DNA of 64,000 nt from Streptomyces sp. NBC_00464. Its GTDB lineage: Bacteria; Actinomycetota; Actinomycetes; Streptomycetales; Streptomycetaceae. This document shows, piece after piece, positions 1-64,000 of the stretch (within the stretch, counting starts at the first letter, position 1; every line of letters begins with the position of its first letter). Below the pieces are notes generated by a model. That model was not told the DNA's origin. It ran no database searches and saw only the letters and a program-made list of their open reading frames with translations. The stretch covers positions 2,232,001 through 2,296,000 of the forward strand of contig NZ_CP107899.1 of assembly GCF_036013915.1 (NCBI RefSeq). Direction: 5' to 3'. A program made the translations under genes and the position numbers.

Positions 1-1071
1 CAGGTGTCCCTGCTGTTCACCTCGTACTTCCTGATCACGGCTGTCGCGATGCTCGTCACCGGCTTCGTCTCCAGCCGCATCGGGGGACGCAAGACGCTGC
101 TGGCCGGTCTCGCGCTCGTCGTGGTCTTCGCCGCACTCTCCGGCACCTCTTCCTCCGTCGCGGAGCTCGTCGGATTCCGGGCCGGCTGGGGACTGGGCAA
201 CGCGCTCTTCGTATCGACCGCACTCGCCGTGATCGTCGGTGCGGCCGCGGGCGGCAGCTCGGCGGCGATCCTGTTGTACGAGTCCGCGCTCGGCCTCGGC
301 ATGGCCTGCGGGCCGCTGCTCGGGGCGCTGCTCGGTGACGCCAGCTGGCGCTACCCGTTCTTCGGCACCGCCGCACTGATGGCGATCGGCTTCGTCTGCA
401 TCACGGCGTTCCTGAAGGAGCAGCCCAGGCCGGCCCGCAAGACCTCCCTGCTCGACCCGCTCAAGGCGCTCGGCCACGGCGGGCTCGCCTCGGTCGCGAC
501 CTCCGCGTTCTTCTACAACTACGCGTTCTTCACGATCCTGGCGTTCACGCCGTTCGTGCTGAACATGACCCCGTACAAGTCCGGCGCCGTCTTCTTCGCC
601 TGGGGTCTGCTGCTGGCGGTCTTCTCGGTGCTCGTCGCACCGCGGCTGCAGAAGCGCTTCGGTTCGCTCAAGGTGGTCGGCGGCTCGCTGGTGCTGCTCG
701 CCGCGGACCTGGTGATTCTCGGATACGGCAACCACACGACGGCGGTCGTCTGCACCATCGCCTCCGGCGCCTTCATCGGCATGAACAACACCGTCTACAC
801 GGAACTGGCGCTCGGGGTCTCGGACGCGCCGCGCCCGGTGGCCAGCGCGGGCTACAACTTCGTCCGGTGGTTCGCGGCCGCCGCCGCGCCCTACCTGGCC
901 CCGAAGATCGAGGAGTGGAGCAACATCCACATCCCGTTCGTGGTGGCCGCCGCCGCCGCGGTCGTCGGTGCGCTCGTCATCTGGGTCCGGCGCTCGGCCC
1001 TGTCGCACGAGGCGGCGGAGCTGGAGCCGAAGCACGCCACCGAGGACGGCGTCACGGTCTTCGCCAACTGA
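1..1071 (+). CDS. MFS transporter, 3' part (5' end outside window)
   Basis: Last 355 or so residues of a Major Facilitator Superfamily membrane transporter. The frame is open from the first base, so the GTG at position 4 is probably internal and the gene starts before the window. About ten hydrophobic segments of 18-22 residues alternate with short basic loops, and TGFVSSRIGGRK near the visible N-terminus fits the MFS loop 2-3 signature. The tail after the last membrane segment is short and acidic. Drug/proton antiport is the likely class, but the substrate cannot be told. It ends 75 bases before the convergent SUFU-like gene. Confidence 0.8.
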   Translation, partial: QVSLLFTSYFLITAVAMLVTGFVSSRIGGRKTLLAGLALVVVFAALSGTSSSVAELVGFRAGWGLGNALFVSTALAVIVGAAAGGSSAAILLYESALGLGMACGPLLGALLGDASWRYPFFGTAALMAIGFVCITAFLKEQPRPARKTSLLDPLKALGHGGLASVATSAFFYNYAFFTILAFTPFVLNMTPYKSGAVFFAWGLLLAVFSVLVAPRLQKRFGSLKVVGGSLVLLAADLVILGYGNHTTAVVCTIASGAFIGMNNTVYTELALGVSDAPRPVASAGYNFVRWFAAAAAPYLAPKIEEWSNIHIPFVVAAAAAVVGALVIWVRRSALSHEAAELEPKHATEDGVTVFAN

Positions 1072-1146
1072 CGCCTGCCGCCCCCGCCCCGCCCACGGCT
1101 CCCGGCCGCGCGGCGGGGCTTCCGCATGACCGCAAGCCGGCCCCCA

Positions 1147-1731
1147 TCAGTCCAGCGCCACCGAAGCCCGCAGCGGATCACGCAGGTCCGTCCCCTGCGA
1201 AAGCCACCGCTCCTGCAGCTCCTGCGCGCCCCGGACCCGCTTCCAGGCCGCCTCGTTGTGTGTCATCGGCAGCAACGGCAGGAACCGCACGGGCTCCATC
1301 GGCTCCTCCAGCTCCAGATCCTCCACAAGCCCCCCGGACTCGGCGACCAGCACCGAGCTGAACGGCGCCCCGGGCCACAGCGGTTCACCCACGTCCAGGG
1401 AGGCGCCGGGGGCCACGATCACCCCCTCCACCTGGGGCGAGGCCGCCAGCACCGCGAGCTTGCGCAGCACCTGGTCGGTGTCGGCCAGGCCGACCCGTAC
1501 CGAGAGGACCAGTTCGGCGCGCGGACCCTTGACCGGGTCGGCGAGCGTGGCGGTCGGATCGGCCATCGGCTGGGCGGACATGCCGAGGGTGGCGTACCTC
1601 ACCACGTCGCCGTCGATGAATCGGAGTACCTCGATCCGGTCCGTCCCGAGAAACGTCACTGCTGCGCGTGCGTCCGGTTCGCCCAGGGCCGTCCGCAGAC
1701 GTGCCTCGACCGGAGCAAGAATTTCTGCCAT
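1147..1731 (-). CDS. Suppressor-of-fused (SUFU)-like domain protein
   Basis: Predicted soluble protein of 194 residues. The N-terminal half has an amphipathic pattern followed by a beta-rich core (the stretch around residues 30-110 carries FLGTDRIEVLRF and a repeated strand pattern) and a tail with PLLPMTHNE. This matches my recollection of the bacterial SUFU-domain family, often linked to toxin-immunity or of unknown role; no catalytic motif is visible. I chose the ATG at 1731; an in-frame TTG at 1764 is possible but has no better ribosome site. The gene is divergent from corA, with a 410-base gap between the two start codons. Confidence 0.55.
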   Translation of the reverse strand: MAEILAPVEARLRTALGEPDARAAVTFLGTDRIEVLRFIDGDVVRYATLGMSAQPMADPTATLADPVKGPRAELVLSVRVGLADTDQVLRKLAVLAASPQVEGVIVAPGASLDVGEPLWPGAPFSSVLVAESGGLVEDLELEEPMEPVRFLPLLPMTHNEAAWKRVRGAQELQERWLSQGTDLRDPLRASVALD

Positions 1732-1792
1732 GTCGCGAGCATAGGACGCGTATGGAACGGGCAAAGTAAGGGATTGGCCCTGTACCGGCTGC

Positions 1793-1798
1793 TAGCCT
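1793..1798 (+). promoter_or_regulatory. Candidate -10 box for the corA leader
   Basis: TAGCCT fits the TANNNT pattern of Streptomyces vegetative promoters and lies just ahead of a run of RNA hairpins leading to corA. The same TAGCCT hexamer occurs about 80 bases before the MgtE-N/CBS gene (4729-4734). No convincing -35 box is visible, so the call rests on position and the hexamer only. Confidence 0.35.
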
Positions 1799-1807
1799 GG
1801 GGTGCCG

Positions 1808-2016
1808 GTCGGGACAGCACGCAGAAGCGTCGCTCTCAAGTCCCGACGAAACGTCATCCCCTACGGGGGACCGACCGGAGGAGGTGGGGCTGCGGTGGAT
1901 CCAAGTCGACCGTGCAGTACCAACCGCTCTTCCGCTCGACACCTTTCTTCTGTGATCTGACGCCTTCTCGGTCAAGGCCCCTGGCATTTCGCACGACGGA
2001 AGAGCACTCCCTTTTT
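1808..2016 (+). promoter_or_regulatory. Structured 5' leader of corA (candidate attenuator)
   Basis: The leader contains three helices. Helix 1 is a perfect 8-bp stem (GTCGGGAC 1808-1815 with GTCCCGAC 1840-1847). Helix 2 is TCCCC-TACG-GGGGA (1857-1870), a stem closed by the very stable c(UACG)g tetraloop. Helix 3 is a perfect 9-bp long-range stem (GCTCTTCCG 1926-1934 with CGGAAGAGC 1997-2005), followed within six bases by five T residues (2012-2016), as in an intrinsic terminator. A small ORF (1895-1960) overlaps the left arm of helix 3. The seen facts are the helices; regulation by Mg or by translation is inference. Confidence 0.5.
1895..1960 (+). CDS. Possible corA leader peptide (21 aa)
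   Basis: A GTG-started ORF of 21 codons ending in TGA, with a strong purine-rich Shine-Dalgarno (GGAGGAGGT, 1877-1885) nine bases ahead. Residues 1-8 read MDPSRPCS; two of the first six codons are Pro (residues 3 and 6). It lies wholly inside the corA leader and crosses the left arm of helix 3, so its translation would change folding. In enterobacteria the Mg transporter genes corA and mgtA are controlled through short leader ORFs; whether this one works the same way is unknown. It could also be chance. Confidence 0.35.
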   Translation: MDPSRPCSTNRSSARHLSSVI

Positions 2017-2141
2017 GCCTGTCTGTAGCGAACGCCGTCGTCGTGCCTCCGCGGTGCCGCCCGCTTTGCGGACGTGAGCCCACGTCCCCATTCCGGGCTG
2101 TTCCACGCCTGCGCCGGCGGCCCTCCGTGAAGGAGCCAGCC

Positions 2142-3263
2142 ATGTCGATGATCCGCGACCTGCGCGCTGTGGTGCGCCCGTCCCTGCGCAAGACCAACCC
2201 CCTGCACAACAGCTACGACACCACGCGTGACCCGTCAGCCTCCAGCGCGGTCGTCGACTGCGCGGTCTACCGCGACGGCCGCCGTATCGCCGAGGTGGAG
2301 GGCACCTGCCGTACGCCGCACGAGGCGATGCTCCGCGTACGGGAGAACGGCGGCTTCGCCTGGATCGGCCTCCACGAGCCGACCGAGGAGGAGTTCGCGG
2401 GCATCGCCCGGGAGTTCGGCCTTCACCCGCTCGCCGTCGAGGACGCCGTCCACGCCCACCAGCGGCCCAAGCTGGAGCGCTACGACGACACGCTGTTCAC
2501 CGTCTTCAAGACGATCCACTACGTCGAGCACGCCGAGCTGACCGCGACCAGCGAGGTCGTGGAGACCGGCGAAGTGATGTGCTTCACCGGCCGGGACTTC
2601 GTCATCACCGTCCGGCACGGCGGCCACGGCTCGCTGCGCGCGCTGCGCCACCGGCTGCAGGACGACCCCGAGCTCCTCGCCAAGGGCCCGTCCGCGGTGC
2701 TGCACTCCATCGCCGACCATGTCGTCGACGGGTACATCGCGGTGGCGTCCGCGGTGCAGGACGACATCGACGAGGTGGAGATCGAGGTCTTCTCCACGCC
2801 GGACAAGGGCAGTCCGCGCGGTTCGGACGCGGGCCGGATCTACCAGCTCAAGCGCGAGGTGCTGGAGTTCAAGCGGGCCGTCTCGCCCCTGCTGCGCCCG
2901 ATGCAGCTGCTCAGCGAGCGGCCGATGCGTTTGATCGACCCGGACATCCAGAAGTACTTCCGGGACGTGGCCGACCACCTGGTCCGGGTGCAGGAAGAGG
3001 TCATCGGCTTCGACGAACTGCTGAACTCGATCCTCCAGGCCAACCTGGCGCAGGCGACCGTGGCGCAGAACGAGGACATGCGCAAGATCACGTCCTGGGC
3101 GGCCATCGTCGCCGTACCGACGATGATCTGCGGCGTCTACGGCATGAACTTCAAGCACATGCCGGAGCTGCGCTGGACGTACGGCTACCCGATGGTGATG
3201 GGCTTCATCGGCGTGGTCTGCTTCTCCATCCACCGGATGCTGAAGCGCAACGGCTGGCTCTGA
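2142..3263 (+). CDS. corA: Magnesium/cobalt transporter CorA family
   Basis: Inner-membrane Mg2+/Co2+ channel subunit of 373 residues that assembles as a pentamer. A long soluble, charged N-terminal domain with a helical stalk (residues 200-310) is followed by two membrane helices at the extreme C-terminus (about 316-336 and 347-367). The family signature YGMN (GMN at 334-336) ends the first helix. The ATG at 2142 follows AAGGAG with good spacing; a second ATG lies two codons later. A 377-base leader separates it from the divergent SUFU-like gene. Its neighbours include a soluble MgtE-N/CBS protein (4812), suggesting a local theme of divalent-cation homeostasis. Confidence 0.95.
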   Translation: MSMIRDLRAVVRPSLRKTNPLHNSYDTTRDPSASSAVVDCAVYRDGRRIAEVEGTCRTPHEAMLRVRENGGFAWIGLHEPTEEEFAGIAREFGLHPLAVEDAVHAHQRPKLERYDDTLFTVFKTIHYVEHAELTATSEVVETGEVMCFTGRDFVITVRHGGHGSLRALRHRLQDDPELLAKGPSAVLHSIADHVVDGYIAVASAVQDDIDEVEIEVFSTPDKGSPRGSDAGRIYQLKREVLEFKRAVSPLLRPMQLLSERPMRLIDPDIQKYFRDVADHLVRVQEEVIGFDELLNSILQANLAQATVAQNEDMRKITSWAAIVAVPTMICGVYGMNFKHMPELRWTYGYPMVMGFIGVVCFSIHRMLKRNGWL

Positions 3264-3296
3264 CCCGTACACCAAGGGGCGTCTAAGCTCTGCCCC

Positions 3297-3815
3297 ATGA
3301 CTGCTGCTGACACGCTGCTCGGACCGGCCCTCGTCGAGGAGGCCACCAAGAAGTCGGGCCTCATCTGGGTGCGCGGCACCGGTCCCGCGCGGGCGCTGTG
3401 GCACGTATGGCACGAGGGTGCGGCGCATCTCGTCGGGGACGGCCCCGGCGAGCAGCCGCTCCCGGCCGGTCTCACCGACGGTGCCACCGCGGAGGTGACC
3501 GTGCGCAGCAAGGACAAGGGCGGCCGTCTCGTCGCCTGGTCGGCCTCGGTGGCGCAGCTCGCACCGCACTCCGAGGAGTGGGAGGCCGCGGTCGCCGAGC
3601 TCAAGGGCAAGCGGCTCAACTCACCGGACGCCGAGCAGATGCCCGAGCGGTGGGCGCGCGAGTGCCGGATCGTCACACTGACGCCGCTCGACTCCCGTAC
3701 GGAACTGCCCGACACCTCGGGAGCGGCGGCCCCGCTGCCCACCACCGCGACCACGCGGCTGCCGGTGCCGGCCGGGCTGCCGCGGCTGCTGAAGCGGTCC
3801 CTGCGCAAGTCGTAG
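3297..3815 (+). CDS. Conserved actinobacterial protein of unknown function
   Basis: A 172-residue soluble protein I cannot name. It has alternating strands with GLIWVRGTGPARALWHVWH near residue 20-40 and a motif ATAEVTVRSKDKGGRL near 63, reminiscent of a split-barrel (pyridoxamine oxidase-like) fold, which is a guess. The C-terminus is proline-rich and basic. The start is marked by a likely leaderless promoter: TAAGCT (3284-3289) lies seven bases before the ATG and no Shine-Dalgarno is seen. It sits 33 bases after corA and converges with the lipoprotein gene at 3819. Confidence 0.8.
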   Translation: MTAADTLLGPALVEEATKKSGLIWVRGTGPARALWHVWHEGAAHLVGDGPGEQPLPAGLTDGATAEVTVRSKDKGGRLVAWSASVAQLAPHSEEWEAAVAELKGKRLNSPDAEQMPERWARECRIVTLTPLDSRTELPDTSGAAAPLPTTATTRLPVPAGLPRLLKRSLRKS

Positions 3816-3818
3816 GCG

Positions 3819-4607
3819 CTACGAGGTCGACTTCGGCAGCTGCTTCCCGTAGTCGACCGTCTCGTCCGCGGCCGGGGCCGCCAGCGCGAAGTCCTTGCCC
3901 CAGTCGGCGAGTGTGATGACGCCGCCGCCACCGCCGCGGGCGAAGCTCAGCGGGTACGGGGTGCCCTCCAGGGACACGTCCAGGGCGCCGCCCTCGCCCT
4001 CGCCGCCCAGGATCCGGATGGTGCGCACACCGCCGACCTTGTCGCGGTCGCCCTTGCCGACCTCGCCGTGCAGCGTGAGCAGCCCGTCGAGCAGCACCTT
4101 CTTGTCCGTGAAGCCGCGCAGCTGCTTGTACGTGGGGTCGTCCTCGGGGACCTTCACGTACTTGTCGTCGAGTTTGTCGGCGGCGGCGCCTCCCGCGTCG
4201 CTCGCCCCACCCTCGTCACCGTCGTCCGGCTTCTTCGCGTCGTCGTGGTTCCAGAAGCCGGCGTCGGCCTTGAGGTAGAGCTCGTCACCGATCCGCAGCA
4301 GTTCGAAGGTGCTGTTCTTCGAGGTGACCGAGCCCGCACCGCCCTTGTTCTTGAGCTGCATGTCGATCTTGTAGGTGCCGCCCTTGCTCACCAGCGTGCC
4401 GGCCAGCCGGACCGCGTCGGCGGAGTCCGCCGCCGTCTGCGCCTTCTTCTCGATCTCCGGCCCGGTCAGTCTGCCGACGCCGTTGGTCCCCTTGTCCGGA
4501 TCCTCACCCGCGCACGCGGTCAGGGCCGCGGTCAGCCCGGCGCAGAGCACGAGGGCGAGGGTGGCGGTCCGGCGGCGGGCCCGGACGGACGGGACGAAAG
4601 AGGTCAC
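3819..4607 (-). CDS. Secreted lipoprotein, LppX/LprG-like hypothetical
   Basis: Predicted exported lipoprotein of about 262 residues. A basic N-terminus (RARRRTA) is followed by a hydrophobic stretch and the lipobox LTAC (cleavage before Cys), then an acidic linker. The mature part has beta-strand pairs typical of the lipid-binding-type fold seen in actinobacterial lipoproteins, with an Asp/Gly-rich insert (DDAKKPDDGDEGG). The GTG at 4607 is preceded by GAGAGG; an ATG at 4631 would add eight residues but has no ribosome site. Ligand and role are unknown. It ends three bases from the convergent gene 3297-3815. Confidence 0.75.
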   Translation of the reverse strand: MTSFVPSVRARRRTATLALVLCAGLTAALTACAGEDPDKGTNGVGRLTGPEIEKKAQTAADSADAVRLAGTLVSKGGTYKIDMQLKNKGGAGSVTSKNSTFELLRIGDELYLKADAGFWNHDDAKKPDDGDEGGASDAGGAAADKLDDKYVKVPEDDPTYKQLRGFTDKKVLLDGLLTLHGEVGKGDRDKVGGVRTIRILGGEGEGGALDVSLEGTPYPLSFARGGGGGVITLADWGKDFALAAPAADETVDYGKQLPKSTS

Positions 4608-4728
4608 AGGCGCACTGCCTCTCAGCTGCATGGCGGGGGTGGCAGACGGCAGCGTACCCGTGCTTCCTACGTCTTCCGGCAGAGAGCCGTACGGACGGTT
4701 CGCCGGGGCGGCACGGAGCGGTACGGGC

Positions 4729-4734
4729 TAGCCT
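4729..4734 (+). promoter_or_regulatory. Candidate -10 box before the MgtE-N/CBS gene
   Basis: TAGCCT matches TANNNT and repeats the hexamer found before the corA leader. It implies a transcript start near 4741 and a 5' UTR of about 70 bases. There is no clear -35 element. Confidence 0.3.
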
Positions 4735-4811
4735 GATCACGTCATAAGGGTGCAAGAACTGTCGGAACAGACCGGACGCGAAAGCCCGGCGGTGGACGAG
4801 GAGGCGCAGGC

Positions 4812-6086
4812 ATGGCACCAGGCACGCCCCGCGTCTTCGTCTCGCACCTGTCCGGCGTACCGGTCTTCGACCCCAACGGTGACCAGGTGGGACGCGTCCG
4901 CGACCTGGTCGCGATGCTCCGGGTCGGCGGCCGGCCGCCCAGGCTGCTGGGCATCGTCGTCGAGGTGGTGAGCCGACGCCGGATCTTCCTCCCGATGACC
5001 CGGGTGACGGGCATCGAGTCGGGGCAGGTCATCACCACCGGTGTGGTCAACATGCGGCGCTTCGAACAGCGGCCCACCGAACGTCTGGTGCTCGGCGAGT
5101 TCCTCGACCGGCGGGTCAGCCTGGTGGAGACCGGCGAGGAGGTCACCGTCCTGGACGTGGCCATCCAGCAGCTGCCGGCCCGCCGCGACTGGGAGATCGA
5201 CAGGTACTTCGTCCGCAAGGGCCGGGGCGGTGCGCTGCGCCGCAAGGGCGAGACCCTGACCGTCGAGTGGTCGGCCGTCAGCGGCTTCTCGCTGGAGGAG
5301 GAGGGGCAGGGCGCGGAGTCACTGGTCGCCACGTTCGAGAAGCTGCGCCCCACCGATGTGGCCAACGCGCTGCACCACCTCACGCCGAAGCGGCGGGCGG
5401 AGGTCGCCGCCGCGCTGGACGACGACCGGCTGGCCGACGTACTGGAGGAGCTCCCCGAGGACGACCAGGTGGAGATCATCGGCAAGCTCAAGGAGGAGCG
5501 CGCCGCGGACGTCCTGGAGGCCATGGACCCCGATGACGCGGCCGACCTGCTCTCCGAGCTGCCCGAGGCGGACAAGGAGCGGCTGCTGACGCTGATGCGT
5601 CCGGACGACGCGGCCGACGTGCGGCGCCTGATGTCGTACGAGGAGCGGACGGCGGGCGGTCTGATGACCACCGAGCCGATCATCCTGCGCCCGGACGCGA
5701 CGGTGGCCGACGCGCTCGCCCGGGTCCGCCAGTCGGACCTGTCCCCGGCGCTCGCCGCACAGGTGTACGTGTGCCGGTCGCCGGACGAGACGCCGACGGG
5801 CAAGTACCTGGGCACGGTGCACTTCCAGCGGCTGCTGCGGGACCCGCCGTTCACCCTGGTCAGCTCGATCGTCGACAGCGATCTCGTGGCGCTGACACCC
5901 CAGACCCCGCTGTCGGTGGTGACCAGCTATCTGGCGGCGTACAACATGGTCTCGGTGCCCGTGGTGGACGAGAGCGGCTCGCTGCTGGGCGCGGTGACGG
6001 TCGACGACGTCCTGGACCACCTGCTGCCGGACGACTGGCGGGAGACCGACTTCCACGGCCGTGAGGGGGTGCTCGGTGACCGGTGA
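4812..6086 (+). CDS. PRC-barrel / MgtE N-terminal / CBS-pair protein without membrane domain
   Basis: A soluble 424-residue protein. Residues about 8-80 form a PRC-barrel-like segment (VFDPNGDQVGRVRDLV). Residues about 165-275 carry the repeated MgtE-N helices (LRPTDVANALHHL, LDDDRLADVLEELPEDD, MDPDDAADLLSELPEAD). Residues about 280-410 form two CBS modules (GGLMTTEPIILRPDATV and SVPVVDESGSLLGAVTVDDVLDHLL). MgtE magnesium channels share this sensory half but end in five membrane helices that are absent here. It may therefore sense Mg2+ or nucleotides and act on a partner such as the adjoining DUF1003 protein, whose gene overlaps its end by 11 bases. RBS-like GAGGAGG precedes the ATG. Confidence 0.85.
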   Translation: MAPGTPRVFVSHLSGVPVFDPNGDQVGRVRDLVAMLRVGGRPPRLLGIVVEVVSRRRIFLPMTRVTGIESGQVITTGVVNMRRFEQRPTERLVLGEFLDRRVSLVETGEEVTVLDVAIQQLPARRDWEIDRYFVRKGRGGALRRKGETLTVEWSAVSGFSLEEEGQGAESLVATFEKLRPTDVANALHHLTPKRRAEVAAALDDDRLADVLEELPEDDQVEIIGKLKEERAADVLEAMDPDDAADLLSELPEADKERLLTLMRPDDAADVRRLMSYEERTAGGLMTTEPIILRPDATVADALARVRQSDLSPALAAQVYVCRSPDETPTGKYLGTVHFQRLLRDPPFTLVSSIVDSDLVALTPQTPLSVVTSYLAAYNMVSVPVVDESGSLLGAVTVDDVLDHLLPDDWRETDFHGREGVLGDR

Positions 6087-6630
6087 GGACCGCTCCAGGG
6101 CGTCGAACGGCTCGACGGCTCTGACGCGCACCCCCAGGGCCCGGCTCGACCAGCCCAAGGACCCGCGCCGCCGACTGCTGCCGGAGTACGACCCCGAGGC
6201 GTTCGGCCGGTTCTCGGAGCGCATCGCGCGTTTCCTGGGCACCGGGCGGTTCATCGTCTGGATGACGCTGATCATCATCCTGTGGGTGGTCTGGAACATC
6301 TTCGCGCCCGAGCCGCTGCGGTTCGACGAGTACCCGTTCATCTTTCTGACCCTGATGCTCTCGCTCCAGGCCTCGTACGCGGCCCCGCTGATCCTCCTCG
6401 CACAGAACCGGCAGGACGACCGCGACCGGGTCACCCACGAGCAGGACCGCAAGCAGAACGAGCGCTCCATCGCCGACACCGAGTACCTGACCAGGGAGAT
6501 CGCCGCGTTGCGGATGGGTCTCGGGGAGGTCGCCACGCGCGACTGGATCCGCTCCGAACTGGAGGACCTGGTGAAGCACCTGGACGAGCGCCGGGCACTG
6601 CAGCCCGCCGAGAGTGACGAAGACCGCTGA
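6076..6630 (+). CDS. DUF1003 membrane protein
   Basis: A 184-residue protein of the DUF1003 family. After a basic N-terminal tail, two membrane helices (about residues 63-80 and 93-114; FIVWMTLIIILWVVWNIF and EYPFIFLTLMLSLQASYAAP) are followed by a charged helical C-terminus (NRQDDRDRVTHEQDRKQNE), a layout typical of the family. The GTG at 6076 follows GAGGGGG and overlaps the end of the MgtE-N/CBS gene, indicating translational coupling. The molecular function of DUF1003 is not established; linkage suggests ion-related membrane physiology. Confidence 0.85.
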   Translation: MTGEDRSRASNGSTALTRTPRARLDQPKDPRRRLLPEYDPEAFGRFSERIARFLGTGRFIVWMTLIIILWVVWNIFAPEPLRFDEYPFIFLTLMLSLQASYAAPLILLAQNRQDDRDRVTHEQDRKQNERSIADTEYLTREIAALRMGLGEVATRDWIRSELEDLVKHLDERRALQPAESDEDR

Positions 6631-6674
6631 CAGGGCTACCCGCGCGTAGGACCAAGCGCCGTAACATCGTCGGT

Positions 6675-7808
6675 ATGGCTACGGAAGACGCGGTGCTTGA
6701 GGCACTGGCGACAGTGAACGACCCGGAGATCCACCGCCCGATCACCGAGCTCGGCATGGTGAAATCGGTCGAAATCGATCCTGACGGTGTGGTCGCTGTC
6801 ACGGTGTACCTCACCGTCTCCGGCTGCCCGATGCGCGAGACGATCACCAAGAACGTGACGGAAGCGGTGGCCCTCGTCGAAGGGGTGTCCCGGGTCGAGG
6901 TCACGCTCGACGTGATGAGCGACGAGCAGCGCAAGGAGCTCGCGACCTCGCTGCGCGGCGGCACGGCGGAGCGCGAGGTGCCCTTCGCCAAGCCCGGCTC
7001 GCTGACCCGGGTGTACGCGGTCGCCTCCGGCAAGGGCGGCGTCGGCAAGTCCTCGGTGACGGTGAACCTCGCGGCGGCGATGGCGGCCGACGGGCTCAAG
7101 GTCGGTGTCGTGGACGCGGACATCTACGGGCACAGCGTGCCCCGGATGCTCGGCGCGGACGGCAAGCCCACCCAGGTCGAGAACATGATCATGCCGCCGT
7201 CGGCACACGGCGTGAAGGTCATCTCCATCGGCATGTTCACCCCGGGCAACGCCCCGGTGGTGTGGCGCGGACCGATGCTGCACCGCGCGCTTCAGCAGTT
7301 CCTCGCCGATGTGTACTGGGGCGACCTGGACGTCCTGCTGCTCGACCTGCCGCCGGGCACCGGTGACATCGCGATCTCCGTGGCCCAGCTGGTGCCGAAC
7401 GCGGAGATCCTCGTCGTCACGACCCCGCAGCAGGCCGCGGCCGAGGTGGCCGAGCGGGCCGGTTCGATCGCCGTGCAGACCCACCAGAAGATCGTCGGCG
7501 TCGTCGAGAACATGTCGGGCATGCCGTGCCCGCACTGCGACGAGATGGTCGACGTGTTCGGCTCCGGCGGTGGCGCACGGGTCGCCGAGGGGCTGACGAA
7601 GACCGTCGGCGCCGAGGTGCCGGTGCTCGGCTCCATCCCGATCGACGTACGGCTGCGCGAGGGCGGCGACGAGGGCAGGCCCGTCGTCCTGTCCGACCCC
7701 GACTCCCCGGCCGGCAAGGCCCTGCGCTCCATCGCGGACAAGCTGGGCGGCCGTCAGCGCGGCCTGTCCGGCATGTCCCTGGGCATCACCCCGCGCAACA
7801 AGTTCTGA
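6675..7808 (+). CDS. mrp: Mrp/ApbC family iron-sulfur carrier ATPase
   Basis: Cytosolic P-loop ATPase (377 residues) that binds and transfers [4Fe-4S] clusters. Residues 1-90 form a MIP18/DUF59 domain (NDPEIHRPITELGMV). The deviant Walker A GKGGVGKSS is at 119-127, the switch/Walker B LLLDLPPGTGD near 223, and the cluster-binding CPHC at 285-288, all as expected. The start is supported by a likely leaderless promoter: TAACAT (6662-6667) lies seven bases before the ATG. A strong terminator follows at 7827. Mrp sits in the same block with tatB, htrA and sigma genes in other actinobacteria. Confidence 0.95.
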   Translation: MATEDAVLEALATVNDPEIHRPITELGMVKSVEIDPDGVVAVTVYLTVSGCPMRETITKNVTEAVALVEGVSRVEVTLDVMSDEQRKELATSLRGGTAEREVPFAKPGSLTRVYAVASGKGGVGKSSVTVNLAAAMAADGLKVGVVDADIYGHSVPRMLGADGKPTQVENMIMPPSAHGVKVISIGMFTPGNAPVVWRGPMLHRALQQFLADVYWGDLDVLLLDLPPGTGDIAISVAQLVPNAEILVVTTPQQAAAEVAERAGSIAVQTHQKIVGVVENMSGMPCPHCDEMVDVFGSGGGARVAEGLTKTVGAEVPVLGSIPIDVRLREGGDEGRPVVLSDPDSPAGKALRSIADKLGGRQRGLSGMSLGITPRNKF

Positions 7809-7826
7809 CCGCGGGCGCGACGCGCG

Positions 7827-7859
7827 AAGGTGCCGGGACCCGAGGGTCCCGGCACCTTT
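7827..7859. terminator. Strong intrinsic-type terminator after mrp
   Basis: Perfect inverted repeat of 15 bp: AAGGTGCCGGGACCC (7827-7841) and GGGTCCCGGCACCTT (7844-7858), effectively a tetraloop hairpin, followed by a short T/C stretch. It separates mrp from the convergent gene at 7894 and probably serves both strands. Confidence 0.85.
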
Positions 7860-7893
7860 CGCTTTGTTCGTGAGCCCGTTGCGGCGAGAGGGC

Positions 7894-8556
7894 CTAGGCG
7901 TCGTACGACGCGATGTCCCCGACGACCGAGAACCCGAGCCCGTACGCGCTCATCCCCCGCCCGTACGCCCCGATGTGCACGCCGTGCGCCGACCCTGCCA
8001 GCACCCAGCCGAACTCGGACTCGCGGTAGTGGAAGGGCACCGGCACACCGTCGACCGGCAGGGACAGCGCCGACCACGCGGGGCCGTCCAGGTCGTCGGC
8101 GAGTTCGAACGCCGTCTCCGTCTGCTGGTCCAGCCAGTCGTCGCGCAGGGTGTGGTCCATCTGCGGGGGCCAGGTGTAGGCGAGCAGACCTGAGCCGGCC
8201 AGCCAGGCCGCGGAGGAGACCGTGGTCGCGTCCAGGACCCCCGTACCGTCACCGCTGCGCCGCACCGGGCTGCTGGCCACGGTCACGACGACCGCGAACC
8301 GCTGCTTGTCCGCACCGGAGTCGCCGCCCCGTACCGACGGTTCGTCACCGTGACCGGTGGAACCGTGCTGCACCGTGCCGTCCGCCGCGGTGCCCACCTG
8401 CATCAGCCAACGGGGCCCGGTGAAGGCCTCGTCCAGTCCGTACCAGGGGAACGGCGCCTGCAGATAGCCGTCGACCGTGAGCCGGGCCGCCGGCACCCCC
8501 TCCGCCGTGGCTGTGTCCGGCGCACCATCCGCGCCCACCCGACTCGTTGTCTCCAT
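7894..8556 (-). CDS. Conserved hypothetical protein (unrecognised)
   Basis: A 220-residue soluble protein that I do not recognise. No signal peptide or membrane segment is seen. It is rich in aromatic residues and short beta-type segments (PFPWYGLDEAFTGPRWLMQVG, split by charged loops) and ends with a small Gly/Tyr-rich part. The ATG at 8556 follows GAGGAGG at a slightly long spacing of 11; the frame extends upstream to 8727 but that part is of unlike composition and would overlap nothing. It lies between mrp (convergent) and tatB (same strand, 118 bases upstream). Confidence 0.7.
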   Translation of the reverse strand: METTSRVGADGAPDTATAEGVPAARLTVDGYLQAPFPWYGLDEAFTGPRWLMQVGTAADGTVQHGSTGHGDEPSVRGGDSGADKQRFAVVVTVASSPVRRSGDGTGVLDATTVSSAAWLAGSGLLAYTWPPQMDHTLRDDWLDQQTETAFELADDLDGPAWSALSLPVDGVPVPFHYRESEFGWVLAGSAHGVHIGAYGRGMSAYGLGFSVVGDIASYDA

Positions 8557-8674
8557 CTGCCCGGCCGCCTCCTCGATCGTCAAGGTCCGGAGCGGCCCAC
8601 CCCCCACGGGCGTACTCACAACCGGACAGATGGAGAATAGCCATACCGTCCGGACGAGTCGGGATTGACGGGGG

Positions 8675-9151
8675 TCAGGTGGCGTCTGCGTCGAACGGCG
8701 GGTGATCCGTCTTCGTGGGCTGCTCACGCTTCTTGAGCAGGTCGGGAGCGCCCGGCGAGCCGTTCGCCGCGGTGACCGCGGCAGCGCCCGACACGCCGCT
8801 CTTCGCCTCGACGGCAGGGGTCTCGCGCCCGTTCACCGCGTCGGTGACCTCGGCGACCTCCTTGCGCAGGTCGAAGCTTTCCCGGATCTCCTTCAGCCCC
8901 AGATCGTCGTTGCCGTCCATGAGCTGCTTACGGACGAACGTCTTGGGGTTCAGGTCCTCGAACTCGAAGTCCTTGAACTCCGGGCCGAGCTCCGTACGGA
9001 TGTCTTCCTTGGCGCTCTCCGAGAACTCCCGGATCTTGCGGATGAAGCGCGAAGCGTCCTGGATGACCTTGGGGAGCTTGTCCGGGCCGAAGACGAGCAC
9101 GCCGATGATGGCGAGCGCCACCAGCTCGAGTGGTCCTATGTCATTGAACAC
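8675..9151 (-). CDS. tatB: Sec-independent protein translocase TatB
   Basis: Twin-arginine translocation subunit (158 residues) that with TatC forms the receptor for folded RR-signal proteins. The N-terminus VFNDIGPLELVALAIIGV is the single membrane helix, followed by the conserved FGPDKLPK and a long amphipathic helix (IQDASRFIRKIREFSESAK); the C-terminal third is disordered and Ala/Gly-rich, as usual for TatB. The GTG at 9151 follows GAGGAG with a seven-base gap; the longer frame (to 9208) would place extra charged residues before the helix. It is downstream of the htrA-like gene, the order seen in mycobacteria. Confidence 0.95.
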   Translation of the reverse strand: MFNDIGPLELVALAIIGVLVFGPDKLPKVIQDASRFIRKIREFSESAKEDIRTELGPEFKDFEFEDLNPKTFVRKQLMDGNDDLGLKEIRESFDLRKEVAEVTDAVNGRETPAVEAKSGVSGAAAVTAANGSPGAPDLLKKREQPTKTDHPPFDADAT

Positions 9152-9250
9152 CTTGCGGCTCCTCGTGTTCTCCGCGACCAGGTCGGATGAGGTCCGGACT
9201 CGGCCCACGGTACCCGGCGAAACTGTCCGGGCGGTAGCTCCTCATGGCCG

Positions 9251-10981
9251 TCATGTGCCTGTTGCCGAGCCGAGCGTCAAAGTCATGGACAGGTCTTTAC
9301 CACCGCGGGTCAGCGTGAGCTTCAGCCGGTCGCCCGGCCGGTGCGAGCGGATCTTCACTATCAGCTCCTCGCCGCTGTGCACCCGCTTGCCGTTCACTTC
9401 GGTGATGACGTCACCGGGCTGGATGCCCGCCTCGGCCCCGGGACCTCCCTCGGAGACGGAGGACTTGCCGTCGGCGCCCTTGGCCCCGACCTTGGCGCCG
9501 TCCCCCGTGTACTTCATGTCGAGGCTCACACCGATCACCGGGTGGGTGGCCTTCCCGGTGTTGATGAGCTCCTCGGCGACGCGCTTGCCCTGGTTGATCG
9601 GGATGGCGAAGCCGAGACCGATGGAACCGGCCTGGCCGCCCTCCGTGGTCGAACCGCTGTCCGCGGCGCGGATGGCGCTGTTGATCCCGATCACGTGCGC
9701 GTCGGTGTCCACCAGCGGGCCGCCGGAGTTGCCCGGGTTGATCGGGGCGTCGGTCTGGAGCGCGTCGACGTAGCTGATGTCGCTGCCGTCGCCCTTCTCC
9801 CCGCCCGCGGTGATCGGCCGGTCCTTGGCGCTGATGATGCCGGAGGTGACGGTGTTGGACAGGTCGAAGGGTGCGCCGATGGCCACCACCGGGTCCCCGA
9901 CCTGCACGTTGTCGGAGTTGCCCAGGGGCAGGGGCTTCAGGCCCGAGACGCCGCTGACCTTGACCACGGCCAGGTCGTAGCCGCTGTCCTTGCCGATGAT
10001 CTCGGCGCTCGCCGTCTCGCCGCCGCTGAAGGTCACGGTGATCTCGCCGGAGGAACCGGCCGGGGCGACCACGTGGTTGTTGGTCAGGATGTGGCCCTGG
10101 TCGTCGAGGACGAAGCCGGTGCCGGTGCCCGATTCGGTGCTGCCGCTGACGTGCAGGGTGACCACGCTGGGCAGGGCGCTCGCCGCTATGCCCGCGACGC
10201 TGTCGGGGGCGCGTCCGCCGCCGTTCCGCTCGTCCTGGTCCAGTTGGACCTGGGTGAAGCCGCCGTTGCGCTCTATGTAGGCGCCGATGCCGCCGCCGAT
10301 GCCGCCCGCCACCAGAGCGAGGAGCAGTGCGCCGACGAGGACCGGCCCGCGTCGGTTCTTCCGGCGGCCGTCGGGGCCGAGCGGGGGGCCGGGCCGGGTG
10401 ATGAGCGGCTGCCGGGGCGCGCCCCAGGGGTCGTACTGGAGCCACTGCGGCGACGGGGGCTGGGGATGTGGCTGGGGGTGCGGCTGAGGATGAGCGGCCT
10501 GGGGGTGGGCGGCCTGACCCGGGACCTGTGGGTGCGGCGGCAGCTGGGGCGGGGCCTGGAACGCGGGCGCAGGGGCGGGCGGGACCGTCATGCCGGAGCC
10601 GTTCGTCCCCGCGTAGGCCGGGGGGACGGGGGTGCCGTGCGCCGGGGTCGGCCGCTGCACGGGCGGTGCGGGCGCCCAGGGGCCGGGGCCACCGTAGGGC
10701 GGGGTGCTGTACTGGTCGGGCTCGTGGAGCGGCTGCGCGGCCTGCGGCGCGGGTGCCGCGGCCTCGGGCGCCGGGGTCCCGGTTGTCGCGGCCTCGTGCG
10801 GCACGGCCTGAGGTGCCTCGCTCACAGCCGGAACATCTGCCGGGGCACCTGCCGGCGCAACTGCCGGGGGCATCGCGTCCTCGACGGGCGACGGCTCCTG
10901 AGGCGCCGTGCGCGTGCCGCGTCCCGGCGTGGGCCGGCTCCACCACTTCGCCTTCGGCTCGGTGGTCTTCCCGTCGTCCAT
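9251..10981 (-). CDS. HtrA/DegP-type S1C serine protease with PDZ domain
   Basis: Membrane-anchored envelope protease (576 residues). The first 200 residues are Pro/Ala/Gln-rich and unstructured, then a membrane helix (about 210-232) leads into a trypsin-like domain. The triad is visible: His in TNNHVVAP (about 304), Asp in DLAVVKVS (about 338) and Ser in NPGNSGGPL (about 418). A PDZ domain (about 475-565, GIQPGDVITEVNGKRV) closes the protein. ATG at 10981. It sits after an ECF sigma and anti-sigma pair and before tatB; in Mycobacterium the matching HtrA works with SigE/RseA in envelope stress. Confidence 0.93.
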   Translation of the reverse strand: MDDGKTTEPKAKWWSRPTPGRGTRTAPQEPSPVEDAMPPAVAPAGAPADVPAVSEAPQAVPHEAATTGTPAPEAAAPAPQAAQPLHEPDQYSTPPYGGPGPWAPAPPVQRPTPAHGTPVPPAYAGTNGSGMTVPPAPAPAFQAPPQLPPHPQVPGQAAHPQAAHPQPHPQPHPQPPSPQWLQYDPWGAPRQPLITRPGPPLGPDGRRKNRRGPVLVGALLLALVAGGIGGGIGAYIERNGGFTQVQLDQDERNGGGRAPDSVAGIAASALPSVVTLHVSGSTESGTGTGFVLDDQGHILTNNHVVAPAGSSGEITVTFSGGETASAEIIGKDSGYDLAVVKVSGVSGLKPLPLGNSDNVQVGDPVVAIGAPFDLSNTVTSGIISAKDRPITAGGEKGDGSDISYVDALQTDAPINPGNSGGPLVDTDAHVIGINSAIRAADSGSTTEGGQAGSIGLGFAIPINQGKRVAEELINTGKATHPVIGVSLDMKYTGDGAKVGAKGADGKSSVSEGGPGAEAGIQPGDVITEVNGKRVHSGEELIVKIRSHRPGDRLKLTLTRGGKDLSMTLTLGSATGT

Positions 10982-10997
10982 GCTCTCCCCGCAACTG

Positions 10998-11072
10998 CCG
11001 TAAACCGGCCTCTGCACACCCCGCCAGGGGCGTCCCTCCGGAAATCCTGCCGGAATTCAACCAGGTTTACGG
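10998..11072. repeat. 9-bp inverted repeat upstream of the htrA-like gene
   Basis: CCGTAAACC (10998-11006) and GGTTTACGG (11064-11072) are perfect reverse complements around a 57-base centre, in the gap between the anti-sigma stop and the protease start. It may be a transcription-factor site pair or a stem in the mRNA between the two genes. Confidence 0.35.
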
Positions 11073-11104
11073 ATGCCCTGCGCAGGCCCGTACACAGACC
11101 TTCA

Positions 11105-12103
11105 TCAGCGGCGGGGTGAAAGCGGCAGGCCATGATCGGCGGGGGCCGGTGCTCCGGCGGCCGATGTGGGGGTCCGGGACGGCTCCGCGGAGGGCACGAC
11201 GGGTTCGGCCGGGGTGAGTCCGCTGCCGAGGGCCCGGGCGAACAAGGGATTGCTTGCGTCAGGACGTATCAGCGAGGGCGCGGACACGGTGGACTGGACG
11301 GGAAGGGCGAACGGGGACCCGTTGAGACCGCCGGTGCCGAGGAGGGGCGGCGCCGAGGAGAACGTCAGCGGCGCGGCGTTCACCGCGAGCGAGAACGGGC
11401 GGTCGGCTCCGGCCGCGGCGAGCGTGCCATGGCTGCCGCCTCCGCGCCGGCTGACGGTGCCGCTCGCCGCACGGGCGTCGGCGTCGAGCGGGGCCACGGT
11501 ATTGCCCGGGCCCTCGGCCCGCGCGGGGGTCTCGATGCCGGAGTCCGTCGGCAGGGCGCCGCCGAGTGCGATGGCGGCCAGCGAAACGGCGCTGGCGGCT
11601 GCGAAGGCGAACCGGCGGCCGCGCCACGGTGAGCGCTCGCCCTCGCGGCCGACCTCATGGATCCGGAAGACGGAACCGGCCGGGCCGGCAGGCAGCACCG
11701 CGGTCGAACCGTGCAGAGTCGGCAGGTAGCCGAAAGTGGCCGGCGGGGAACCGGCCGAGGACCCTTGGTCACGACGGCCCGAGGGCTGCATCACAGGAAA
11801 GACCCCGTCACCGAAGCGCCCTGAGTCACCCGACGGTCTTCCCCGACCGTCGTCGTCACCACCGGGTCCGCCGGGAAGGCCCTGGAGCCGGGCAAGGAAG
11901 CCCTCGGAGGGCGAGGGCGGGGCCGACTGCGCGAAGACACTCTTCAGACGCCGCTGAGCGGCAGCCTCGGCCTTGCACTTGGTACAGGTCGCGAGGTGCG
12001 CGAGCACCCGGTCGCGGACGTCGTGCTTCAGCTCGCCGTCGACAAGCGCGGCAAGACGGTCCCCCAGGTGCTGTTCCGCGGGGGTCGGACCTGTGCCGCT
12101 CAC
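11105..12103 (-). CDS. Zinc-binding anti-sigma factor (RseA/ZAS type)
   Basis: Cognate inhibitor of the adjoining ECF sigma factor (332 residues). The N-terminal anti-sigma domain holds the ZAS motif H-x3-C-x2-C (H36, C40, C43 in AHLATCTKC), which binds zinc and can be redox-sensitive. A membrane helix near residues 172-192 ([18 protein letters not shown]) places the rest outside the cell, rich in Ala/Gly/Pro. The GTG at 12103 overlaps the sigma stop (GTGA), so the pair is translationally coupled. A membrane-spanning anti-sigma next to HtrA suggests control by regulated proteolysis; this is inference. Confidence 0.88.
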
Positions 12104-12861
12104 GCCGTTCCGCCCTCCCCGGAAACGAGGGCTCCCGCCAGCGAGCGCTGCTCGGCGCGAGCCTCGGGCGATCGGTGCTGCAGCGCCTTGCGCAGGTGCG
12201 AGCGCCCGCGGTGGATACGGCTGCGCACGGTGCCGAGCTTCACGCCGAGTGTCGCGGCGATCTCCTCGTACGAAAGTCCCTCGATGTCACAGAGCACGAC
12301 CGCGGCCCGGAATTCGGGCGCAAGGGTGTCCAGCGCCTGCTGGACGTCCGCGTCGAAGTGGGTGTCGTTGAAGACCTGCTGCGGCGACGGCTCACGGCTC
12401 GGCAGCCGCTCGGCGGCGTCGTCCCCGAGGGAGTCGAAGCGGATGCGCTGCTTGCGGCGGACCATGTCCAGGAACAGATTGGTCGTGATCCGGTGCAGCC
12501 AGCCCTCGAAGGTGCCGGGCGTGTACGTCGACAGCGAACGGAACACCCGGACGAAGACCTCCTGAGTGAGGTCCTCGGCGTCGTGCTGGTTACCCGTCAG
12601 TCGGTAGGCAAGGCGGTAGACACGACCGCTGTGCGTGCTGACGATCTCTTCCCATGAGGGCGGCGTCCACGCCTGGGAGTCCGCATCTGAGGCGAAGGTC
12701 GCGGTCGGTGCGGAGTCGTTGGAAGAACGGTCAGCAATGTTGGTCACGGATTTCGGCTCACCCGCCGACCTGAGAAAGCGCCACAGCACTCCTCCCCGAT
12801 CCACAGGCGCAGCCGCACCTCCCCTGTCGGCTCTGGTGGTGTCCAGTGGAGTCCCTACCAT
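12100..12861 (-). CDS. ECF RNA polymerase sigma factor (SigE-like)
   Basis: Extracytoplasmic-function sigma factor (253 residues). Region 2 starts near residue 74 ([22 protein letters not shown], shown in parts) and includes the -10-reading helix ([15 protein letters not shown]). Region 4 carries the helix-turn-helix [19 protein letters not shown]. The first 60 residues are a variable tail. The ATG at 12861 follows GAGG; several upstream in-frame codons exist but are less likely. It is divergent from the O-methyltransferase gene and heads the sigma, anti-sigma, protease, tatB string, matching the mycobacterial sigE locus rather than the Streptomyces cseABC-linked sigE. Confidence 0.92.
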
Positions 12862-13044
12862 AGCCACCTCGCCCGTTAGCTCCGGATAAGCCTTTTTCCT
12901 GCTGGGGCCGGGGGTCTCCCCCGGGAACCGCCCGCCCGCCGGTCCGGGGCCCGGTCTGCGGGCCCGATCCACGTGCTTTCCCCTGCGCTTCTCTAACGCC
13001 CGGTCCCATCTGCGGGTTCCCGGGTGCAGCGGATACAGTCACCG

Positions 13045-13710
13045 TTGCGCCAACTACGGGGACAGGAGAGGGTCATCACCGCCAACCGGCAGACGAGCTG
13101 GGCGTTCGCCGACGCCTTTGTCGCCGAGGACGAAGCACTGCGCTGGGCCCGGGACCGGGCACGGGACGCGGGGCTCCGCTCGGTGTCGCCAGGCACCGGC
13201 TCCGCGCTGCGCCTGCTTGCTGCCACGACGGACGCCAAGGCGGTGGCCGAGATCGGCACCGGCACGGGCGTGTCCGGCCTCTATCTGCTGCAGGGCATGC
13301 GGCCCGACGGAGTGCTGACCACGGTCGACCCGGAACCCGAACGCCAGCAGTTCGCCCGCGAGGCGTTCCGCGCGGCGGGCTTCGCCGCCAATCGGGCCCG
13401 CTTCATCCCCGGCCGCGCCCTCGACGTACTCCCCCGGCTGGCGGACGGCGGATACGACCTCGTGTTCTGTGACGGCGACCGGCTGGAGAGCCTGGACTGC
13501 CTCGCTGAATCGTTGCGCCTGCTGCGACCTGGCGGTCTGGTCTGCTTCGAGGGTGTTTTCGCGGACGGCCGTACGGTCGACTCCGCCGCCCAGCCCGCGG
13601 AGGTGCTGCGCCTGCGCGAGCTGCTGCGCGCGGTCCGCGAGAGCCAGGAGCTGCTGGCGACGCTGCTGCCGGTGGGCGACGGCCTCCTCTGCGCGGTACG
13701 ACGCGGCTGA
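13045..13710 (+). CDS. SAM-dependent O-methyltransferase (class I, COMT-like)
   Basis: A 221-residue methyltransferase. The SAM-binding motif I is AEIGTGTGVSGLYL near residue 70, the acidic loop TTVDPEPERQ near 95 and the metal/substrate segment YDLVFCDGDRLE near 140 match the small-molecule O-methyltransferase family. The start is uncertain: I favour TTG at 13045 (MRQLRGQE...) because TACAGT (13035-13040) sits just ahead as a leaderless-type -10; a GTG at 13024 is the alternative. Mycobacteria have the same gene divergent from sigE. Substrate unknown. Confidence 0.85.
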   Translation: MRQLRGQERVITANRQTSWAFADAFVAEDEALRWARDRARDAGLRSVSPGTGSALRLLAATTDAKAVAEIGTGTGVSGLYLLQGMRPDGVLTTVDPEPERQQFAREAFRAAGFAANRARFIPGRALDVLPRLADGGYDLVFCDGDRLESLDCLAESLRLLRPGGLVCFEGVFADGRTVDSAAQPAEVLRLRELLRAVRESQELLATLLPVGDGLLCAVRRG

Positions 13711-13765
13711 GGGCTGCCCCCTGCCCGGCGGGCGCCCGGCACGGCGCGTCATGCCCATGGACACA

Positions 13766-13802
13766 CCACTGCCCCGGCACGGAAACCGTGCCGGGGCAGT
13801 GG
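13766..13802. terminator. Terminator between O-methyltransferase and DUF3117 gene
   Basis: A 17-bp perfect inverted repeat, CCACTGCCCCGGCACGG (13766-13782) and its complement (13786-13802), with an AAA loop. It lies between convergent genes and likely stops both. Confidence 0.85.
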
Positions 13803-13821
13803 CGAAGTGTGGGCGCCTCTG

Positions 13822-13989
13822 TTAGCCGACGACCTTCTTGAGGGCATCGCCGAGCGCATCGGCCTCGTCCGGAGTCAGCTCCACGACAAGCCGACCGCCG
13901 CCTTCGAGCGGAACGCGCATGACGATGCCCCGCCCCTCCTTTGTCACCTCGAGCGGGCCGTCGCCCGTCCGCGGCTTCATGGCCGCCAT
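13822..13989 (-). CDS. DUF3117 small conserved protein (55 aa)
   Basis: A 55-residue protein, start ATG 13989 with GGAAGGGG ahead, stop TAA. The sequence begins MAAMKPRTGDGPLEVTKEG and contains GIVMRVPLEGGGRLVVELT, a hallmark of DUF3117, a family found almost only in actinobacteria and nearly invariant in length. Function is unknown; strands suggest a small beta-structured nucleic-acid or protein-binding domain. In Mycobacterium tuberculosis the matching gene also sits near tag and the DivIVA-like gene, as here. Confidence 0.93.
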   Translation of the reverse strand: MAAMKPRTGDGPLEVTKEGRGIVMRVPLEGGGRLVVELTPDEADALGDALKKVVG

Positions 13990-14303
13990 GCTCGTTCCCC
14001 TTCCTGAAACCAGCTCATCGCAACCGGCGGCCCCATGACAGGCGCTGCCTCACCGGCATCGAACACATTGCTTCCAGGCCATTATCCCGCATCACAGACC
14101 CCGATGACCAACATCGCTCTGCATCGCTTGCGCAACGCGCTCGCTCAAAACCACCCAATTCGGCGATCCGACTGCGATACTCCGTCCCCTTCCGCCCTGC
14201 ATCGGGGCGGAATTGTTAGACGCAGGTCACATGTTCGCCTCCGCCGAAGTCCGCCATGCTTGCCTGGACAGGCATGTTGGACAAGGCGCAAAGGGGACCG
14301 CAC
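13990..14303. other. Gene-free gap with two dyads
   Basis: This 314-base gap between divergent DUF3117 and enoyl-CoA hydratase genes holds an 8-bp perfect stem, TTCCGCCC (14190-14197) and GGGCGGAA (14205-14212), followed by TTGTT on the plus strand, which looks like a terminator with no gene before it. A second dyad, GCCTG-GA-CAGGC (14262-14273), lies 30 bases before the hydratase start and may be an operator. The rest is less GC-biased than coding sequence; no ORF is convincing. Confidence 0.5.
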
Positions 14304-15119
14304 ATGGCCGATCACGACGACACCGTGCTCTACGAAGTGAGCGACGGACTCGCGACGATCACGATCAACCGCCCCGACGCGATGAACGCGATGAACACCT
14401 CGGCCAAGGTGGCGTTGCGTGACGCCCTGCAGTCGGCCGGCGCCGACACCGCCGTGCGGGCGGTTCTGCTCACCGCGGCCGGCGGGCGCGCCTTCTGTGT
14501 CGGCCAGGACCTCAAGGAGCACCTCTCCAAGCTGTCCGAGGTCCGCGCGTCGGGCAGCGGCAACGCCCTCAGCACGGTGCAGGAGCACTACAACCCGATC
14601 GTGCGGGCGCTCACCGAGATGCCGAAGCCGGTCGTCGCCGGGGTCAACGGCGCCGCGGCAGGTGCGGGCTTCGGTTTCGCACTCGCCTGCGACTACCGGG
14701 TCGCCGCCGACACCGCCTCGTTCAACACCTCGTTCGCCGGGGTCGCTCTCACGGCGGACTCGGGCGTCTCCTGGACACTGCCCCGGCTGATCGGCCACAG
14801 CCGCGCCGCCGATCTGCTGCTCTTCCCGCGCTCCATCTCCGCGCAGGACGCCCATGACCTGGGCATCGTGAACAGGCTGGTGCCCGCCGCCGACCTCGTC
14901 GCCGAGGCCACCGCGGTGGCCCGCGTCCTGGCGGACGGCCCGACGGTGGCGTACGCCGCGCTCAAGGAGTCGCTGGCCTACGGGGCCGGTCACACCCTGA
15001 GCGAGGCGCTGGAGAAGGAGGACGAACTCCAGACCCTGGCGGGCGCGTCGCAGGACCACGCGATCGCGGTGCAGGCGTTCCTCGACAAGGAGAAGAACCC
15101 GAAATACGTCGGGCGGTAG
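14304..15119 (+). CDS. Enoyl-CoA hydratase/isomerase family protein
   Basis: Crotonase-fold enzyme (271 residues) expected to hydrate or isomerise enoyl-CoA esters. The CoA-binding and oxyanion-hole segments are present: ITINRPDAMNAMN near residue 15, GGRAFCVGQDLKEH near 62 and VAGVNGAAAGAGFGFALACD near 115, with the family's second Glu replaced by TADSGVSW near 150, as in several PaaG-type members. ATG 14304 follows GGGGA; a further upstream frame is not needed. It ends three bases from the convergent tag gene. Role (phenylacetate or fatty-acid breakdown) is undetermined. Confidence 0.9.
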   Translation: MADHDDTVLYEVSDGLATITINRPDAMNAMNTSAKVALRDALQSAGADTAVRAVLLTAAGGRAFCVGQDLKEHLSKLSEVRASGSGNALSTVQEHYNPIVRALTEMPKPVVAGVNGAAAGAGFGFALACDYRVAADTASFNTSFAGVALTADSGVSWTLPRLIGHSRAADLLLFPRSISAQDAHDLGIVNRLVPAADLVAEATAVARVLADGPTVAYAALKESLAYGAGHTLSEALEKEDELQTLAGASQDHAIAVQAFLDKEKNPKYVGR

Positions 15120-15122
15120 CCC

Positions 15123-15716
15123 TTACGCCGCGGTACCGCCGCCGCGGGCCACGCAGTCCGCGAGATGGTCGTCGACCAGGCCGCACGCCTGCATCAGGGC
15201 GTAGGCCGTGGTCGGGCCGATGAACCGCAGCCCGCGCTTCTTGAGGTCCTTCGCCAGTGCCGTGGACTCCGCGGTGACGGCCGCCACGTCCCCGAGGACG
15301 CGCGGCACGGGGCGGCTCGCCGACTCGGGGGCGTACGACCAGATCAGCTCGTCCAGCTCGCCGTCCTGCCAGCCGGCCAGCACCTGGGCGTTGGCGAGGG
15401 TGGCGTCGATCTTCGCCCGGTTGCGGATGATGCCCGCGTCGGCGAGGAGCCGCTCCCGGTCCGTGTCGGTGAACGCCGCCACCTTCGGGATGCTGAACCC
15501 GGCGAACGCGCCGCGAAAGCCCTCCCGGCGACGCAGGATCGTCAGCCACGACAGCCCGGACTGGAACGCCTCCAGGCACAGCCGCTCGAAGAGGGCGTCG
15601 TCGCCGTGGACCGGGCGGCCCCATTCGGTGTCGTGGTAGACGAGGTAGTCCTCGGTGGACAGGCCCCAGGGACAGCGCAGTCCGCCGTCCGCCGCCGCTT
15701 CGGCGCCGCCGCTCAT
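15123..15716 (-). CDS. tag: DNA-3-methyladenine glycosylase I
   Basis: Base-excision repair enzyme (197 residues) that removes 3-methyladenine. The Tag signatures are present: RCPWGLSTEDYLVYHDTEWG near residues 14-34 (Cys and His of the zinc site), FERLCLEAFQSGLSW near 45, and the C-terminal HLADC pair completing the zinc ligands. Start ATG 15716 overlaps the stop of the DivIVA-like gene (ATGA), so both are one operon. The link of tag with a DivIVA-like gene and folP2 is the same as in mycobacteria. Confidence 0.95.
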   Translation of the reverse strand: MSGGAEAAADGGLRCPWGLSTEDYLVYHDTEWGRPVHGDDALFERLCLEAFQSGLSWLTILRRREGFRGAFAGFSIPKVAAFTDTDRERLLADAGIIRNRAKIDATLANAQVLAGWQDGELDELIWSYAPESASRPVPRVLGDVAAVTAESTALAKDLKKRGLRFIGPTTAYALMQACGLVDDHLADCVARGGGTAA

Positions 15717-16126
15717 CGTCCGGTCTCCTCGTCCGGGCGCGGGACCTCGCCCTGCGGCTCCGGCGCCTCCCAGGGCGACCGTGGGGCGTCCTCGGGCTGC
15801 TTCAGAAGATCGGGACGGCCGGCTCTGGTGGCCTGGGCACCGGCGAGCGCCGACTCCAGCTCGGCGATCCGCGCGTCCCGCTCGGCCAGCTCGGCGCCGA
15901 GACGGCCCAGCGCGTCGTCGACATCGGCCATCCGGTAGCCGCGGGCGGCGACGGGCAGCCGGAGCGCCTCGACATCCGCCCGGCCGACCGGGCGCGTCGC
16001 GGGCAGCGGATCCGTCAGCTGCTCGGGCGCCACATCCTGCAGGATGGCACTCTTCCCTCCGCCGACCACCGCGAGGGTGACCGCGGCAACCACCACCACC
16101 ATCGCGAGCAGCAAGAACCAGAACAC
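15713..16126 (-). CDS. DivIVA-domain membrane protein
   Basis: A 137-residue protein with an N-terminal membrane helix (residues 1-22, VFWFLLLAMVVVVAAVTL), then a DivIVA-type motif (VAARGYRMADVDDALGRLG near 62-80) and a coiled coil (AELAERDARIAELESALAGA). The C-terminus is Pro-rich and acidic. The GTG at 16126 follows GGGGAG with a six-base gap. DivIVA proteins mark curved membrane and organise polar growth; a membrane-anchored short version is found beside tag and folP2 in actinobacteria. Exact role unknown. Confidence 0.82.
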   Translation of the reverse strand: MFWFLLLAMVVVVAAVTLAVVGGGKSAILQDVAPEQLTDPLPATRPVGRADVEALRLPVAARGYRMADVDDALGRLGAELAERDARIAELESALAGAQATRAGRPDLLKQPEDAPRSPWEAPEPQGEVPRPDEETGR

Positions 16127-16246
16127 GCGTATCTCCCCGGGAGCGGAATTCGTCCGGGTCCGATCGTGCCATGAGGTGCTGACAGTTAGGGTCGCAGTCG
16201 GTCCCGGCAGGCATTCTGCCGGGGGATTCACAGGGAGAGACACGGG

Positions 16247-17119
16247 ATGCGAAGCGGTGCGCTCAGGCTGGGTCGGCGCGAGTTCGGTGCGCACGAGCCG
16301 GTGATCATGGCGATCGTGAACCGCACCCCGGACTCCTTCTACGACCAGGGCGCCACCTTCCACGACGAGCCCGCGCTCTCCCGGGTCGAGCAGGCCGTGG
16401 CCGACGGTGCCGCGATCATCGACATCGGCGGCGTGAAGGCGGGCCCTGGCGAGGAGGTCACCGCCGAGGAGGAGGCCCGTCGCACCGTCGGTTTCGTCGC
16501 CGAGGTGCGCCGCCGCCACCCGGACGTGGTGATCAGCGTCGACACCTGGCGCCACGACGTCGGCGAGGCCGTCTGCGAGGCGGGCGCGGATCTGCTGAAC
16601 GACGCGTGGGGCGGGGTCGACCCGAAGCTGGCGGAGGTCGCCGCGCGGTACGGGGCTGGTCTTGTCTGCACGCACGCGGGCGGCGCCGAGCCTCGTACCC
16701 GGCCGCACCGGGCCGGGTACGAGGACGTGATGGCCGACATCCTGCGGGTGACCGTGGGGCTGGCCGAGCGGGCCGTGGAGCTCGGAGTCCGGCCGGACGG
16801 GATCATGATCGACCCGGGTCACGACTTCGGGAAGAACACCCGGCACTCGCTGGAGGCGACGCGCCGGCTCGGCGAGATGGCGGAGACGGGGTGGCCGGTG
16901 CTGGTCTCGCTCTCCAACAAGGACTTCGTCGGCGAGACGCTCGACCGGCCGGTGAAGGAGCGGCTGCTGGGCACGCTGGCCACGACCGCGGTGTCCGCGT
17001 GGCTGGGGGCGCGGGTGTACCGGGTCCACGAGGTGGCGGAGACGAGGGACGTCCTGGACATGGTGGCGTCCATCGCCGGGCACCGGGCGCCGGCGGTCGC
17101 GCGGCGGGGGTTGGCGTAG
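16247..17119 (+). CDS. folP2: Dihydropteroate synthase-like protein, FolP2 type
   Basis: TIM-barrel protein of 290 residues of the pterin-binding family. The pterin/PPi segments are IMAIVNRTPDSFYDQG (residues 19-34), DIGGVKAGPG near 66 and SVDTWRHDV near 99. Classical DHPS has N-V-T-P-D-S-F and D-x-G-G-x-S-T-R-P; the Arg for Val and the GGVKAGPG loop mark the second actinobacterial paralogue, which in mycobacteria has been reported not to act as a DHPS. Treat enzymatic activity as unproven. ATG 16247 follows GGGAGAG; divergent from the DivIVA-like gene. Confidence 0.88.
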   Translation: MRSGALRLGRREFGAHEPVIMAIVNRTPDSFYDQGATFHDEPALSRVEQAVADGAAIIDIGGVKAGPGEEVTAEEEARRTVGFVAEVRRRHPDVVISVDTWRHDVGEAVCEAGADLLNDAWGGVDPKLAEVAARYGAGLVCTHAGGAEPRTRPHRAGYEDVMADILRVTVGLAERAVELGVRPDGIMIDPGHDFGKNTRHSLEATRRLGEMAETGWPVLVSLSNKDFVGETLDRPVKERLLGTLATTAVSAWLGARVYRVHEVAETRDVLDMVASIAGHRAPAVARRGLA

Positions 17120-17170
17120 CCCGGCGGGGCGGGCGGGGCGGCGCCTGCGGCGGGCCTGTTCCCCTGCCCG

Positions 17171-17231
17171 CCCCTTCCCGCAACCGGGGCTCCGCCCCGG
17201 ACCCCGCTCCTCAAACGCCGGAGGGGCTGAA
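17171..17231. repeat. Streptomyces-type intergenic palindromic element
   Basis: Between convergent genes lies CCGGGGC-TCC-GCCCCGG (17184-17200, a 7-bp stem) followed by CTCC...GGAG (17207-17223) around TCAAACGCC and then GGGGCTGAAA. From memory this composite is a very common dispersed sequence between Streptomyces genes and acts at transcript ends; copy number here cannot be checked. Confidence 0.55.
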
Positions 17232-17245
17232 AGGAAGGCCGGGAT

Positions 17246-18013
17246 TCAGCGCCCGACCTCCTTCGTCACCAGGTTCACCGCCTCGTCCACGTCGTCCGTG
17301 ACGTGGAACAGCAGCAGGTCCTTCGCGGACGCCTTGCCCTGGGCCACCACCGTGTCGCGCAGCCAGTCCACCAGGCCGCCCCAGTACTCCGTACCGAACA
17401 GCACGATCGGGAAGCGGGTGACCTTGCCCGTCTGGACGAGGGTGAGGGCCTCGAAGAGCTCGTCCAGGGTGCCGAGGCCGCCGGGCAGCACGACGAAACC
17501 CTGCGCATACTTCACAAACATCGTTTTCCGGACAAAGAAGTAGCGGAAATTGACGCCGATGTCGACGTGCGGATTGAGGCCCGACTCGAAGGGCAGCTCG
17601 ATGCCGAGGCCGACCGAGACGCCCTTGGCCTCCCGCGCTCCCTTGTTCGCCGCTTCCATCGCTCCGGGGCCGCCCCCGGTGATCACCGCGAAGCCCGCCT
17701 CGACGAGCGCCCGGCCGATCCGTACACCCGCCTCGTACTCCGGCGTACCGACCGGCGTGCGGGCGGAGCCGAAGACGCTGATGGCGCTCGGCAGTTCGGC
17801 GAGTGCGCCGAAGCCCTCGACGAACTCCGACTGGATGCGCATGACCCGCCACGGGTCGGTGTGCACCCACTCGGAGTCGCCCTCGGAGTCCAGCAGCCGC
17901 TGATCGGTCGTGCCGGGCTGCACCTGGTCCCTGCGGCGCAGCACCGGGCCGAGCCGCTGCTCCTCGGGCCTGACCGCGCCCTCAGGAATCCTTACGTCCT
18001 CCGGGTTGCCCAT
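17246..18013 (-). CDS. LOG family protein (TIGR00730-type)
   Basis: Rossmann-fold protein of 255 residues. The LOG motif PGGLGTLDE near residue 180 and the GGGPGAMEAANKGA segment near 115 are the nucleotide-binding and catalytic signatures of cytokinin-activating phosphoribohydrolases, which release adenine-type bases from nucleoside monophosphates. The N-terminal 70 residues are extra and charged. Start ATG 18013 has GAGCAG ahead at normal spacing. Mycobacteria carry the same gene near folP2 and dapE. Physiological substrate in Streptomyces is unknown. Confidence 0.9.
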   Translation of the reverse strand: MGNPEDVRIPEGAVRPEEQRLGPVLRRRDQVQPGTTDQRLLDSEGDSEWVHTDPWRVMRIQSEFVEGFGALAELPSAISVFGSARTPVGTPEYEAGVRIGRALVEAGFAVITGGGPGAMEAANKGAREAKGVSVGLGIELPFESGLNPHVDIGVNFRYFFVRKTMFVKYAQGFVVLPGGLGTLDELFEALTLVQTGKVTRFPIVLFGTEYWGGLVDWLRDTVVAQGKASAKDLLLFHVTDDVDEAVNLVTKEVGR

Positions 18014-18109
18014 GATCTGCTCCCTACGCCGACGTCAGAGCCGCCCTGCGGCGCCCTGTCTCAGGCCAGCGTAGATCCCCGGAGGTTACGGACAGGGGAA
18101 CGCCCGAGG

Positions 18110-19189
18110 TCAGATCGTGAGCCAGGAGCGGAGCCGGTCCTCGCAGTGGGTGATCCGGTCGGTCCGTACGTGCTCGTTGCGCTTGTGCGCGAGGATCGGG
18201 TCGCCGGGTCCGTAGTTCACCGCGGGGACGCCGAGGCCGCCGAAGCGCGCCACGTCCGTCCAGCCGAACTTGGGCCTAGCCGTGCCTCCGACGGCGTCCA
18301 TGAAGGCCTTGGCCGCCGGGTGGGAGAGGCCGGGCATGGCCGCCCCGGAGTGGTCGTCGACGATGAACTCGGCGACGCCGCAGTCGGCGAAGACCTCGTG
18401 CACGTGGGCGATGGCCTGCTCGGCGCTCAGGTCGGGGGCGTAGCGGTAGTTCACGACGACCGTGCAGGCGTCGGGGATGACGTTGTTGGCGACCCCGCCC
18501 TCGATCCGTACGGCGTTGAGACCCTCGTGGTACTCCAGCCCGTCGATCACCGGCTTGCGCGGTTCGTAGGCGGCGAGCCGGGTGAGGATCGGGGCGGCGG
18601 CGTGGATGGCGTTGGACCCCATCCAGCTGCGGGCGGAGTGCGCCCGCTCGCCCTCCATGCGCAGGAAGACGCGCAGCGTGCCCTGGCAGCCGCCCTCGAC
18701 CTCGCCGTTGGAGCCCTCCAGGAGGACGGCGAAGTCGGCCGTCAGCCAGTCGGGGTGGGCGTCGGCGATGTGGCCGAGGCCGTTGAGGTCGGCGGCGACC
18801 TCTTCGTTGTCGTAGAAGACGAAGGTCAGGTCGCGGTTGGGCTCGGGCACGGTCGCGGCGATCCGCAGCTGGACGGCGACGCCCGACTTCATGTCGGAGC
18901 TCCCGCAGCCCCACAGCAGGCCGTCCGCGTCGAGCCTGGAGGGCACGTTGTCGGCGATCGGCACGGTGTCGATGTGACCGGCCAGTACGACGCGTTCGCC
19001 GCGGCCCAGGTTCGTCCTGGCCACGACGTTGTTGCCGTGCCGGTCGACGGTCAGGTGCGGAAGGGTCCGCAGCGCCGTCTCGATGGCATCGGCGAGGTCC
19101 TTCTCCTCCCCGCTGACCGAGGGGAAGTCGACGAGCCACGCGGTGAGGGCGGGCCCGTCCAGTGTGAGGTCAAGCGTGCTTTCGGCCAT
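18110..19189 (-). CDS. dapE: Succinyl-diaminopimelate desuccinylase
   Basis: M20 zinc peptidase-family enzyme (359 residues) that converts N-succinyl-LL-diaminopimelate to LL-diaminopimelate in lysine and cell-wall synthesis. Metal ligands are seen in GHIDTVP (about 79), CGSSDMKSG (about 107), NEEVAAD (about 137) and the C-terminal AHKRNEHV. The start at 19189 is probably leaderless: on the minus strand TAGGGT lies seven bases before the ATG. Its partner dapC is 1.8 kb away at 20952. Only 35 bases separate its start codon from the divergent gene at 19225. Confidence 0.95.
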   Translation of the reverse strand: MAESTLDLTLDGPALTAWLVDFPSVSGEEKDLADAIETALRTLPHLTVDRHGNNVVARTNLGRGERVVLAGHIDTVPIADNVPSRLDADGLLWGCGSSDMKSGVAVQLRIAATVPEPNRDLTFVFYDNEEVAADLNGLGHIADAHPDWLTADFAVLLEGSNGEVEGGCQGTLRVFLRMEGERAHSARSWMGSNAIHAAAPILTRLAAYEPRKPVIDGLEYHEGLNAVRIEGGVANNVIPDACTVVVNYRYAPDLSAEQAIAHVHEVFADCGVAEFIVDDHSGAAMPGLSHPAAKAFMDAVGGTARPKFGWTDVARFGGLGVPAVNYGPGDPILAHKRNEHVRTDRITHCEDRLRSWLTI

Positions 19190-19224
19190 GGCTACGACCC
19201 TAGTACCTCGCGTACGGTGGCCCC
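19190..19224. promoter_or_regulatory. Back-to-back leaderless promoters (dapE / 19225 gene)
   Basis: In 35 bases between two divergent start codons are TACGGT (19213-19218, plus strand, six bases before GTG 19225) and, on the minus strand, TAGGGT seven bases before ATG 19189. Both -10 boxes are at the spacing expected for transcripts that begin at the start codon, so the -35 regions would fall in the neighbouring coding sequence. Confidence 0.55.
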
Positions 19225-20175
19225 GTGCCCCGGACCGTTGCCCCCGCCCGCCGACACACCGCCCGCAGCCGCCGTCTGCGTATCGTGGCGGCCTTTGCCG
19301 TGCTCGTGGCGGTGGCCGGTTATCTGACCGTTCAGTACGTGACGGGCGGCAAGGGATCCGACCAGTGCACCGTGGAGTCGGCCGACGGTTCGGCGGGCGA
19401 GGGGCGCACCTATCGGATGAGTTCGGAGCAGGCGGCGAACGCCGCGACGATCTCCGCGGTCGGCACCACGCGCGGCATGCCGGAGCGCGCGGTGACGATC
19501 GCGCTGGCGACGGCACTGCAGGAGTCCGGGCTGCGCAACATCGAGCACGGCGACCGGGACTCGCTGGGCCTCTTCCAGCAACGCCCCTCGCAGGGCTGGG
19601 GCACCGAGAAGCAGATCCTGGACCCGGTCTACTCGGCCGGGAAGTTCTACCAGCACCTGGCCGAGGTGCCCGGCTACTCGCGGCTGCCCCTCACCGTCGC
19701 CGCACAGCGCGTCCAGCGCAGCGGCTTCCCGCAGGCGTACGCGAAGCACGAGCCGGACGCCGCGCTGCTGGCCGCCGCGCTGACCGGACGGACGCCGGCG
19801 GCCCTGAACTGCGAGCCGCCGCGGAGCACGGCCGGGACGGGCGGGACGGCGAAGGTCCGGGCCGCGCTGGTGCGCTCCTTCGGCAAGGACGTGCTGCCTG
19901 CCGAGAAGGCTGCGGACGCGCCTGACACAGCGACCCCGCCCGCGGGCTCGACCACGGGCGTGCTCTCGGTCCCGGCGGATACGGCTCTCAGGTCCGGCAA
20001 GGGGGGCACCGGGCAGCGCGGCTGGGAGCTCGCGCACTGGGCGGTCGCACAGTCCGAGGCGCTCGGCATCGACGAGGTCGCGTACGCCGGCAAGAAGTGG
20101 GAGTCCGGTTCGGGCTGGCGGACGGAGCGCAAGGAATCGGGCACCAGCGCCGTCCGGATAGGCCTTGTGCAGTAG
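19225..20175 (+). CDS. Conserved Streptomyces membrane-anchored protein
   Basis: A 316-residue protein with a basic N-terminus, one membrane helix (about 19-36, LRIVAAFAVLVAVAGYLTV) and an external part. The external segment has MSSEQAANAATISAVG and LQESGLRNIEHGDRDSLG, with Glu and Asp in a pattern that recalls lysozyme-like/transglycosylase-type domains, then LFQQRPSQGWGTEKQI, which is typical of a widely conserved Streptomyces family often mislabelled heavy-metal transporter. Function unknown; a wall-lytic role is a guess. GTG start leaderless, see 19190-19224. Confidence 0.8.
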   Translation: MPRTVAPARRHTARSRRLRIVAAFAVLVAVAGYLTVQYVTGGKGSDQCTVESADGSAGEGRTYRMSSEQAANAATISAVGTTRGMPERAVTIALATALQESGLRNIEHGDRDSLGLFQQRPSQGWGTEKQILDPVYSAGKFYQHLAEVPGYSRLPLTVAAQRVQRSGFPQAYAKHEPDAALLAAALTGRTPAALNCEPPRSTAGTGGTAKVRAALVRSFGKDVLPAEKAADAPDTATPPAGSTTGVLSVPADTALRSGKGGTGQRGWELAHWAVAQSEALGIDEVAYAGKKWESGSGWRTERKESGTSAVRIGLVQ

Positions 20176-20262
20176 TACGAACCATCACCCGCACAGGGGG
20201 TCCGCATCTTCCCCCGGCAGTCTCCGCACAGGCTCCTGCGCACCGCGCTCCGTACGCACGTA

Positions 20263-20283
20263 TCCCCTTGTGGTCAAAGGGGA
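20263..20283. terminator. Weak hairpin after the 19225 gene
   Basis: TCCCCTTG and CAAAGGGGA (20263-20283) form a near-perfect stem with one bulged A and a TGGT loop, about 90 bases after the stop codon. No T run follows. It may stop transcription of the 19225 gene. Confidence 0.4.
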
Positions 20284-20462
20284 GTGACGGTTCGTCGGGT
20301 GGTCGCGGAATGCATTGTTTGCCCGGGTTCCCCCGTTGCGGATTATGTGACGCATTACCCGATCTTTACCCTGGTTCACCGCAACCTCTCCCTCCCCCAC
20401 GGCGGTTGTCATGGCGTCCGGCCCACGGACACCAGGATTTCCCACCCCGTCGAAGGAGCATC

Positions 20463-20873
20463 ATGTCCCTCCCCCTGACCCGTCGGATCGCCCGCACCGC
20501 GCTGCTGATCGCGGCGGGTGCGGCCCCCGTGGTCGGTGCGGCCGGTGCCGCGAGTGCCGCGGAGCTCCCGCAGGCCCCGGAGCTCGGCGGTCTCACGACT
20601 GTCGAGGGCGCCGGACTCGGCCAGGCCGTCGACGCGGCCCAGCCGGTCACCGACACCGCGGGCAAGGCCGGCGGCAAGGTCGTCGGGACCACACTGCCGG
20701 TGGCGGCCAAGACGCTCGGCGAGGCAGGCGCCAAGGCCGCACCCGCGGCAAAGGGCGTCAGCAAGACCGCCCAGGGCGGCGCGAGCGACACCCTGGGCGA
20801 CGCGACCGGTGCCGTGACCAAGGGCGGCCTGCCGACGCAGGGACTGCCCACCCAGGGCCTGCCGATCGGCTGA
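20463..20873 (+). CDS. Small secreted Ala/Gly-rich protein
   Basis: Exported protein of 136 residues: signal peptide with basic LTRRIAR, hydrophobic core and AGAASAAE cleavage site near residue 34. The mature part is low-complexity (Ala, Gly, Lys, Thr), with heptad-like repeats KAGGKVVGTTLPVAAKTLG and a C-terminal double GLPTQ. No enzyme motif is seen. AAGGAG lies eight bases before the ATG. Related small secreted proteins are common in Streptomyces and of unknown role. A terminator follows at 20895. Confidence 0.8.
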   Translation: MSLPLTRRIARTALLIAAGAAPVVGAAGAASAAELPQAPELGGLTTVEGAGLGQAVDAAQPVTDTAGKAGGKVVGTTLPVAAKTLGEAGAKAAPAAKGVSKTAQGGASDTLGDATGAVTKGGLPTQGLPTQGLPIG

Positions 20874-20894
20874 TCCGCACCACGCCCGTACAGA

Positions 20895-20934
20895 CGCGAG
20901 GGCCTCGGGAGTGCGCACTCCCGAGGCCCTCGCG
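20895..20934. terminator. Bidirectional terminator
   Basis: A 19-bp perfect inverted repeat, CGCGAGGGCCTCGGGAGTG (20895-20913) and its complement (20916-20934), with effectively no unpaired loop. It separates the secreted-protein gene from convergent dapC. Confidence 0.9.
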
Positions 20935-20951
20935 TCCGTCCTGCTCCGGGC

Positions 20952-22046
20952 TCAGCCCAGTCGCTTGACCGCGGCCGCCACGCGTTCGTCGGTGGCGGTG
21001 AACGCCACCCGCACGAAGTGGTCGCCCGCCGGCCCGTAGAAGTCCCCGGGGGCCACCAGGATGCCCAGCTCCGCCAGGTACGCCACGGTGTCCCAGCAGG
21101 GCTCGTCGCGGGTCGCCCACAGGTAGAGGCTCGCCTCGCTGTGCTCGATCCGGAAGCCGTGGGCCTCCAGGGCCGTACGCAGGGCCGCGCGCCGGTCCGC
21201 GTACCGCGTGCGCTGCTCGGCCACGTGGCGGTCGTCGCCGAGCGCCGCGACGGTCGCCGCCTGGACGGGGGCGGGCGTCATCATGCCGCCGTGCTTGCGG
21301 ATCAGCAGCAGCTCGCCCAGCACGGCCGCGTCGCCCGCGATGAAGGCGGCGCGGTAGCCGGCGAGGTTGGAGCGCTTGGAGAGGGAGTGGACGGCGACGA
21401 TGCCCTCGTACGTACCGCCGCAGACGTCCGGGTGGAGCACGGAGACCGGTTCGGCCTCCCAGCCCAGCTCCAGATAGCACTCGTCACTGAAGACCAGCAC
21501 GTCGTGCTCGCGCGCCCAGGCGACGATCCGGGTCAGCTCGTCCTGGGAGAGCACCTTGCCGGTCGGGTTGGACGGCGAGTTGAGCCAGAGCAGCTTGAGG
21601 CCTGCCGGGTCCAGCTCGGTCGGGTCGTCGTACGCGACGGGCTCGGCGCCGCAGAGCCGGGCACCGACCTCGTACGTCGGGTAGGCGAGCCGCGGGTAGG
21701 CGACCCTGTCACCGGCGCCGAGGCCCAGCTGGGTCGGCAGCCAGGCCACCAGCTCCTTGGAACCGACGACGGGCAGCACGTTCTCGTGGGTCACCGAGAC
21801 CGCGCCCAGGCGGCGCTCCACCCAGCCGGTGAGGGCGTCACGCAGTGCGGCCGTCCCCCACACCGTCGGATAGCCGGGGCTGTCCGCGGCGGCGACGAGC
21901 GCCTGCTGGATCAGCTCGGGCACCGGGTCGACGGGCGTGCCGACGGACAGGTCCACGATGCCGTCCGGGTGGCTCTCGGCCGTCGACTTGTAGGGCGCGA
22001 GCCTGTCCCAGGGAAAGACCGGGAGGCGGGAGGAGACTGCGGACAC
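20952..22046 (-). CDS. dapC: Succinyldiaminopimelate transaminase
   Basis: PLP-dependent class I/II aminotransferase (364 residues) for the succinylase branch of diaminopimelate synthesis. The pyridoxal lysine lies in HSLSKRSNLAGYR (near residue 228); other family features are NSPSNPTGKVLS (about 166) and FSDECYLELGWE (about 196). GTG 22046 (start MSAVSSRLPVFPWD) is preferred over a GTG at 22076. It is the gene order partner of ferredoxin, as in mycobacteria (dapC next to fdxC). Together with dapE (18110) it covers two adjacent steps of the pathway. Confidence 0.92.
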   Translation of the reverse strand: MSAVSSRLPVFPWDRLAPYKSTAESHPDGIVDLSVGTPVDPVPELIQQALVAAADSPGYPTVWGTAALRDALTGWVERRLGAVSVTHENVLPVVGSKELVAWLPTQLGLGAGDRVAYPRLAYPTYEVGARLCGAEPVAYDDPTELDPAGLKLLWLNSPSNPTGKVLSQDELTRIVAWAREHDVLVFSDECYLELGWEAEPVSVLHPDVCGGTYEGIVAVHSLSKRSNLAGYRAAFIAGDAAVLGELLLIRKHGGMMTPAPVQAATVAALGDDRHVAEQRTRYADRRAALRTALEAHGFRIEHSEASLYLWATRDEPCWDTVAYLAELGILVAPGDFYGPAGDHFVRVAFTATDERVAAAVKRLG

Positions 22047-22173
22047 GGATCTCTGCTTTCTCGTACGGGGGTTCACGCGAGTGGCACGGCGACAGCCTCT
22101 GAGGGGAAAACACCGCGGTCCCGCACGGTGACGAGCCGTACGGGACCGGGGTGACGCACGTGCCTGGACGCTG

Positions 22174-22494
22174 CTACTGGTTCTGCGGCGGCAGCGCGGC
22201 GATGAACGCGTGGTCGCGCTCGATCAGACCCAGCTTGGAGGCACCACCCGGCGACCCGAGGTCGTCGAAGAACTCGACGTTCGCCTTGTAGTAGTCCTTC
22301 CACTCCTCCGGGGTGTCGTCCTCGTAGAAGATCGCTTCGACCGGACAGACCGGCTCGCAGGCTCCACAGTCGACGCACTCGTCCGGGTGGATGTACAAGG
22401 ACCGCTGGCCCTCATAGATACAGTCGACGGGGCACTCTTCGATGCAGGCCTTGTCCTTTACGTCGACACAAGGCTGCGCGATGACGTAGGTCAC
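22174..22494 (-). CDS. fdxA: Seven-iron ferredoxin (FdxA/FdxC type)
   Basis: Small electron carrier of 106 residues with one [3Fe-4S] and one [4Fe-4S] cluster. Cys positions in CVDVKDKACIEECPVDC and CVDCGACEPVCPVEAI give the C-x7-C-x3-CP / C-x2-C-x2-C-x3-CP layout of actinobacterial 7Fe ferredoxins. The GTG at 22494 has GAGGAGG nine bases ahead. It lies upstream of dapC on the same strand, 127 bases before its start, so the two may be co-transcribed. Confidence 0.95.
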   Translation of the reverse strand: MTYVIAQPCVDVKDKACIEECPVDCIYEGQRSLYIHPDECVDCGACEPVCPVEAIFYEDDTPEEWKDYYKANVEFFDDLGSPGGASKLGLIERDHAFIAALPPQNQ

Positions 22495-22611
22495 GCTGTC
22501 GTTCCTCCTCGGTAGGGCGTTGGCTCTCGCGCGGGAGCGCGGCGTCGTCGATGCCCGCACCTAGTATCTCCGTTCCCGGGCACGATCCGAACAGGAGGGG
22601 CGGACAGAGCT

Positions 22612-23613
22612 GTGGAATTCACCATGGGCGGACGGCTGGAGGTCCGAATTGCACCGGCTGACGTGGGCAAACGGGTATCAGTCCGGCGCCTGACCGAGGA
22701 CGGGCCCCAGGGTCCGAAATTCACCGACACGGTCGGTGTTCTCACATCCTGGGACACGGGTGTGCTGTCGGTCACACCGAAGAGCGGTGAGTCCGTACGA
22801 ATCCCCGAATCGGCCCTGGTGGCGGGCAAGGTCGTGCCGGCCGCCCCGGCCCGCCGGCGTGGCCCCGCGGCCTCCTTCGCCGAACTCGCCCCCGTGTGCG
22901 CCCGTGCCTGGCAGCCCGTGGAGAGCGAACCGCTGGGCGACTGGCTGCTGCGCGCCGCCGGCGGTTTCACCCGGCGCGCCAACTCCGTGCTCCCGCTCGG
23001 CGATCCGGGCGTGCCGCTCGGCGCGGCACTCGAGCAGATCCGGCAGTGGTACGCGGACCGCGGCCTGCCCGCCTACATCCAGACCTCGACCGGCGCCGAG
23101 GGCGCGCAGGAGGCGTTGTGCGCGGCGCTGGAGGGTCACGGGTGGCGGCGCGAGGTGACCGCGGAGGTGCGGATCGCGGCGCTGGCCCCGATCGGCGATC
23201 TGGCGGCCGAGGTGTCACGGGTTCGGCTGAGCCGCACGGTGGACGACGCGTGGTTCGCCCGCTACCAGCGCGTGGGGACGCCGGGCCCGGAGGTGGCTGC
23301 GGTGCTGGGCCGTGGCCCCTCGGTGTGGTTCGCGACCGTGCCGGGCGACCCGGGGGACGAGGCGCCCGCCGCGATCGGCCGGTGTGTGGTGGACGGCCGG
23401 TGGGCCGGCTTCATGGCCGTCGAGGTGGCTCCGGAGCACCGCAGGAAGGGGCTCGCCACCACGGTGATGACCGCGCTGGCCCGGCAGGCGATGAACGAGG
23501 GCGCGTCGGCCGCGTGGCTCCAGGTGGAGACCGACAACGACGGCGCCCGTGCGCTGTACGACGGGATGGGCTTCGCGACGCACCATCAGTACCACCACTT
23601 CCGGGCGGCGTAG
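22612..23613 (+). CDS. GNAT family acetyltransferase with N-terminal extra domain
   Basis: A 333-residue protein. Residues 1-80 form an N-terminal beta-rich module (GKRVSVRRLTEDGPQGPKF, SGESVRIPESALV). The C-terminal GNAT domain has the acetyl-CoA loop V-x-P-x-x-R-x-x-G-x-A as VAPEHRRKGLATTVM near residue 265 and the following LQVETDNDGARALY. Start GTG 22612 lies after AGGAGGGG; the ATG four codons later is an alternative. Substrate unknown. It is divergent from ferredoxin and is followed closely by the SirB1-like gene (4 bases). Confidence 0.85.
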   Translation: MEFTMGGRLEVRIAPADVGKRVSVRRLTEDGPQGPKFTDTVGVLTSWDTGVLSVTPKSGESVRIPESALVAGKVVPAAPARRRGPAASFAELAPVCARAWQPVESEPLGDWLLRAAGGFTRRANSVLPLGDPGVPLGAALEQIRQWYADRGLPAYIQTSTGAEGAQEALCAALEGHGWRREVTAEVRIAALAPIGDLAAEVSRVRLSRTVDDAWFARYQRVGTPGPEVAAVLGRGPSVWFATVPGDPGDEAPAAIGRCVVDGRWAGFMAVEVAPEHRRKGLATTVMTALARQAMNEGASAAWLQVETDNDGARALYDGMGFATHHQYHHFRAA

Positions 23614-23617
23614 CGCC

Positions 23618-24457
23618 ATGGCTCCCGAGAGGCACGACAAGGACGAGCTGCGCCGCCGGTTCGCCGAGGAGGCGCGGGCGGAGCGGCCTGATCTGGCACT
23701 GCTCTGCCTGCTGCTGAGCACGGAGGCCGATCCCGCGCTGGACGCGAACGGGACGGACGCGGCGCAGATCGAACTGGACCGGCTCGCGGGTCTGCTGCCG
23801 TACGGTCTGCGCGGCGGCCGGGCCTGGGCCTCGGCGCTGGCCGAACTGCTCGGTGAGCGGTACGGGTTCCAGGGTGCGTCGGCGGACTACCAGCGGCTGG
23901 AGTCGTCGCTGCTGCACGAGGTGCTGCGGCGGCGGCGCGGGCTGCCGATCCTGCTGTCGGTGGTGTGGATCGAGGTGGCGCGGCGGGCGGGTGCTCCGGT
24001 GTACGGGGTGGCGCTGCCGGGCCACTTCGTGGTCGGTTTCGGGGATCCGGCGGAACGGGTGCTGGCCGATCCGTTCGCCGGTGGGCGGCCGCTGACGGAG
24101 CAGGACGCGGAACTGCTGGTGGCGGGCGCGACCGGGGAGCCGCTGGAGGCGTCGATGCTGGTGCCTGCGCGGCCGCTGGAGATCGTGCTGCGGATCCTGA
24201 ACAACATCCGGGCGTGGGCGGCGGCCCGCCCGGAACGCAACGACGTGGCGCTGTGGGCGGTGGAGCTGTCACTGCTCCTGCCGTCGCACCCGGCGAGGCT
24301 GCGTTTCGAGCGGGCCCAGCTGCTGGTCCAGGGCGGGGAGTTCCTGCGCGGGGCGGCGGAGATGGACGAGTACGCGCAGGTGATCGCGGAGATCGACCCG
24401 GCCGCCGCCGAGGTGGTGCGCGGGAGCGCACGGGCGGCTCGGGCGATGCTGAACTGA
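23618..24457 (+). CDS. Transglutaminase-like SirB1 family protein
   Basis: A 279-residue protein with the SirB1/transglutaminase-like core: VLRRRRGLPILLSVVWIEVARR near residue 105-130 and VALPGHFVVGF near 134, then tandem TPR-like helices toward the C-terminus (NIRAWAAARPERNDVALWAVE). The Cys of true transglutaminases is not evident in the visible active-site segment. Found in many bacteria as a partner of regulators or metabolism genes with no defined reaction. ATG at 23618, four bases after the GNAT stop. Confidence 0.8.
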   Translation: MAPERHDKDELRRRFAEEARAERPDLALLCLLLSTEADPALDANGTDAAQIELDRLAGLLPYGLRGGRAWASALAELLGERYGFQGASADYQRLESSLLHEVLRRRRGLPILLSVVWIEVARRAGAPVYGVALPGHFVVGFGDPAERVLADPFAGGRPLTEQDAELLVAGATGEPLEASMLVPARPLEIVLRILNNIRAWAAARPERNDVALWAVELSLLLPSHPARLRFERAQLLVQGGEFLRGAAEMDEYAQVIAEIDPAAAEVVRGSARAARAMLN

Positions 24458-24492
24458 CGGTCGCGCCCGTAGGGCGATGGCCGGCGGCTCCC

Positions 24493-26508
24493 TCAGTCCG
24501 GCGCGCCGCCCGCCCGCCTCACCTTGTGCAGCAGGTACTCCTTCCGGTTGAGCGGGTTGTGGTCCGTGCGGGAGCGCCGGGGGGCGGCGCCGGTGACGGG
24601 GCGGTGGGTGTCGAAGGCGGTCTCCAGCAGTCCTTCACCCCGGGTCAGCCCCGGGAGCCGCTGCTGGAGTTCGTGCACCCGGGCGGCCGGGATCTCGCCC
24701 TCCAGTACGCAGTGGGCGCCGTCGACGGACGGGGGGCCCGGAACGGCCCGCAGATGGGCGAGGACCGGCAGGAGGGGGCCGAGAGTGTCCGCGGGAAACT
24801 CCGCCCTGAAGCGGTGCATCGGCTCGTACACCGTGGTGCCGGCCTGCCGGAGCGCGGCCATCAGCACCAGCGGGGTCAGATTGCGGAAGTCCCCGGCCGT
24901 GCTCGACATGGACTTGTCGAACACCGCGTGCGAGTGGCTCTGCCGGGGCCAGTAGCCGGAGTGCGTCATCGTGACCGTGCAGTCGGTGACGCGCCAGCCG
25001 TACAGGCCCTGTCCGAGCGTTTCGACGACGGTCTCCTCGACGGCTCTCATCAGGGAGTACGGCATCGAGCCGAGCTCCACCTCCAGCCGGTAGGCCACAC
25101 CGCTGCCGGGCGGGGCCGGGTCGACGCGCAGTCCGACCGTCGCGAGAAACGGGTTGTCCTCCTTGTTGATGATCTCGAAAGCGGCACCGGTGCCGGACGG
25201 TTTCTCCAGGCAGATGGTCGTGGTTCCGCGGAAACCGGCATCGATTCCGAATTCGTCCGCGAGCGTCGCCTGGATGACTTCTTTCTGCACTTCGCCGTAG
25301 AGCGATACGGAGACCTCCTTCCGGATGTCGTCCTGCCGCAGATTGATCAGTGGATCCTGCTCGGCGAGCTGCGCGAGCGCGAAATGCAGTTCGCCCCGGG
25401 AGGCGGGCGGGGCGGCCACCACCACGGATTCCAGCGTCGGCGGGGCGAAGTGGTGCGCGGTGGCCGCCGCGCGGATGTCGCCGACCGCGTCGCCGATCCG
25501 GATGTCGCCGAGTCCCCGGAGCTTCGCGATCTGCCCCGGTCCGGCCGATGCGGCCTCGGCGTCCGCGCCGTCGGCGAAGATCCGGACACCGGTCACCTTG
25601 CCCTCGGACACGTCGCCGGGGCCCTGCCCGAACACGAGCCGGTCACGGGTGCGTACGGTTCCCGAGAACATCCGGGCCCAGGCCAGCTTCTCGCCGGCCC
25701 GGCCGCGTTCCACCTTGAAGACGGTGCCGGAGACCGGCCCGTCCGCCTCGCCCCCTGCCGCGGGCAGCAACTCCTTGATCCCGCGGGTCAGTGCGGTGAT
25801 ACCGGCGCCCGTGACGGCCGAACCGAAGTACACGGGGTGGACGAGCGCCCGCTTGGTCTGCGCCGCCAGTTCCGCGCGGAGCCGGGCGGGGGCGAGTACC
25901 TCGCCGTCCTCGATGTACGCGGCCAGCAGGGCGTCGTCGTGCTCGGTGAGCAGGTCGGTGAGCCGGCCCGTGAGCCGGTGGTCGTCGTCCGCGTACGGCA
26001 CGCTGCGGGCGTCTCGGGTGCCGAGGCCGGTGACGGCCGGACCCATCGCGACCGCGTGCGGCGTGAGCTTCTCCGCGATGTCGCGCAGCACCTGCGCGTA
26101 CCGGGCTCCGGCCCGGTCGGTCTTGTTCACGAAGACGAGCGTGGGGATGCGCAGGCGCTGGAGCGTCCGCATCAGCACGCGGGTCTGGGCCTGCACGCCC
26201 TCCACGGCGGAGATGACCAGCACCGCGCCGTCGAGCACGCTCAGCACCCGCTCCACCTCGGCGATGAAGTCCGGGTGGCCGGGCGTGTCGATCAGGTTGA
26301 CGGTGACGTCGTCGAGGGCGAACGAGACGACCGCGGACTTGATCGTGATGCCGCGCTGCCGTTCGAGGGCGAGGGAATCGGTCTGTGTGTTCCCGTCATC
26401 GACGCGGCCGATCTCGTCGATGATTCCGGCGGTGTGGAGCAGCCGCTCGGTCAGGCTCGTCTTACCGGCGTCGACATGCGCCAGAATGCCAAGATTCAGC
26501 GTGTGCAC
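24493..26508 (-). CDS. otrA: Ribosomal-protection tetracycline-resistance GTPase, Otr(A)-like
   Basis: EF-G-like GTPase of 671 residues, the usual length of Otr(A)/Tet(M) proteins, which displace tetracycline from the ribosome. GTPase motifs: HVDAGKTSLTE (residues 11-21), RGITIKSA, DTPGHPDF, VNKTDRAG. Tet-type signatures follow: GSMPYSLMRAVEETV near 510 and a short C-terminus with PLNRKEYLLHK. GTG 26508 is the conserved-length start (VHTLNLGILAHVDAG). A 36-codon upstream ORF overlaps the start. Many Streptomyces carry such a gene without tetracycline production; self-resistance is an inference. Confidence 0.92.
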   Translation of the reverse strand: MHTLNLGILAHVDAGKTSLTERLLHTAGIIDEIGRVDDGNTQTDSLALERQRGITIKSAVVSFALDDVTVNLIDTPGHPDFIAEVERVLSVLDGAVLVISAVEGVQAQTRVLMRTLQRLRIPTLVFVNKTDRAGARYAQVLRDIAEKLTPHAVAMGPAVTGLGTRDARSVPYADDDHRLTGRLTDLLTEHDDALLAAYIEDGEVLAPARLRAELAAQTKRALVHPVYFGSAVTGAGITALTRGIKELLPAAGGEADGPVSGTVFKVERGRAGEKLAWARMFSGTVRTRDRLVFGQGPGDVSEGKVTGVRIFADGADAEAASAGPGQIAKLRGLGDIRIGDAVGDIRAAATAHHFAPPTLESVVVAAPPASRGELHFALAQLAEQDPLINLRQDDIRKEVSVSLYGEVQKEVIQATLADEFGIDAGFRGTTTICLEKPSGTGAAFEIINKEDNPFLATVGLRVDPAPPGSGVAYRLEVELGSMPYSLMRAVEETVVETLGQGLYGWRVTDCTVTMTHSGYWPRQSHSHAVFDKSMSSTAGDFRNLTPLVLMAALRQAGTTVYEPMHRFRAEFPADTLGPLLPVLAHLRAVPGPPSVDGAHCVLEGEIPAARVHELQQRLPGLTRGEGLLETAFDTHRPVTGAAPRRSRTDHNPLNRKEYLLHKVRRAGGAPD

Positions 26509-26572
26509 AGAACTCCATGTTCTCAGGGGTGAAGTGAATTCCCGTCGAGACGAACATGTGAGATCGGCGCAT
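26462..26572 (-). CDS. Overlapping upstream ORF at the otrA start (36 aa)
   Basis: A 36-codon ORF starting ATG 26572 with a canonical AGGAG six bases ahead and ending TAA at 26462. It starts MRRSHMFVSTGIHFTPEN and ends in CRRR. It overlaps the first 47 bases of the resistance gene in another frame, so it must be translated, or skipped, before or instead of GTG 26508. Its ribosome site is stronger than that of the resistance gene (GGAG with only four bases). Leader ORFs are common before ribosome-directed resistance genes. Confidence 0.45.
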   Translation of the reverse strand: MRRSHMFVSTGIHFTPENMEFCAHAESWHSGACRRR

Positions 26573-26913
26573 CGATTTCTCCTGGTCCTGTCGGCTGATG
26601 CGGCGAGTAGAACAGCGGGCCGACCGGCGGTGCAACCCATTTACCGGGATGCCGCGAGTACTGCCGCGCGGTGAGACTCCGTCAGCAAACGGGGGATACG
26701 AAGCCGGTCAAACCTCGCTCCGGCGCGGCGTGCCGTCCAACGGGTGATTATCCGTTCTTCGCCACTCGATGGGCCCATGCCGTAGCTCCAATGCGGCGCT
26801 CTCCGATGGCGGGCCCCGGACTCCGGGCTGACGGTGGATCACGTAGCCACTGCGCCACTCTGGGTCGACACTTCGTCACTCTTCGCAGTCGCGACGAAAG
26901 GAAACGTGTTCAG
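26573..26913. other. Gene-free region between divergent otrA and repeat-protein gene
   Basis: This 341-base stretch holds the likely promoters of both genes. I see no well-formed -35/-10 pair. Close to the plus-strand gene, TTCGTC (26872-26877) pairs with GACGAA (26893-26898), just upstream of the ribosome site GAAAGG; this could form a 5' UTR stem. No further ORF or dyad stands out. Confidence 0.45.
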
Positions 26914-27702
26914 ATGCGCTCTGCCCGCACACTGTTCGCTTCGGCCGCCGTCACGGCGGTCCTCACGATCACAGCCCCCTCCGCCTACGCCATGACGGCC
27001 GGCGACTGGGAGCACGACAGCGGCTCGTCCTCCAGCAGCGAGGACGGCGGCTGGACGAAGGACAAGCCCAACGGCGGCGTCCACACCGGCGGCGGCGCCC
27101 TCGCCAAGACGGTTGCCGGCGACGAGCACGGCAAGTCGGACGACGAGGGCTGGAAGAAGGACAAGCCCAACGGCGGCGTCCACACCGGCGGCGGCGCGCT
27201 GTCGATGACGGTCGCCAAGGAATGGCAGCCGGGCTCCGACGAGGAGAGCGGCTCGTCCGACTGGAAGAAGGACAAGCCCAACGGCGGCGTCCACACCGGC
27301 GGCGGCGCGCTGTCGTCGACGGTCGCCAAGGAATGGCAGCCGGGCTCCGACGAGGAGAGCGGCTCGTCCGACTGGAAGAAGGACAAGCCCAACGGCGGCA
27401 TGCACGCCGGTGGCGGCGCCATGTCGATGACGGTCGCCAAGGAGTGGCAGCCGAGCAGCGACGAGGCCGGCAAGACCGAGAAGGCCGAGAAGCCCGAGAA
27501 GGCCGACAAGTCCGCGAAGAGCGAGAAGAGCGACGAGGGCTGGAAGAAGGACAAGCCCAGTGGCGGCGTCCACACCGGCGGTGGCGCGATGGCCATGACC
27601 GGCGGCGGCCTGGCGGCCGGTTCGCTGCTGCTTCTCGGTGGTGTCGGTGTCGGCGCGTACAAGGTGCGCCGCCGTCAGGCGACGGGTGGCGCGATGGCCT
27701 GA
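26914..27702 (+). CDS. Secreted, membrane-anchored WKKDKPNGGVHTGGG repeat protein
   Basis: A 262-residue exported protein. Signal peptide 1-26 (ends SAYAM). Five copies of W-K/T-K-D-K-P-N/S-G-G-V-H-T-G-G-G-A occur; copies 2-4 are 37-residue, almost identical units encoded by 111-bp near-perfect DNA repeats. A Lys/Glu-rich hinge (KTEKAEKPEKADKSAK) precedes the last copy. The C-terminus has MAMTG, a hydrophobic segment (LAAGSLLLLGGVGVGAYKV) and RRR, a layout like a sortase signal with Met in place of Leu. A sortase gene lies 194 bases downstream. Function unknown; surface or wall-attached is my inference. Confidence 0.8.
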   Translation: MRSARTLFASAAVTAVLTITAPSAYAMTAGDWEHDSGSSSSSEDGGWTKDKPNGGVHTGGGALAKTVAGDEHGKSDDEGWKKDKPNGGVHTGGGALSMTVAKEWQPGSDEESGSSDWKKDKPNGGVHTGGGALSSTVAKEWQPGSDEESGSSDWKKDKPNGGMHAGGGAMSMTVAKEWQPSSDEAGKTEKAEKPEKADKSAKSEKSDEGWKKDKPSGGVHTGGGAMAMTGGGLAAGSLLLLGGVGVGAYKVRRRQATGGAMA

Positions 27703-27896
27703 CCCGGCCGCACCGCGAGCCGGTCGCTTCGCTGTCGCGGCCGCCGTCCTCCCGGACGGCGGCCGCGGCGCCTTCGTTTTCCCGGGGACTCCCGCCCGGA
27801 CCAGGCCCGGGTCGCACTGCCCGTCCCGATCCGGACGGGAAGGCCCCGGCCCACGCCACCACCGCACCGCCCCGCACGGACGAAAGGCACGTTCCC

Positions 27897-28655
27897 ATGG
27901 CCGCCCCGCAGTCGCCCGGTTCCCCCTCCTCCCGGACTGCCTCCGACACCGTCACTCTCGGCCGCGCCCTGCTCTGGCCCGCCGCAGTGGCAGGACTCGG
28001 CATGCTCCTGATCTACAACTCCATCGGCCCCTCGGCCGACGACAAACCACCCGCCCCGTTCGCCGCCCCGGCGCCCGTCGCCCCGGCCCCCGCGGCTCCG
28101 GCCCCCGCCGCCGCATCCTCACCGGCCGCCGCCGTCCCCCGGCAGGCCACCCCCGCCCCCACCCCCACTCCGACCACCGCGCCGGCCCTGTCCCGTTCCG
28201 TGCCGACCCGGCTCAAGATCCCGGCCATCGCGGTGGACGCCCCCTTCACCCCGCTGTCGATCGGGGCCTCCGGCCGCCTGGACGCTCCTCCGCCGAACGA
28301 CAGGAACCTGGTCGGCTGGTTCAAGGGCGGCGTGACGCCGGGCGAGCGCGGGGCCTCGATCGTGGCCGGCCACGTCGACACGATGACCGGCCCGGCGGTC
28401 TTCCTCCAGCTGCGCTTCCTGCGGCCCGGATCGACGGTCGACATCACGCGCGCGGACGGCACGGTGGCCACGTTCAAGGTCGACACCGTCGAGACGTTCA
28501 GCAAGGCGAAGTTCCCCGACAAGCGGGTCTACGCCGACACCCCGGACGCCCAGTTGCGCCTGATCACATGCGGTGGCACCTACGACAAGAAGGCCAAGGA
28601 CTACGAGGACAACGTGGTCGTGTTCGCGCACCTCGACTCGGCCAAGAAGGGATGA
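27897..28655 (+). CDS. Class F-type sortase
   Basis: Membrane-bound transpeptidase-like protein of 252 residues: N-terminal membrane helix (about 26-44, LLWPAAVAGLGMLLIY), a Pro/Ala-rich linker, and the sortase barrel. The catalytic His is in VAGHVDT (about 159) and the Cys in LITCGGTYD (about 224). The last 20 residues after the Cys, where sortases carry an essential Arg, hold Lys residues but no Arg (KKAKDYEDNVVVFAHL). ATG 27897 follows AAAGG. It is downstream of the repeat protein, its probable substrate. Confidence 0.88.
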   Translation: MAAPQSPGSPSSRTASDTVTLGRALLWPAAVAGLGMLLIYNSIGPSADDKPPAPFAAPAPVAPAPAAPAPAAASSPAAAVPRQATPAPTPTPTTAPALSRSVPTRLKIPAIAVDAPFTPLSIGASGRLDAPPPNDRNLVGWFKGGVTPGERGASIVAGHVDTMTGPAVFLQLRFLRPGSTVDITRADGTVATFKVDTVETFSKAKFPDKRVYADTPDAQLRLITCGGTYDKKAKDYEDNVVVFAHLDSAKKG

Positions 28656-28707
28656 GCCGCCGTGCTCCCCCGGTGGAAAACCCCGTGCGACGGGCCGTGG
28701 CCGCTGC

Positions 28708-28713
28708 TAGCGT
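28708..28713 (+). promoter_or_regulatory. -10 box of a leaderless leader-peptide transcript
   Basis: TAGCGT (TANNNT type) lies seven bases before ATG 28721, the spacing of leaderless Streptomyces transcripts. No good -35 is visible (the region 28684-28690 is CG-rich). This would start transcription of the attenuator region described at 28721. Confidence 0.5.
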
Positions 28714-28720
28714 CCCCCGC

Positions 28721-28774
28721 ATGAAGAAGCGCGCTGCGATGACGACGACGCCGGAGAGTGTCCCGGCGCGCTGA
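28721..28774 (+). CDS. Thr-codon leader peptide of a putative attenuator (17 aa)
   Basis: MKKRAAMTTTPESVPAR, 17 residues, ends TGA. Codons 8-10 are three consecutive Thr codons (ACG ACG ACG, 28742-28750). The next gene encodes a threonyl-tRNA synthetase-like protein. The RNA can form a 9-bp helix 1:2 (28728-28736 with 28764-28772, one GU), an alternative helix 2:3 (28760-28766 with 28795-28801, one GU) and a 12-bp terminator (28789-28800 with 28807-28818). A ribosome stalled on Thr codons would block 1:2, favour 2:3 and prevent the terminator; this is the standard attenuation logic, inferred from sequence. Confidence 0.7.
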   Translation: MKKRAAMTTTPESVPAR

Positions 28775-28788
28775 CTGCTGACCAGTCC

Positions 28789-28818
28789 GAAGCCCCGGGG
28801 CGAGTGCCCCGGGGCTTC
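28789..28818 (+). terminator. Attenuator hairpin before the ThrRS-like gene
   Basis: GAAGCCCCGGGG (28789-28800) and CCCCGGGGCTTC (28807-28818) form a perfect 12-bp stem with a six-base loop, 40 bases before the synthetase start. The left arm shares 28795-28800 with the alternative antiterminator pairing. The T-run after it is weak, which is usual in Streptomyces. Confidence 0.75.
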
Positions 28819-28858
28819 TGCTTGCGGTCACTCGCCCTTCGTACGCGAGGAGACCGCC

Positions 28859-30082
28859 ATGCACGACCACCGCAAGCTCGGCCGCGAGCTGGAGCTGTTC
28901 GACACCGACCCGCTGATCGGTGCGGGGCTTCCGTACTGGCTGCCGGACGGTGCGGCGCTGCGGCACACCCTGGAGGAGTACATCCGCACCGCCGAGCGGC
29001 TGGCGGGCTACCGCCACGTGTACTCGCCGGTGCTCGGCAAGCGGGAGCTGTACGAGATCTCGGGGCACTGGTCGCACTACAGCGACGACATGTTCCCGCC
29101 GATGGACCTGGGCGGCGAACAGGTCGTACTGCGGCCGAGCCTGTGCCCGCACCACGCGGTCATCTACCGCTCCCGCTCGCACAGTTACCGCGAGCTGCCG
29201 CTGCGGATGGCCGAGCTGGGCGGCATGTACCGCTCCGAGCTCTCCGGGGTGCTCGGCGGGCTGACCCGGGTGCGGGCCATCCAGTTGAACGACGCCCACA
29301 TCTTCTGCACCCTCGACCAGGTCGCCGGGGAGGCGCGGGCCGCGCTGGACATGATCCGCCGGGCGTACGAGGCACTCGGCATCCGTCCTGCGCGCTTCCG
29401 GCTCTCGCTGCCGGGCCCTGGCGGAAAGTACGTCGCCGCGCCGGAGATGTGGCAGCGTTCCACCGCCCTGCTGACCGAGGTACTCGACGCCTCCGGGCTG
29501 CCGTACGAGGCGGTCGAGGGCGAAGCCGCGTTCTACGGGCCGAAGATCGACGTCCAGGTCGCCGACGCGGCGGGCCGGGAGTCGACCCTGTCGACCGTCC
29601 AGGTCGACTTCCACCAGCCGGAGCGGTTCGATCTGCACTACATCGGCGCGGACGGGGCGAAACACCGGCCGGTCATGGTGCACCGCAGCATCATCGGCAG
29701 CGTGGAGCGGGCCGTCGCCCACCTCATCGAGCAGCACGGCGGCGCGTTCCCGGCCTGGCTCTCCCCGGTCCAGCTGGTCATCCTGCCCGTCTCGGACGCC
29801 GAACTGCCGAACGCCGAGGATCTCGCCGCCCGTTGCACCGCGCTAGGGCTGCGCGCGGAGGTCAGCGGCCGGGAGCGCGGCAGCCTGGGGGCCAGGATCC
29901 GGGAGGCCCGTCTGGTGCCGTACCAGGCGGTCGTCGGCGCCGCGGAGGCCGCGGACGGCCTGGTGGCTCTGCGTCTGCGGGACGGCCGCCGCCTCGATCC
30001 GCTGCCGGCGGCGGGGGTGCTGGAGCGGATCGGGGCACTGGTCGCGGCGCACACCACCGAATTGTGGGACTCGGGTCACTAG
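28859..30082 (+). CDS. Threonyl-tRNA synthetase-like protein lacking editing domain
   Basis: Class II aminoacyl-tRNA synthetase fragment-type protein of 407 residues. The catalytic core begins at DHRKLGRELELFDTD and GLPYWLPDGA, motif 2 as RPSLCPHHAVIYRS with zinc ligand Cys, a later His in SHSYRELPLRMAE, and motif 3 near VMVHRSIIGSVERA. The last 90 residues are the anticodon-binding domain (VQLVILPVSDAE). The N-terminal TGS and editing (N2) domains of full ThrRS (about 640 residues) are absent. ATG 28859 follows GAGGAG with six bases. It overlaps the convergent MFS gene by four bases. It may be a stress or antibiotic-insensitive second enzyme. Confidence 0.88.
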   Translation: MHDHRKLGRELELFDTDPLIGAGLPYWLPDGAALRHTLEEYIRTAERLAGYRHVYSPVLGKRELYEISGHWSHYSDDMFPPMDLGGEQVVLRPSLCPHHAVIYRSRSHSYRELPLRMAELGGMYRSELSGVLGGLTRVRAIQLNDAHIFCTLDQVAGEARAALDMIRRAYEALGIRPARFRLSLPGPGGKYVAAPEMWQRSTALLTEVLDASGLPYEAVEGEAAFYGPKIDVQVADAAGRESTLSTVQVDFHQPERFDLHYIGADGAKHRPVMVHRSIIGSVERAVAHLIEQHGGAFPAWLSPVQLVILPVSDAELPNAEDLAARCTALGLRAEVSGRERGSLGARIREARLVPYQAVVGAAEAADGLVALRLRDGRRLDPLPAAGVLERIGALVAAHTTELWDSGH

Positions 30083-31275
30083 GCGGTGACGGGCTTCGCC
30101 TCGGTGCGGTGGGCGGTGTCGAGCGCTCCGGCCAGGGTGGACGCGACGACCAGCAGGGCGAGGACAACGGTCATCGTGAGCCGGAGTCCGATGTGGTCGG
30201 CGAGGAAGCCGAGCGCGGGCGGGCCGACGAGGAAGGCGACATAGCCCGCGGTGGAGACCGCGGCGACCCGTGCCGCCGCGTCGTGCGGGTGGTCACCCGC
30301 CGCGGACACGGTGACCGGGAAACCGAGGGAGGCACCCAGTCCCCACAGCACCGTGGCGGCGCCCGCCATCACCGGGCTCGGCGAAACGATCACCACCGCC
30401 AGGCCCAGCGCGGCGACGACCGCGCTGATCCGGACGACCTTCACGGGGCCGAAGCGTTCCAGGAGGGGGCCGCCGGCGAAGCGGCCGAGCGTCATCGAGG
30501 ACGCGAAGACCAGGAAGGTCAGCGAACCGGCGGTGGCGCTCACCTCGTAGCCGTCCACCATGAGCAGCGGCAGCCAGTCGTTGGCGGCGCCCTCCGCGAA
30601 GGCCATGGCGAGCACGATCACCCCGATGAGGACGAGGCGCCGGTCCCGCCACACCGTCAGCTGACCCCGCCACCCGCCCGGTCCGGAGGTCCCGGCCGCC
30701 TCCTTGCCCGTGCCGTGCGGAATCGCGCGCACGGCCACGACCGCGGCGACGGCCACGAGCACCGAGACGGCCGTCAGATGCCATCCGACAGGGAACGCGA
30801 CCGCGGTCATCGCCATGCCGAGCAGCGCTCCGACGACGGTGCCGAGACTGAAGCAGCCGTGCAGCACCGGCAGTACGGGACGGCCGATGACCCGCTCCAC
30901 GTCGGCGCCCTCGATGTTGAACGCGACCTCGGCGAGACCCATCCCGCCGCCGAACAGGGCCAGTCCGCAGAAGACCCCGCCCGCAAGCGCCAGGCCGGTG
31001 CCCGCCGCGACGACCAGCAGCCCGGTGACGATCAGCGCCGCGCCGACGGTGATCGCGGTCCGGCCTCCGTAACGGCGTACGAGCGGGCCGGAGGCGGTCA
31101 CGCCGGCCATCGAACCGGTGGACAGGCCGAAGAGCACCAGACCCATCGCGCCGGTGGACACGTCGAGTCCGTCCCGGACGGCCGGGGTGCGCGCCACCCA
31201 TGAGGCCATGCCGGCCCCGGCGGCGAGCATGAAGAGGAACAGGGCGGTACGCCGGCGGCGTGTTGCGGCATCCAT
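30079..31275 (-). CDS. MFS transporter (YbjJ/FucP-like)
   Basis: Twelve-helix major facilitator (398 residues). Hydrophobic segments alternate with short loops and a sequence SGPLVRRYGGRTAITVG after helix 2 is the MFS signature; a second one (GRFAGGPLLERFGPVKVV) lies in the second half. The centre has a long cytosolic loop near residue 185 (PHGTGKEAAGTSGPGG). Substrate is unknown, sugar or small metabolite being typical for this subfamily. Divergent from the acetyltransferase, with a double palindrome between them. Confidence 0.88.
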   Translation of the reverse strand: MDAATRRRRTALFLFMLAAGAGMASWVARTPAVRDGLDVSTGAMGLVLFGLSTGSMAGVTASGPLVRRYGGRTAITVGAALIVTGLLVVAAGTGLALAGGVFCGLALFGGGMGLAEVAFNIEGADVERVIGRPVLPVLHGCFSLGTVVGALLGMAMTAVAFPVGWHLTAVSVLVAVAAVVAVRAIPHGTGKEAAGTSGPGGWRGQLTVWRDRRLVLIGVIVLAMAFAEGAANDWLPLLMVDGYEVSATAGSLTFLVFASSMTLGRFAGGPLLERFGPVKVVRISAVVAALGLAVVIVSPSPVMAGAATVLWGLGASLGFPVTVSAAGDHPHDAAARVAAVSTAGYVAFLVGPPALGFLADHIGLRLTMTVVLALLVVASTLAGALDTAHRTEAKPVTA

Positions 31276-31315
31276 GACAGCGGGCCTCGGCAGTCCAGGA
31301 GGGGTTCAGCAGGAG

Positions 31316-31351
31316 CGTACGATCGTACGCCCTTGGAGTGTACGATCGTAC
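31316..31351. promoter_or_regulatory. Double palindromic operator (TetR-type)
   Basis: Two perfect 12-bp palindromes GTACGATCGTAC at 31317-31328 (flanked to CGTACGATCGTACG) and 31340-31351, centres 23 bp apart, in the gap between divergent MFS and acetyltransferase genes. The second overlaps TACGAT (31341-31346), the -10 of the plus-strand gene, seven bases before ATG 31354. A TetR gene lies 600 bases downstream, suggesting autoregulation of the whole unit. Confidence 0.7.
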
Positions 31352-31353
31352 CC

Positions 31354-31932
31354 ATGACGGACCACTTCGCGGGAGACCCGCGTACGAACCATGAGCGGAT
31401 GCTCGCCGGGGACCTCTACATCGCCGACGACCCCGCCATCGTGGAGGCCCAGCGGCGGGCGGTACGGCTGGCCGCCCGGTATCTGGCGGCCTACACCGAG
31501 GACCCCGACGCCGCACAGCCCGTCGTCGCCGAGCTGCTCGGCGGACTGGGCGCCGGTGCGCACATCCGGCCGCCGCTGTACGTGGACTACGGCTCGTACC
31601 TCACGGTCGGCGAGGACACGTTCATCAACTACAACCTCACCGCGCTGGACGTCGCCCCGATCACCATCGGCCGCGACTGCCAGATCGGGCCGAACGTCCA
31701 GCTCCTCACCCCCACCCACCCGGTGGAGCCGGAGCCGCGCCGGGACAAGCTGGAGGCGGCGAGGCCGATCACGATCGGCGACAATGTCTGGCTGGGCGGC
31801 GGCGCGATCGTGCTGGCCGGGGTGACCATCGGGGACAACAGCGTCATCGGCGCGGGAGCCGTCGTGACCAAGGACGTCCCCGCCAACGTGGTCGCGGTCG
31901 GCAACCCGGCCCGGGTGATCCGCTCGATCTAG
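31354..31932 (+). CDS. Hexapeptide-repeat O-acetyltransferase (maltose/galactoside type)
   Basis: Trimeric left-handed beta-helix acetyltransferase of 192 residues. The head has MLAGDLYIADDPAIVEAQRR, typical of maltose/galactoside O-acetyltransferases, then hexapeptide repeats (ITIGRDCQIGPNVQLLTPTHP with the catalytic His, then ARPITIGDNVWLGGGAIVL and VTIGDNSVIGAGAVVT). Sugar acceptor unknown. ATG 31354 is probably leaderless. It is followed at 24 bases by a TetR regulator gene and shares the double operator with the MFS gene. Confidence 0.9.
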   Translation: MTDHFAGDPRTNHERMLAGDLYIADDPAIVEAQRRAVRLAARYLAAYTEDPDAAQPVVAELLGGLGAGAHIRPPLYVDYGSYLTVGEDTFINYNLTALDVAPITIGRDCQIGPNVQLLTPTHPVEPEPRRDKLEAARPITIGDNVWLGGGAIVLAGVTIGDNSVIGAGAVVTKDVPANVVAVGNPARVIRSI

Positions 31933-31956
31933 AACCTCTCGGCAGAAGGAAACACC

Positions 31957-32514
31957 GTGGCGACCGGACAGAACGACCCCGAGCGGCGGGAGCGCATCAT
32001 CACCGCCGCACTCGACCTGATCGCCGAGGAGGGGGTCGCCGGGACCTCGCACCGCAAGGTCGCCGCGCGTGCCGGCGTGCCGCTCGGCTCGATGACGTAC
32101 CACTTCGGCGGCATGGACGAGCTGCTGCGGGAGGCGTTCACACGCTTCTCCAGCAGCATCGTCGCCGTCTTCGAGGAGCGTCTCGGCGCCGCCACGACTC
32201 CCGACGAGGCCCGGGAGGCGGTCGCCGATCTGGTCCACCACCTGTCCGGCGGCAACCAGCGCGAGCTCGTCCTCACCCACGAGCTGTACACCCTCGCCGC
32301 CCGGAAGCCCGCCTACCGCGAGCTGACCCGGGAGTGGATGCGCCGCAGCCGCGTCGCCCTGGAGTGGCACTTCGACCCGGCGACGGCACGTCAGCTCGAC
32401 GCGCTGATCGAGGGCCTGTCCATCCACCGCGCCCTGGAAACCGAGCCCCATGACCGGGCCCTGACCGTCGAGGCGATCGCCCGCATCACGCGAGCCCACG
32501 ACGCACGTTCCTGA
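31957..32514 (+). CDS. TetR family regulator
   Basis: A 185-residue repressor-type protein. Helix-turn-helix in residues 20-55 (AEEGVAGTSHRKVAARAG, PLGSMTYHF), followed by a variable ligand-binding domain rich in helices. Start GTG 31957 has AAGGAAA ahead. It is the last gene of the acetyltransferase unit and probably binds GTACGATCGTAC at 31316-31351, controlling itself, the acetyltransferase and the MFS exporter. The inducer is unknown. Confidence 0.88.
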   Translation: MATGQNDPERRERIITAALDLIAEEGVAGTSHRKVAARAGVPLGSMTYHFGGMDELLREAFTRFSSSIVAVFEERLGAATTPDEAREAVADLVHHLSGGNQRELVLTHELYTLAARKPAYRELTREWMRRSRVALEWHFDPATARQLDALIEGLSIHRALETEPHDRALTVEAIARITRAHDARS

Positions 32515-32531
32515 CGCGCGCCCCCAAGACT

Positions 32532-32569
32532 CCTGACCGGCACCCCACCTGACCAAGGTGCCGGTCAGG
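32532..32569. terminator. Terminator after the TetR gene
   Basis: CCTGACCGGCACC (32532-32544) pairs perfectly with GGTGCCGGTCAGG (32557-32569) with a 12-base loop, 18 bases after the TetR stop. Confidence 0.75.
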
Positions 32570-32617
32570 CCACTCCTGCGGTTCGCTGGATCGCGCGGCG
32601 GACCGAACGGAGTGGGC

Positions 32618-33463
32618 ATGCCTGAGGACTGGCAGTGGGACAGCAGCCTGTTCCGGGGCAGTGCGGCCCACTACGCACGCGGACGGCTGCCGTACGCACC
32701 GGGCTGTGCGGACGCACTCACCGGCGCGCTCGGTCTGACCGGAAGCGGCCGCCTCCTCGACGTCGGCTGCGGGCCGGGCACCGTGACGCTCGACATGGCG
32801 CGGTACGTCGCCGAGGCGGTGGGGCTGGACCCGGACCAGGACATGCCGGCCGAGGCGGACCGGCGGGCCCGTCTGCGCGCGGTGCACAACGTGCGCTGGG
32901 TCCACGCCCGGGCCGAGGACCTGCCGGCGGGTCTCGGCACGTTCCATGCCGTGGTCTTCGCCCAGTCGTTCCACTGGACGGATCGCGATCGGGTCGCGGC
33001 CACGGTGCGGGACATGCTGGAGCCGGGCGGGGCATTCGTCCATGTGAACGACCTGAAGGATCCGCCTCCCGCCCCGGGTCCGCTCCCCCTGCCCGCACCC
33101 CCGTACGAGCGCATCGGGGACGTGGTGCGCCGACGCCTGGGACCGGTCCGCCGGGCGGGGCAGGGCTCTCTGGACCATGGCACGCGGAACCAGGAGGAAC
33201 GAGTGCTGGAACAGGCCGGGTTCGGGGACTGCGAGCGACATGTCGTGCCCGCCGGTGAGGTCGTCGTGCGCGGCGCCGACGACCTCGTGGCCTGGGTGTT
33301 CTCCCGCTCCGACTCGGCCCCTCACCTGTTCGGCGAGGAGCTGGCGGACTTCGAGCAGGAGGTACGCGCCGTGCTGCGCGACGCCTCACCCGGCCTCCGC
33401 TTCGCGGAACGGCTGCCGGCGACCGAGATCAGGATCTGGCGGAAGCCTCGCGGGGTGCACTGA
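32618..33463 (+). CDS. Class I SAM-dependent methyltransferase
   Basis: A 281-residue methyltransferase. Motif I is LLDVGCGPGTVTLDMAR near residue 48, the acidic loop GLDPDQDMP near 70, and motif III/post-I AVVFAQSFHWTDRD near 113, placing it in the UbiE/methyltransferase-11 group. The middle has a Pro-rich insert (PPPAPGPLPLPAPP). ATG 32618 with GGAGTGGGC ahead. Its 3' end overlaps the convergent methyltransferase gene by 35 bases. Substrate unknown. Confidence 0.85.
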   Translation: MPEDWQWDSSLFRGSAAHYARGRLPYAPGCADALTGALGLTGSGRLLDVGCGPGTVTLDMARYVAEAVGLDPDQDMPAEADRRARLRAVHNVRWVHARAEDLPAGLGTFHAVVFAQSFHWTDRDRVAATVRDMLEPGGAFVHVNDLKDPPPAPGPLPLPAPPYERIGDVVRRRLGPVRRAGQGSLDHGTRNQEERVLEQAGFGDCERHVVPAGEVVVRGADDLVAWVFSRSDSAPHLFGEELADFEQEVRAVLRDASPGLRFAERLPATEIRIWRKPRGVH

Positions 33464-34103
33464 CGGCGTCGGACCGCCGGCCGGCCAGACAGGCCCATGG
33501 CCAGCTACTGCCCTCGCCCGACATCCGTGCGGTGACGGTGAAACCGGCCTGTTCCAGCAGCTTGCCGACCCGGTCGGGTGAGAGCAGGTGGATGTCGTAG
33601 AACACCCCGCCGTCGCGCTCGGGCCCCGTGTACGGCTGGTCCTCACCGGCGTGGAACCCGAGCAGCAGCCGCCCGCCGGGCGCCAGCACCCGTTGGAACT
33701 CGGCGAACAGGGCGGGCAGCAGTGGCGGGGGCGTGTGCATGATCGACCACCATGCGACGGCACCCCCGAGTTCCCCGTCCGGCAGCTCCAGGCTGCTCAT
33801 CGAGCCCACGTCGAAACGTAGTTCCGGGTGGCTGCGCCGGGCGATGTCCACCATGCGCGGCGAGAGGTCCACGCCCCGGACGGCGAGACCGAGCTCAGCC
33901 AGGTGCGCGCTCACATGCCCCGGCCCGCACCCGAGATCGGCGACGGGCAGGCCGCCGTCGTCCCGCACCTCTTCGGCGAACCCGCTGAGCATCGCGCGCC
34001 CCCACACGTCCTGCGCGAAGGCGTCACTGACGCGCTCGACATATCCCTCGGCCACGGTGTCGTAATAGGCCCTTGTCGCTGTCAACTTGGCGGTGTCCGT
34101 CAT
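33429..34103 (-). CDS. Class I SAM-dependent methyltransferase
   Basis: A 224-residue methyltransferase of the methyltransferase-11 group: ATRAYYDTVAEGYVERV at the start, motif I VADLGCGPGHVSAHL near 51, acidic residue in GVDLSPRMVD near 73 and GGAVAWWSIMHTPPP near 108. I favour ATG 34103 (MTDTAKLTATRAYYD). A longer frame to 34220 (ATG/ATG/TTG starts with AGGAG close by) would add a Gly/Pro/Asp-rich stretch encoded by three 30-bp repeats, so the N-terminus could be longer. No clear partner; tail-to-tail overlap with the 32618 gene. Confidence 0.82.
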   Translation of the reverse strand: MTDTAKLTATRAYYDTVAEGYVERVSDAFAQDVWGRAMLSGFAEEVRDDGGLPVADLGCGPGHVSAHLAELGLAVRGVDLSPRMVDIARRSHPELRFDVGSMSSLELPDGELGGAVAWWSIMHTPPPLLPALFAEFQRVLAPGGRLLLGFHAGEDQPYTGPERDGGVFYDIHLLSPDRVGKLLEQAGFTVTARMSGEGSSWPWACLAGRRSDAVSAPREASARS

Positions 34104-34104
34104 G

Positions 34105-34194
34105 CCGTCCGACCCTAGACCGTGCGGCTCCGGACCGTCCGACCCTGGGCCGTGCGGCTTCGGACCATCCGGATCCGGGCCATCCGTCTCTGGA
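34105..34194. repeat. Three 30-bp direct repeats at the methyltransferase start
   Basis: Units 34105-34134, 34135-34164 (27 of 30 bases equal) and 34165-34194 (more divergent), based on CCGTCCGACCCTGGGCC. They lie directly ahead of ATG 34103 on the minus strand and would either code a repetitive N-terminal tail or be untranslated. Confidence 0.75.
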
Positions 34195-34331
34195 GCGCCC
34201 GCCGGGTTCGGCAACATCATCTCCTGAACTCAACCGCACCCCGAACTGAGCGCGAACCGGGTCAATTGCCGTTCTGCTGGCGTTAATTGTTGCGCTCAGA
34301 CGGATCGATTGAGGCTCCTGTTGCACACCTC

Positions 34332-34385
34332 TTGACGTTTCCCGGGTGACGGCGGAACCATCAACACCCGTCGGAGAGCGCTCTC
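34332..34385 (+). promoter_or_regulatory. Promoter and LacI-type operator of the GH55-like gene
   Basis: TTGACG (34332-34337), 18 bases, then AACCAT (34356-34361) is a plausible promoter. Immediately downstream lies the perfect 12-bp palindrome GAGAGCGCTCTC (34374-34385). It has the central AGCGCT of LacI-family operators such as the Streptomyces CebR box (TGGGAGCGCTCCCA), hinting at sugar-controlled expression. Confidence 0.65.
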
Positions 34386-34444
34386 AGAGGCTTTCCGAGG
34401 AGCTCGTCGTGTCACCCGTACCACGACCCAGGAGACGTACGCCC

Positions 34445-36256
34445 ATGCATGTTCCCCCCACGGAAACCCCCACAACTCCCCCCACGGGAAACCTCACCGC
34501 ACCCCGGCGCAGGCGCCGGACCCGTTCGTTCGGGTTCGCCGCGTTCGCCGTTTCGCTACTCATGGCCGTCCCCACGGCGCAGACCGCCTTCGGCGAGGAC
34601 GCGCAGGCCATCGAGGGCGGCGGCGATCTCGGACCCAATGTGATGGTGTTCGACCCGTCGACGCCGGACATCCAGGCCAAGGTCGACGAGGTGTTCAAGA
34701 AGCAGGAGTCGGCGCAGTTCGGCGACGGCCGCTACGCGCTGATGTTCAAGCCGGGCACGTACAACAACATCAACGCGCAAATCGGCTTCTACACCTCGAT
34801 CGCCGGCCTCGGGCTGAACCCGGACGACACCACGTTCAACGGTGATGTGACCGTCGACGCGGGCTGGTTCAACGGCAACGCCACACAGAACTTCTGGCGC
34901 TCGGCCGAGAACCTCGCGCTCAACCCGGTCAGCGGAACCGACCGCTGGGCCGTCTCACAGGCTGCGCCCTTCCGCCGCATGCACGTCAAGGGCGGGCTCA
35001 ACCTCGCACCCGACGGCTACGGCTGGGCAAGTGGCGGGTACATCGCCGACAGCAAGATCGACGGCCAGGTCGGACCGTACTCGCAGCAGCAGTGGTACAC
35101 CCGGGACAGCTCCATCGGCAGCTGGGGCAACGGTGTCTGGAACATGACGTTCTCCGGCGTCGAGGGCGCCCCCGCCCAGAGTTTCCCCGAGCCCCCCTAC
35201 ACCACTCTGGAGAACACCCCGGTCTCCCGCGAGAAGCCGTTCCTCTACCTGGACGGCAACGACTACAAGGTGTTCGTGCCCGAGAAGCGCACCAACGCGC
35301 GCGGCGTCTCGTGGGCCAACGGGACACCGAAGGGTGAGTCGATCCCGCTCGACCAGTTCTATGTGGTGAAGCCCGGCGCAACCGCCGAGACGATCAACGC
35401 GGCGGTGCAGCAGGGCCTGCACCTGCTGTTCACGCCCGGCGTCTACCACGTCGACCAGACGATCAACATCGACCGCGCCAACACGGTCGCGCTCGGTCTG
35501 GGTCTCGCGACGATCATCCCGGACAACGGGGTCACCGCCATCAAGGTCGGTGACGTGGACGGCGTCAAGCTCGCCGGACTCCTCGTCGACGCCGGTCCCA
35601 CCAACTCGGACACACTGATCGAGGTCGGCCCCGAGGGTGCGTCCGCGAGCCACGCGGACAACCCGACGTCGCTCCAGGACGTGTTCGTCCGGGTCGGCGG
35701 CGCGGGGGCCGGCAAGGCCACCACCGCCATGGTCATCAACAGCAACGACACGATCGTCGACCACACCTGGCTGTGGCGCGCCGACCACGGCGAAGGCGTC
35801 GGCTGGGAGACCAACCGCTCCGACTACGGCCTCCAGGTCAACGGCGACAACGTGCTGGCGACCGGCCTGTTCGTCGAGCACTTCAACAAGTACGACGTCC
35901 GCTGGTCCGGCGAGAACGGCAAGACGATCTTCTTCCAGAACGAGAAGTCGTACGACGCCCCCGACCAGGCGGCCATCCAGAACGGTGACACCAAGGGGTT
36001 CGCGGCCTACAAGGTCGACGACTCCGTCACCACCCACGAAGGCTGGGGACTGGGCAGCTACTGCTACTACAACGTCGACCCGACGATCATTCAGGGCCAC
36101 GGCTTCGAGGCACCGGTGAAGCCCGGCGTCAAGTTCCACGACCTGCTCGTCGTCTCCCTCGGCGGCCAGGGCCAGTACGAACACGTCATCAACGACACGG
36201 GCTCGCCCACCTCGGGGACGTCCACCGTTCCGTCGCAGGTGGTGTCCTTCCCGTAG
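34445..36256 (+). CDS. Secreted GH55-like exo-beta-1,3-glucanase (putative)
   Basis: A 603-residue exported protein. The N-terminus has five Arg then a hydrophobic core (SFGFAAFAVSLLMAVPTAQ) and a likely cleavage near residue 50. The mature part looks like twin beta-helix domains (repeated G-x-x-x-N-G-x-T strands) and, from memory, resembles Streptomyces GH55 laminarinases (MVFDPSTPDIQAKVDEVF, GSYCYYNVDPTI); the putative acid residue lies in FFQNEKSYD. ATG 34445 follows AGGAG. LacI-type operator upstream fits a glucan-degrading role. Confidence is moderate because related proteins are often mislabelled. Confidence 0.7.
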   Translation: MHVPPTETPTTPPTGNLTAPRRRRRTRSFGFAAFAVSLLMAVPTAQTAFGEDAQAIEGGGDLGPNVMVFDPSTPDIQAKVDEVFKKQESAQFGDGRYALMFKPGTYNNINAQIGFYTSIAGLGLNPDDTTFNGDVTVDAGWFNGNATQNFWRSAENLALNPVSGTDRWAVSQAAPFRRMHVKGGLNLAPDGYGWASGGYIADSKIDGQVGPYSQQQWYTRDSSIGSWGNGVWNMTFSGVEGAPAQSFPEPPYTTLENTPVSREKPFLYLDGNDYKVFVPEKRTNARGVSWANGTPKGESIPLDQFYVVKPGATAETINAAVQQGLHLLFTPGVYHVDQTINIDRANTVALGLGLATIIPDNGVTAIKVGDVDGVKLAGLLVDAGPTNSDTLIEVGPEGASASHADNPTSLQDVFVRVGGAGAGKATTAMVINSNDTIVDHTWLWRADHGEGVGWETNRSDYGLQVNGDNVLATGLFVEHFNKYDVRWSGENGKTIFFQNEKSYDAPDQAAIQNGDTKGFAAYKVDDSVTTHEGWGLGSYCYYNVDPTIIQGHGFEAPVKPGVKFHDLLVVSLGGQGQYEHVINDTGSPTSGTSTVPSQVVSFP

Positions 36257-36341
36257 GAAATCCAACGGTGCTCCCGTAGGAAATCCAACGGTGCTCCCGT
36301 AGGGAAACCACCAGTGCGCCCGTAGGGAAACCAACGGCGCC
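36250..36341. repeat. Four tandem 23-bp repeats with internal dyad
   Basis: Units start at 36250, 36273, 36296 and 36319 and read CCCGTAGGAAATCCAACG plus five bases; copies 1 and 2 are identical, 3 and 4 drift to CCCGTAGGGAAACCA. Each has the imperfect dyad CCGT-a-GGA-aa-TCC-a-ACGG. The first unit overlaps the stop codon of the GH55-like gene. Confidence 0.85.
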
Positions 36342-36444
36342 GGGAGCGGTCGCGTCCTTCCCATAAGGGACAGGGACGGCGCGCCGGGAGCGGTCGCCGC
36401 GCGGCGGCCCGGCCCCGCCTCCCGCTTCCCCGCCTCCCGCAACA

Positions 36445-36479
36445 CAGTGCGCCCCGTCATTCCGTGACGGGGCGCACTG
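36445..36479. terminator. Terminator between GH55-like gene and TetR gene
   Basis: CAGTGCGCCCCGTCA (36445-36459) and TGACGGGGCGCACTG (36465-36479) form a 15-bp perfect stem with a five-base loop. It lies four bases from the stop of the convergent TetR gene. Confidence 0.85.
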
Positions 36480-36482
36480 CTG

Positions 36483-37055
36483 TCAGGCCCGGCCGCCCGC
36501 CGCCACAGACTTGAGCTCGTCGAGCGCTTCCTGGATGAAACGGCCCATGCCCTGCTCGCCGGTGCCGCCGATCCAGCGCCCGAACGCGACCTTGAAGACG
36601 GCAACCCCCGCCTCGCCCGTCAGGCTCGCGGCCGGCTCCGTGACGCCGCGCGCCCGCAGCCCCTCGGCGAGGGCCGCCGCGAGTGAGTCGAGCTTGACCA
36701 GCTCCCGCTCCTGAAGCTCCGGGTTGGCCGAAATGATCTTCTGGCGCTGCCGGGACTGCTCGCGCCGCTCGTCGAACACGGCCGAGGCGGCGTGGAGCGC
36801 CGCGGCCACCGCATCGATCGGCGAGGCGGCCGCGGGCGCCTCGGCGAGGGTGTCCACGAGGAGCCCCTGAAGCAGGACGGAGCCCCCGAACAGGACCTCG
36901 CGCTTGTCGGCGTAGTGCCGGAAGAACGTGCGCTCCGTGAGCCCTGCCCGTCCGGCGATCTCGGTCACGGTCGTCTTCTCGTAGCCGCGCTCGCCGTAGA
37001 GCTCCATTGCGGCCTGCTCCAGCCGGCCGCGCGCGTTCGGCTCCCATCGACTCAT
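36483..37055 (-). CDS. TetR family regulator
   Basis: A 190-residue regulator: the DNA-binding part is LEQAAMELYGERGYEKTTV then AGRAGLTERTFFRHYADKR (residues 13-55). The C-terminal domain is helical and Ala-rich. ATG 37055. It is divergent from an SDR-type gene (37186), and the intergenic region has two related 17-bp dyads that are its likely operator. The pair resembles TetR/oxidoreductase units that answer to small electrophiles or redox compounds, which is a guess. Confidence 0.88.
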   Translation of the reverse strand: MSRWEPNARGRLEQAAMELYGERGYEKTTVTEIAGRAGLTERTFFRHYADKREVLFGGSVLLQGLLVDTLAEAPAAASPIDAVAAALHAASAVFDERREQSRQRQKIISANPELQERELVKLDSLAAALAEGLRARGVTEPAASLTGEAGVAVFKVAFGRWIGGTGEQGMGRFIQEALDELKSVAAGGRA

Positions 37056-37072
37056 GCCGCCGATTCTATGTG

Positions 37073-37119
37073 ATGACAGTGACCGACATCAGGAGTAGGG
37101 TGATGTCAGTCGCTGACAT
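37073..37119. promoter_or_regulatory. Two 17-bp dyads, candidate TetR operator
   Basis: ATGTCAGTCGCTGACAT (37103-37119) has perfect 7-bp arms about TCG. ATGACAGTGACCGACAT (37073-37089) is the reverse complement of ATGTCGGTCACTGTCAT, a variant of the first. Between them TAGGGT (37096-37101) is a probable -10 box of the SDR gene, so bound repressor would block it. Confidence 0.65.
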
Positions 37120-37185
37120 TGACCGTGCGTCGTGACCGCTCCCGGCGGCACGATCCGGACGGTCGACCAACCCGGGAGGTCTCCC

Positions 37186-38115
37186 ATGCGTGTTTTCATG
37201 ACCGGCGCGTCCGGCTGGATCGGTTCCGCCGTCGTCCCCGAGCTCATCGACGCGGGCCACCAGGTCGTCGGACTCGCCCGCTCGGACGCCTCGGCCGAGG
37301 CACTCACCGCCGTGGGTGCCGAGGTGCGGCGCGGCGACCTGGACGACCTCGGCACCCTGCATGACGCGGCTGCCGGTGCGGACGGCGTGATCCACCTCGC
37401 GTTCAAGCACGACATCGCTTTCTCCGGGGGCTTCCAGGGCGCAGCCGAATCGGACCGCCGCGCCGTCGAGACCTTCGGCGAGGCGCTCGCGGGTTCCGGC
37501 AAGCCGTTCGTCATCGCTTCCGGGACGCTCGGACTCGCCCCGGGCCGTGTCGCCACCGAGCGGGACGGTCTGAGCCCCGACTGGCCGGTGCCGTTCGAGG
37601 CCGCGCGGGCCCGGCTGGCCACCGCCCTGCTGACCGTGGGCCTCGCCCCGCGCAACGTCCGCTCGTCCGTCGTGCGCTTCCCGCCGACGGTGCACGGAGA
37701 AGGGGATCACGGCTTCATGGCGGCCCTGGTCGGCATCGCCCGCGACAAGGGCGTCTCCGGCTACATCGGCGACGGTGCCAACCGCTGGCCGGCCGTGCAC
37801 CGCGCCGACGCCGCACACCTCGTCCGCCTCGCGCTGGAGGACGCCCCTGCGGGGTCGACTCTGCACGCGGTCGGCGAGGAGGGCGTCCCGCTCCGCGAGG
37901 TCGCCGACACCATCGGGCGCCGGCTCGGCCTCCCCGTCGCCTCCGTCGCCCCGGAGGACGCGGACGCGCACTTCGGCTGGCTGGGCGGCCTCGTGGGCGT
38001 GGACGGGCCGGCCTCCAGCGCCCTGACCCGCGCCTCGTTCGGGTGGCAGCCGACGCACCCGGGGCTGATCGAGGACCTCGCCAAGGGGCACTACTTCGAC
38101 GCCCCGTCCGCGTGA
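37186..38115 (+). CDS. NAD-dependent epimerase/dehydratase-type SDR
   Basis: A 309-residue oxidoreductase of the extended/atypical SDR class. The nucleotide loop is MRVFMTGASGWIGSAVV at the very start, with the adenine region GDLDDLGTLHDAAAGADGVIHLAF. A typical YxxxK active site is not obvious, so it may be an atypical NAD(P)H-binding protein. ATG 37186 follows GGGAGG by six bases. Divergent from a TetR regulator with dyad operators between, so it is probably the regulated target. Substrate unknown. Confidence 0.88.
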   Translation: MRVFMTGASGWIGSAVVPELIDAGHQVVGLARSDASAEALTAVGAEVRRGDLDDLGTLHDAAAGADGVIHLAFKHDIAFSGGFQGAAESDRRAVETFGEALAGSGKPFVIASGTLGLAPGRVATERDGLSPDWPVPFEAARARLATALLTVGLAPRNVRSSVVRFPPTVHGEGDHGFMAALVGIARDKGVSGYIGDGANRWPAVHRADAAHLVRLALEDAPAGSTLHAVGEEGVPLREVADTIGRRLGLPVASVAPEDADAHFGWLGGLVGVDGPASSALTRASFGWQPTHPGLIEDLAKGHYFDAPSA

Positions 38116-38116
38116 C

Positions 38117-38171
38117 GGCGCACCACCGGCCGGGCGCCTCCGACGGAGGCGCTCACGGCCGGTGGTGCGCC
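38117..38171. terminator. Bidirectional terminator
   Basis: GGCGCACCACCGGCC (38117-38131) pairs with GGCCGGTGGTGCGCC (38157-38171), a 15-bp perfect stem enclosing a second stem GCGCCTCCGACGGAGGCGC. It lies between the convergent SDR and amylase genes. Confidence 0.85.
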
Positions 38172-38182
38172 GGGCACGGTGA

Positions 38183-39559
38183 TCAGCCGTGCAGGGCCAG
38201 CGCACCCTTCGCCGGTACGGTCGCCGTCACCGTGCCGTCGTCGCCCACCTGCACCGTGTTGCCGTCGCAGGCGTCCGGGGAGGCCTGCGCCACGTTGCAG
38301 TACGCCCCTGAGGGAAGCGACGTGGTGAACGTCTGCTGGAGTTCGCCGTCACCGTTGTTGATGGCCACGAAGCCCTTGTCGCCGCGGCCGAACGCTATCG
38401 CCGACGAGCCGTTGTCCCACCAGTCCGTCAGCTCCGCGCCCGCCGTGGCGTTGTGGAAACCGACCATGCCGGTGATCGCCGTCTGCGCGTGCGTACAGGT
38501 CCAACCGTCAGCGCCGCACGCGGCCGCTCCGCCGTTCGGCGGGCCGGCGTCCTTGTCCGACCACTCGTAGCCGGAGTAGACGTTCGGGGAGCCGTAGGGC
38601 GAGGCGAGCATGAAGACGTTGGCCAGGGTGTAGGCCGCACCGTCCTTGTACGTCAGCGTGGAACCGTTGCGCTCGGTGTCCCAGTTGTCGACGAACGTGC
38701 GGGCGCTCGCGCTCGCCAGCTTGCCGTCGGCGATGCTCTTCAGGCCGGTGAGCGAGCCGCTCTGGAAGGCGCTCTTGAGGTGGCCGCCGTACCGGAACTC
38801 ATCGACGTCGCCCACGCCGGTGTACTCGTCGGGCTGGACCGCCTCGCCGCCGCCGTAGATGACCTCGGTGACCCAGAAGCCCGGGTCGGCCATCTTGCCC
38901 TTGATCGCAGCGATGTCGTCGGCGGCCATGTGCTTGGCGGCGTCGACACGGAAGCCGTCCACACCCATCGTGCGCAGGTCGGAGAGGTAGGCGGCGATCG
39001 TCGTACGGACGGCGTCGCTACCGGTGTCGAGGTCGGCCAGGCCCACCAGTTCGCAGGTCTGGACGTCGTTGCGGTCACCGTAGTTGCTGATGTTCTTGCG
39101 GCAGCCGTGGAAGTCCTGGTCCTGGAAGTACCCGGGGTAGTCGTACTTCGTGTAGGCCGTGCCGCCGGTCCCCGTGCCGGAGCCGGACGACATGTGATTG
39201 ATGACGGCGTCGGCCACGACCTTCACCCCGGCCGAGTGACAGCTGTCCACCATCGAGGCGAAGGCGTCGCGGTCACCGAGGCGCCCGGCGATCTTGTAGC
39301 TGACGGGCTGGTACGAGGTCCACCACTGGTCGCCCTGAATGTGTTCGGAGGCGGGCGAGACCTCCACGTAGCCGTAGCCGGCCGGACCCAGCGAGTCCGT
39401 GCAGGCCTGGGCCACCGCGTCGTACTTCCACTCGAACAGCGTGGCGGTGACGGTCTTCTCGCCCGGTGGGGTCGCCTGGGAGGTCCAGGGGGCGAGGACG
39501 GTGATACCGGCTGCTGCGAGCAGGCCGGCCAGTGTCGCGCGAGCGGCGCGGGAACTCAA
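38183..39559 (-). CDS. Secreted alpha-amylase (GH13), without starch-binding domain
   Basis: Exported endo-amylase of 458 residues that cuts alpha-1,4-glucan. Signal peptide up to about 30 ([16 protein letters not shown]). GH13 regions: [10 protein letters not shown] (about 114), [11 protein letters not shown] (about 203, nucleophile Asp), [12 protein letters not shown] (about 234, acid Glu), [12 protein letters not shown] (about 295), where a Trp stands at the place of the usual His. The start is TTG 39559, backed by AAGGAG six bases ahead. The short form lacks the C-terminal CBM20 seen in larger Streptomyces amylases. Upstream direct CTTG repeats on the minus strand may be maltose-regulator sites. 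Confidence 0.93.
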
Positions 39560-39741
39560 TTGCGGCTCCTTCGTTCGCGGGCACGGAAGTGGGGTCCGTG
39601 CCCGGTGTGGGTGGCCACGCGCCTGGCCACCGTGGGGTGCTCGGAGCCTGCCGTCGCGGCAGTGAACACGTCAAGAGGTGTCGCAAGAATTTCCAGCATG
39701 TTTCTGAAAAATATTGCGGGGTAGGCGAGTTGGGGAGCCGG

Positions 39742-40599
39742 TCACTGGTCTCGGCGGTGCACCGCGACCGTCGCGAACGCGCCCGCCAGCAAGGCCCAGG
39801 CGACATAGACCGTCCAGGCTCCGGAGACCGTCCACGGGTAGAGGACGGACGCATGAAGATCCGAGGCAGACAGTCGCTCCCACGCGCTGAAGGGCAGCGT
39901 GTGCTGGAGCACCGCCGTGAGATGGCGGCGGTCACTCAGAACCATCGGCAGCAGGAGCAGCACCACCACGCACCCGATGACGGCGCCTCCGGTGTGGCGT
40001 ATCACTGCGCCGATCGCCAGGCCCGCGAGCGCGGCCACCGGCGCGAGCAGCGCGGAAGCCACGACAAGGCGCAGGGCGCCGGGGTGGCCGAGGGACACCG
40101 AGGCATCCCGTCCGGAGAGGATCGCCTGCGTCGAGGCGAACGACGCCAGGGCGACGAGAGCGCCGAAGACGGTGGTGACGGCGGTGAGCACGAGGGCCTT
40201 GGCGGCCATCACCGAGCGGCGGGCCGGGACGGCGGTGAACGTGGTGCGGATCAGGCCGGTGCCGTACTCGCCGGTGATCGATACGGCACCGATGGCGGCG
40301 ACGGCCAGCACCAGCACCATCGCGGCGTTCCCGGTGAAGGCGTCCATGAGGGGCGAGCCGTTGGCGATGAAGGACTCGCGGCCGCGGTCGTCGTACTCGT
40401 ACCAGTACTTGTAGTGGTCGTAGGCCGTGCCGGCGTTGAAAGCGATGACGGCCAGCGCAGTGATCGCGTACATCCAGGAGGTGGAGCGCAGCGACCACGT
40501 CTTGAGCCATTCGGCGGCGAGCAGGTCGCGGAAGCGGGCGCGGGGGTCGTCGTCGGTCACGCGGGCAGCCGGCGTGGTCGTGGCCTGTGCCATGGTCAT
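39742..40599 (-). CDS. ABC-2 type transporter permease
   Basis: Membrane protein of 285 residues with six or so helices. After a cytosolic N-terminal tail, LAAEWLKTWSLRSTSWMYAI is the typical opening of ABC-2 permeases, followed by the YGTGLIRTTFTAVPARR loop. ATG 40599 overlaps the ATPase stop (ATGA), so it is translated with the ATPase. Substrate unknown; the module often exports lipids or antibiotics. It is close to the two-component genes at 41638. Confidence 0.88.
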   Translation of the reverse strand: MTMAQATTTPAARVTDDDPRARFRDLLAAEWLKTWSLRSTSWMYAITALAVIAFNAGTAYDHYKYWYEYDDRGRESFIANGSPLMDAFTGNAAMVLVLAVAAIGAVSITGEYGTGLIRTTFTAVPARRSVMAAKALVLTAVTTVFGALVALASFASTQAILSGRDASVSLGHPGALRLVVASALLAPVAALAGLAIGAVIRHTGGAVIGCVVVLLLLPMVLSDRRHLTAVLQHTLPFSAWERLSASDLHASVLYPWTVSGAWTVYVAWALLAGAFATVAVHRRDQ

Positions 40600-41504
40600 C
40601 GGGGGTCTCCTGCGAGGTATTCGACGCTGTCCGCGGTCAGTTCCATGAACGCCTCCTCCAACGAAGCGCCGAGCGTCGTGAGTTCACGGAGCAGCACGCG
40701 GTGGTGCAGGGCGAGCTCACCGATGCGGTCGGCGGTGAGCCCGGTGACCGTGAGCCGTTCGCCGTCCCGGACCACCTCGGCGCCCTCTGCGGTGAGCAGC
40801 GGGGTCAGCGCCGCAGGGTCGGGGGTGCCTACGGTCACGCTGAGGCGGGTGCTCCGGCCGGCGAACGCGGTCAGGCTCTCGGCCGCGATGAGTTCGCCGC
40901 GGCCGATGACGACGAGCCGGTCGGCGGTGTGCTCCATCTCCGTCATCAGATGGCTGGAGACGAACACGGTGCGCCCCTCGGCGGCGAGCCTGCGGAACAG
41001 GCCGCGCACCCACAGCACGCCTTCCGGATCGAGGCCGTTGAGGGGTTCGTCGAAGAGCAGCACCGGCGGGTCGCCGAGCAGCGCGGTGGCTATGCCGAGG
41101 CGCTGGCGCATCCCGAGGGAGAAGCCACCGATGCGCCGACGGGCCGCCGCCGCGAGGCCCACGTCCTGAAGCAGTTCGTCGACCCGGGAGCGCGGGATGC
41201 TGTTGCTGCGGGCCAGCATCGCGAGGTGGGCGCGGGCGGTGCGGCCGCCGTGCACGTCGCCCGCGTCCAGGAGGGCGCCGACGTGCCGCAGCCCGCGCGG
41301 ATGTTCGCGGAACGGCCGGCCCTGGAGGGTGGCCGTCCCGGCGGTCGGCTCGACCAGGCCCAGCAGCATGCGCAGCGTGGTGGTCTTGCCGGCCCCGTTG
41401 GGTCCGAGGAAGCCGGTGACCTCGCCCGGCCGTACGGTGAAGGTGAGGTCCTTGACGGCGGTGGCGCCGCCGTATCGCTTGGTCAGTCCGTTGACTTCGA
41501 TCAC
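40596..41504 (-). CDS. ABC transporter ATP-binding protein
   Basis: A 302-residue ATPase. Walker A GPNGAGKTTTLR (about residues 34-45), signature FSLGMRQRLGIA (about 128) and Walker B VLLFDEPLNGLDP are present; the C-terminal 70 residues are a regulatory tail as in drug-type (BcrA/DrrA) exporters. The GTG at 41504 is preferred because the upstream frame to 41591 lacks family features. It pairs with the 39742 permease. The operator-like palindrome GTTGTACAAC (41583-41592) lies upstream. Confidence 0.9.
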   Translation of the reverse strand: MIEVNGLTKRYGGATAVKDLTFTVRPGEVTGFLGPNGAGKTTTLRMLLGLVEPTAGTATLQGRPFREHPRGLRHVGALLDAGDVHGGRTARAHLAMLARSNSIPRSRVDELLQDVGLAAAARRRIGGFSLGMRQRLGIATALLGDPPVLLFDEPLNGLDPEGVLWVRGLFRRLAAEGRTVFVSSHLMTEMEHTADRLVVIGRGELIAAESLTAFAGRSTRLSVTVGTPDPAALTPLLTAEGAEVVRDGERLTVTGLTADRIGELALHHRVLLRELTTLGASLEEAFMELTADSVEYLAGDPR

Positions 41505-41582
41505 GCCGTCAACTGTCCTGCCCGTACACCCCGTTCGTCGTCGGACCACCGGTGACACCTGTCCGGCCGGGTGTCGACCCCA

Positions 41583-41592
41583 GTTGTACAAC
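41583..41592. promoter_or_regulatory. Palindrome between ABC and two-component genes
   Basis: GTTGTACAAC is a perfect 10-bp palindrome in the 133-base gap between the divergent ABC ATPase and sensor-kinase genes. It is a plausible site for the downstream response regulator. Confidence 0.4.
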
Positions 41593-41637
41593 CGTGGTCC
41601 GATGCCGGTCCGGGCGGGCGGTGGCTACGATCGGCGC

Positions 41638-42867
41638 ATGTCCCACTCCCCCGCTCTGTCTCGTCTCAAGCGCGTGCCGCCTGGTTGGTGGGTAGGCATG
41701 GGCTGGTACGCGGGCATGCTGCTCACCTTCCTCGTGCGGGTGCGGCTGCCCGGCGAGTACGAGCCGTCCGTCCGGCCCGGGGTGCTGTTCTACCGGTGGG
41801 ACGGTCTGCTGATGCAGCTGCTCGCCACGGCCCTGGCGGCGGCCGGCTGCGTACTGCTGCAAAGGCGTCCGCTGAAGGCCCTGGCACTGGTGCTGGGCGC
41901 CGCCACGCTCGCCACGTTCTCGCTGAGCGTGGGAGAGATACCGCTCGCCCAGTTCCTGGCCGCCGATGTGGCGCTGTACTTCATAGCCGCCACCCGGTCA
42001 CGCCGGACCGCTCTCGTCGCCCTTCTGATGGCGCTCGGCACCCTCACCTGCTTCCTGGCCGTCCGGCTGCTCGCCGGGTGGGACGTCGGCACGTCGGCGG
42101 AGCTGGTCGTCGCGCTGACCGCGGTCGTCGCCTGGCTGGTCGGCGGCTCGGCGTACGAGACCCGCCGGCACGGCGAGAGTCTCGCCGCGCGAGCCGCCGA
42201 ACAGGCCCTGGTCGAGGAGCGTCTTCGGATTGCCCGCGAGATGCACGACACGGTCGCGCACAGCCTCGGCATCATCGCCCTTCAGGCGGGTGCTGCGGCC
42301 CGGGTCGTGCACACCCAGCCGGACGCCGCGCGCGAGGCGATGAGTGCGGTGGAGACCGCGGGCCGGGAGACGCTGTCGGGGCTGCGCCGGATGCTGGTCG
42401 CGCTGCGTCAGGCGGATCCGGCCCACGAGTTCGAGGAGCGGGAGGCGACGGCGCCGCGTCCGGCGGAGGGCCTTGCGGACGTGGAGCGGCTGGCGCGGGC
42501 CACGACCGCCGCCGGGGTCCGGGTCGACGTGGACCTGCGGGGCGAGCCCCGGTCGCTGCCGCCGGACATCGACCTGTCGGCCTTCCGCATCATCCAGGAG
42601 TCGGTGACCAATGTGGTCCGTCATGCCGCGACCGGTTCCTGCCGGGTGTCGATCGTGTACGGCGCCGAGGCGCTCGCCATCGAGGTCGCCGACCGCGGCC
42701 GGGGCGCGGGCCTCGCCTCCCGGCCGGGGTTCGGTCTGGTCGGCATGCGGGAGCGGGTCGCCCTGCTGCACGGCGAGTTCACCGCCGCCCCGCACCCGGA
42801 GGGTGGCTTCCGGGTGACGGCCCGACTGCCGGTGCCTGTCGCCATGTCGATGGGGGGCGATGCATGA
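41638..42867 (+). CDS. Two-component sensor histidine kinase (HisKA_3 type)
   Basis: A 409-residue membrane kinase. Four to five hydrophobic segments in residues 15-155 are followed by the dimerisation/phosphoacceptor helix IAREMHDTVAHSLGI (His near 205) and an HATPase with NVVRHAATGSC and FGLVGMRERV. TACGAT (41626-41631) lies six bases before ATG 41638, so the transcript is probably leaderless. It overlaps the response regulator (ATGA). The divergent ABC-2 operon is a likely target. Confidence 0.92.
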   Translation: MSHSPALSRLKRVPPGWWVGMGWYAGMLLTFLVRVRLPGEYEPSVRPGVLFYRWDGLLMQLLATALAAAGCVLLQRRPLKALALVLGAATLATFSLSVGEIPLAQFLAADVALYFIAATRSRRTALVALLMALGTLTCFLAVRLLAGWDVGTSAELVVALTAVVAWLVGGSAYETRRHGESLAARAAEQALVEERLRIAREMHDTVAHSLGIIALQAGAAARVVHTQPDAAREAMSAVETAGRETLSGLRRMLVALRQADPAHEFEEREATAPRPAEGLADVERLARATTAAGVRVDVDLRGEPRSLPPDIDLSAFRIIQESVTNVVRHAATGSCRVSIVYGAEALAIEVADRGRGAGLASRPGFGLVGMRERVALLHGEFTAAPHPEGGFRVTARLPVPVAMSMGGDA

Positions 42868-43547
42868 CCGACGAGACCCTCCGGAGCCCGGAGCCGATCC
42901 GCGTCGTGCTCGCCGACGACCAGCCGCTGGTGCGCACGGCGCTGCGCATGGTCATGGCCGAGAGCACCGACCTCGACGTCGTCGGAGAGGCAGGCACGGG
43001 GGAGGAGGCGGTACGGCTGACCGCCGAACTGGCCCCCGATGTCGTCGTGATGGACATCCGGATGCCGGGCCTCAACGGCATCGAGGCCACCGAGCGGATC
43101 GCCGCGAGCCCTGTCACCGCCCATGTGGTGGTCCTGACGACGTTCGACGACGACGAGTACGTGTACGGCGCCCTGCGCGTCGGCGCGGCCGGCTTCCTGG
43201 TCAAGGACATGGCGCTGGACGAGATTCTGGCGGCGGTCCGGGTGGTGGCGGCCGGGGACGCGTTGATCGCGCCGGGCGTCACCCGGCGGCTGATCAAGGA
43301 CTTCGTGGGCCGCCCCGCCTCGTCGCCCCCGCAGCGCCCGCTCACCGCGATCACCGACCGGGAACGAGAGGTGCTCGTTCTGGTCGGCAGCGGGCTGTCC
43401 AACGCGGAGATCGCGGAGCGGCTGTTCATCAGTGTCGCCACGGCCAAGACGTATCTGACCCGGCTGCTCGCCAAGCTCGATGCCCGGGATCGGGTGCAGC
43501 TCGTCATCATCGCGTACGAGGCGGGTCTGGTGTCTGCCTCCCGGTGA
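42864..43547 (+). CDS. NarL/FixJ family response regulator
   Basis: A 227-residue regulator. The receiver holds the acidic pocket (VLADDQP), the phosphoacceptor in VVVMDIRMPGLNG (Asp near 63) and the Lys in FLVKDMALDE. The C-terminal LuxR-type helix-turn-helix is LTDREREVLVLVGSGLSNAEIA (split) and FISVATAKTYLTRLLAK. ATG overlaps the kinase stop. A set of degenerate 30-bp repeats begins at its 3' end. Confidence 0.93.
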   Translation: MTDETLRSPEPIRVVLADDQPLVRTALRMVMAESTDLDVVGEAGTGEEAVRLTAELAPDVVVMDIRMPGLNGIEATERIAASPVTAHVVVLTTFDDDEYVYGALRVGAAGFLVKDMALDEILAAVRVVAAGDALIAPGVTRRLIKDFVGRPASSPPQRPLTAITDREREVLVLVGSGLSNAEIAERLFISVATAKTYLTRLLAKLDARDRVQLVIIAYEAGLVSASR

Positions 43548-43766
43548 GCGGCAGGGCCGGGGTTGACCGTCCGGTGAAAGGCAGGGGGCGGAGCGGCCCC
43601 CCGGTGAAAGACAGGGGCGGGAGCCGACCCGGCGAAAGGCCAGGCCGAGGTCGACCACCCGCCGAAAGGCAAGGGCGGAGCCGACCATCCGGCGAAAGGC
43701 CTGGCCGGGGTTGACCACCCGGTGAGCAGGCCGGGCCCGGGGTCGACCACCCGGTGGGCAGGGTGC
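43534..43766. repeat. Degenerate 27-32 bp tandem repeat
   Basis: About eight imperfect copies of a motif like CGACCACCCGGTGAAAGGCAGG... with the core CCGGTGAAAGGC (for example at 43571, 43600 and 43696 as CCGGCGAAAGGC). The first copy overlaps the last codons of the response regulator; the rest fill the 237-base gap to the next gene. No ORF is supported in it. Confidence 0.7.
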
Positions 43767-43784
43767 TAGAGAGTGAGCAAGGTG

Positions 43785-44396
43785 CTACAGCCAGCCCTTC
43801 TCCCGCGCCATCCTGACCGCCTCGGCCCGGTTGCGCGCCGCCATCTTCTGGATCGCCATGGAGAGGTAGTTGCGGACCGTGCCCTGGGACAGGTGCAGTG
43901 CTGCGGCGATCTCCGCATTGGTCGAACCGTCCGCGGCGGTGCGCAGTACATCGCGCTCCCGTTCGGTCAGCGGGCTGGCACCGTCGGCGAGGGCGGCGGC
44001 TGCGAGAGTGGGGTCGATAACGCGTTCCCCGGCAAGCACCTTGCGTACGGCTTCGGCGAGTTGGGACGCCGGTGCGTCTTTCACCAGAAAGGCGTCGGCG
44101 CCCGACTCCATCGCGCGGCGCAGGTATCCGGGGCGGCCGAAGGTGGTGACGACGACGACCTTGACGTCCGGGAGTTCGCGGGACAGTTCCGCCGTTGCCT
44201 CGATGCCCGTCATGCCTGGCATCTCGATGTCGAGGAGGGCCACGTCGATGCGGTGTTCCCTGGCCGCGGCCAGCACCTCGTCGCCGCGGGCGACCTGGGC
44301 GACCACCTCGATGTCGGGTTCCAGGCCGAGGAGCGCCGCAAGGGCCTCACGCACCATGGACTGGTCCTCGGCGAGGAGGAGTCTGATCATGCTCAT
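43785..44396 (-). CDS. NarL/FixJ family response regulator (DesR-like)
   Basis: A 203-residue regulator. Receiver: LLLAEDQSMV, LLDIEMPGMTG (Asp near 54) and FLVKDAPAS; C-terminal helix-turn-helix LTERERDVLRTAADGST and LSQGTVRNYLSMAIQ. The start ATG 44396 overlaps the kinase stop. The pair is the last two genes of the operon ATPase, permease, kinase, regulator (47252 down to 43785), all overlapping by four bases, so they form one unit on the minus strand. Confidence 0.93.
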   Translation of the reverse strand: MSMIRLLLAEDQSMVREALAALLGLEPDIEVVAQVARGDEVLAAAREHRIDVALLDIEMPGMTGIEATAELSRELPDVKVVVVTTFGRPGYLRRAMESGADAFLVKDAPASQLAEAVRKVLAGERVIDPTLAAAALADGASPLTERERDVLRTAADGSTNAEIAAALHLSQGTVRNYLSMAIQKMAARNRAEAVRMAREKGWL

Positions 44397-45583
44397 TCCC
44401 GGGATCCTAGGCCGGATTCGAGCGGAACACTGAGGAGCGTGGTGAAGCCTTTGCCCGAGCGGGAGTTGGTGGACCGCGTGACGAGCGTCCCGCCGACCGA
44501 GGCGAGCCGCTCGGCCATGCCGGTGAGGCCGTTGCCCCGCTTCGTGCCGACGGCGCCCCGGCCGTCGTCGGCGACGGTGAGTTCGAGGACGCGCCCGTCG
44601 AGGGTCTGGTGCGGGGCGAGGGTGACCGTGCAGCGGCCCGCACCGCTGTGGCGTACGACGTTGGTGACGGCTTCGCGCAGCGCCCAGGCGAGCACCTCCT
44701 CCGCCTTCTCCGGGAGGTCGTCGGGGAGGTCCTCGGGGGCGTGGGCCGGGATCTCGGCGGTGATTCCGGCGGCGGCGAGGGCGGTCCTGGCCCCGGCCAG
44801 TTCGCCGGGGAGGGTCGGCCTGCGGTAGCCGGTGACGGCGCTGCGTACGTCCACGAGGGCCTGGCGGCTGACCTGTTCGATGTCGGCGACCTGCGCGGCC
44901 GCCTGTTCCGGATTCCCGGGGAGCATCCGCCCGGCCAGTTCGCTCTTGAGGGTGATCAGGGAGAGGGAGTGGCCGAGCAGATCGTGCAGGTCGCGGGCGA
45001 GCCGCAGCCGTTCCTCGTTGGCGGCGAGCTGGGCGACGGTGGCGCGGGCCTCGCGGAGCTGGATCGTGGTGCGGATCATCTGCCGGATGCCCGACATCGC
45101 GAAGCCGCCGAGCAGCGCGGGGAAGACCAGGGCCGTGATGATCTCGCGGGGGTGCTCCTGCGTCAGGCCGATGCCCACCAGGACCGCGGTGACGGCGGGA
45201 ATCAGCCAGCGGGCGGTCCGCAGCGGCAGGGTGGCGCCGACGGAGACGGCCACATACACGAACAGGACCAGCCAGGGGGCGCCCAGCGTCAGGGACAGCA
45301 GGACGGCGAGGGCCCCGAGGAAGGCGAGGGTGGCGCGGACCCGGAAGGGGTCGAGCGCCTTCGAGGTGTGGCGGAAGACCAGGACCAGGTAGACGCCGAC
45401 GAAGACCAGCAGCCCCAGGGTGCCGAGTGCCGTCACCCACGGGGTGTGGTTGCCGTCGATGAGGTCCTTGACCGGCGCGCTCATGAAGGCGAGCCAGATG
45501 CCGATCCACAGGAGCTTGGTTCCGGTCTGCCTCGCGTTCGTGGGCGGGCGCCCGAGGCCCACGGACATCTCGTCCTCGTTCAC
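44393..45583 (-). CDS. Two-component sensor histidine kinase (DesK-like)
   Basis: A 396-residue kinase with five hydrophobic segments in residues 20-165, then the H-box LARDLHDLLGHSLSL (His near 205), followed by HATPase elements VTNVVRHSGAG, ADDGRGAVGTKRGNGLTGM. GTG 45583 overlaps the stop of the ABC permease (GTGA), in line with translational coupling. Membrane-fluidity or antibiotic stress sensing is typical for the family; here the ligand is unknown, though the partner ABC transporter could be the sensor input. Confidence 0.92.
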   Translation of the reverse strand: MNEDEMSVGLGRPPTNARQTGTKLLWIGIWLAFMSAPVKDLIDGNHTPWVTALGTLGLLVFVGVYLVLVFRHTSKALDPFRVRATLAFLGALAVLLSLTLGAPWLVLFVYVAVSVGATLPLRTARWLIPAVTAVLVGIGLTQEHPREIITALVFPALLGGFAMSGIRQMIRTTIQLREARATVAQLAANEERLRLARDLHDLLGHSLSLITLKSELAGRMLPGNPEQAAAQVADIEQVSRQALVDVRSAVTGYRRPTLPGELAGARTALAAAGITAEIPAHAPEDLPDDLPEKAEEVLAWALREAVTNVVRHSGAGRCTVTLAPHQTLDGRVLELTVADDGRGAVGTKRGNGLTGMAERLASVGGTLVTRSTNSRSGKGFTTLLSVPLESGLGSRE

Positions 45584-46320
45584 GCCTTCAACGTGTCCTT
45601 CCGGTAGAGCCAGGCGGCGCCGCCCGCGAAGAGCAGGAAGTAGGCGCAGAGGATGGCGACGTCCTTGGCATGCGGTGCGCCGCCCATCTCGACGGCCTGG
45701 CCGAGAGCAGCGTACGCGTGGGTGGGCAGCCATTCGGAGATGCTCTGGATCCACTGCGGGAAGGTAGCGCTCGGCATCCACAGGCCGCCGAGGATCGAGA
45801 GCCCGAAGTAGATGATCATGGTGATCGGCCGGACCGCGTCACCGCTGGCGAGGTAGCCGATGGCGACCCCGAGCGCGGCGAAGACCAGCGAGCCGGCCCA
45901 GATGACACCGGTGAGGGCGAACCACTGCCACAGGTCGACACGCACGTGCTTGACGGAGGCGGCGACGAGGAAGACGACGACGATGCAGGGCAGGGTGACC
46001 ACGGCGGCGCTGGCGATCTTCGCCAGGATGTAGCCCCGGCTCGGCAGTGCGGTCAGTCTCAGCTGACGGACCCAGCCCTTCTCGCGCTCCTTCGCGATGC
46101 GCTCGCTGTTGCCCATCAGGACGGCGGTCAGCGCGCCGAAGGAGGCCATGGAGACCATGAAGAACGCCTGCAGGGTGAGGTCGGTGCCCGGCACCTTGTC
46201 GGTGGTGTTCTGGGTTCCGGAGATCAGCAGGTAGATCACCGACGGATAGATGATCGAGAAGAACATGAACTTCTTGTTCCGCAGGGTGCGGGTCACTTCG
46301 AGCTTGATGAGGGTGTTCAT
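45580..46320 (-). CDS. ABC-2 type transporter permease
   Basis: Six-helix permease of 246 residues: IKLEVTRTLRNKKFMFFS at the start, then hydrophobic blocks (LPCIVVVFLVAASV, ALGVAIGYLAS, MIIYFGLSILGGLWMPSA). This is the DrrB/NodJ-like ABC-2 type, and the segment GGLWMPSATFP is a family hallmark. It sits between its ATPase (overlap ATGA at 46317) and the sensor kinase. The whole operon probably makes a drug or lipid exporter controlled by its own two-component system. Confidence 0.9.
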   Translation of the reverse strand: MNTLIKLEVTRTLRNKKFMFFSIIYPSVIYLLISGTQNTTDKVPGTDLTLQAFFMVSMASFGALTAVLMGNSERIAKEREKGWVRQLRLTALPSRGYILAKIASAAVVTLPCIVVVFLVAASVKHVRVDLWQWFALTGVIWAGSLVFAALGVAIGYLASGDAVRPITMIIYFGLSILGGLWMPSATFPQWIQSISEWLPTHAYAALGQAVEMGGAPHAKDVAILCAYFLLFAGGAAWLYRKDTLKA

Positions 46321-47252
46321 CGGGTCTTGGCCTCCTCGGCCTCGGTGATGGCGACGAAGGCCTGCTCCAGTCCGAGTCCCGCGACTTCGAGCTCGCGCGG
46401 GTAGAGGCCGAGGCCGTAGACGGCGTGCACGGTCGCGTCGGCGTTGTGCGACTGGATCCGGACGCGGCGGCCGGTGATGTCGAGCGTGGAGAGGAACGGC
46501 AGGGCGCGCAGGGCTTCCTCGTCGATCGCGCCCTCCAGCTCGAAGGAGATCCTGCGGGCCCCGGCCTTCGCCTTGATCTCGGCGGCGGTGCCGTCGGCGA
46601 GGATCCGGCCCTTGTGCAGTACGAGGACGCGGTCGGCGATGGCGTCGGCCTCTTCGAGGTAGTGCGTGGCGAACAGGACGGTACGGCCTTGGTCGGCCTG
46701 CTCGCGCATCGTCGCCCAGAAGGCCTGGCGGGCGGTGACGTCCATCCCGGTGGTCGGTTCGTCGAGCACGATGAGGTCGTTGGCCCCGGCGGTGGCGAGC
46801 GCGAACCGTACGCGCTGTTCCTGGCCGCCGGAGAGCTTGTTGACCATGCGGTCGGCGATCGGTGCGATGCCGGCCCGGCCCAGTACCTCGTTGACCGGGT
46901 ACGGCCTGGGGTGCAGATCGCAGACGAGCCCCACCAGTTCACCGACGGTGACGTCCTCCATCAGGCCGCCGGACTGCAGCATCGCGCCGACGCGTCCGGC
47001 GGCGATGGCCGCCTGCGGGGCCGTACCGAAGAGGCGGACCCTCCCGGAGTCGGCGGTGCGCAGGCCGAGAAGGAGGTCGAGGGTGGAGGACTTGCCGGCG
47101 CCGTTGGGGCCGAGGAGCGCCACGGTCTCACCGGGGTGCAGGTCGAGGGTGAGCCCGTCGACGGCGCGTACGTCTCCGTAGGCCTTGCTGACCTGGTCGA
47201 AGCTGACCACGGCGGTCTTCGCCGCGGTGACTTCGGAGGCTGTCGTTGTCAT
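46317..47252 (-). CDS. ABC transporter ATP-binding protein (DrrA-like)
   Basis: A 311-residue ATPase: Walker A GPNGAGKSST (about 48-57), signature LSGGQEQRVRFALA (about 141) and Walker B DLIVLDEPTTGMDV, then an H-loop FATHYLEEAD. The C-terminal extension of 80 residues (RISFELEGAID) is typical of drug-exporter ATPases. ATG 47252. A dyad ATGACA-GA-TGTCAT (47312-47325) lies upstream of this operon's first gene and may be the binding site of the operon's response regulator. Confidence 0.92.
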   Translation of the reverse strand: MTTTASEVTAAKTAVVSFDQVSKAYGDVRAVDGLTLDLHPGETVALLGPNGAGKSSTLDLLLGLRTADSGRVRLFGTAPQAAIAAGRVGAMLQSGGLMEDVTVGELVGLVCDLHPRPYPVNEVLGRAGIAPIADRMVNKLSGGQEQRVRFALATAGANDLIVLDEPTTGMDVTARQAFWATMREQADQGRTVLFATHYLEEADAIADRVLVLHKGRILADGTAAEIKAKAGARRISFELEGAIDEEALRALPFLSTLDITGRRVRIQSHNADATVHAVYGLGLYPRELEVAGLGLEQAFVAITEAEEAKTR

Positions 47253-47430
47253 GCGTCCAGCCTGACTCAGCAGGGGGTACGCCCGGCAGGGTCACGGGTC
47301 GTGGATACGGGATGACAGATGTCATGCCGTACGTGTGACGGCGACGCGAGGCGGATACGGCACCGCCCTCCGGCCGGGGGTCGGGTCGGATACGGCACCG
47401 CCCCTGGCCAGAGATCCGCTCGGATACGGC

Positions 47431-47464
47431 ACCGCCCCCGGCCGGAGATCCGGCCGAGGGCGGT
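47431..47464. terminator. Terminator of the 722-aa protein gene
   Basis: ACCGCCC-c-CGGCCGG (47431-47445) pairs with CCGGCCG-a-GGGCGGT (47450-47464), 14 bp with one mismatch and an AGAT loop. It is about 115 bases past the stop of the minus-strand gene 47579-49747. Confidence 0.7.
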
Positions 47465-47471
47465 GGCGTGC

Positions 47472-47561
47472 GTGCCGTGCGTGGCGTACGTGCCGTGCGT
47501 GGCGTACGTGCCGTGCGTGGCGTGCGTGCCGTGCGTGGCGTGCGTGCCGTGCGTGGCGTGC
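47472..47561. repeat. Five 18-bp tandem repeats (minisatellite)
   Basis: GTGCCGTGCGTGGCGTAC at 47472 and 47490 (identical) and GTGCCGTGCGTGGCGTGC at 47508, 47526 and 47544 (identical), with partial units on both sides. It is a likely variable-number locus directly after the stop of the 722-residue gene. Confidence 0.9.
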
Positions 47562-47578
47562 GTGCGGTGCGGGCCGGG

Positions 47579-49747
47579 TCAGCCGTTGCCGCCGAGGTCG
47601 ATCGTGACGGTCCGCTCGGCCGTGGTCTTGCCGAGCAGCGCGCCCTTCATGGCGAAGGCCACTTCGTCGGGGCCGACCTGGTGCTTCGTGCCGTCGCCCT
47701 TGGTGACCATGATCCCGTCGAAGACGCCTCCGCAGAGCTCTTCGATGGCCTTCTTGTCGTAGTGGTCGACCAGCTTCCCGTCGATGGGCACCATCGAGAG
47801 GATCTTCGGCAGCGACTTGGCCGGGCCGAACGGGATCTCCTTCGATCCCGCCTTGATGACGATCAGGCCGGACATCGCGGGCTCCGCGAACTCCTTCATC
47901 GCCCGGTCCAGTTCGGCCTGGCTGATGGTGGGTTCGGTGGCGGTGACCGGCAGCTGGACGGTCTTCGCGCTGCCCGTCTCGACCTGGGCGCGGTAGGCGT
48001 CGCGTACCGAGCCCATCGACTGGTTGACGTCGAGCGCCTTGCCCGCCTTGCCCGGGACGGCGACGGCCTTGCCCGGAATGAACTTGATCGTCCCGTCGCT
48101 GGCCGAGCCCGAGGCACCGGCCAGGTCCTTCAGCGCGACGCCGAGCTTCTCCTCGTCGACCGGGATCACCGGGTCGACGGTGCGCTCGCCGCCGAAGAGG
48201 GAGCCGATGACGGAGACGGGGTTGTAGTCGCTGCCCGCCGCGGCACGCACGGTCGCCTGACTGTCCAGGGAGAGCCCTGCCTTGTCGGGGGCGAGCTTCG
48301 TCTCCTTGCCGTCCACGGTCAGCCGGAGCGCGGTCGTGGACCGCTCGCCGAACGCGGTGTCCAGCTTCTCGACGGCGTCGTCCCTGGTCCCGCCGCCGAT
48401 GTCGACCCCGAGGACGGTGGTGCCCTTGGGTACGTCGGAGTGGTTCATCAGCAACCCGGCGCCGTAGGCGACCCCGAGCACGCAGACAGCGGCCACACAG
48501 AGCATGACCAGCTTGGAGCGGCCCTTCTTCGCCGGGGCGCTCGGCGCCGCGGCCGCAGGGGCGGTACGGGCGGCGGGCTCGGGTGCCCGCTCGGCGAAGC
48601 CGCCCGGCCCGGCCGGTCCGGTGCCCATCGGGCCGGCCGGCGTCCGCGGGGTGGAGTCGGGGCCCGGGAACGGCGACGGAGCCCCTGACGCGCGGTGCTC
48701 CGAGGGCACGACGGGGATGCCGCTGTTCAGCGTGTCACCCGAGACGTTGCCTCCCGAGCCGGCGGGGCCCGGCGGGAACTGCGGGGTGAGCACGGCGGTG
48801 TCGTCCGACATCCGCGGCGGTGCACCGCCGGGGGCGCCGGGTCCCTGAAGTCCGCCGGGTCCCTGAAGTCCGCCAGGTCCTGCCGGACCCGGGCCGAAGG
48901 GCGTCCGGTCGAGGTCCGGGGTGAGGGCCGAGGTGCCGGTCGCCGGTCCGGTGGTGGGGCCGGACGGTCCCGGCGTACGGATACCGAGGTTCGGCGTGGA
49001 ACGGGGTCCGCCGGAACCGTCGCCGCCGAAACCGTCCGGGCCGAAGCCGTCGCCACCGAAGCCGTCCGGGCCGGTCGCACCCGGGTCACCGGCGCGCTGC
49101 GGTCCGTCGGAGAAGTAGGGAAGTTCGGCGCGGGGGCTGCCCGCGGGCGGGGTGGCCGGGCCGGAACCCGGACCGTCCGACCGGCCGCCGGGGCCACCGG
49201 CCGCGAAGCCGGCCCCGTCCGTGCCGTCACTCGACGGGCCGCCGCTCGACGGACCGCCGGCCGAAGCGCTCGCGTCCACCGGGGCACCGGCCGGGGCCTT
49301 GCGCGGCGCGAACCAGTCGCTGCCGCTCTTCTCCCTGGCCGGCTTCTCGGCAGCGGGCTCCGCCGCGACCGCGGGCTCCCTGGGCTCGGGCCCCGGCGCG
49401 GCCGGCGCCGCCTGCCCGCCGTTGGACGGGGAGGCACCCGGGCGCGGGGTGGAGCCGGTGCGCTCGCCACCGGCGCCGTCGACGTCGCTCATGGGCGTAC
49501 GCATGACAACCGGCGGGATGGGACGCGAGCCCGGAATGTTGATCCGGATACGCGTCGTCAGCGTCGTCTCGGTCCTCGGCTCGTCGGGCTGTGGCGGATC
49601 CGCGACCTCGGGGGACTCCTCCGGAGCATCCTGCGAAGGGTGCAGCGACGGATACTGGCGGGATCCGTACGGCGGCGTACCCGAGGGGTACGCGGCTCCC
49701 CCGCGCCCCTGGGGACCGGAGGACGAACTGTCAGTTTCACGACTCAA
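47579..49747 (-). CDS. Membrane protein with putative peptidoglycan-binding (YoaR/VanW-linked) domain
   Basis: A 722-residue protein. Residues 1-425 are Pro/Gly/Ser-rich and unstructured, then a membrane helix near 428-447 (LVMLCVAAVCVLGVAYGAGL). The external part shows two putative_PG_binding repeats, GTTVLGVDIGGGTRDDA near 458 and a second module near residue 555-640 (PTISQAELDRAMKEFA), as in VanW-associated YoaR proteins, but no VanW domain is seen. TTG 49747 start, with GGGAG eight bases ahead. Its mRNA leader (to about 49982) is strongly folded; see 49817-49970. Confidence 0.75.
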   Translation of the reverse strand: MSRETDSSSSGPQGRGGAAYPSGTPPYGSRQYPSLHPSQDAPEESPEVADPPQPDEPRTETTLTTRIRINIPGSRPIPPVVMRTPMSDVDGAGGERTGSTPRPGASPSNGGQAAPAAPGPEPREPAVAAEPAAEKPAREKSGSDWFAPRKAPAGAPVDASASAGGPSSGGPSSDGTDGAGFAAGGPGGRSDGPGSGPATPPAGSPRAELPYFSDGPQRAGDPGATGPDGFGGDGFGPDGFGGDGSGGPRSTPNLGIRTPGPSGPTTGPATGTSALTPDLDRTPFGPGPAGPGGLQGPGGLQGPGAPGGAPPRMSDDTAVLTPQFPPGPAGSGGNVSGDTLNSGIPVVPSEHRASGAPSPFPGPDSTPRTPAGPMGTGPAGPGGFAERAPEPAARTAPAAAAPSAPAKKGRSKLVMLCVAAVCVLGVAYGAGLLMNHSDVPKGTTVLGVDIGGGTRDDAVEKLDTAFGERSTTALRLTVDGKETKLAPDKAGLSLDSQATVRAAAGSDYNPVSVIGSLFGGERTVDPVIPVDEEKLGVALKDLAGASGSASDGTIKFIPGKAVAVPGKAGKALDVNQSMGSVRDAYRAQVETGSAKTVQLPVTATEPTISQAELDRAMKEFAEPAMSGLIVIKAGSKEIPFGPAKSLPKILSMVPIDGKLVDHYDKKAIEELCGGVFDGIMVTKGDGTKHQVGPDEVAFAMKGALLGKTTAERTVTIDLGGNG

Positions 49748-49782
49748 AGCAGGTTCTCCCGATTGGCTCCGCCGCCCGTACT

Positions 49783-49806
49783 TCCCCCATCCCGCAGGCC
49801 GGGGGA
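49783..49806 (-). promoter_or_regulatory. Hairpin between structured leader and TTG start
   Basis: On the minus strand TCCCCC (49806-49801) and GGGGGA (49788-49783) make a 6-bp stem with a 12-base loop. It sits between the multi-helix element and the start codon and could be an expression platform. Confidence 0.45.
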
Positions 49807-49816
49807 CGGCTAGGAA

Positions 49817-49970
49817 GGTGCTGAAGATCTTGGCCGGATCAGGAAGCGGCGCCTGGTGCGTGCAGCTACGAGGAGCCGGAGCGTCCTCGTGGCGAAGCTA
49901 TTGGGGCGTTTGGGTAACGCCGCAGATATGCGTGCCAGGCCTCGCGAGCCCGGTCAAGATCTTCAGCACC
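49817..49970 (-). ncRNA. Multi-helix structured RNA element in 5' UTR (candidate riboswitch-like)
   Basis: A perfect 16-bp inverted repeat GGTGCTGAAGATCTTG (49817-49832) and CAAGATCTTCAGCACC (49955-49970) extends by five more pairs (49833-49837 with 49950-49954, one GU) to a 21-bp closing helix. Inside: helix P2 49851-49860 with 49931-49940 (GCCTGG / CCAGGC plus wobbles), hairpin 49865-49874 / 49884-49893, and hairpin 49905-49910 / 49916-49921 (GGCGTT / AACGCC). Strand is ambiguous, but on the minus strand it is inside the 722-aa gene's leader. No match to known riboswitches or 6S/tmRNA was recalled. Confidence 0.6.
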
Positions 49971-50086
49971 CGACTAGGCGCGCGAACCACCATACTGGCC
50001 GCGGCCGACAGACACCCCGCGACCGGGGGAAACGACTGCGCACCCCCCGGAAGGACAGGGGGCATTACGGGATCGGACGTGGCACA

Positions 50087-50563
50087 TTACTTGCCAGGTC
50101 GGCCGCTGTCGGCGCCCAGTTGGGGCAGCCGCGACATGGTGGCGCAGATCACAGCGATGGCCATGCCGCCCAGCATGAAGAGGGCGAGGCCGAGTTCGTT
50201 CCCGAAGACGTAGTCCCCTTCCGGTCTTCCGCCCAGCAGAAGAATGACCGAAATCAGCCATCCCGCAGCGGGTGCGAGGGCCCCCGGCTGAGTACCCATG
50301 AGGACGCGGCCGCCATAGAAGAGGCCTGCGCACGCGAGCAGTGCCAGCAGCAACCCGCCGGGGAACCAGGCGGATTGGACCAGGGTCCCGGCGATGCCGG
50401 CGAGCGCGCCGAGGACCGCCAGGCCCAGCAGCGGGACAATCCGCCGGGGGCTGAGGGGCGCGGCAAGGCCGGTGGCCGGAATGTCCCGCGCAGGTGCGTC
50501 TGTCCGTGGCGTACCGGTTCGTGGTGTACCGGTCCGTGCGGCCCGCGAACGGCTGCTGCTCAT
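50087..50563 (-). CDS. DUF6113-type membrane protein
   Basis: A 158-residue protein with four hydrophobic segments (about 42-60, 66-88, 95-115 and 128-147) and an N-terminal Arg/Thr/Pro-rich tail ([12 protein letters not shown]). This is a small actinobacterial membrane family found beside mshB; no reaction is known. ATG 50563 overlaps the mshB stop (ATGA), so the two are one operon. The tail is coded by short repeats that adjoin the mshB 3' repeats. Confidence 0.8.
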
Positions 50564-51540
50564 CGCCCCGCCTCCGGCCTGCCCGCGAAACGATCGCGTT
50601 CCGGCCCGCCCGCGAAACCATCGCGTTCCGGCCCGCCCGCGGAGAGATCGCGTTCCGGCACACCCGCGAAGAGGTCCTGTTCCCGTTCACCCCCGACGCC
50701 GCCCGGCGCACCCTTCACCAACTCGTAGTACTCGGTGGTGAGAACGGGCTGGCCCAGGTCGTTCGACAGTGCGAAGAAGGGGCCGTCGAGCGCGATCTGG
50801 GTGGCGTGCGCCCGCATCGCCGCCATCTTCGCCTCGCCGTGTCCGGCGTCGTCGATCTCGGTGGTGATCAGGGCGTCGTCCACCACACCCGGTACGTCGT
50901 CGATCGCGGCGATGCCCGGGAACGCCTCCGGGGCGGTCGCCCGCAGCCGGGCGAAGCCGTCCTCGGCGACCGAGCGCGGCACCCGGTTCCAGTAGGTCTT
51001 CGCGATGGTGTGCGCAGGGCCGGAGCCGGGGCGGTACGCGGGGTCGGCGGCCAGTTCGGCGGCGCGCGTCGCGACCCGGTGCGCCTGGATGTGGTCGGGG
51101 TGCCCGTAGCCCCCGTCGGGGTCGTACGTCACCAGGACCTGGGGTCGCACCTCACGGATCACCTCCACGAGGTACCCGGCGGCCTCGTCGAGGTCGGCGG
51201 ACCAGAAGGCGCCGGGGCGCCGGTTCTGTTCGGTGCCCATCATTCCGGAGTCGCGGTACCGGCCCGCGCCCCCGAGGAGGCGGTGGTCGGTGACCCCCAG
51301 TTCCTTCATCGCCGCCGCCAGCTCGCCCCGGCGGTAGGGGCCGAGTGCATCGTCCCGGTCCGCGGCGAGATGCGCGAGCCCGGGCGGGATGATCTCGCCC
51401 TCCTCGCCGAGCGTGCAGGTCACCAGCGTGACCAGGGCGCCGTCGGCGGCGTACCTGGCCATCGTGGCGCCATTGTTGATCGTCTCGTCGTCGGGGTGCG
51501 CGTGCACCAGGAGCAGACGCCGGGCGGGAAGGTCCGTCAT
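50560..51540 (-). CDS. mshB: Mycothiol biosynthesis deacetylase MshB
   Basis: Zinc deacetylase of 326 residues that removes the acetyl group from GlcNAc-Ins in mycothiol synthesis. Metal/catalytic motifs: [16 protein letters not shown] (residues 12-27) and [11 protein letters not shown] near 145. The family is near 290-300 residues; here the last 40 residues are a tail of four repeats of GPERDxFAG, encoded by 27-bp repeats at 50582-50689. ATG 51540 is probably leaderless (TAGGGT seven bases before it on the minus strand). The MSH pathway gene supports an actinobacterial host. Confidence 0.95.
50582..50689. repeat. Four 27-bp repeats in the mshB 3' end
   Basis: Units of CCCGCGAAACGATCGCGTTCC (first 21 of 27 bases omitted in part) start at 50582, 50609, 50636 and 50663, drifting with distance. 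They code the nine-residue GPERDxFAG repeats of the MshB tail. Confidence 0.85.
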
Positions 51541-51624
51541 GGGGACCACCCTACGAGCCGACGGCCCCCGGGGCCGACGGCGGCCACGCTCCGGGCGCCG
51601 GAGAGTGGCGGGCGGCCGCAGGCG

Positions 51625-51819
51625 TCAGAACTTCATGCCCCCGATCATGCCGGCCACGTTCGTGGTCAGCTCGGAGATGGTGGGTGCGACGGACGAGCTG
51701 GCGAGGTAGAAGCCGAGCAGCATGCAGACGACCGCGTGTCCGCCCTTCAGTCCGGATTTCCGGATCAGCAGGAAGACGACGATCGCCAGCAGCACCACCG
51801 CCGAAATCGAGAGCACCAC
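51625..51819 (-). CDS. Small membrane protein (64 aa)
   Basis: A 64-residue protein with two hydrophobic segments (residues 1-20, VLSISAVVLLAIVVFLLI, and about 29-45, AVVCMLLGFYLASS). GTG 51819 follows GGAGGTG by seven bases, a good ribosome site. It is short, coded outside any longer overlapping ORF, and ends MIGGMKF. This looks like the widely conserved small actinobacterial membrane family near mshB; no function is known. Confidence 0.75.
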   Translation of the reverse strand: MVLSISAVVLLAIVVFLLIRKSGLKGGHAVVCMLLGFYLASSSVAPTISELTTNVAGMIGGMKF

Positions 51820-51985
51820 AGCGGTTCACCTCCATCTGTACGGTCGGGACAGGCAGCACGCATGGAGCCAGCAGGTTCATACCCACCGAGCGCTACGGAT
51901 CATAACTATCCGTGGCATGGCATTGATCGGGGCACAGCAGCACGAGGGGCGCACGGACAGCGGGACCGGCCGATAGGTTCGGCAT

Positions 51986-54112
51986 ATGACTTCGTCAGAG
52001 ATCACCTTCCCGCTGCAGTTGGCCCGGACCATGCGATTCACCCTCGGTGCACCGCGCGCGTTCACGGTTTCACCCGATGGTGAACGGGTGGTCTTCCTCC
52101 GCTCGGGGTCGGGCACCGACCGCTCGGGGCAGCTCTGGGTGCTGGACCTCAGCGACGGAAAGGCCCCGCGGGAGCGGGTCGTGGCCGATCCCGCGGTGCT
52201 GCTGGGCGGTTCGGCGGAGCGGCTCTCGGTCCAGGAGCGGGCCCGGCGCGAGCGGAGCCGCGAGGGGTCGTCGGGGATCGTCGGCTACGCGGTCGACACG
52301 GCGGCCGAGTTGGCGGCGTTCGCGCTCTCGGGGAAGGTGTACGTCGCCGAACTGCGGGCCGGGACGGCGCGCGCGCTGCCCGTGCCGGGCCCGGTGATCG
52401 ACCCGCGCCCCTCCCCCGACGGACGACACATCGCATATGTGTCCAAGGGTGCGCTGCGCGTCGTGGGCGCCGGCGGCGAGGAGGACAGGGCGCTCGCGGA
52501 GCCCGAGGACGGGCATGTCTCGTACGGTCTCGCGGAGTTCATCGCGGCCGAGGAGATGCAGCGCTCGCGCGGCTTCTGGTGGTCGCCGGACTCGGACCGG
52601 CTGCTGGTGGCCCGGGTGGACGACAGCCCGGTGCGGCGGTGGTGGATCGCCGATCCCGCGCACCCGGAGCGCAAGCCCGCCGAGATCGCCTACCCGGCGG
52701 CCGGTACGCCCAACGCGGATGTGCGGCTCTTCGTGGTGGGGCTGGCCGGCGAACGTACCGAAGTGGTGTGGGACCGGGCCCGGTTCCCGTATCTGGCGGG
52801 GGTGCACTGGTCGTCGAACGGGGCACCGCTGCTGCTGGTGCAGGCCCGTGACCAGCAGAGCCAGCTCTATCTGGCGGTGGACCCGGCGACCGGGGCGACC
52901 CGGACGGTGCACGCGGACGAGGACCCGGTGTGGCTGGAGCTGTTCCCCGGCGTGCCCGCGTGGGCGCCGGACGGGCGGCTGGTGCGGATCGCGGACGAGG
53001 GCGGGGCGCGGGTTCTCGCGGTGGGCGACCGGCCGCTGACCGGGGCCCAGTTGCAGATCCGGGCGGTGCTGGACATCGGGGAGTCCGACATCCTGGTCGC
53101 GGCGTCGGCGGGTGAGCGGGCGGCCGAGCCGGAGATCGGCGAGAGCCATGTGTACCGGGTCAACGAGCTGGGCGTGGAGCGGGTCTCGGAGGGCGCGGGC
53201 GTGCACTCGGCGGTCCGGTCCGGCGGTCTGACCGTCATGGTCTCCACCGCACTCGACGTGCCCGGATCGACGGTACGGGTCTTCCGGGACGGCAAGCAGA
53301 TCGCCACCGTCACGAGCCACGCGGAGCAGCCGGTGCTGTCCGCCCGGCCGCAGCTCACCGAAGGGGGCGCACGGCGGATTCCGTGCGCCGTGATGCTCCC
53401 CACCGGCTACAAGGAATCGGACGGTCCGCTTCCGGTCCTGATGGATCCGTACGGCGGGCCGCACGGCCGCCGGGTCCTCGCCGCCCACAATCCGCATCTC
53501 ACCTCGCAGTGGTTCGCGGACCAGGGCTTCGCCGTGATCGTCGCGGACGGCCGCGGCACCCCCGGCCGCTCGCCCGGCTGGGAGAAGGCCGTCAAGCACG
53601 ATCTCACCCTCACCCTCGACGATCAGGTCGAGGCCCTGCACGCACTCGCGGAGCGGTTCCCGCTGGACCTGGACCGGGTGGGCATCAGGGGCTGGTCGTA
53701 CGGCGGTTTCCTGGCCGGCATGGCGGTGCTGCGGCGACCCGACGTCTTCCACGCGGCAGTCGTGGGCGCCCCGGTGACCGACCAGCGGCTGTACGACACC
53801 CATTACACGGAGCGCTACCTCGGCGACCCGGCGACTCAGCCGGAGGTGTACGCGTACAACTCGCTGCTCACCGACGAGGGACTGTCGCACGCCGCCGACC
53901 AGGTGCGCCCGATGATGATCATCCACGGCCTGGCGGACGACAACGTGGTGGTCGCGCACACCCTGCGGCTCTCCTCGGCACTGCTCGCGGCGGGCCGTCC
54001 GCACGAGGTGCTGCCGCTGAGCGGGGTGACCCACATGACCCCGCAGGAGAAGGTGGCCGAGAATCTGCTGCTGCTCCAGGTGGACTTCCTGAAGCGGTCG
54101 CTGGGGTTCTGA
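51986..54112 (+). CDS. Dipeptidyl-peptidase IV-type S9 serine peptidase
   Basis: A 708-residue cytosolic-type peptidase (no signal peptide). Residues 1-430 form an eight-bladed beta-propeller (DPP-IV N-terminal). The C-terminal hydrolase has MDPYGGPHGRRV (about 480), nucleophile in GWSYGGFLAGM (Ser near 571), Asp in IHGLADDNVVV (about 650) and His in LSGVTHMTPQ (about 681). TAGGTT (51974-51979) lies six bases before ATG, so it is probably leaderless. Peptide turnover next to oligopeptide importers (55392 on) is a plausible theme. Confidence 0.95.
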   Translation: MTSSEITFPLQLARTMRFTLGAPRAFTVSPDGERVVFLRSGSGTDRSGQLWVLDLSDGKAPRERVVADPAVLLGGSAERLSVQERARRERSREGSSGIVGYAVDTAAELAAFALSGKVYVAELRAGTARALPVPGPVIDPRPSPDGRHIAYVSKGALRVVGAGGEEDRALAEPEDGHVSYGLAEFIAAEEMQRSRGFWWSPDSDRLLVARVDDSPVRRWWIADPAHPERKPAEIAYPAAGTPNADVRLFVVGLAGERTEVVWDRARFPYLAGVHWSSNGAPLLLVQARDQQSQLYLAVDPATGATRTVHADEDPVWLELFPGVPAWAPDGRLVRIADEGGARVLAVGDRPLTGAQLQIRAVLDIGESDILVAASAGERAAEPEIGESHVYRVNELGVERVSEGAGVHSAVRSGGLTVMVSTALDVPGSTVRVFRDGKQIATVTSHAEQPVLSARPQLTEGGARRIPCAVMLPTGYKESDGPLPVLMDPYGGPHGRRVLAAHNPHLTSQWFADQGFAVIVADGRGTPGRSPGWEKAVKHDLTLTLDDQVEALHALAERFPLDLDRVGIRGWSYGGFLAGMAVLRRPDVFHAAVVGAPVTDQRLYDTHYTERYLGDPATQPEVYAYNSLLTDEGLSHAADQVRPMMIIHGLADDNVVVAHTLRLSSALLAAGRPHEVLPLSGVTHMTPQEKVAENLLLLQVDFLKRSLGF

Positions 54113-54118
54113 GGGCGG

Positions 54119-55216
54119 CTACCAGCCCGGCGGCGGCTGCGAGGGCGGAGGAGGCGGCCCGAAGCCGCCGCCGCCCTGCGGGTAGCCGTACCCCGGGGCG
54201 GGCGGCTGCTGCCCCGGGTACGGGGCGGGGTGGTAGCCGGGAGGGCCGAATGCCGGGGGGCCGTAGCCGGGGCCCTGCCCCGGTCCGTACGGGCCGGGCA
54301 CGTCGGCGAAGCCCCTCGGCGCCAGCGCGATCAGCACCACCAGCGCGGCGATCACCTCGAAGACCCGGCTCAGGAGCGTGAGCTGGATCTCCGTCGGCTG
54401 CGAACCGAAGTCGTCGAACAGCTCGTAGTGCACGCCCCAGACCAGGCCCAGCACCCCGCCGGGCAGCAGCAGCGCGGCGGCCACCAGGCCGAACGGCCGC
54501 GCGTGCACGGCGTGGAAGAGGGCGCTCGCCCCCGCGACCAGACAGAGCAGCGCCAGTGCCACGTTGGCCCAGCCCGGCGGCGGGTCGATCACACCGTGCA
54601 GGTACCGGTCGCCGCCCATGTACCAGTCGCGGTTGAACCTGTACTTCACCACCTGGCGGATCTCCCAGGCGATCAGCACCGCTCCGGCCGCGCCCAGGAC
54701 CAGGAACGCGGTGACACTGGCGCCCGGTCCGGGCCGGGAGGGCAACTGCTCGTAGGAGTCGGCCGGCGGACGGCGGCCGGCCCCGGCGGTGATGAGCAGT
54801 GCGATGCCCGCGGCGAGGGCCACGAAGGCGCAGATCAGCGCCCGTGAGCGCAGGTCGTCGGAGAACATCACCTCCGTCCGGCGGCTGCCGATGCCCCAGA
54901 GACCCGGAAGCCTTACGGCGAGGGTGACCACTCCGGTGGCGACGAGCACGGTGGCGGCGACCGAGGAGCGCAGCGCGGCGACGGTGGCGACGACGTACAC
55001 CACGAGGAGGGCGACATCCAGGGGTGCGGTCGCGGGCATCGCCTGCGGGTGCGCGTTATCGAAGCCGGCCCAGTATCGCCACCACTCGTCGGCGCCCACG
55101 GCCCTGATGTCCCGTACGAGCCAGCTCGCGACGATCAGGGCGAGCACCGCGCAGAGAGCGGCGCCGGTCACTCTTGCTCCACGGGTGAGTATCACCCCAG
55201 CGATACTCCACCGCAC
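54119..55216 (-). CDS. Multi-spanning membrane protein with PGY-rich tail
   Basis: A 365-residue protein with seven to eight hydrophobic segments between residues 10 and 290 and a C-terminal 70-residue tail rich in Pro, Gly and Tyr (PGYHPAPYPGQQPPAPGYGY). No transport or enzyme motif is seen. GTG 55216 is preferred (GGAG five bases ahead); a TTG at 55231 is possible. It converges with the DPP-IV gene (six bases apart). Streptomyces-specific family of unknown function. Confidence 0.75.
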   Translation of the reverse strand: MRWSIAGVILTRGARVTGAALCAVLALIVASWLVRDIRAVGADEWWRYWAGFDNAHPQAMPATAPLDVALLVVYVVATVAALRSSVAATVLVATGVVTLAVRLPGLWGIGSRRTEVMFSDDLRSRALICAFVALAAGIALLITAGAGRRPPADSYEQLPSRPGPGASVTAFLVLGAAGAVLIAWEIRQVVKYRFNRDWYMGGDRYLHGVIDPPPGWANVALALLCLVAGASALFHAVHARPFGLVAAALLLPGGVLGLVWGVHYELFDDFGSQPTEIQLTLLSRVFEVIAALVVLIALAPRGFADVPGPYGPGQGPGYGPPAFGPPGYHPAPYPGQQPPAPGYGYPQGGGGFGPPPPPSQPPPGW

Positions 55217-55259
55217 CCGGGCTCCCGACAAGAGGGCCGCCGGGGCGGTCCCGTCGGGC

Positions 55260-55296
55260 GACCGGCCGGAGGGACGTCACGTCCTTCCGGCCGGTC
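55260..55296. terminator. Terminator downstream of the oligopeptide ABC operon
   Basis: GACCGGCCGGAGGGACGT (55260-55277) and ACGTCCTTCCGGCCGGTC (55279-55296) pair over 18 bp with one GU. It lies about 95 bases past the OppF stop (55392) and before the next gene on the same strand. Confidence 0.8.
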
Positions 55297-55391
55297 CACG
55301 GCACCCGCACGGCCGTACGTCATCCATGCTGACGGGTCCGTATATCGGACGTGAGACGCCCGAGTTGCCCCCTCGTTAACGGACCGCCGGC

Positions 55392-56813
55392 TCAGCTGAC
55401 CCGGCTGCTGCCCGACGGCGGAGGAGGCTCCTCGTCCTTGCTCACGGTGTCCGAGGGCGACGGTGCCTGCGGAGGCTCCTCGTCCTTGCTCACGTCCTCC
55501 GGGGGCGACGATGCCTGCGGCGGCGTCTCGTCCTCGCTCACGGCCTCCGCCGACGACTGCGGCGGCGACTGCGGCGGCGACTCCGAATCCGACTCCGACG
55601 ACCGCGGCGGCTTCCGCGCCTCCCGGTCCACCTTCTCCACATCGGGTCCGGCACCGGCTCCGCCGCCCTCGCCCACCTGCTCCAGCGTCCCCTCCGGCGG
55701 CACCACCCGCTTCTCCTCCGCGAAGTGACAGGCCGAATCATGCTTGGCCGCAGTCTCCGTCAGCCGGAAGGCCGCCGGGACCGCCAGCAGCGGCACCTCC
55801 AGCTCGCACCGCTCCTGCGCCTTCCAGCAGCGGGTGCGGAAGCGGCAGCCGGAGGGCGGGTTGGCGGGCGAGGGTACGTCGCCGTGCAGGATGATCCGCT
55901 CGCGGTACTCGCGCGCCATCGGGTCCGGCACCGGCACGGCGGAGAGCAGCGCCTGGGTGTACGGGTGCGTCGGGTGGTCGTAGATCTCCTCGTCGGTCCC
56001 GATCTCGGCGAACCGGCCGAGGTACATCACGCCGACCCGGTCGGAGATGTGCCGGACGATGGAGAGGTCGTGCGCGATGAACACGTAGCTGAGGTTGAAC
56101 TCCGTCTGGAGCCGGTCCAGCAGGTTGACGACCTGGGCCTGGACCGAGACGTCGAGGGCGGAGACGGGTTCGTCGGCGACGATGATCTCGGGGTTGAGCG
56201 CGAGGCCGCGGGCGATGCCGATGCGCTGGCGCTGGCCGCCGGAGAACTGGTGCGGATAGCGGTTGATGTACTCCGGGTTGAGGCCGACGACGTCCAGCAG
56301 GTCCTGGACCTTGCGGCGCCGGTCGCCCTTCGGGGCCACCTCGGGGTGGATCTCGTACGGCTCCCCGATGATGTCACCGACCGTCATCCGCGGGTTCAGC
56401 GAGGTGTACGGGTCCTGGAACACCATCTGGATGTTGCGGCGTACGGCCTTCAGCGCGCGGCCGGACAGCTTGGTGACGTCCTCGCCCTTGTACCGGATCG
56501 AACCGGCCGTCGGGTCCTCCAGGTGCACGAGCAGCCGGGCCACGGTCGACTTCCCGCAGCCGGACTCCCCCACGATGCCGAGGGTCTCGCCCGCCGCCAG
56601 GTCGAAGGAGACCCCGTCGACCGCCTTGACGGCACCGATCTGCTTCTTGATCAGGATGCCCTGGGTCAGCGGGTAGTGCTTGACGAGGTCACGTACCTCC
56701 AGGATCGGCTCGCCGCCCGCGTAACTGCTGCCCTCCCGCGACTTGGCCAGGAGGTCGCGAGCCACCTCGCCCTCCTCGCGCGCTTCCTTGCGCCCCGTGT
56801 GGTCAGCGTGCAT
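55392..56813 (-). CDS. oppF: Oligopeptide ABC transporter ATPase OppF, with acidic repeat tail
   Basis: Second ATPase of an oligopeptide importer (473 residues; the family is about 320-350). Walker [12 protein letters not shown] near 84, signature [14 protein letters not shown] near 194, Walker [14 protein letters not shown]. The oligopeptide C-terminal Cys-rich zinc-like region ([14 protein letters not shown]) follows. Then about 100 extra residues are an acidic/Pro tail of three 16-residue repeats ([12 protein letters not shown]), coded by 48-bp repeats at 55423-55566. ATG 56813 overlaps OppD by 11 bases. Tail function is unknown. Confidence 0.92.
55423..55566. repeat. Three 48-bp repeats in the oppF 3' end
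   Basis: Units start at 55423, 55471 and 55519 (core CTCCTCGTCCTTGCTCACG, then about 24 bases); the third drifts. They code the acidic 16-residue repeats of the OppF tail. Confidence 0.8.
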
Positions 56814-57780
56814 CGAGCGTCTCCTTCCAGAAGTAGCAGGCGCTCTGACGGTGTTCGGCCACGTCGAACAGCGGCGGTACGTCCCCGCGGCAGACGTCCT
56901 GGGCCATCGGGCAGCGCGGGTTGAAGGCGCAGCCGGGCGGGATGTGCAGCAGGTTGGGAGGCAGGCCCTTGATCGCGTACAGCTCCTGGCCCTTCTGGTC
57001 CAGTCGCGGGATCGACCGGAGCAGGCCCTTGGTGTACGGGTGCGCGGGCGCCTGGTAGATGTCGTGGACGGGTGAGGTCTCCACGATGCGGCCCGCGTAC
57101 ATCACGGCGATCTTGTCGGCGACGTCGGCGACGACGCCCAGGTCGTGGGTGATGAGGATCAGGCCCATGTTCAGCTCGCGCTGGAGCTCCGCGAGCAGGT
57201 CCATCACCTGGGCCTGAACGGTGACGTCGAGGGCGGTGGTGGGTTCGTCCGCGATGATCAGCGAGGGCTCCAGGGCCAGCGCCATGGCGATCATGATGCG
57301 CTGGCGCATACCGCCGGAGAACTGGTGCGGGTAGTTGCCGACCCGCTCCTTCGCGGCCGGGATGCGGACCCGGTCCATGAGTTCGACGGCCTTGGCCTTC
57401 GCGTCCTTGCGGGAGAGTCCGCGGTGGACGACGAACATCTCGCCGAGCTGTTCCCCCACGGTGAGCACGGGGTTGAGGGAGGAGAGCGCGTCCTGGAAGA
57501 TCATGGCCATCTCCTGGCCGCGGATCTTCCGCCGCTCCTCCTTCTTCATCTTCAGCAGGTCGCGGTCCTTGAAGAGGATCTCGCCGTCGGTGATCTTCCC
57601 GGGCGGCATGTCGAGGATGCCCATGATCGCCTGTGCGGTGACCGACTTGCCGGAGCCGGACTCGCCGAGCACGGCGAGCGTCTCGCCCTCGGCCACCGAG
57701 TAGTTGACCCCGTTGACGGCCTTGGCGACCCCGTCCCGGGTGTGGAACTCCACGTGCAGATCGCGCACTTCGAGCAACAT
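56803..57780 (-). CDS. oppD: Oligopeptide ABC transporter ATPase OppD
   Basis: First ATPase of the importer (325 residues): Walker [12 protein letters not shown] near 39, signature [14 protein letters not shown] near 150, Walker [14 protein letters not shown] and switch His ILITHDLG. A Cys-rich C-terminal segment ([14 protein letters not shown]) is the oligopeptide family feature. ATG 57780 has AGGAG upstream. Only 13 bases separate it from the permease gene. The order SBP, permease B, permease C, D, F is the usual opp operon. Confidence 0.95.
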
Positions 57781-57793
57781 GGCAGCGGACTCC

Positions 57794-58768
57794 TCAGCGC
57801 AGCTTGGGGTCGAGGGCGTCGCGCACCGCGTCGCCGAGCATGATGAACGCGAGCACGGTGACCGCCAGCGCGCCGGCGGGCCAGAGGAGCATGTGCGGGG
57901 CGTTGCGGATGTACTGGGACGCGGCGGAGATGTCGATGCCCCAGGAGACGGCCGGTGGCTTCAGGCCGACGCCGAGGAACGACAGCGTCGCTTCCAGGGA
58001 GATGTACGTACCGAGCGCGATGGTCGCGACGACGATGACCGGGGCGACGGCGTTGGGCGCGATGTGGCGCAGCATCATCCGCCCGTTGGAGGCACCGAGT
58101 GCCCGGGCCGCCTGTACGTAGTCGTTGTGCTTGGCGGTGATGACGGAGCCGCGGGCGATGCGGGCGATCTGCGGCCAGCCCAGCAGCACGATGAATCCGA
58201 TGACGGGCCAGACGGTGGAGCTGGTCACCACGGAGAGGAAGACCAGACCGCCGAGGACGACCGGGATGCCGAAGAAGACGTCGGTGAGGCGGGAGAGGAT
58301 CGAGTCCCACCAGCCGCCGAAGAAGCCGGCCAGGCCGCCCAGGACGGAGCCGATCAGGGTGACGCCGATGGTGGAGCAGATGCCCACGGTCACGGAGTTC
58401 CGGGCGCCGTACACGACGCGGGTGTAGACGTCGCAGCCCTGGCCGTCGTACCCGAAGGGGTGGCCCGGCTGGGAGCCTTCCTGGGCCTTGTCGAGGTCGC
58501 AGTCGAGCGGGTCGCCGGAGGCGATGAGCTGCGGCCAGATCGAGATGATCACCAGGAACAGGATGATCAGCGCGGAGATGATGAAGACGGGGTTGCGGCG
58601 CAGGTCGCGCCAGGCGTCGGACCACAGGCTCTGCGGCTTGGTGCCAGGCCCCGTCCCCTCGGGGCCCCCGGGGGTCTTTTCGAGGGAGTCGCCCTCGTCG
58701 AGTGCGAGGTCCATCGTGCCGCCGGCTCCGGCCGGTGAGATCGCCTCGTCCGGTGTCTGCTCAGGCAT
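57794..58768 (-). CDS. oppC: Oligopeptide ABC transporter permease (OppC/DppC)
   Basis: A 324-residue permease: cytosolic Glu/Gly/Pro-rich N-terminus, then six membrane helices. The EAA-type loop is in AARALGASNGRMMLRHIAPN (about residue 222), as in OppC. The short first extracellular loop holds two Cys (DCDLDKAQEG and GQGCDVYTRV). ATG 58768 overlaps the 58761 gene by eight bases. Together with OppB it forms the membrane pore. Confidence 0.93.
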   Translation of the reverse strand: MPEQTPDEAISPAGAGGTMDLALDEGDSLEKTPGGPEGTGPGTKPQSLWSDAWRDLRRNPVFIISALIILFLVIISIWPQLIASGDPLDCDLDKAQEGSQPGHPFGYDGQGCDVYTRVVYGARNSVTVGICSTIGVTLIGSVLGGLAGFFGGWWDSILSRLTDVFFGIPVVLGGLVFLSVVTSSTVWPVIGFIVLLGWPQIARIARGSVITAKHNDYVQAARALGASNGRMMLRHIAPNAVAPVIVVATIALGTYISLEATLSFLGVGLKPPAVSWGIDISAASQYIRNAPHMLLWPAGALAVTVLAFIMLGDAVRDALDPKLR

Positions 58769-59684
58769 AGCGGATCCTCGGGTCGAGTACGGCGTACAGC
58801 AGGTCGACGATCAGGTTCGCCGCCAGGAAGACGAGGACCAGGACGGTGACGAACCCGACGACGGTCTGCGAGTTCTGGCGCAGGATGCCCTGGTAGAGCT
58901 GGTAGCCGACGCCGTGGATGTTGAAGATCCGCTCCGTGACGATCGCCCCGCCCATCAGGGCGCCCACGTCCGTACCGATGAAGGTGACGACGGGGATCAG
59001 CGAGTTGCGCAGCAGGTGACGGACGACCACGCGGCGCCTGGGCAGGCCCTTGGCGGTCGCGGTACGGACGTAGTCGGCGCGGGCGTTCTCGGCGATCGAG
59101 GTCCGGGTGAGCCGGGTGACGTAGGCCAGCGAGACGGAGGCGACCACGAGCCCGGGGATGATCAGTTCGTTGAGCGGGGCCTCGCTGGAGACGGACGGTT
59201 TGATGACGCCCCACTCCACGCCGAGCAGGAGCTGGAGCAGCAGACCGGTGACGAAGGTCGGGATGGAGATGACGACCAGGGTCAGGATCAGCACGGTGGT
59301 GTCGATGGGGCGGCCGCGGCGCAGGCCGGTCACGACGCCGAGGCTGATGCCGATGACGATCTCGAAGAAGATCGCCACGAGGGTCAGGCGGATGGTGATG
59401 GGGAACGCCGTGGCCATCAGCTCGGTGACCTTCTGCCCGTTGAACGCGGTGCCGAAGTCGCCGGTGAAGACGTTGCCCATATAGGTCAGGTATTGCTGCC
59501 AGACCGGCTTGTCGAGGCCGAATTCCGAACGGAGTTGGGCGGCGGTCGCCGGGTCGCACTGGCGGTCGCCGCAGAGACCCGCGATGGGGTCGCCCATCAC
59601 GTTCACCATGAGGAAGATCAACAGCGTGGTGCCGAAGAAGACCGGGATCATCTGCAGCAGCCGCCGGATCACATAACGTCCCAT
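58761..59684 (-). CDS. oppB: Oligopeptide ABC transporter permease (OppB/DppB)
   Basis: A 307-residue permease starting MGRYVIRRLLQMIPVFFG, the classic OppB N-terminus, then five further helices. The EAA loop is in RTATAKGLPRRRVVVRHLLRN (near 205). The external loop after helix 1 has the Asp/Cys segment CGDRQCDPATAAQL. ATG 59684. It is 106 bases downstream of the substrate-binding protein gene. Confidence 0.94.
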   Translation of the reverse strand: MGRYVIRRLLQMIPVFFGTTLLIFLMVNVMGDPIAGLCGDRQCDPATAAQLRSEFGLDKPVWQQYLTYMGNVFTGDFGTAFNGQKVTELMATAFPITIRLTLVAIFFEIVIGISLGVVTGLRRGRPIDTTVLILTLVVISIPTFVTGLLLQLLLGVEWGVIKPSVSSEAPLNELIIPGLVVASVSLAYVTRLTRTSIAENARADYVRTATAKGLPRRRVVVRHLLRNSLIPVVTFIGTDVGALMGGAIVTERIFNIHGVGYQLYQGILRQNSQTVVGFVTVLVLVFLAANLIVDLLYAVLDPRIRYA

Positions 59685-59790
59685 GAAGGGCTCCGGGGGT
59701 CGCGGGGTGGCTGAGGTGTCGTCGGGGGCCGGGGACGGGGAAGCCGGGTGACCGGTGCGGGGAGCGCACCGGTCACCCGGCCTCGGCCGC

Positions 59791-61422
59791 CTACTTGACC
59801 TTGATCTGCTCGTACACCGGGACGCTGAACTGGTTCAGCGAGACGTTGGTGACGTTCTCCGAGTAGCCGGCGCTGCCGTTCTGGTACCAGAGCGGGATGA
59901 CGGGCATCTGCTGGACCATGACCTTCTCCGCGTCCTGGAAGGTGGAGACGGCCTTGGCCTTGTCCGACTCGGCGTTCGCCTTGTTGACGAGGGAGTCGAA
60001 CTGCTTGTTGTTCCACTTGCCGTCGTTGGACGAGGCGTTGGAGTAGTAGACGGGCTGCAGGAAGTTCTGGATCAGCGGGTAGTCCATCTGCCAGCCGGCA
60101 CGCCAGGCGCCGTGCAGCTTCTGCTGGGAGACCTGGCTGCGGAAGTCGGCGAAGGTGCCGACCGGGGCGCCCACGCACGCCTTGTTGTTGCCCATGACCT
60201 TGTTGATGCTGTTGCAGACGGCGTCGACCCACTCCTTGTGGGAGCCGGTGTCCGCGTTGTACGAGATCTTGAGCTGACCGCCGGGGATGCCGCCGCCGTC
60301 CTGGATCATCTTCTTGGCCTCGGCGGCGTTGTACGTGCACTCCTTGCCGCAGAGTCCCTTCTTGAAGCCGCCGTCCTCACCGAGGACCGGGGAGGTCCAG
60401 TCGGAGGCGGGGGTGCGGGTCTTCTGGAAGATCTGGTTGGTGATCTGCTCGCGGTTGATCGCCATGGACAGGCCCTGCCGGACCTTGATCGCGCCGGCGG
60501 TGTTCCACTGCGGGTCGTAGAAGGGGAACGCGAGGGTCTGGATGATGCCGGCCGGCGTGTTGATGTAGCGGTCGCCGAGGTCCGACTTGACGTTCTTGAG
60601 CTGGGACGCGGGCACGTCGTCGACGAGGTCGAGGTTGCCGGCCGTCAGGTCGGTGTAGGCGGTGTTGTTGTCGGTGTAGACCTTGAGGTCGATACCGCCG
60701 TTCTGCGCCTTGTCGTCACCGGGGTAGTCGTCCCACTTGCGCAGGTCCATCGACGAGCCCTTGGTGTACTTGTCGATGGTGTACGGGCCGTTGCCGATCG
60801 GCTTGGACACCCAGGCGGCGTGGTCGGTGAAGAAGGCCTTGGGAAGCGGCGCGAAGGCGGGGTAGCCGAGGGTGTCGGGCCACAGCGAGAACTTCTGCGT
60901 CAGCTTGACCGAGAAGGTCATGTCGTTGACCTGCTTGAGGCCGGAGAGCGTGGTGGCGCTCGCCGTGCCGGTCTCGGGGTGGACCTTGTCGTAACCGTCG
61001 ATGTATCCGAAGAAATAGGCGTTCTTCTGGTTGTTCTTCAACAGGGCGCCGTAGTTCCAGGCGTCCACGAACGACTTGGCGGTGATCTTCTCGCCGTTGC
61101 TGAAGGTCCAGCCGTCCTTCACCGTGATCGTGAAGTTCTGGTTGTCCTTGGTCTCGATCTTCTCGGCGAGCATGTTCGTCGCCTCGCCGGTCTTCGGGTC
61201 GTACTTCTTGAGTCCGCGGAAGATCATGTCGAGGACCTTGCCGCCCTGCACCTCGTTGGTGTTGGCGGGCTCCAGCGGGTTCTGCGGGTCACCCCAGGAG
61301 GAGCTCACGATCCCATCGGCGCCACCGCCACCACCGCCACTGTCCCCTCCGCCGCAGGCCGTCGCCGCCAGGGCGACGGCCACCGCGCATGCGGCCCACT
61401 TGACCTGTGTGGCTCCGCGCAT
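59791..61422 (-). CDS. oppA: Oligopeptide ABC transporter substrate-binding lipoprotein
   Basis: A 543-residue lipoprotein of the SBP_bac_5 family. Signal: WAACAVAVALAATACGG with lipobox ATAC. The mature protein has a Gly/Asp-rich linker then the usual dipeptide/oligopeptide-binding folds (SWGDPQNPLEPANTNE, AGNLDLVDDVP, AMNREQITNQI as AINREQI). ATG 61422 has GAGGAGGC ahead. It is the first gene of the operon 61422-55392. Streptomyces BldK-type importers are of this family and take up morphogenetic peptides; the link here is only by family. Confidence 0.95.
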   Translation of the reverse strand: MRGATQVKWAACAVAVALAATACGGGDSGGGGGGADGIVSSSWGDPQNPLEPANTNEVQGGKVLDMIFRGLKKYDPKTGEATNMLAEKIETKDNQNFTITVKDGWTFSNGEKITAKSFVDAWNYGALLKNNQKNAYFFGYIDGYDKVHPETGTASATTLSGLKQVNDMTFSVKLTQKFSLWPDTLGYPAFAPLPKAFFTDHAAWVSKPIGNGPYTIDKYTKGSSMDLRKWDDYPGDDKAQNGGIDLKVYTDNNTAYTDLTAGNLDLVDDVPASQLKNVKSDLGDRYINTPAGIIQTLAFPFYDPQWNTAGAIKVRQGLSMAINREQITNQIFQKTRTPASDWTSPVLGEDGGFKKGLCGKECTYNAAEAKKMIQDGGGIPGGQLKISYNADTGSHKEWVDAVCNSINKVMGNNKACVGAPVGTFADFRSQVSQQKLHGAWRAGWQMDYPLIQNFLQPVYYSNASSNDGKWNNKQFDSLVNKANAESDKAKAVSTFQDAEKVMVQQMPVIPLWYQNGSAGYSENVTNVSLNQFSVPVYEQIKVK

Positions 61423-61928
61423 GGAGTGCCTCCTCGTAGTGCTCCGTCTTACGTGAAGTCAAATATCACTGCATACCGGAGCTTATGCACATTTACTCCC
61501 GCCATTCGGGCACGACGAGAGCCCCGGGGGGTCGACCTCCAGGGCGCCACGCCGCCAGAATTTGACGAGGGCACGACAAGCACGGCCGCCGTCCGACCGG
61601 TCCTGACTAGCGGCGAAGCGATAACGGCAGAACAACGAACGTGCATCGAACCGCACCGACGCATCCGGATGTACGAATTCCGAGACACTCACGCCCGGAT
61701 ATCGGACTCAATGCCGGAATACGGATGATTTGCGGTGGAATTTGATTTACTAACGGTAAAACAAAGGCAAAGACATGACCACGTCAAGGTGATGGGTTGG
61801 TCAAGCTTCCAAAGAGCGCCTCAAGGCGGTCCGACATTCATTGACCCTGCATGAATTGCGTTGAAAAAGTCCGGGTAGCCCGTAGGTGTGCCCTGCGGAG
61901 TCCTTCGACCCTCCGGGCCAGGAGCACC
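61423..61928. other. Intergenic region between divergent peptide-transport operons
   Basis: This 506-base gap is clearly lower in GC than its surroundings. TTGAAA (61861-61866), 16 bases, TAGGTG (61883-61888) is a plausible promoter for the plus-strand operon. Dyads are GCATA-8-TATGC (61471-61488) and TTTAC-TAACG-GTAAA (61746-61760). A signal for the minus-strand promoter near 61450 (TTGACT on the minus strand) is weaker. No gene is supported. Size and AT-richness suggest several regulators act here. Confidence 0.6.
61861..61888 (+). promoter_or_regulatory. Candidate promoter of the second peptide-transport operon
   Basis: TTGAAA (61861-61866) and TAGGTG (61883-61888) with 16 bases between, 41 bases before ATG 61929. 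Confidence 0.5.
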
Positions 61929-62957
61929 ATGACGATTCCAACCTCGAACGCAGCAGCCACCCTTGAGACTGCGGATCCGCTGACACCGGCGGTGCCGGAT
62001 CCTGCGGCACCCAAGGGAGGTGACGGCCGGTCACCGGGAAAGCTGGCCTGGCGTCGCTTCAAGCGTGACCGCACAGGCGTCATTTCGGCCTATGTAGTCA
62101 TTTTCTTCTTCGTGGTGGCGATCGCCGCCCCACTGATCGCGAAGCTGTACGGGAAGGATCCGTACACGACGTACGGCCAGAACGACACCAGTCTGCTGGA
62201 CGACTTCGGCTCACCGGTTCTTCCCAATGGCGGAATCAGCGGCGACTTCTGGTTCGGCATCGAGCCCGGTCTCGGCCGGGACGTCTTCACCTTCCTCCTC
62301 TACGGCATGCGCAACTCCCTGCTCATCGCTGCGGCCACCACGCTGCTGATCACCGTGATCGGCATCGCCGTCGGTGTCACGGCGGGCTACCTCGGGGGAA
62401 AGACGGACTACCTGGTGGGCCGGGTCATCGACATCCTGCTGGCCTTCCCCTCCACGCTCTTCTTCATCGCCTTCTGGCCCGTGCTGATCTCGATCCTGGT
62501 CGACCCGGAGGAGAACACGCCGGTCTGGCTGACCGTCGTCACCCTCATCTCGGTCATGACCGCTTTTGGCTGGGCGTCCATCGCCCGCCTGCTGCGCGGC
62601 GAGGTACTGGCCCTGCGCGAGCGCGAGTTCATCGAGGCCGCCAGGGTCACCGGCGCGTCCCCGGCGCGGATCATCTTCAAGGAACTGCTGCCCAACCTCT
62701 GGACGCCGATCCTCATCCAGGCCACGCTCGCTCTGCCCGCGTACGTCACGGCAGAGGCAGGCCTCGCCTTCCTGGGCGTCGGTCTGACCTCGCCGACCCC
62801 GGACTGGGGCGTGATGATCCAGCGCGGTTCGGACGTCTACCAGAGCGACATCACGTTCATGCTCTTCCCCGGCGTGACGATGGTGATCTTCGTGATCGCC
62901 TTCAACCTCCTCGGCGACTCGGTGCGTGACGCACTCGACCCGAAGACCAAGCGCTGA
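61929..62957 (+). CDS. Peptide ABC transporter permease (DppC-type)
   Basis: A 342-residue permease of the OppC/DppC class. A Thr/Ala-rich tail and basic FKRDRTGVISAY precede the first helix; six helices follow, with the EAA-type loop EFIEAARVTGASPARIIFKE near residue 250. ATG 61929 has AGGAG six bases ahead. It is first in a new plus-strand operon; the substrate-binding protein follows at 63041. In S. coelicolor, bldKA encodes a permease followed by the bldKB binding protein; the gene order is similar but orientation relative to the neighbouring operon is not known to match. Confidence 0.93.
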   Translation: MTIPTSNAAATLETADPLTPAVPDPAAPKGGDGRSPGKLAWRRFKRDRTGVISAYVVIFFFVVAIAAPLIAKLYGKDPYTTYGQNDTSLLDDFGSPVLPNGGISGDFWFGIEPGLGRDVFTFLLYGMRNSLLIAAATTLLITVIGIAVGVTAGYLGGKTDYLVGRVIDILLAFPSTLFFIAFWPVLISILVDPEENTPVWLTVVTLISVMTAFGWASIARLLRGEVLALREREFIEAARVTGASPARIIFKELLPNLWTPILIQATLALPAYVTAEAGLAFLGVGLTSPTPDWGVMIQRGSDVYQSDITFMLFPGVTMVIFVIAFNLLGDSVRDALDPKTKR

Positions 62958-63040
62958 ACCAGCTGAAACCGCTGTACCCCGGACGGGCGACGGGGCCCAC
63001 CCGGATCCACCGTTTCTCCACTCGATCAGAGCAGGAAGCC

Positions 63041-64000
63041 ATGTCTCTCTCCCGCAGAAACTTCGTCATCGCCACGTCGGTCGCGGCCGGCGGCTCGATG
63101 GTGCTCTCGGCCTGCAGCAGCGGCAGCTCGAACACCGGCAAGGGCGCGAGCAAGGGCCACGGCGGCGCCGACAAGTACACCGGCGCGGTGGTCGTCGGCA
63201 CCAAGGAGGACTCGACGGGCCCGGCTCCCGAGATCGCGGGCGCGAAGAAGGGCGGGACGATCCGCGGCATATCGCCGGACGACTTCTCCCACCTCGACCC
63301 GCAGCGCATCTACTACTCGTGGAACTCGCAGATCGGGAATCTCCTCATCCGCGGCCTGACCGGCTACAAGATCGCCGCGGACGGCTCGATGAAGCTCGTC
63401 GGCGACCTCGCCACCGACGCGGGCACCATGAGCGACGCGGGCAAGACCTGGGCGTTCACGCTCAAGGACGGCCTCAAGTGGGAGGACGGCAAGGAACTCA
63501 CCGTCGAGGACGTGCGCCACGGCATCGAGCGGGGCTTCGCCAGCTTCACCACCGAGGGTGCCGGCTACGCCCAGCAGGCACTGACCGGCTCGGCTGATTT
63601 CCGGTCCAAGTACAAGGGACCGTTCAGCGGCAAGCACCTTGAGTCCGTCGTGACGGACGCCGCCGCGAAGACCATCACCTTCAAGCTCGTCGAGTCCCGC
63701 CCGGACTTCAACTTCACCCTGGCGATGACGTCCTACGGTGCCGTCCCGGTCAAGGGCGACAGCAAGGACAAGTACGACAAGGACCCGGTCTCGGCCGGCC
63801 CGTACCGCATCAAGGCGCACTCCATCGACAAGTCGATGACGCTGGTGCGCAACGAGCACTGGGACCCGAACACGGACTCGATCCGTAACGCCTACCCGGA
63901 CAGCTTCGCCTTCGAGTTCGGGCCGGAGTCGCTCCAGGCCGCCGACCGCATGATCGCCGACTCCGGCGACGACCAGTACGCCTTCATGGCGTACAGCGGC
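63041..64000 (+). CDS. Peptide-binding lipoprotein (partial, runs off window)
   Basis: First 320 residues of an SBP_bac_5 substrate-binding lipoprotein. The N-terminus SLSRRNFVIATSVAAG has a twin-Arg motif SRRNF, and the lipobox is VLSAC, so it is a probable Tat-exported lipoprotein. The frame is open to base 64000 and continues beyond. Family elements: DFSHLDPQRIYYSWN, KLVGDLATDAGTM and GLKWEDGKELTVEDVRHGIERG. ATG 63041 has AGGAA ahead. It differs strongly from the OppA at 59791, so ligands should differ. Confidence 0.93.
   Translation, partial: MSLSRRNFVIATSVAAGGSMVLSACSSGSSNTGKGASKGHGGADKYTGAVVVGTKEDSTGPAPEIAGAKKGGTIRGISPDDFSHLDPQRIYYSWNSQIGNLLIRGLTGYKIAADGSMKLVGDLATDAGTMSDAGKTWAFTLKDGLKWEDGKELTVEDVRHGIERGFASFTTEGAGYAQQALTGSADFRSKYKGPFSGKHLESVVTDAAAKTITFKLVESRPDFNFTLAMTSYGAVPVKGDSKDKYDKDPVSAGPYRIKAHSIDKSMTLVRNEHWDPNTDSIRNAYPDSFAFEFGPESLQAADRMIADSGDDQYAFMAYSG

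Follow-up and report, generated by a model that had tools for sequence, protein, structure and literature searches.

In ermC-type translational attenuators, stalling within a leader ORF frees a sequestered Shine-Dalgarno (SD) sequence by means of a drug-dependent arrest peptide. The classical trp, his and thr attenuators of enteric bacteria are built on a leader ORF, regulatory codons and the helices 1:2, 2:3 and 3:4, all of which recur at the Streptomyces locus described here. Which codons such a leader should carry is the subject of the selective tRNA charging theory, stated in the passages of PMC1183508 used here, which also give the E. coli thr leader as having eight ACC codons; in this theory, the attenuator codons expected are those whose tRNA empties first. 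Closest to the present case is thrL of S. lividans, located before thrS and described, in the part of PMC8079986 that deals with it, as leaderless by RNA-seq and as having one hairpin, no uridine-rich sequence and a termination that is 'not clear'. An earlier note on the DNA studied here knew of amino-acid-operon attenuators in Streptomyces but not of this one, whereas thrL was already listed in that paper.

The window (the whole stretch of 64,000 nucleotides of Streptomyces sp. NBC_00464 that was analysed) carries a second threonyl-tRNA synthetase gene (thrS2, product ThrRS2), and upstream of it we found in place all the elements that had been pointed out there: a TAGCGT, a 17-codon ORF, three ACG codons and three helices. 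We believe, with a probability of about 0.8, that they form an attenuator which works through the ribosome and controls an inducible backup ThrRS, sensor codon and structural gene being split between tRNA-Thr isoacceptors. The features are the following:

28708..28713, + strand: -10 element TAGCGT (TAnnnT), 7 nt ahead of the leader ATG at 28721
28721..28774, + strand: leader ORF thrL, MKKRAAMTTTPESVPAR, 17 codons and TGA at 28772-28774, probably leaderless
28728..28736, + strand: segment 1, pairing with 28764-28772 (helix 1:2)
28742..28750, + strand: regulatory codons, ACG three times (ACG ACG ACG in 137/140 leaders)
28760..28772, + strand: segment 2, with 28764-28772 pairing to segment 1 and 28760-28766 to 28795-28801 (helix 2:3)
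28789..28818, + strand: hairpin 3:4, arms 28789-28800/28807-28818, no U-tract after it
28799..28806, + strand: helix E, 5' strand GGCGAGTG, around the 3:4 loop and complementary to 28829-28836
28824..28857, + strand: predicted SD-sequestering hairpin F', 28824-28829/28852-28857 and 28831-28835/28845-28849
28829..28836, + strand: helix E, 3' strand CACTCGCC, alternatively within the SD hairpin
28847..28852, + strand: SD GAGGAG of thrS2, as read from the sequence
28859..30082, + strand: thrS2, encoding ThrRS2 (407 aa), all 12 Thr codons being ACC

According to Pfam, ThrRS2 consists of the class II core and the anticodon-binding domain only, the N-terminal domains being absent, and TIGR00418 matched it with 445 bits, above its cut-off, over profile positions 171-562 of 565. 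The alignment and motifs show the Cys and His residues that we take to be the zinc ligands. A full-length primary thrS is also present in the window's genome, its product being 45% identical to ThrRS2. In eight other loci (L145, L089, L144, L147, L164, L166, L167 and L169) the conserved start of ThrRS2 appeared to be preceded by long and variable N-terminal extensions with a high content of His, Asp and Pro. About 2 kb upstream of the leader, the window carries a gene for an Otr(A)-like ribosomal protection protein (24496-26640, - strand), which scored 753 bits against a curated cut-off of 900.

Upstream regions of ThrRS2 genes were taken from the 80 best relatives in the genome collection, in which more existed, and from a class sample drawn evenly, where ThrRS2 was present in 62 of 394 genomes at E <= 1e-105; one extra distant locus (L096) was found by a covariance model. 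Leaders were called by a fixed rule, which required TAnnnT, a spacing of 5-8 nt, an ATG or GTG start, a length of 10-40 codons with three Thr codons in a row, and a position up to 600 nt upstream. A leader was found in 140 of 142 loci, which are partly dependent (L117 is the window's own gene, and removing identical sequences leaves 138 of the 140), as compared with a single hit in 2800 Markov-random sequences and none in 416 other stretches of real DNA. The Thr leader peptide proposed earlier is supported. These leaders are 16-28 codons long and contain three or more Thr codons in a row, and their N-terminal part varies between loci in length and sequence. The two misses were L167, with 103 nt upstream only, and L016 (Streptomyces inhibens), which had no leader within the 155 nt to the contig end and kept the hairpin and the downstream strand; a natural loss or an assembly error could account for the latter. 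In the class sample, the leader was present in 60 of the 62 ThrRS2 genomes, the remaining two (G515, with the 103 nt of L167, and G650, with 54 nt) being short of upstream sequence. Leader, Thr run and hairpin are kept before ThrRS2 genes in several actinobacterial families. One leader, that of L020 (Microtetraspora malaysiensis), was by eye near-identical, together with the sequence preceding it, to that of L013 (Streptomyces anulatus), which may reflect a very recent transfer or a mislabelled assembly.

While the rule allowed 5-8 nt between TAnnnT and the start codon, all 140 leaders had a spacing of either 7 nt (121 leaders) or 6 nt (19 leaders). This matches the expectation for leaderless transcripts, which in S. 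lividans show TAnnnT at an average spacing of 6.3 nt in the data given in PMC8079986. A simple promoter scan of 28400-29000 yielded no site. With all 140 spacings at 6-7 nt and the RNA-seq start of S. lividans thrL, the earlier suggestion of a leaderless leader is very probably correct, and the thrL transcript of the window very probably starts at the leader ATG.

The 110-nt fold of the window's leader region had a z of -4.84, and none of 200 shuffled sequences was equally stable. Judged from positions and folds, helices 1:2, 2:3 and 3:4 are mutually exclusive and so placed that stalling decides among them. Segment 2 (CCCGGCGCGCTGA) is preserved in 133/140 leaders, and helices 1:2 and 2:3 are almost invariant. 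The 11 variant leaders among the 140 gave a mixed result, native pairing being better than swapped pairing in 7/11 for 1:2 and in 6/11 for 2:3. Among the most distant leaders, L096 has the same layout in different letters, CTCCGG for segment 2 and CCGGAG for the hairpin arm; the closing pairs of 1:2 are CAGTGC/GCACTG in L173 and CACACC/GGTGTG in L174. Even without the leader, the window RNA folds best into hairpin 3:4, so that the ON state must be kinetic.

The hairpin that had been taken for a 12-bp terminator is real and has in fact 13 pairs, an extra one (28801/28806) closing a GAGT loop, but two observations qualify its role as a terminator: at least 5 T in the 8 nt after hairpin 3:4 were found in 0/140 loci, and a simple terminator scan of 28400-29000 detected no terminator-like site. 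Neither the T-box nor any other Rfam family reached its gathering score, the 12 weak matches all lying below. What follows the hairpin was studied in two alignments from the leader to the SD, A1 (41 of 75 sequences, hand-picked for diversity, with five loci unparsed and L016 without the motif) and the more diverse A3 (64 of 68 sequences, L136, L141, L156 and L157 having been removed manually because they were difficult to align, and L096 being absent). In a MAFFT alignment of 67 leaders (A2), several rows had the downstream strand in the wrong place, and A2 was excluded from the counts; L174 and L175 were omitted from A2, A3 and the native-versus-swapped test of helix E. In A1, 96.3% of the helix E cells were paired and 3 pairs had changed on both sides, a number reached in 12 of 500 shuffles. 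In 17 of the 20 variants of the loop, which are phylogenetically non-independent, the native strands paired better than swapped ones (mean -18.6 vs -15.8 kcal/mol, p = 8e-5). For F', the inner part was paired in 95.1% of A1 cells, with 1 pair changed on both sides (232/500 shuffles as high); in A3, 80.3% of cells were paired and 8/11 pairs had changed on both sides, as against 4.9 +/- 1.2 after shuffling (5/500 as high). In the 59 sequences of the class set, native F' pairing was also stronger than swapped pairing (-16.6 vs -14.5, p = 2e-6), and the F' region folded with a mean z of -1.76, below -1 in 44/59. RNAalifold on A3 did not recover F'. Compensatory changes, which the earlier note had suggested looking for in 1:2, 2:3 and 3:4, were found in helix E and F'; 1:2 and 2:3 were near-invariant and, in their 11 variants, equivocal. 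In silico, the unpaired probability of the SD was 0.34 vs 0.36 with a shuffled spacer (138 sequences, p = 0.14); with the loop freed, it was 0.43 vs 0.36 for a shuffled loop in the same 138 sequences (p = 2e-6) and 0.37 vs 0.33 in the 59 of the class set (p = 0.08).

The absence of a U-tract, together with a covarying SD hairpin and its competing pairing, indicates that control may end at translation too, a possibility to which RNAalifold and the SD accessibility values lent no support. The textbook attenuation claimed before holds for the leader and the competing helices, but purely terminator-based control is not established. We propose instead a relay from 1:2 or 2:3 to 3:4 or E and then to F' or an open SD, the last step being no more than plausible. 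It is rather unlikely that attenuation is purely transcriptional, with 3:4 acting as an intrinsic terminator devoid of a U-tract and the downstream helices being incidental. This explanation accounts for the fact that 1:2, 2:3 and 3:4 compete just as in classical attenuators, and for a hairpin 3:4 that is very stable and strongly conserved, but it meets a U-tract in none of the 140 loci and needs another cause for the covariation of helix E and the SD hairpin. A purely translational attenuation, with constant read-through and stalling that merely frees the thrS2 SD, is unlikely. It would agree with the missing U-tract and with the covariation of the SD hairpin and its competitor; however, SD accessibility was hardly altered in silico, and a hairpin 3:4 of such strength (11-15 bp in 121/140 loci) seems too much for a mere switch element. 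The mixed relay is the reading that we retain below.

The second line of evidence comes from the Thr codons. Those of the 140 leaders (450 in all) are ACG in 420 cases, ACC in 26 and ACT in 4. In contrast, ACG makes up 4 of 1368 Thr codons in the ThrRS2 genes of the 140 loci, 108 of the 112 full genes having none, and 2 of 526 in the class sample, where 60 of 62 genes lack it. Primary thrS uses it in 153 of 661 Thr codons (23%; 29 genes of class genomes, from the 30 best loci of 57 genomes after L259 was dropped at a contig edge), one of the 29 genes being without ACG. In 200 flanking ORFs, chosen by a crude GC3 rule, ACG accounts for 1307 of 3877 Thr codons (34%), and none of the 188 with at least 8 Thr lacks it. 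ACG is the most depleted codon of ThrRS2 in comparison with both flanking ORFs and primary thrS, and the contrast with neighbouring genes is roughly hundredfold. The earlier note had overlooked this scarcity of ACG. ACA was also scarcer than in flanking ORFs (2/1368 vs 136/3877) but not clearly rarer than in primary thrS (1/526 vs 4/661). Thr itself makes up 2.1% of ThrRS2, 3.75% of the homologous part of primary thrS and 6.2% of flanking ORFs. Since ACG was not depleted in the other two reading frames of ThrRS2 genes, avoidance of an endonuclease motif was rejected as a cause. Across a whole gene family, sensor codon and structural gene are on opposite sides of the divide drawn by the selective charging theory, and a literature search of limited depth turned up no other structural gene described as having lost its own sensor codon. 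In the class sample, we also observed an enrichment of the Lys codon AAA in ThrRS2 (50/261 Lys codons vs 27/724 in primary thrS).

That ACG is missing through high expression or foreign codon usage, and not because of the sensor, seems improbable. ACG use does rise with NNG use across flanking ORFs (r = 0.44), and among 226 ORFs with at least 8 Thr in 400 kb of the window's genome plus the window, the four without ACG were ThrRS2, a short ORF with 9 Thr and two genes of the NNG-avoiding locus L299, which have an overall C-ending bias. However, the NNG share in four-fold boxes is 0.02 and 0.09 in these L299 genes and 0.53 in the window's ThrRS2; the other seven four-fold boxes of ThrRS2 genes use NNG at 0.80-1.11 of the flanking rate, and, in the same genome, ACG does occur in primary thrS and in two thrC-like genes. 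At locus L299 (G000:C1:6000001-6020000), the genes with this avoidance (PLP decarboxylase-like, molybdopterin-binding and branched-chain amino-acid ABC ATPase) have a share of G-ending codons in four-fold boxes of 0.02-0.09. It is very improbable that the leader is an arrest peptide sensing a ligand or drug and not Thr-tRNA, since, despite a near-invariant C-terminal PAR (132/140), an indel in L152 and L154 shifts the frame after the Thr codons (TTTP) and changes the peptide end while the GC-rich core of segment 2 stays intact, which argues for a pairing role of segment 2, and six further leaders (L140, L142, L096, L173, L174 and L175) keep TTTP and end differently, the N-terminal part being variable in any case.

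The tRNA-Thr genes typed in the genome are two GGT, one TGT and one CGT (75 tRNA matches, of which typing excluded six of 83-88 nt and three had no ARAGORN call); an extra tRNA-Thr CGT lies in an unusual tRNA array, and ARAGORN also gave one long, dubious GGT candidate. By the usual decoding rules, ACG is presumably read by tRNA-Thr CGU, possibly also by UGU, and the Thr codons of ThrRS2 almost only by GGU. Taken with the typed set, these rules imply that sensor and structural gene are read by different isoacceptors, a split that makes the selective charging theory testable by synonymous changes alone. The array itself is compact (G000:C1:7113351-7114209; L187, L204), comprises Asp, Arg-ACG, Met, Trp, Thr-CGT and Pro-TGG and looks like a mobile-element array; it holds the second ACG-reading tRNA-Thr.

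The leader, its spacing, the Thr run, hairpin 3:4, the covariation of helix E and F' and the codon partition are features of the sequences compared, and from them we infer how the stalling, the order of folding and the switch itself would proceed. The attenuator would sense charged tRNA-Thr, chiefly the ACG-reading isoacceptor, with the second ThrRS as its target and transcription very probably beginning at the start codon of the leader itself. With ample Thr-tRNA, the ribosome would reach the stop codon, leaving segment 2 covered or paired to segment 1; with segment 2 unavailable, hairpin 3:4 would form, the thrS2 SD would fold into the next hairpin and expression would be low. A ribosome stalled at the ACG codons would let segment 2 pair with the 5' strand of 3:4; the polymerase would then continue, and the freed loop may pair with the strand that otherwise closes the SD. 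Since thrS2 uses almost only ACC and ACT, its mRNA could still be translated when the tRNA that reads ACG is uncharged.

The ThrRS2 gene is accessory, being present in 62 of 394 genomes; primary thrS was found in 57 of 60 class genomes, the other three being less than 80% complete. The 13 proteins of non-Streptomyces origin were scattered over a tree of 81 ThrRS2 sequences (10 changes vs a shuffled mean of 12.4); strongly supported branches force at least three changes, and many branches are weak. This fits horizontal spread and does not prove it. A sortase gene lies near 10 of 80 ThrRS2 loci and an MFS gene near 9 of 80, some loci ending at contig ends; with so few, no operon or cluster is implied. 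Among 110 loci, the only tRNA gene adjoining ThrRS2 was one tRNA-Cys. The position of E. coli Leu489 (human Leu567) is Gln in 113/113 ThrRS2 rows and Leu in the primary enzyme, and that of human Gln566 is His in 111 of 113, the primary enzyme having Asn-Leu at both positions. Leu489 is a borrelidin-resistance site, and human Q566 and L567 are among the four positions altered in the borrelidin producer, according to the portion of PMC4389257 concerned. A replacement at Gly463, of the obafluorin type, was not seen in the three commonest ThrRS2 forms (104/113 rows), which retain AAFYGPK. The Gln at the Leu489 site, read with the borrelidin literature, makes an inducible backup against ThrRS inhibitors a fair hypothesis for the physiological role of ThrRS2.

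More tentatively, the parts could be joined into an isoacceptor-partitioned emergency circuit, in which a leader read by tRNA-Thr(CGU), a purged and Thr-poor mRNA and an RNA relay to the SD would bring about the synthesis of a mobile ThrRS2 when the primary enzyme fails. If true, this would be an extreme natural case of the selective tRNA charging theory, acting on a synthetase that moves horizontally and is possibly insensitive to borrelidin. The results suggest that actinobacteria possess a second ThrRS that can be induced to meet natural inhibitors of the enzyme, and that leaders labelled 'termination unclear' may work on translation.

In comparison with described resistant second ThrRS enzymes (that of S. 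parvulus and ObaO of P. fluorescens, in the relevant parts of PMC4389257 and PMC11252418), ThrRS2 is likewise altered at the borrelidin pocket. However, whereas four positions are changed in the S. parvulus enzyme, ThrRS2 differs at two (human Q566 and L567), the other two and Gly463 being unchanged in the forms inspected; the Q566 position is likewise altered, to Asn, in the primary ThrRS, and the resistance of ThrRS2 is putative. With regard to the regulatory region, the classical enteric attenuators differ from that of the window, which has a paralogous synthetase as its target, is very probably leaderless, lacks a U-tract and has an extra, predicted SD hairpin, and the ACC codons that PMC1183508 gives for the E. 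coli thr leader contrast with ACG here. Like the ermC type, the window's attenuator would free a sequestered SD, but it would sense through Thr codons and not through a drug-dependent peptide. The thrL-thrS locus of S. lividans TK24 (Table 4 of PMC8079986), probably an orthologue to judge from leader similarity, likewise has a leaderless Thr leader (MKRVRPFLETTPGFVPAR), one hairpin and no U-rich stretch, with two Thr residues as against three in the window; the entry there contains no analysis of conservation, competing helices, an SD hairpin or codons. The present work adds a predicted SD hairpin with a competing pairing and, most importantly, the finding that sensor and synthetase make opposite codon choices.
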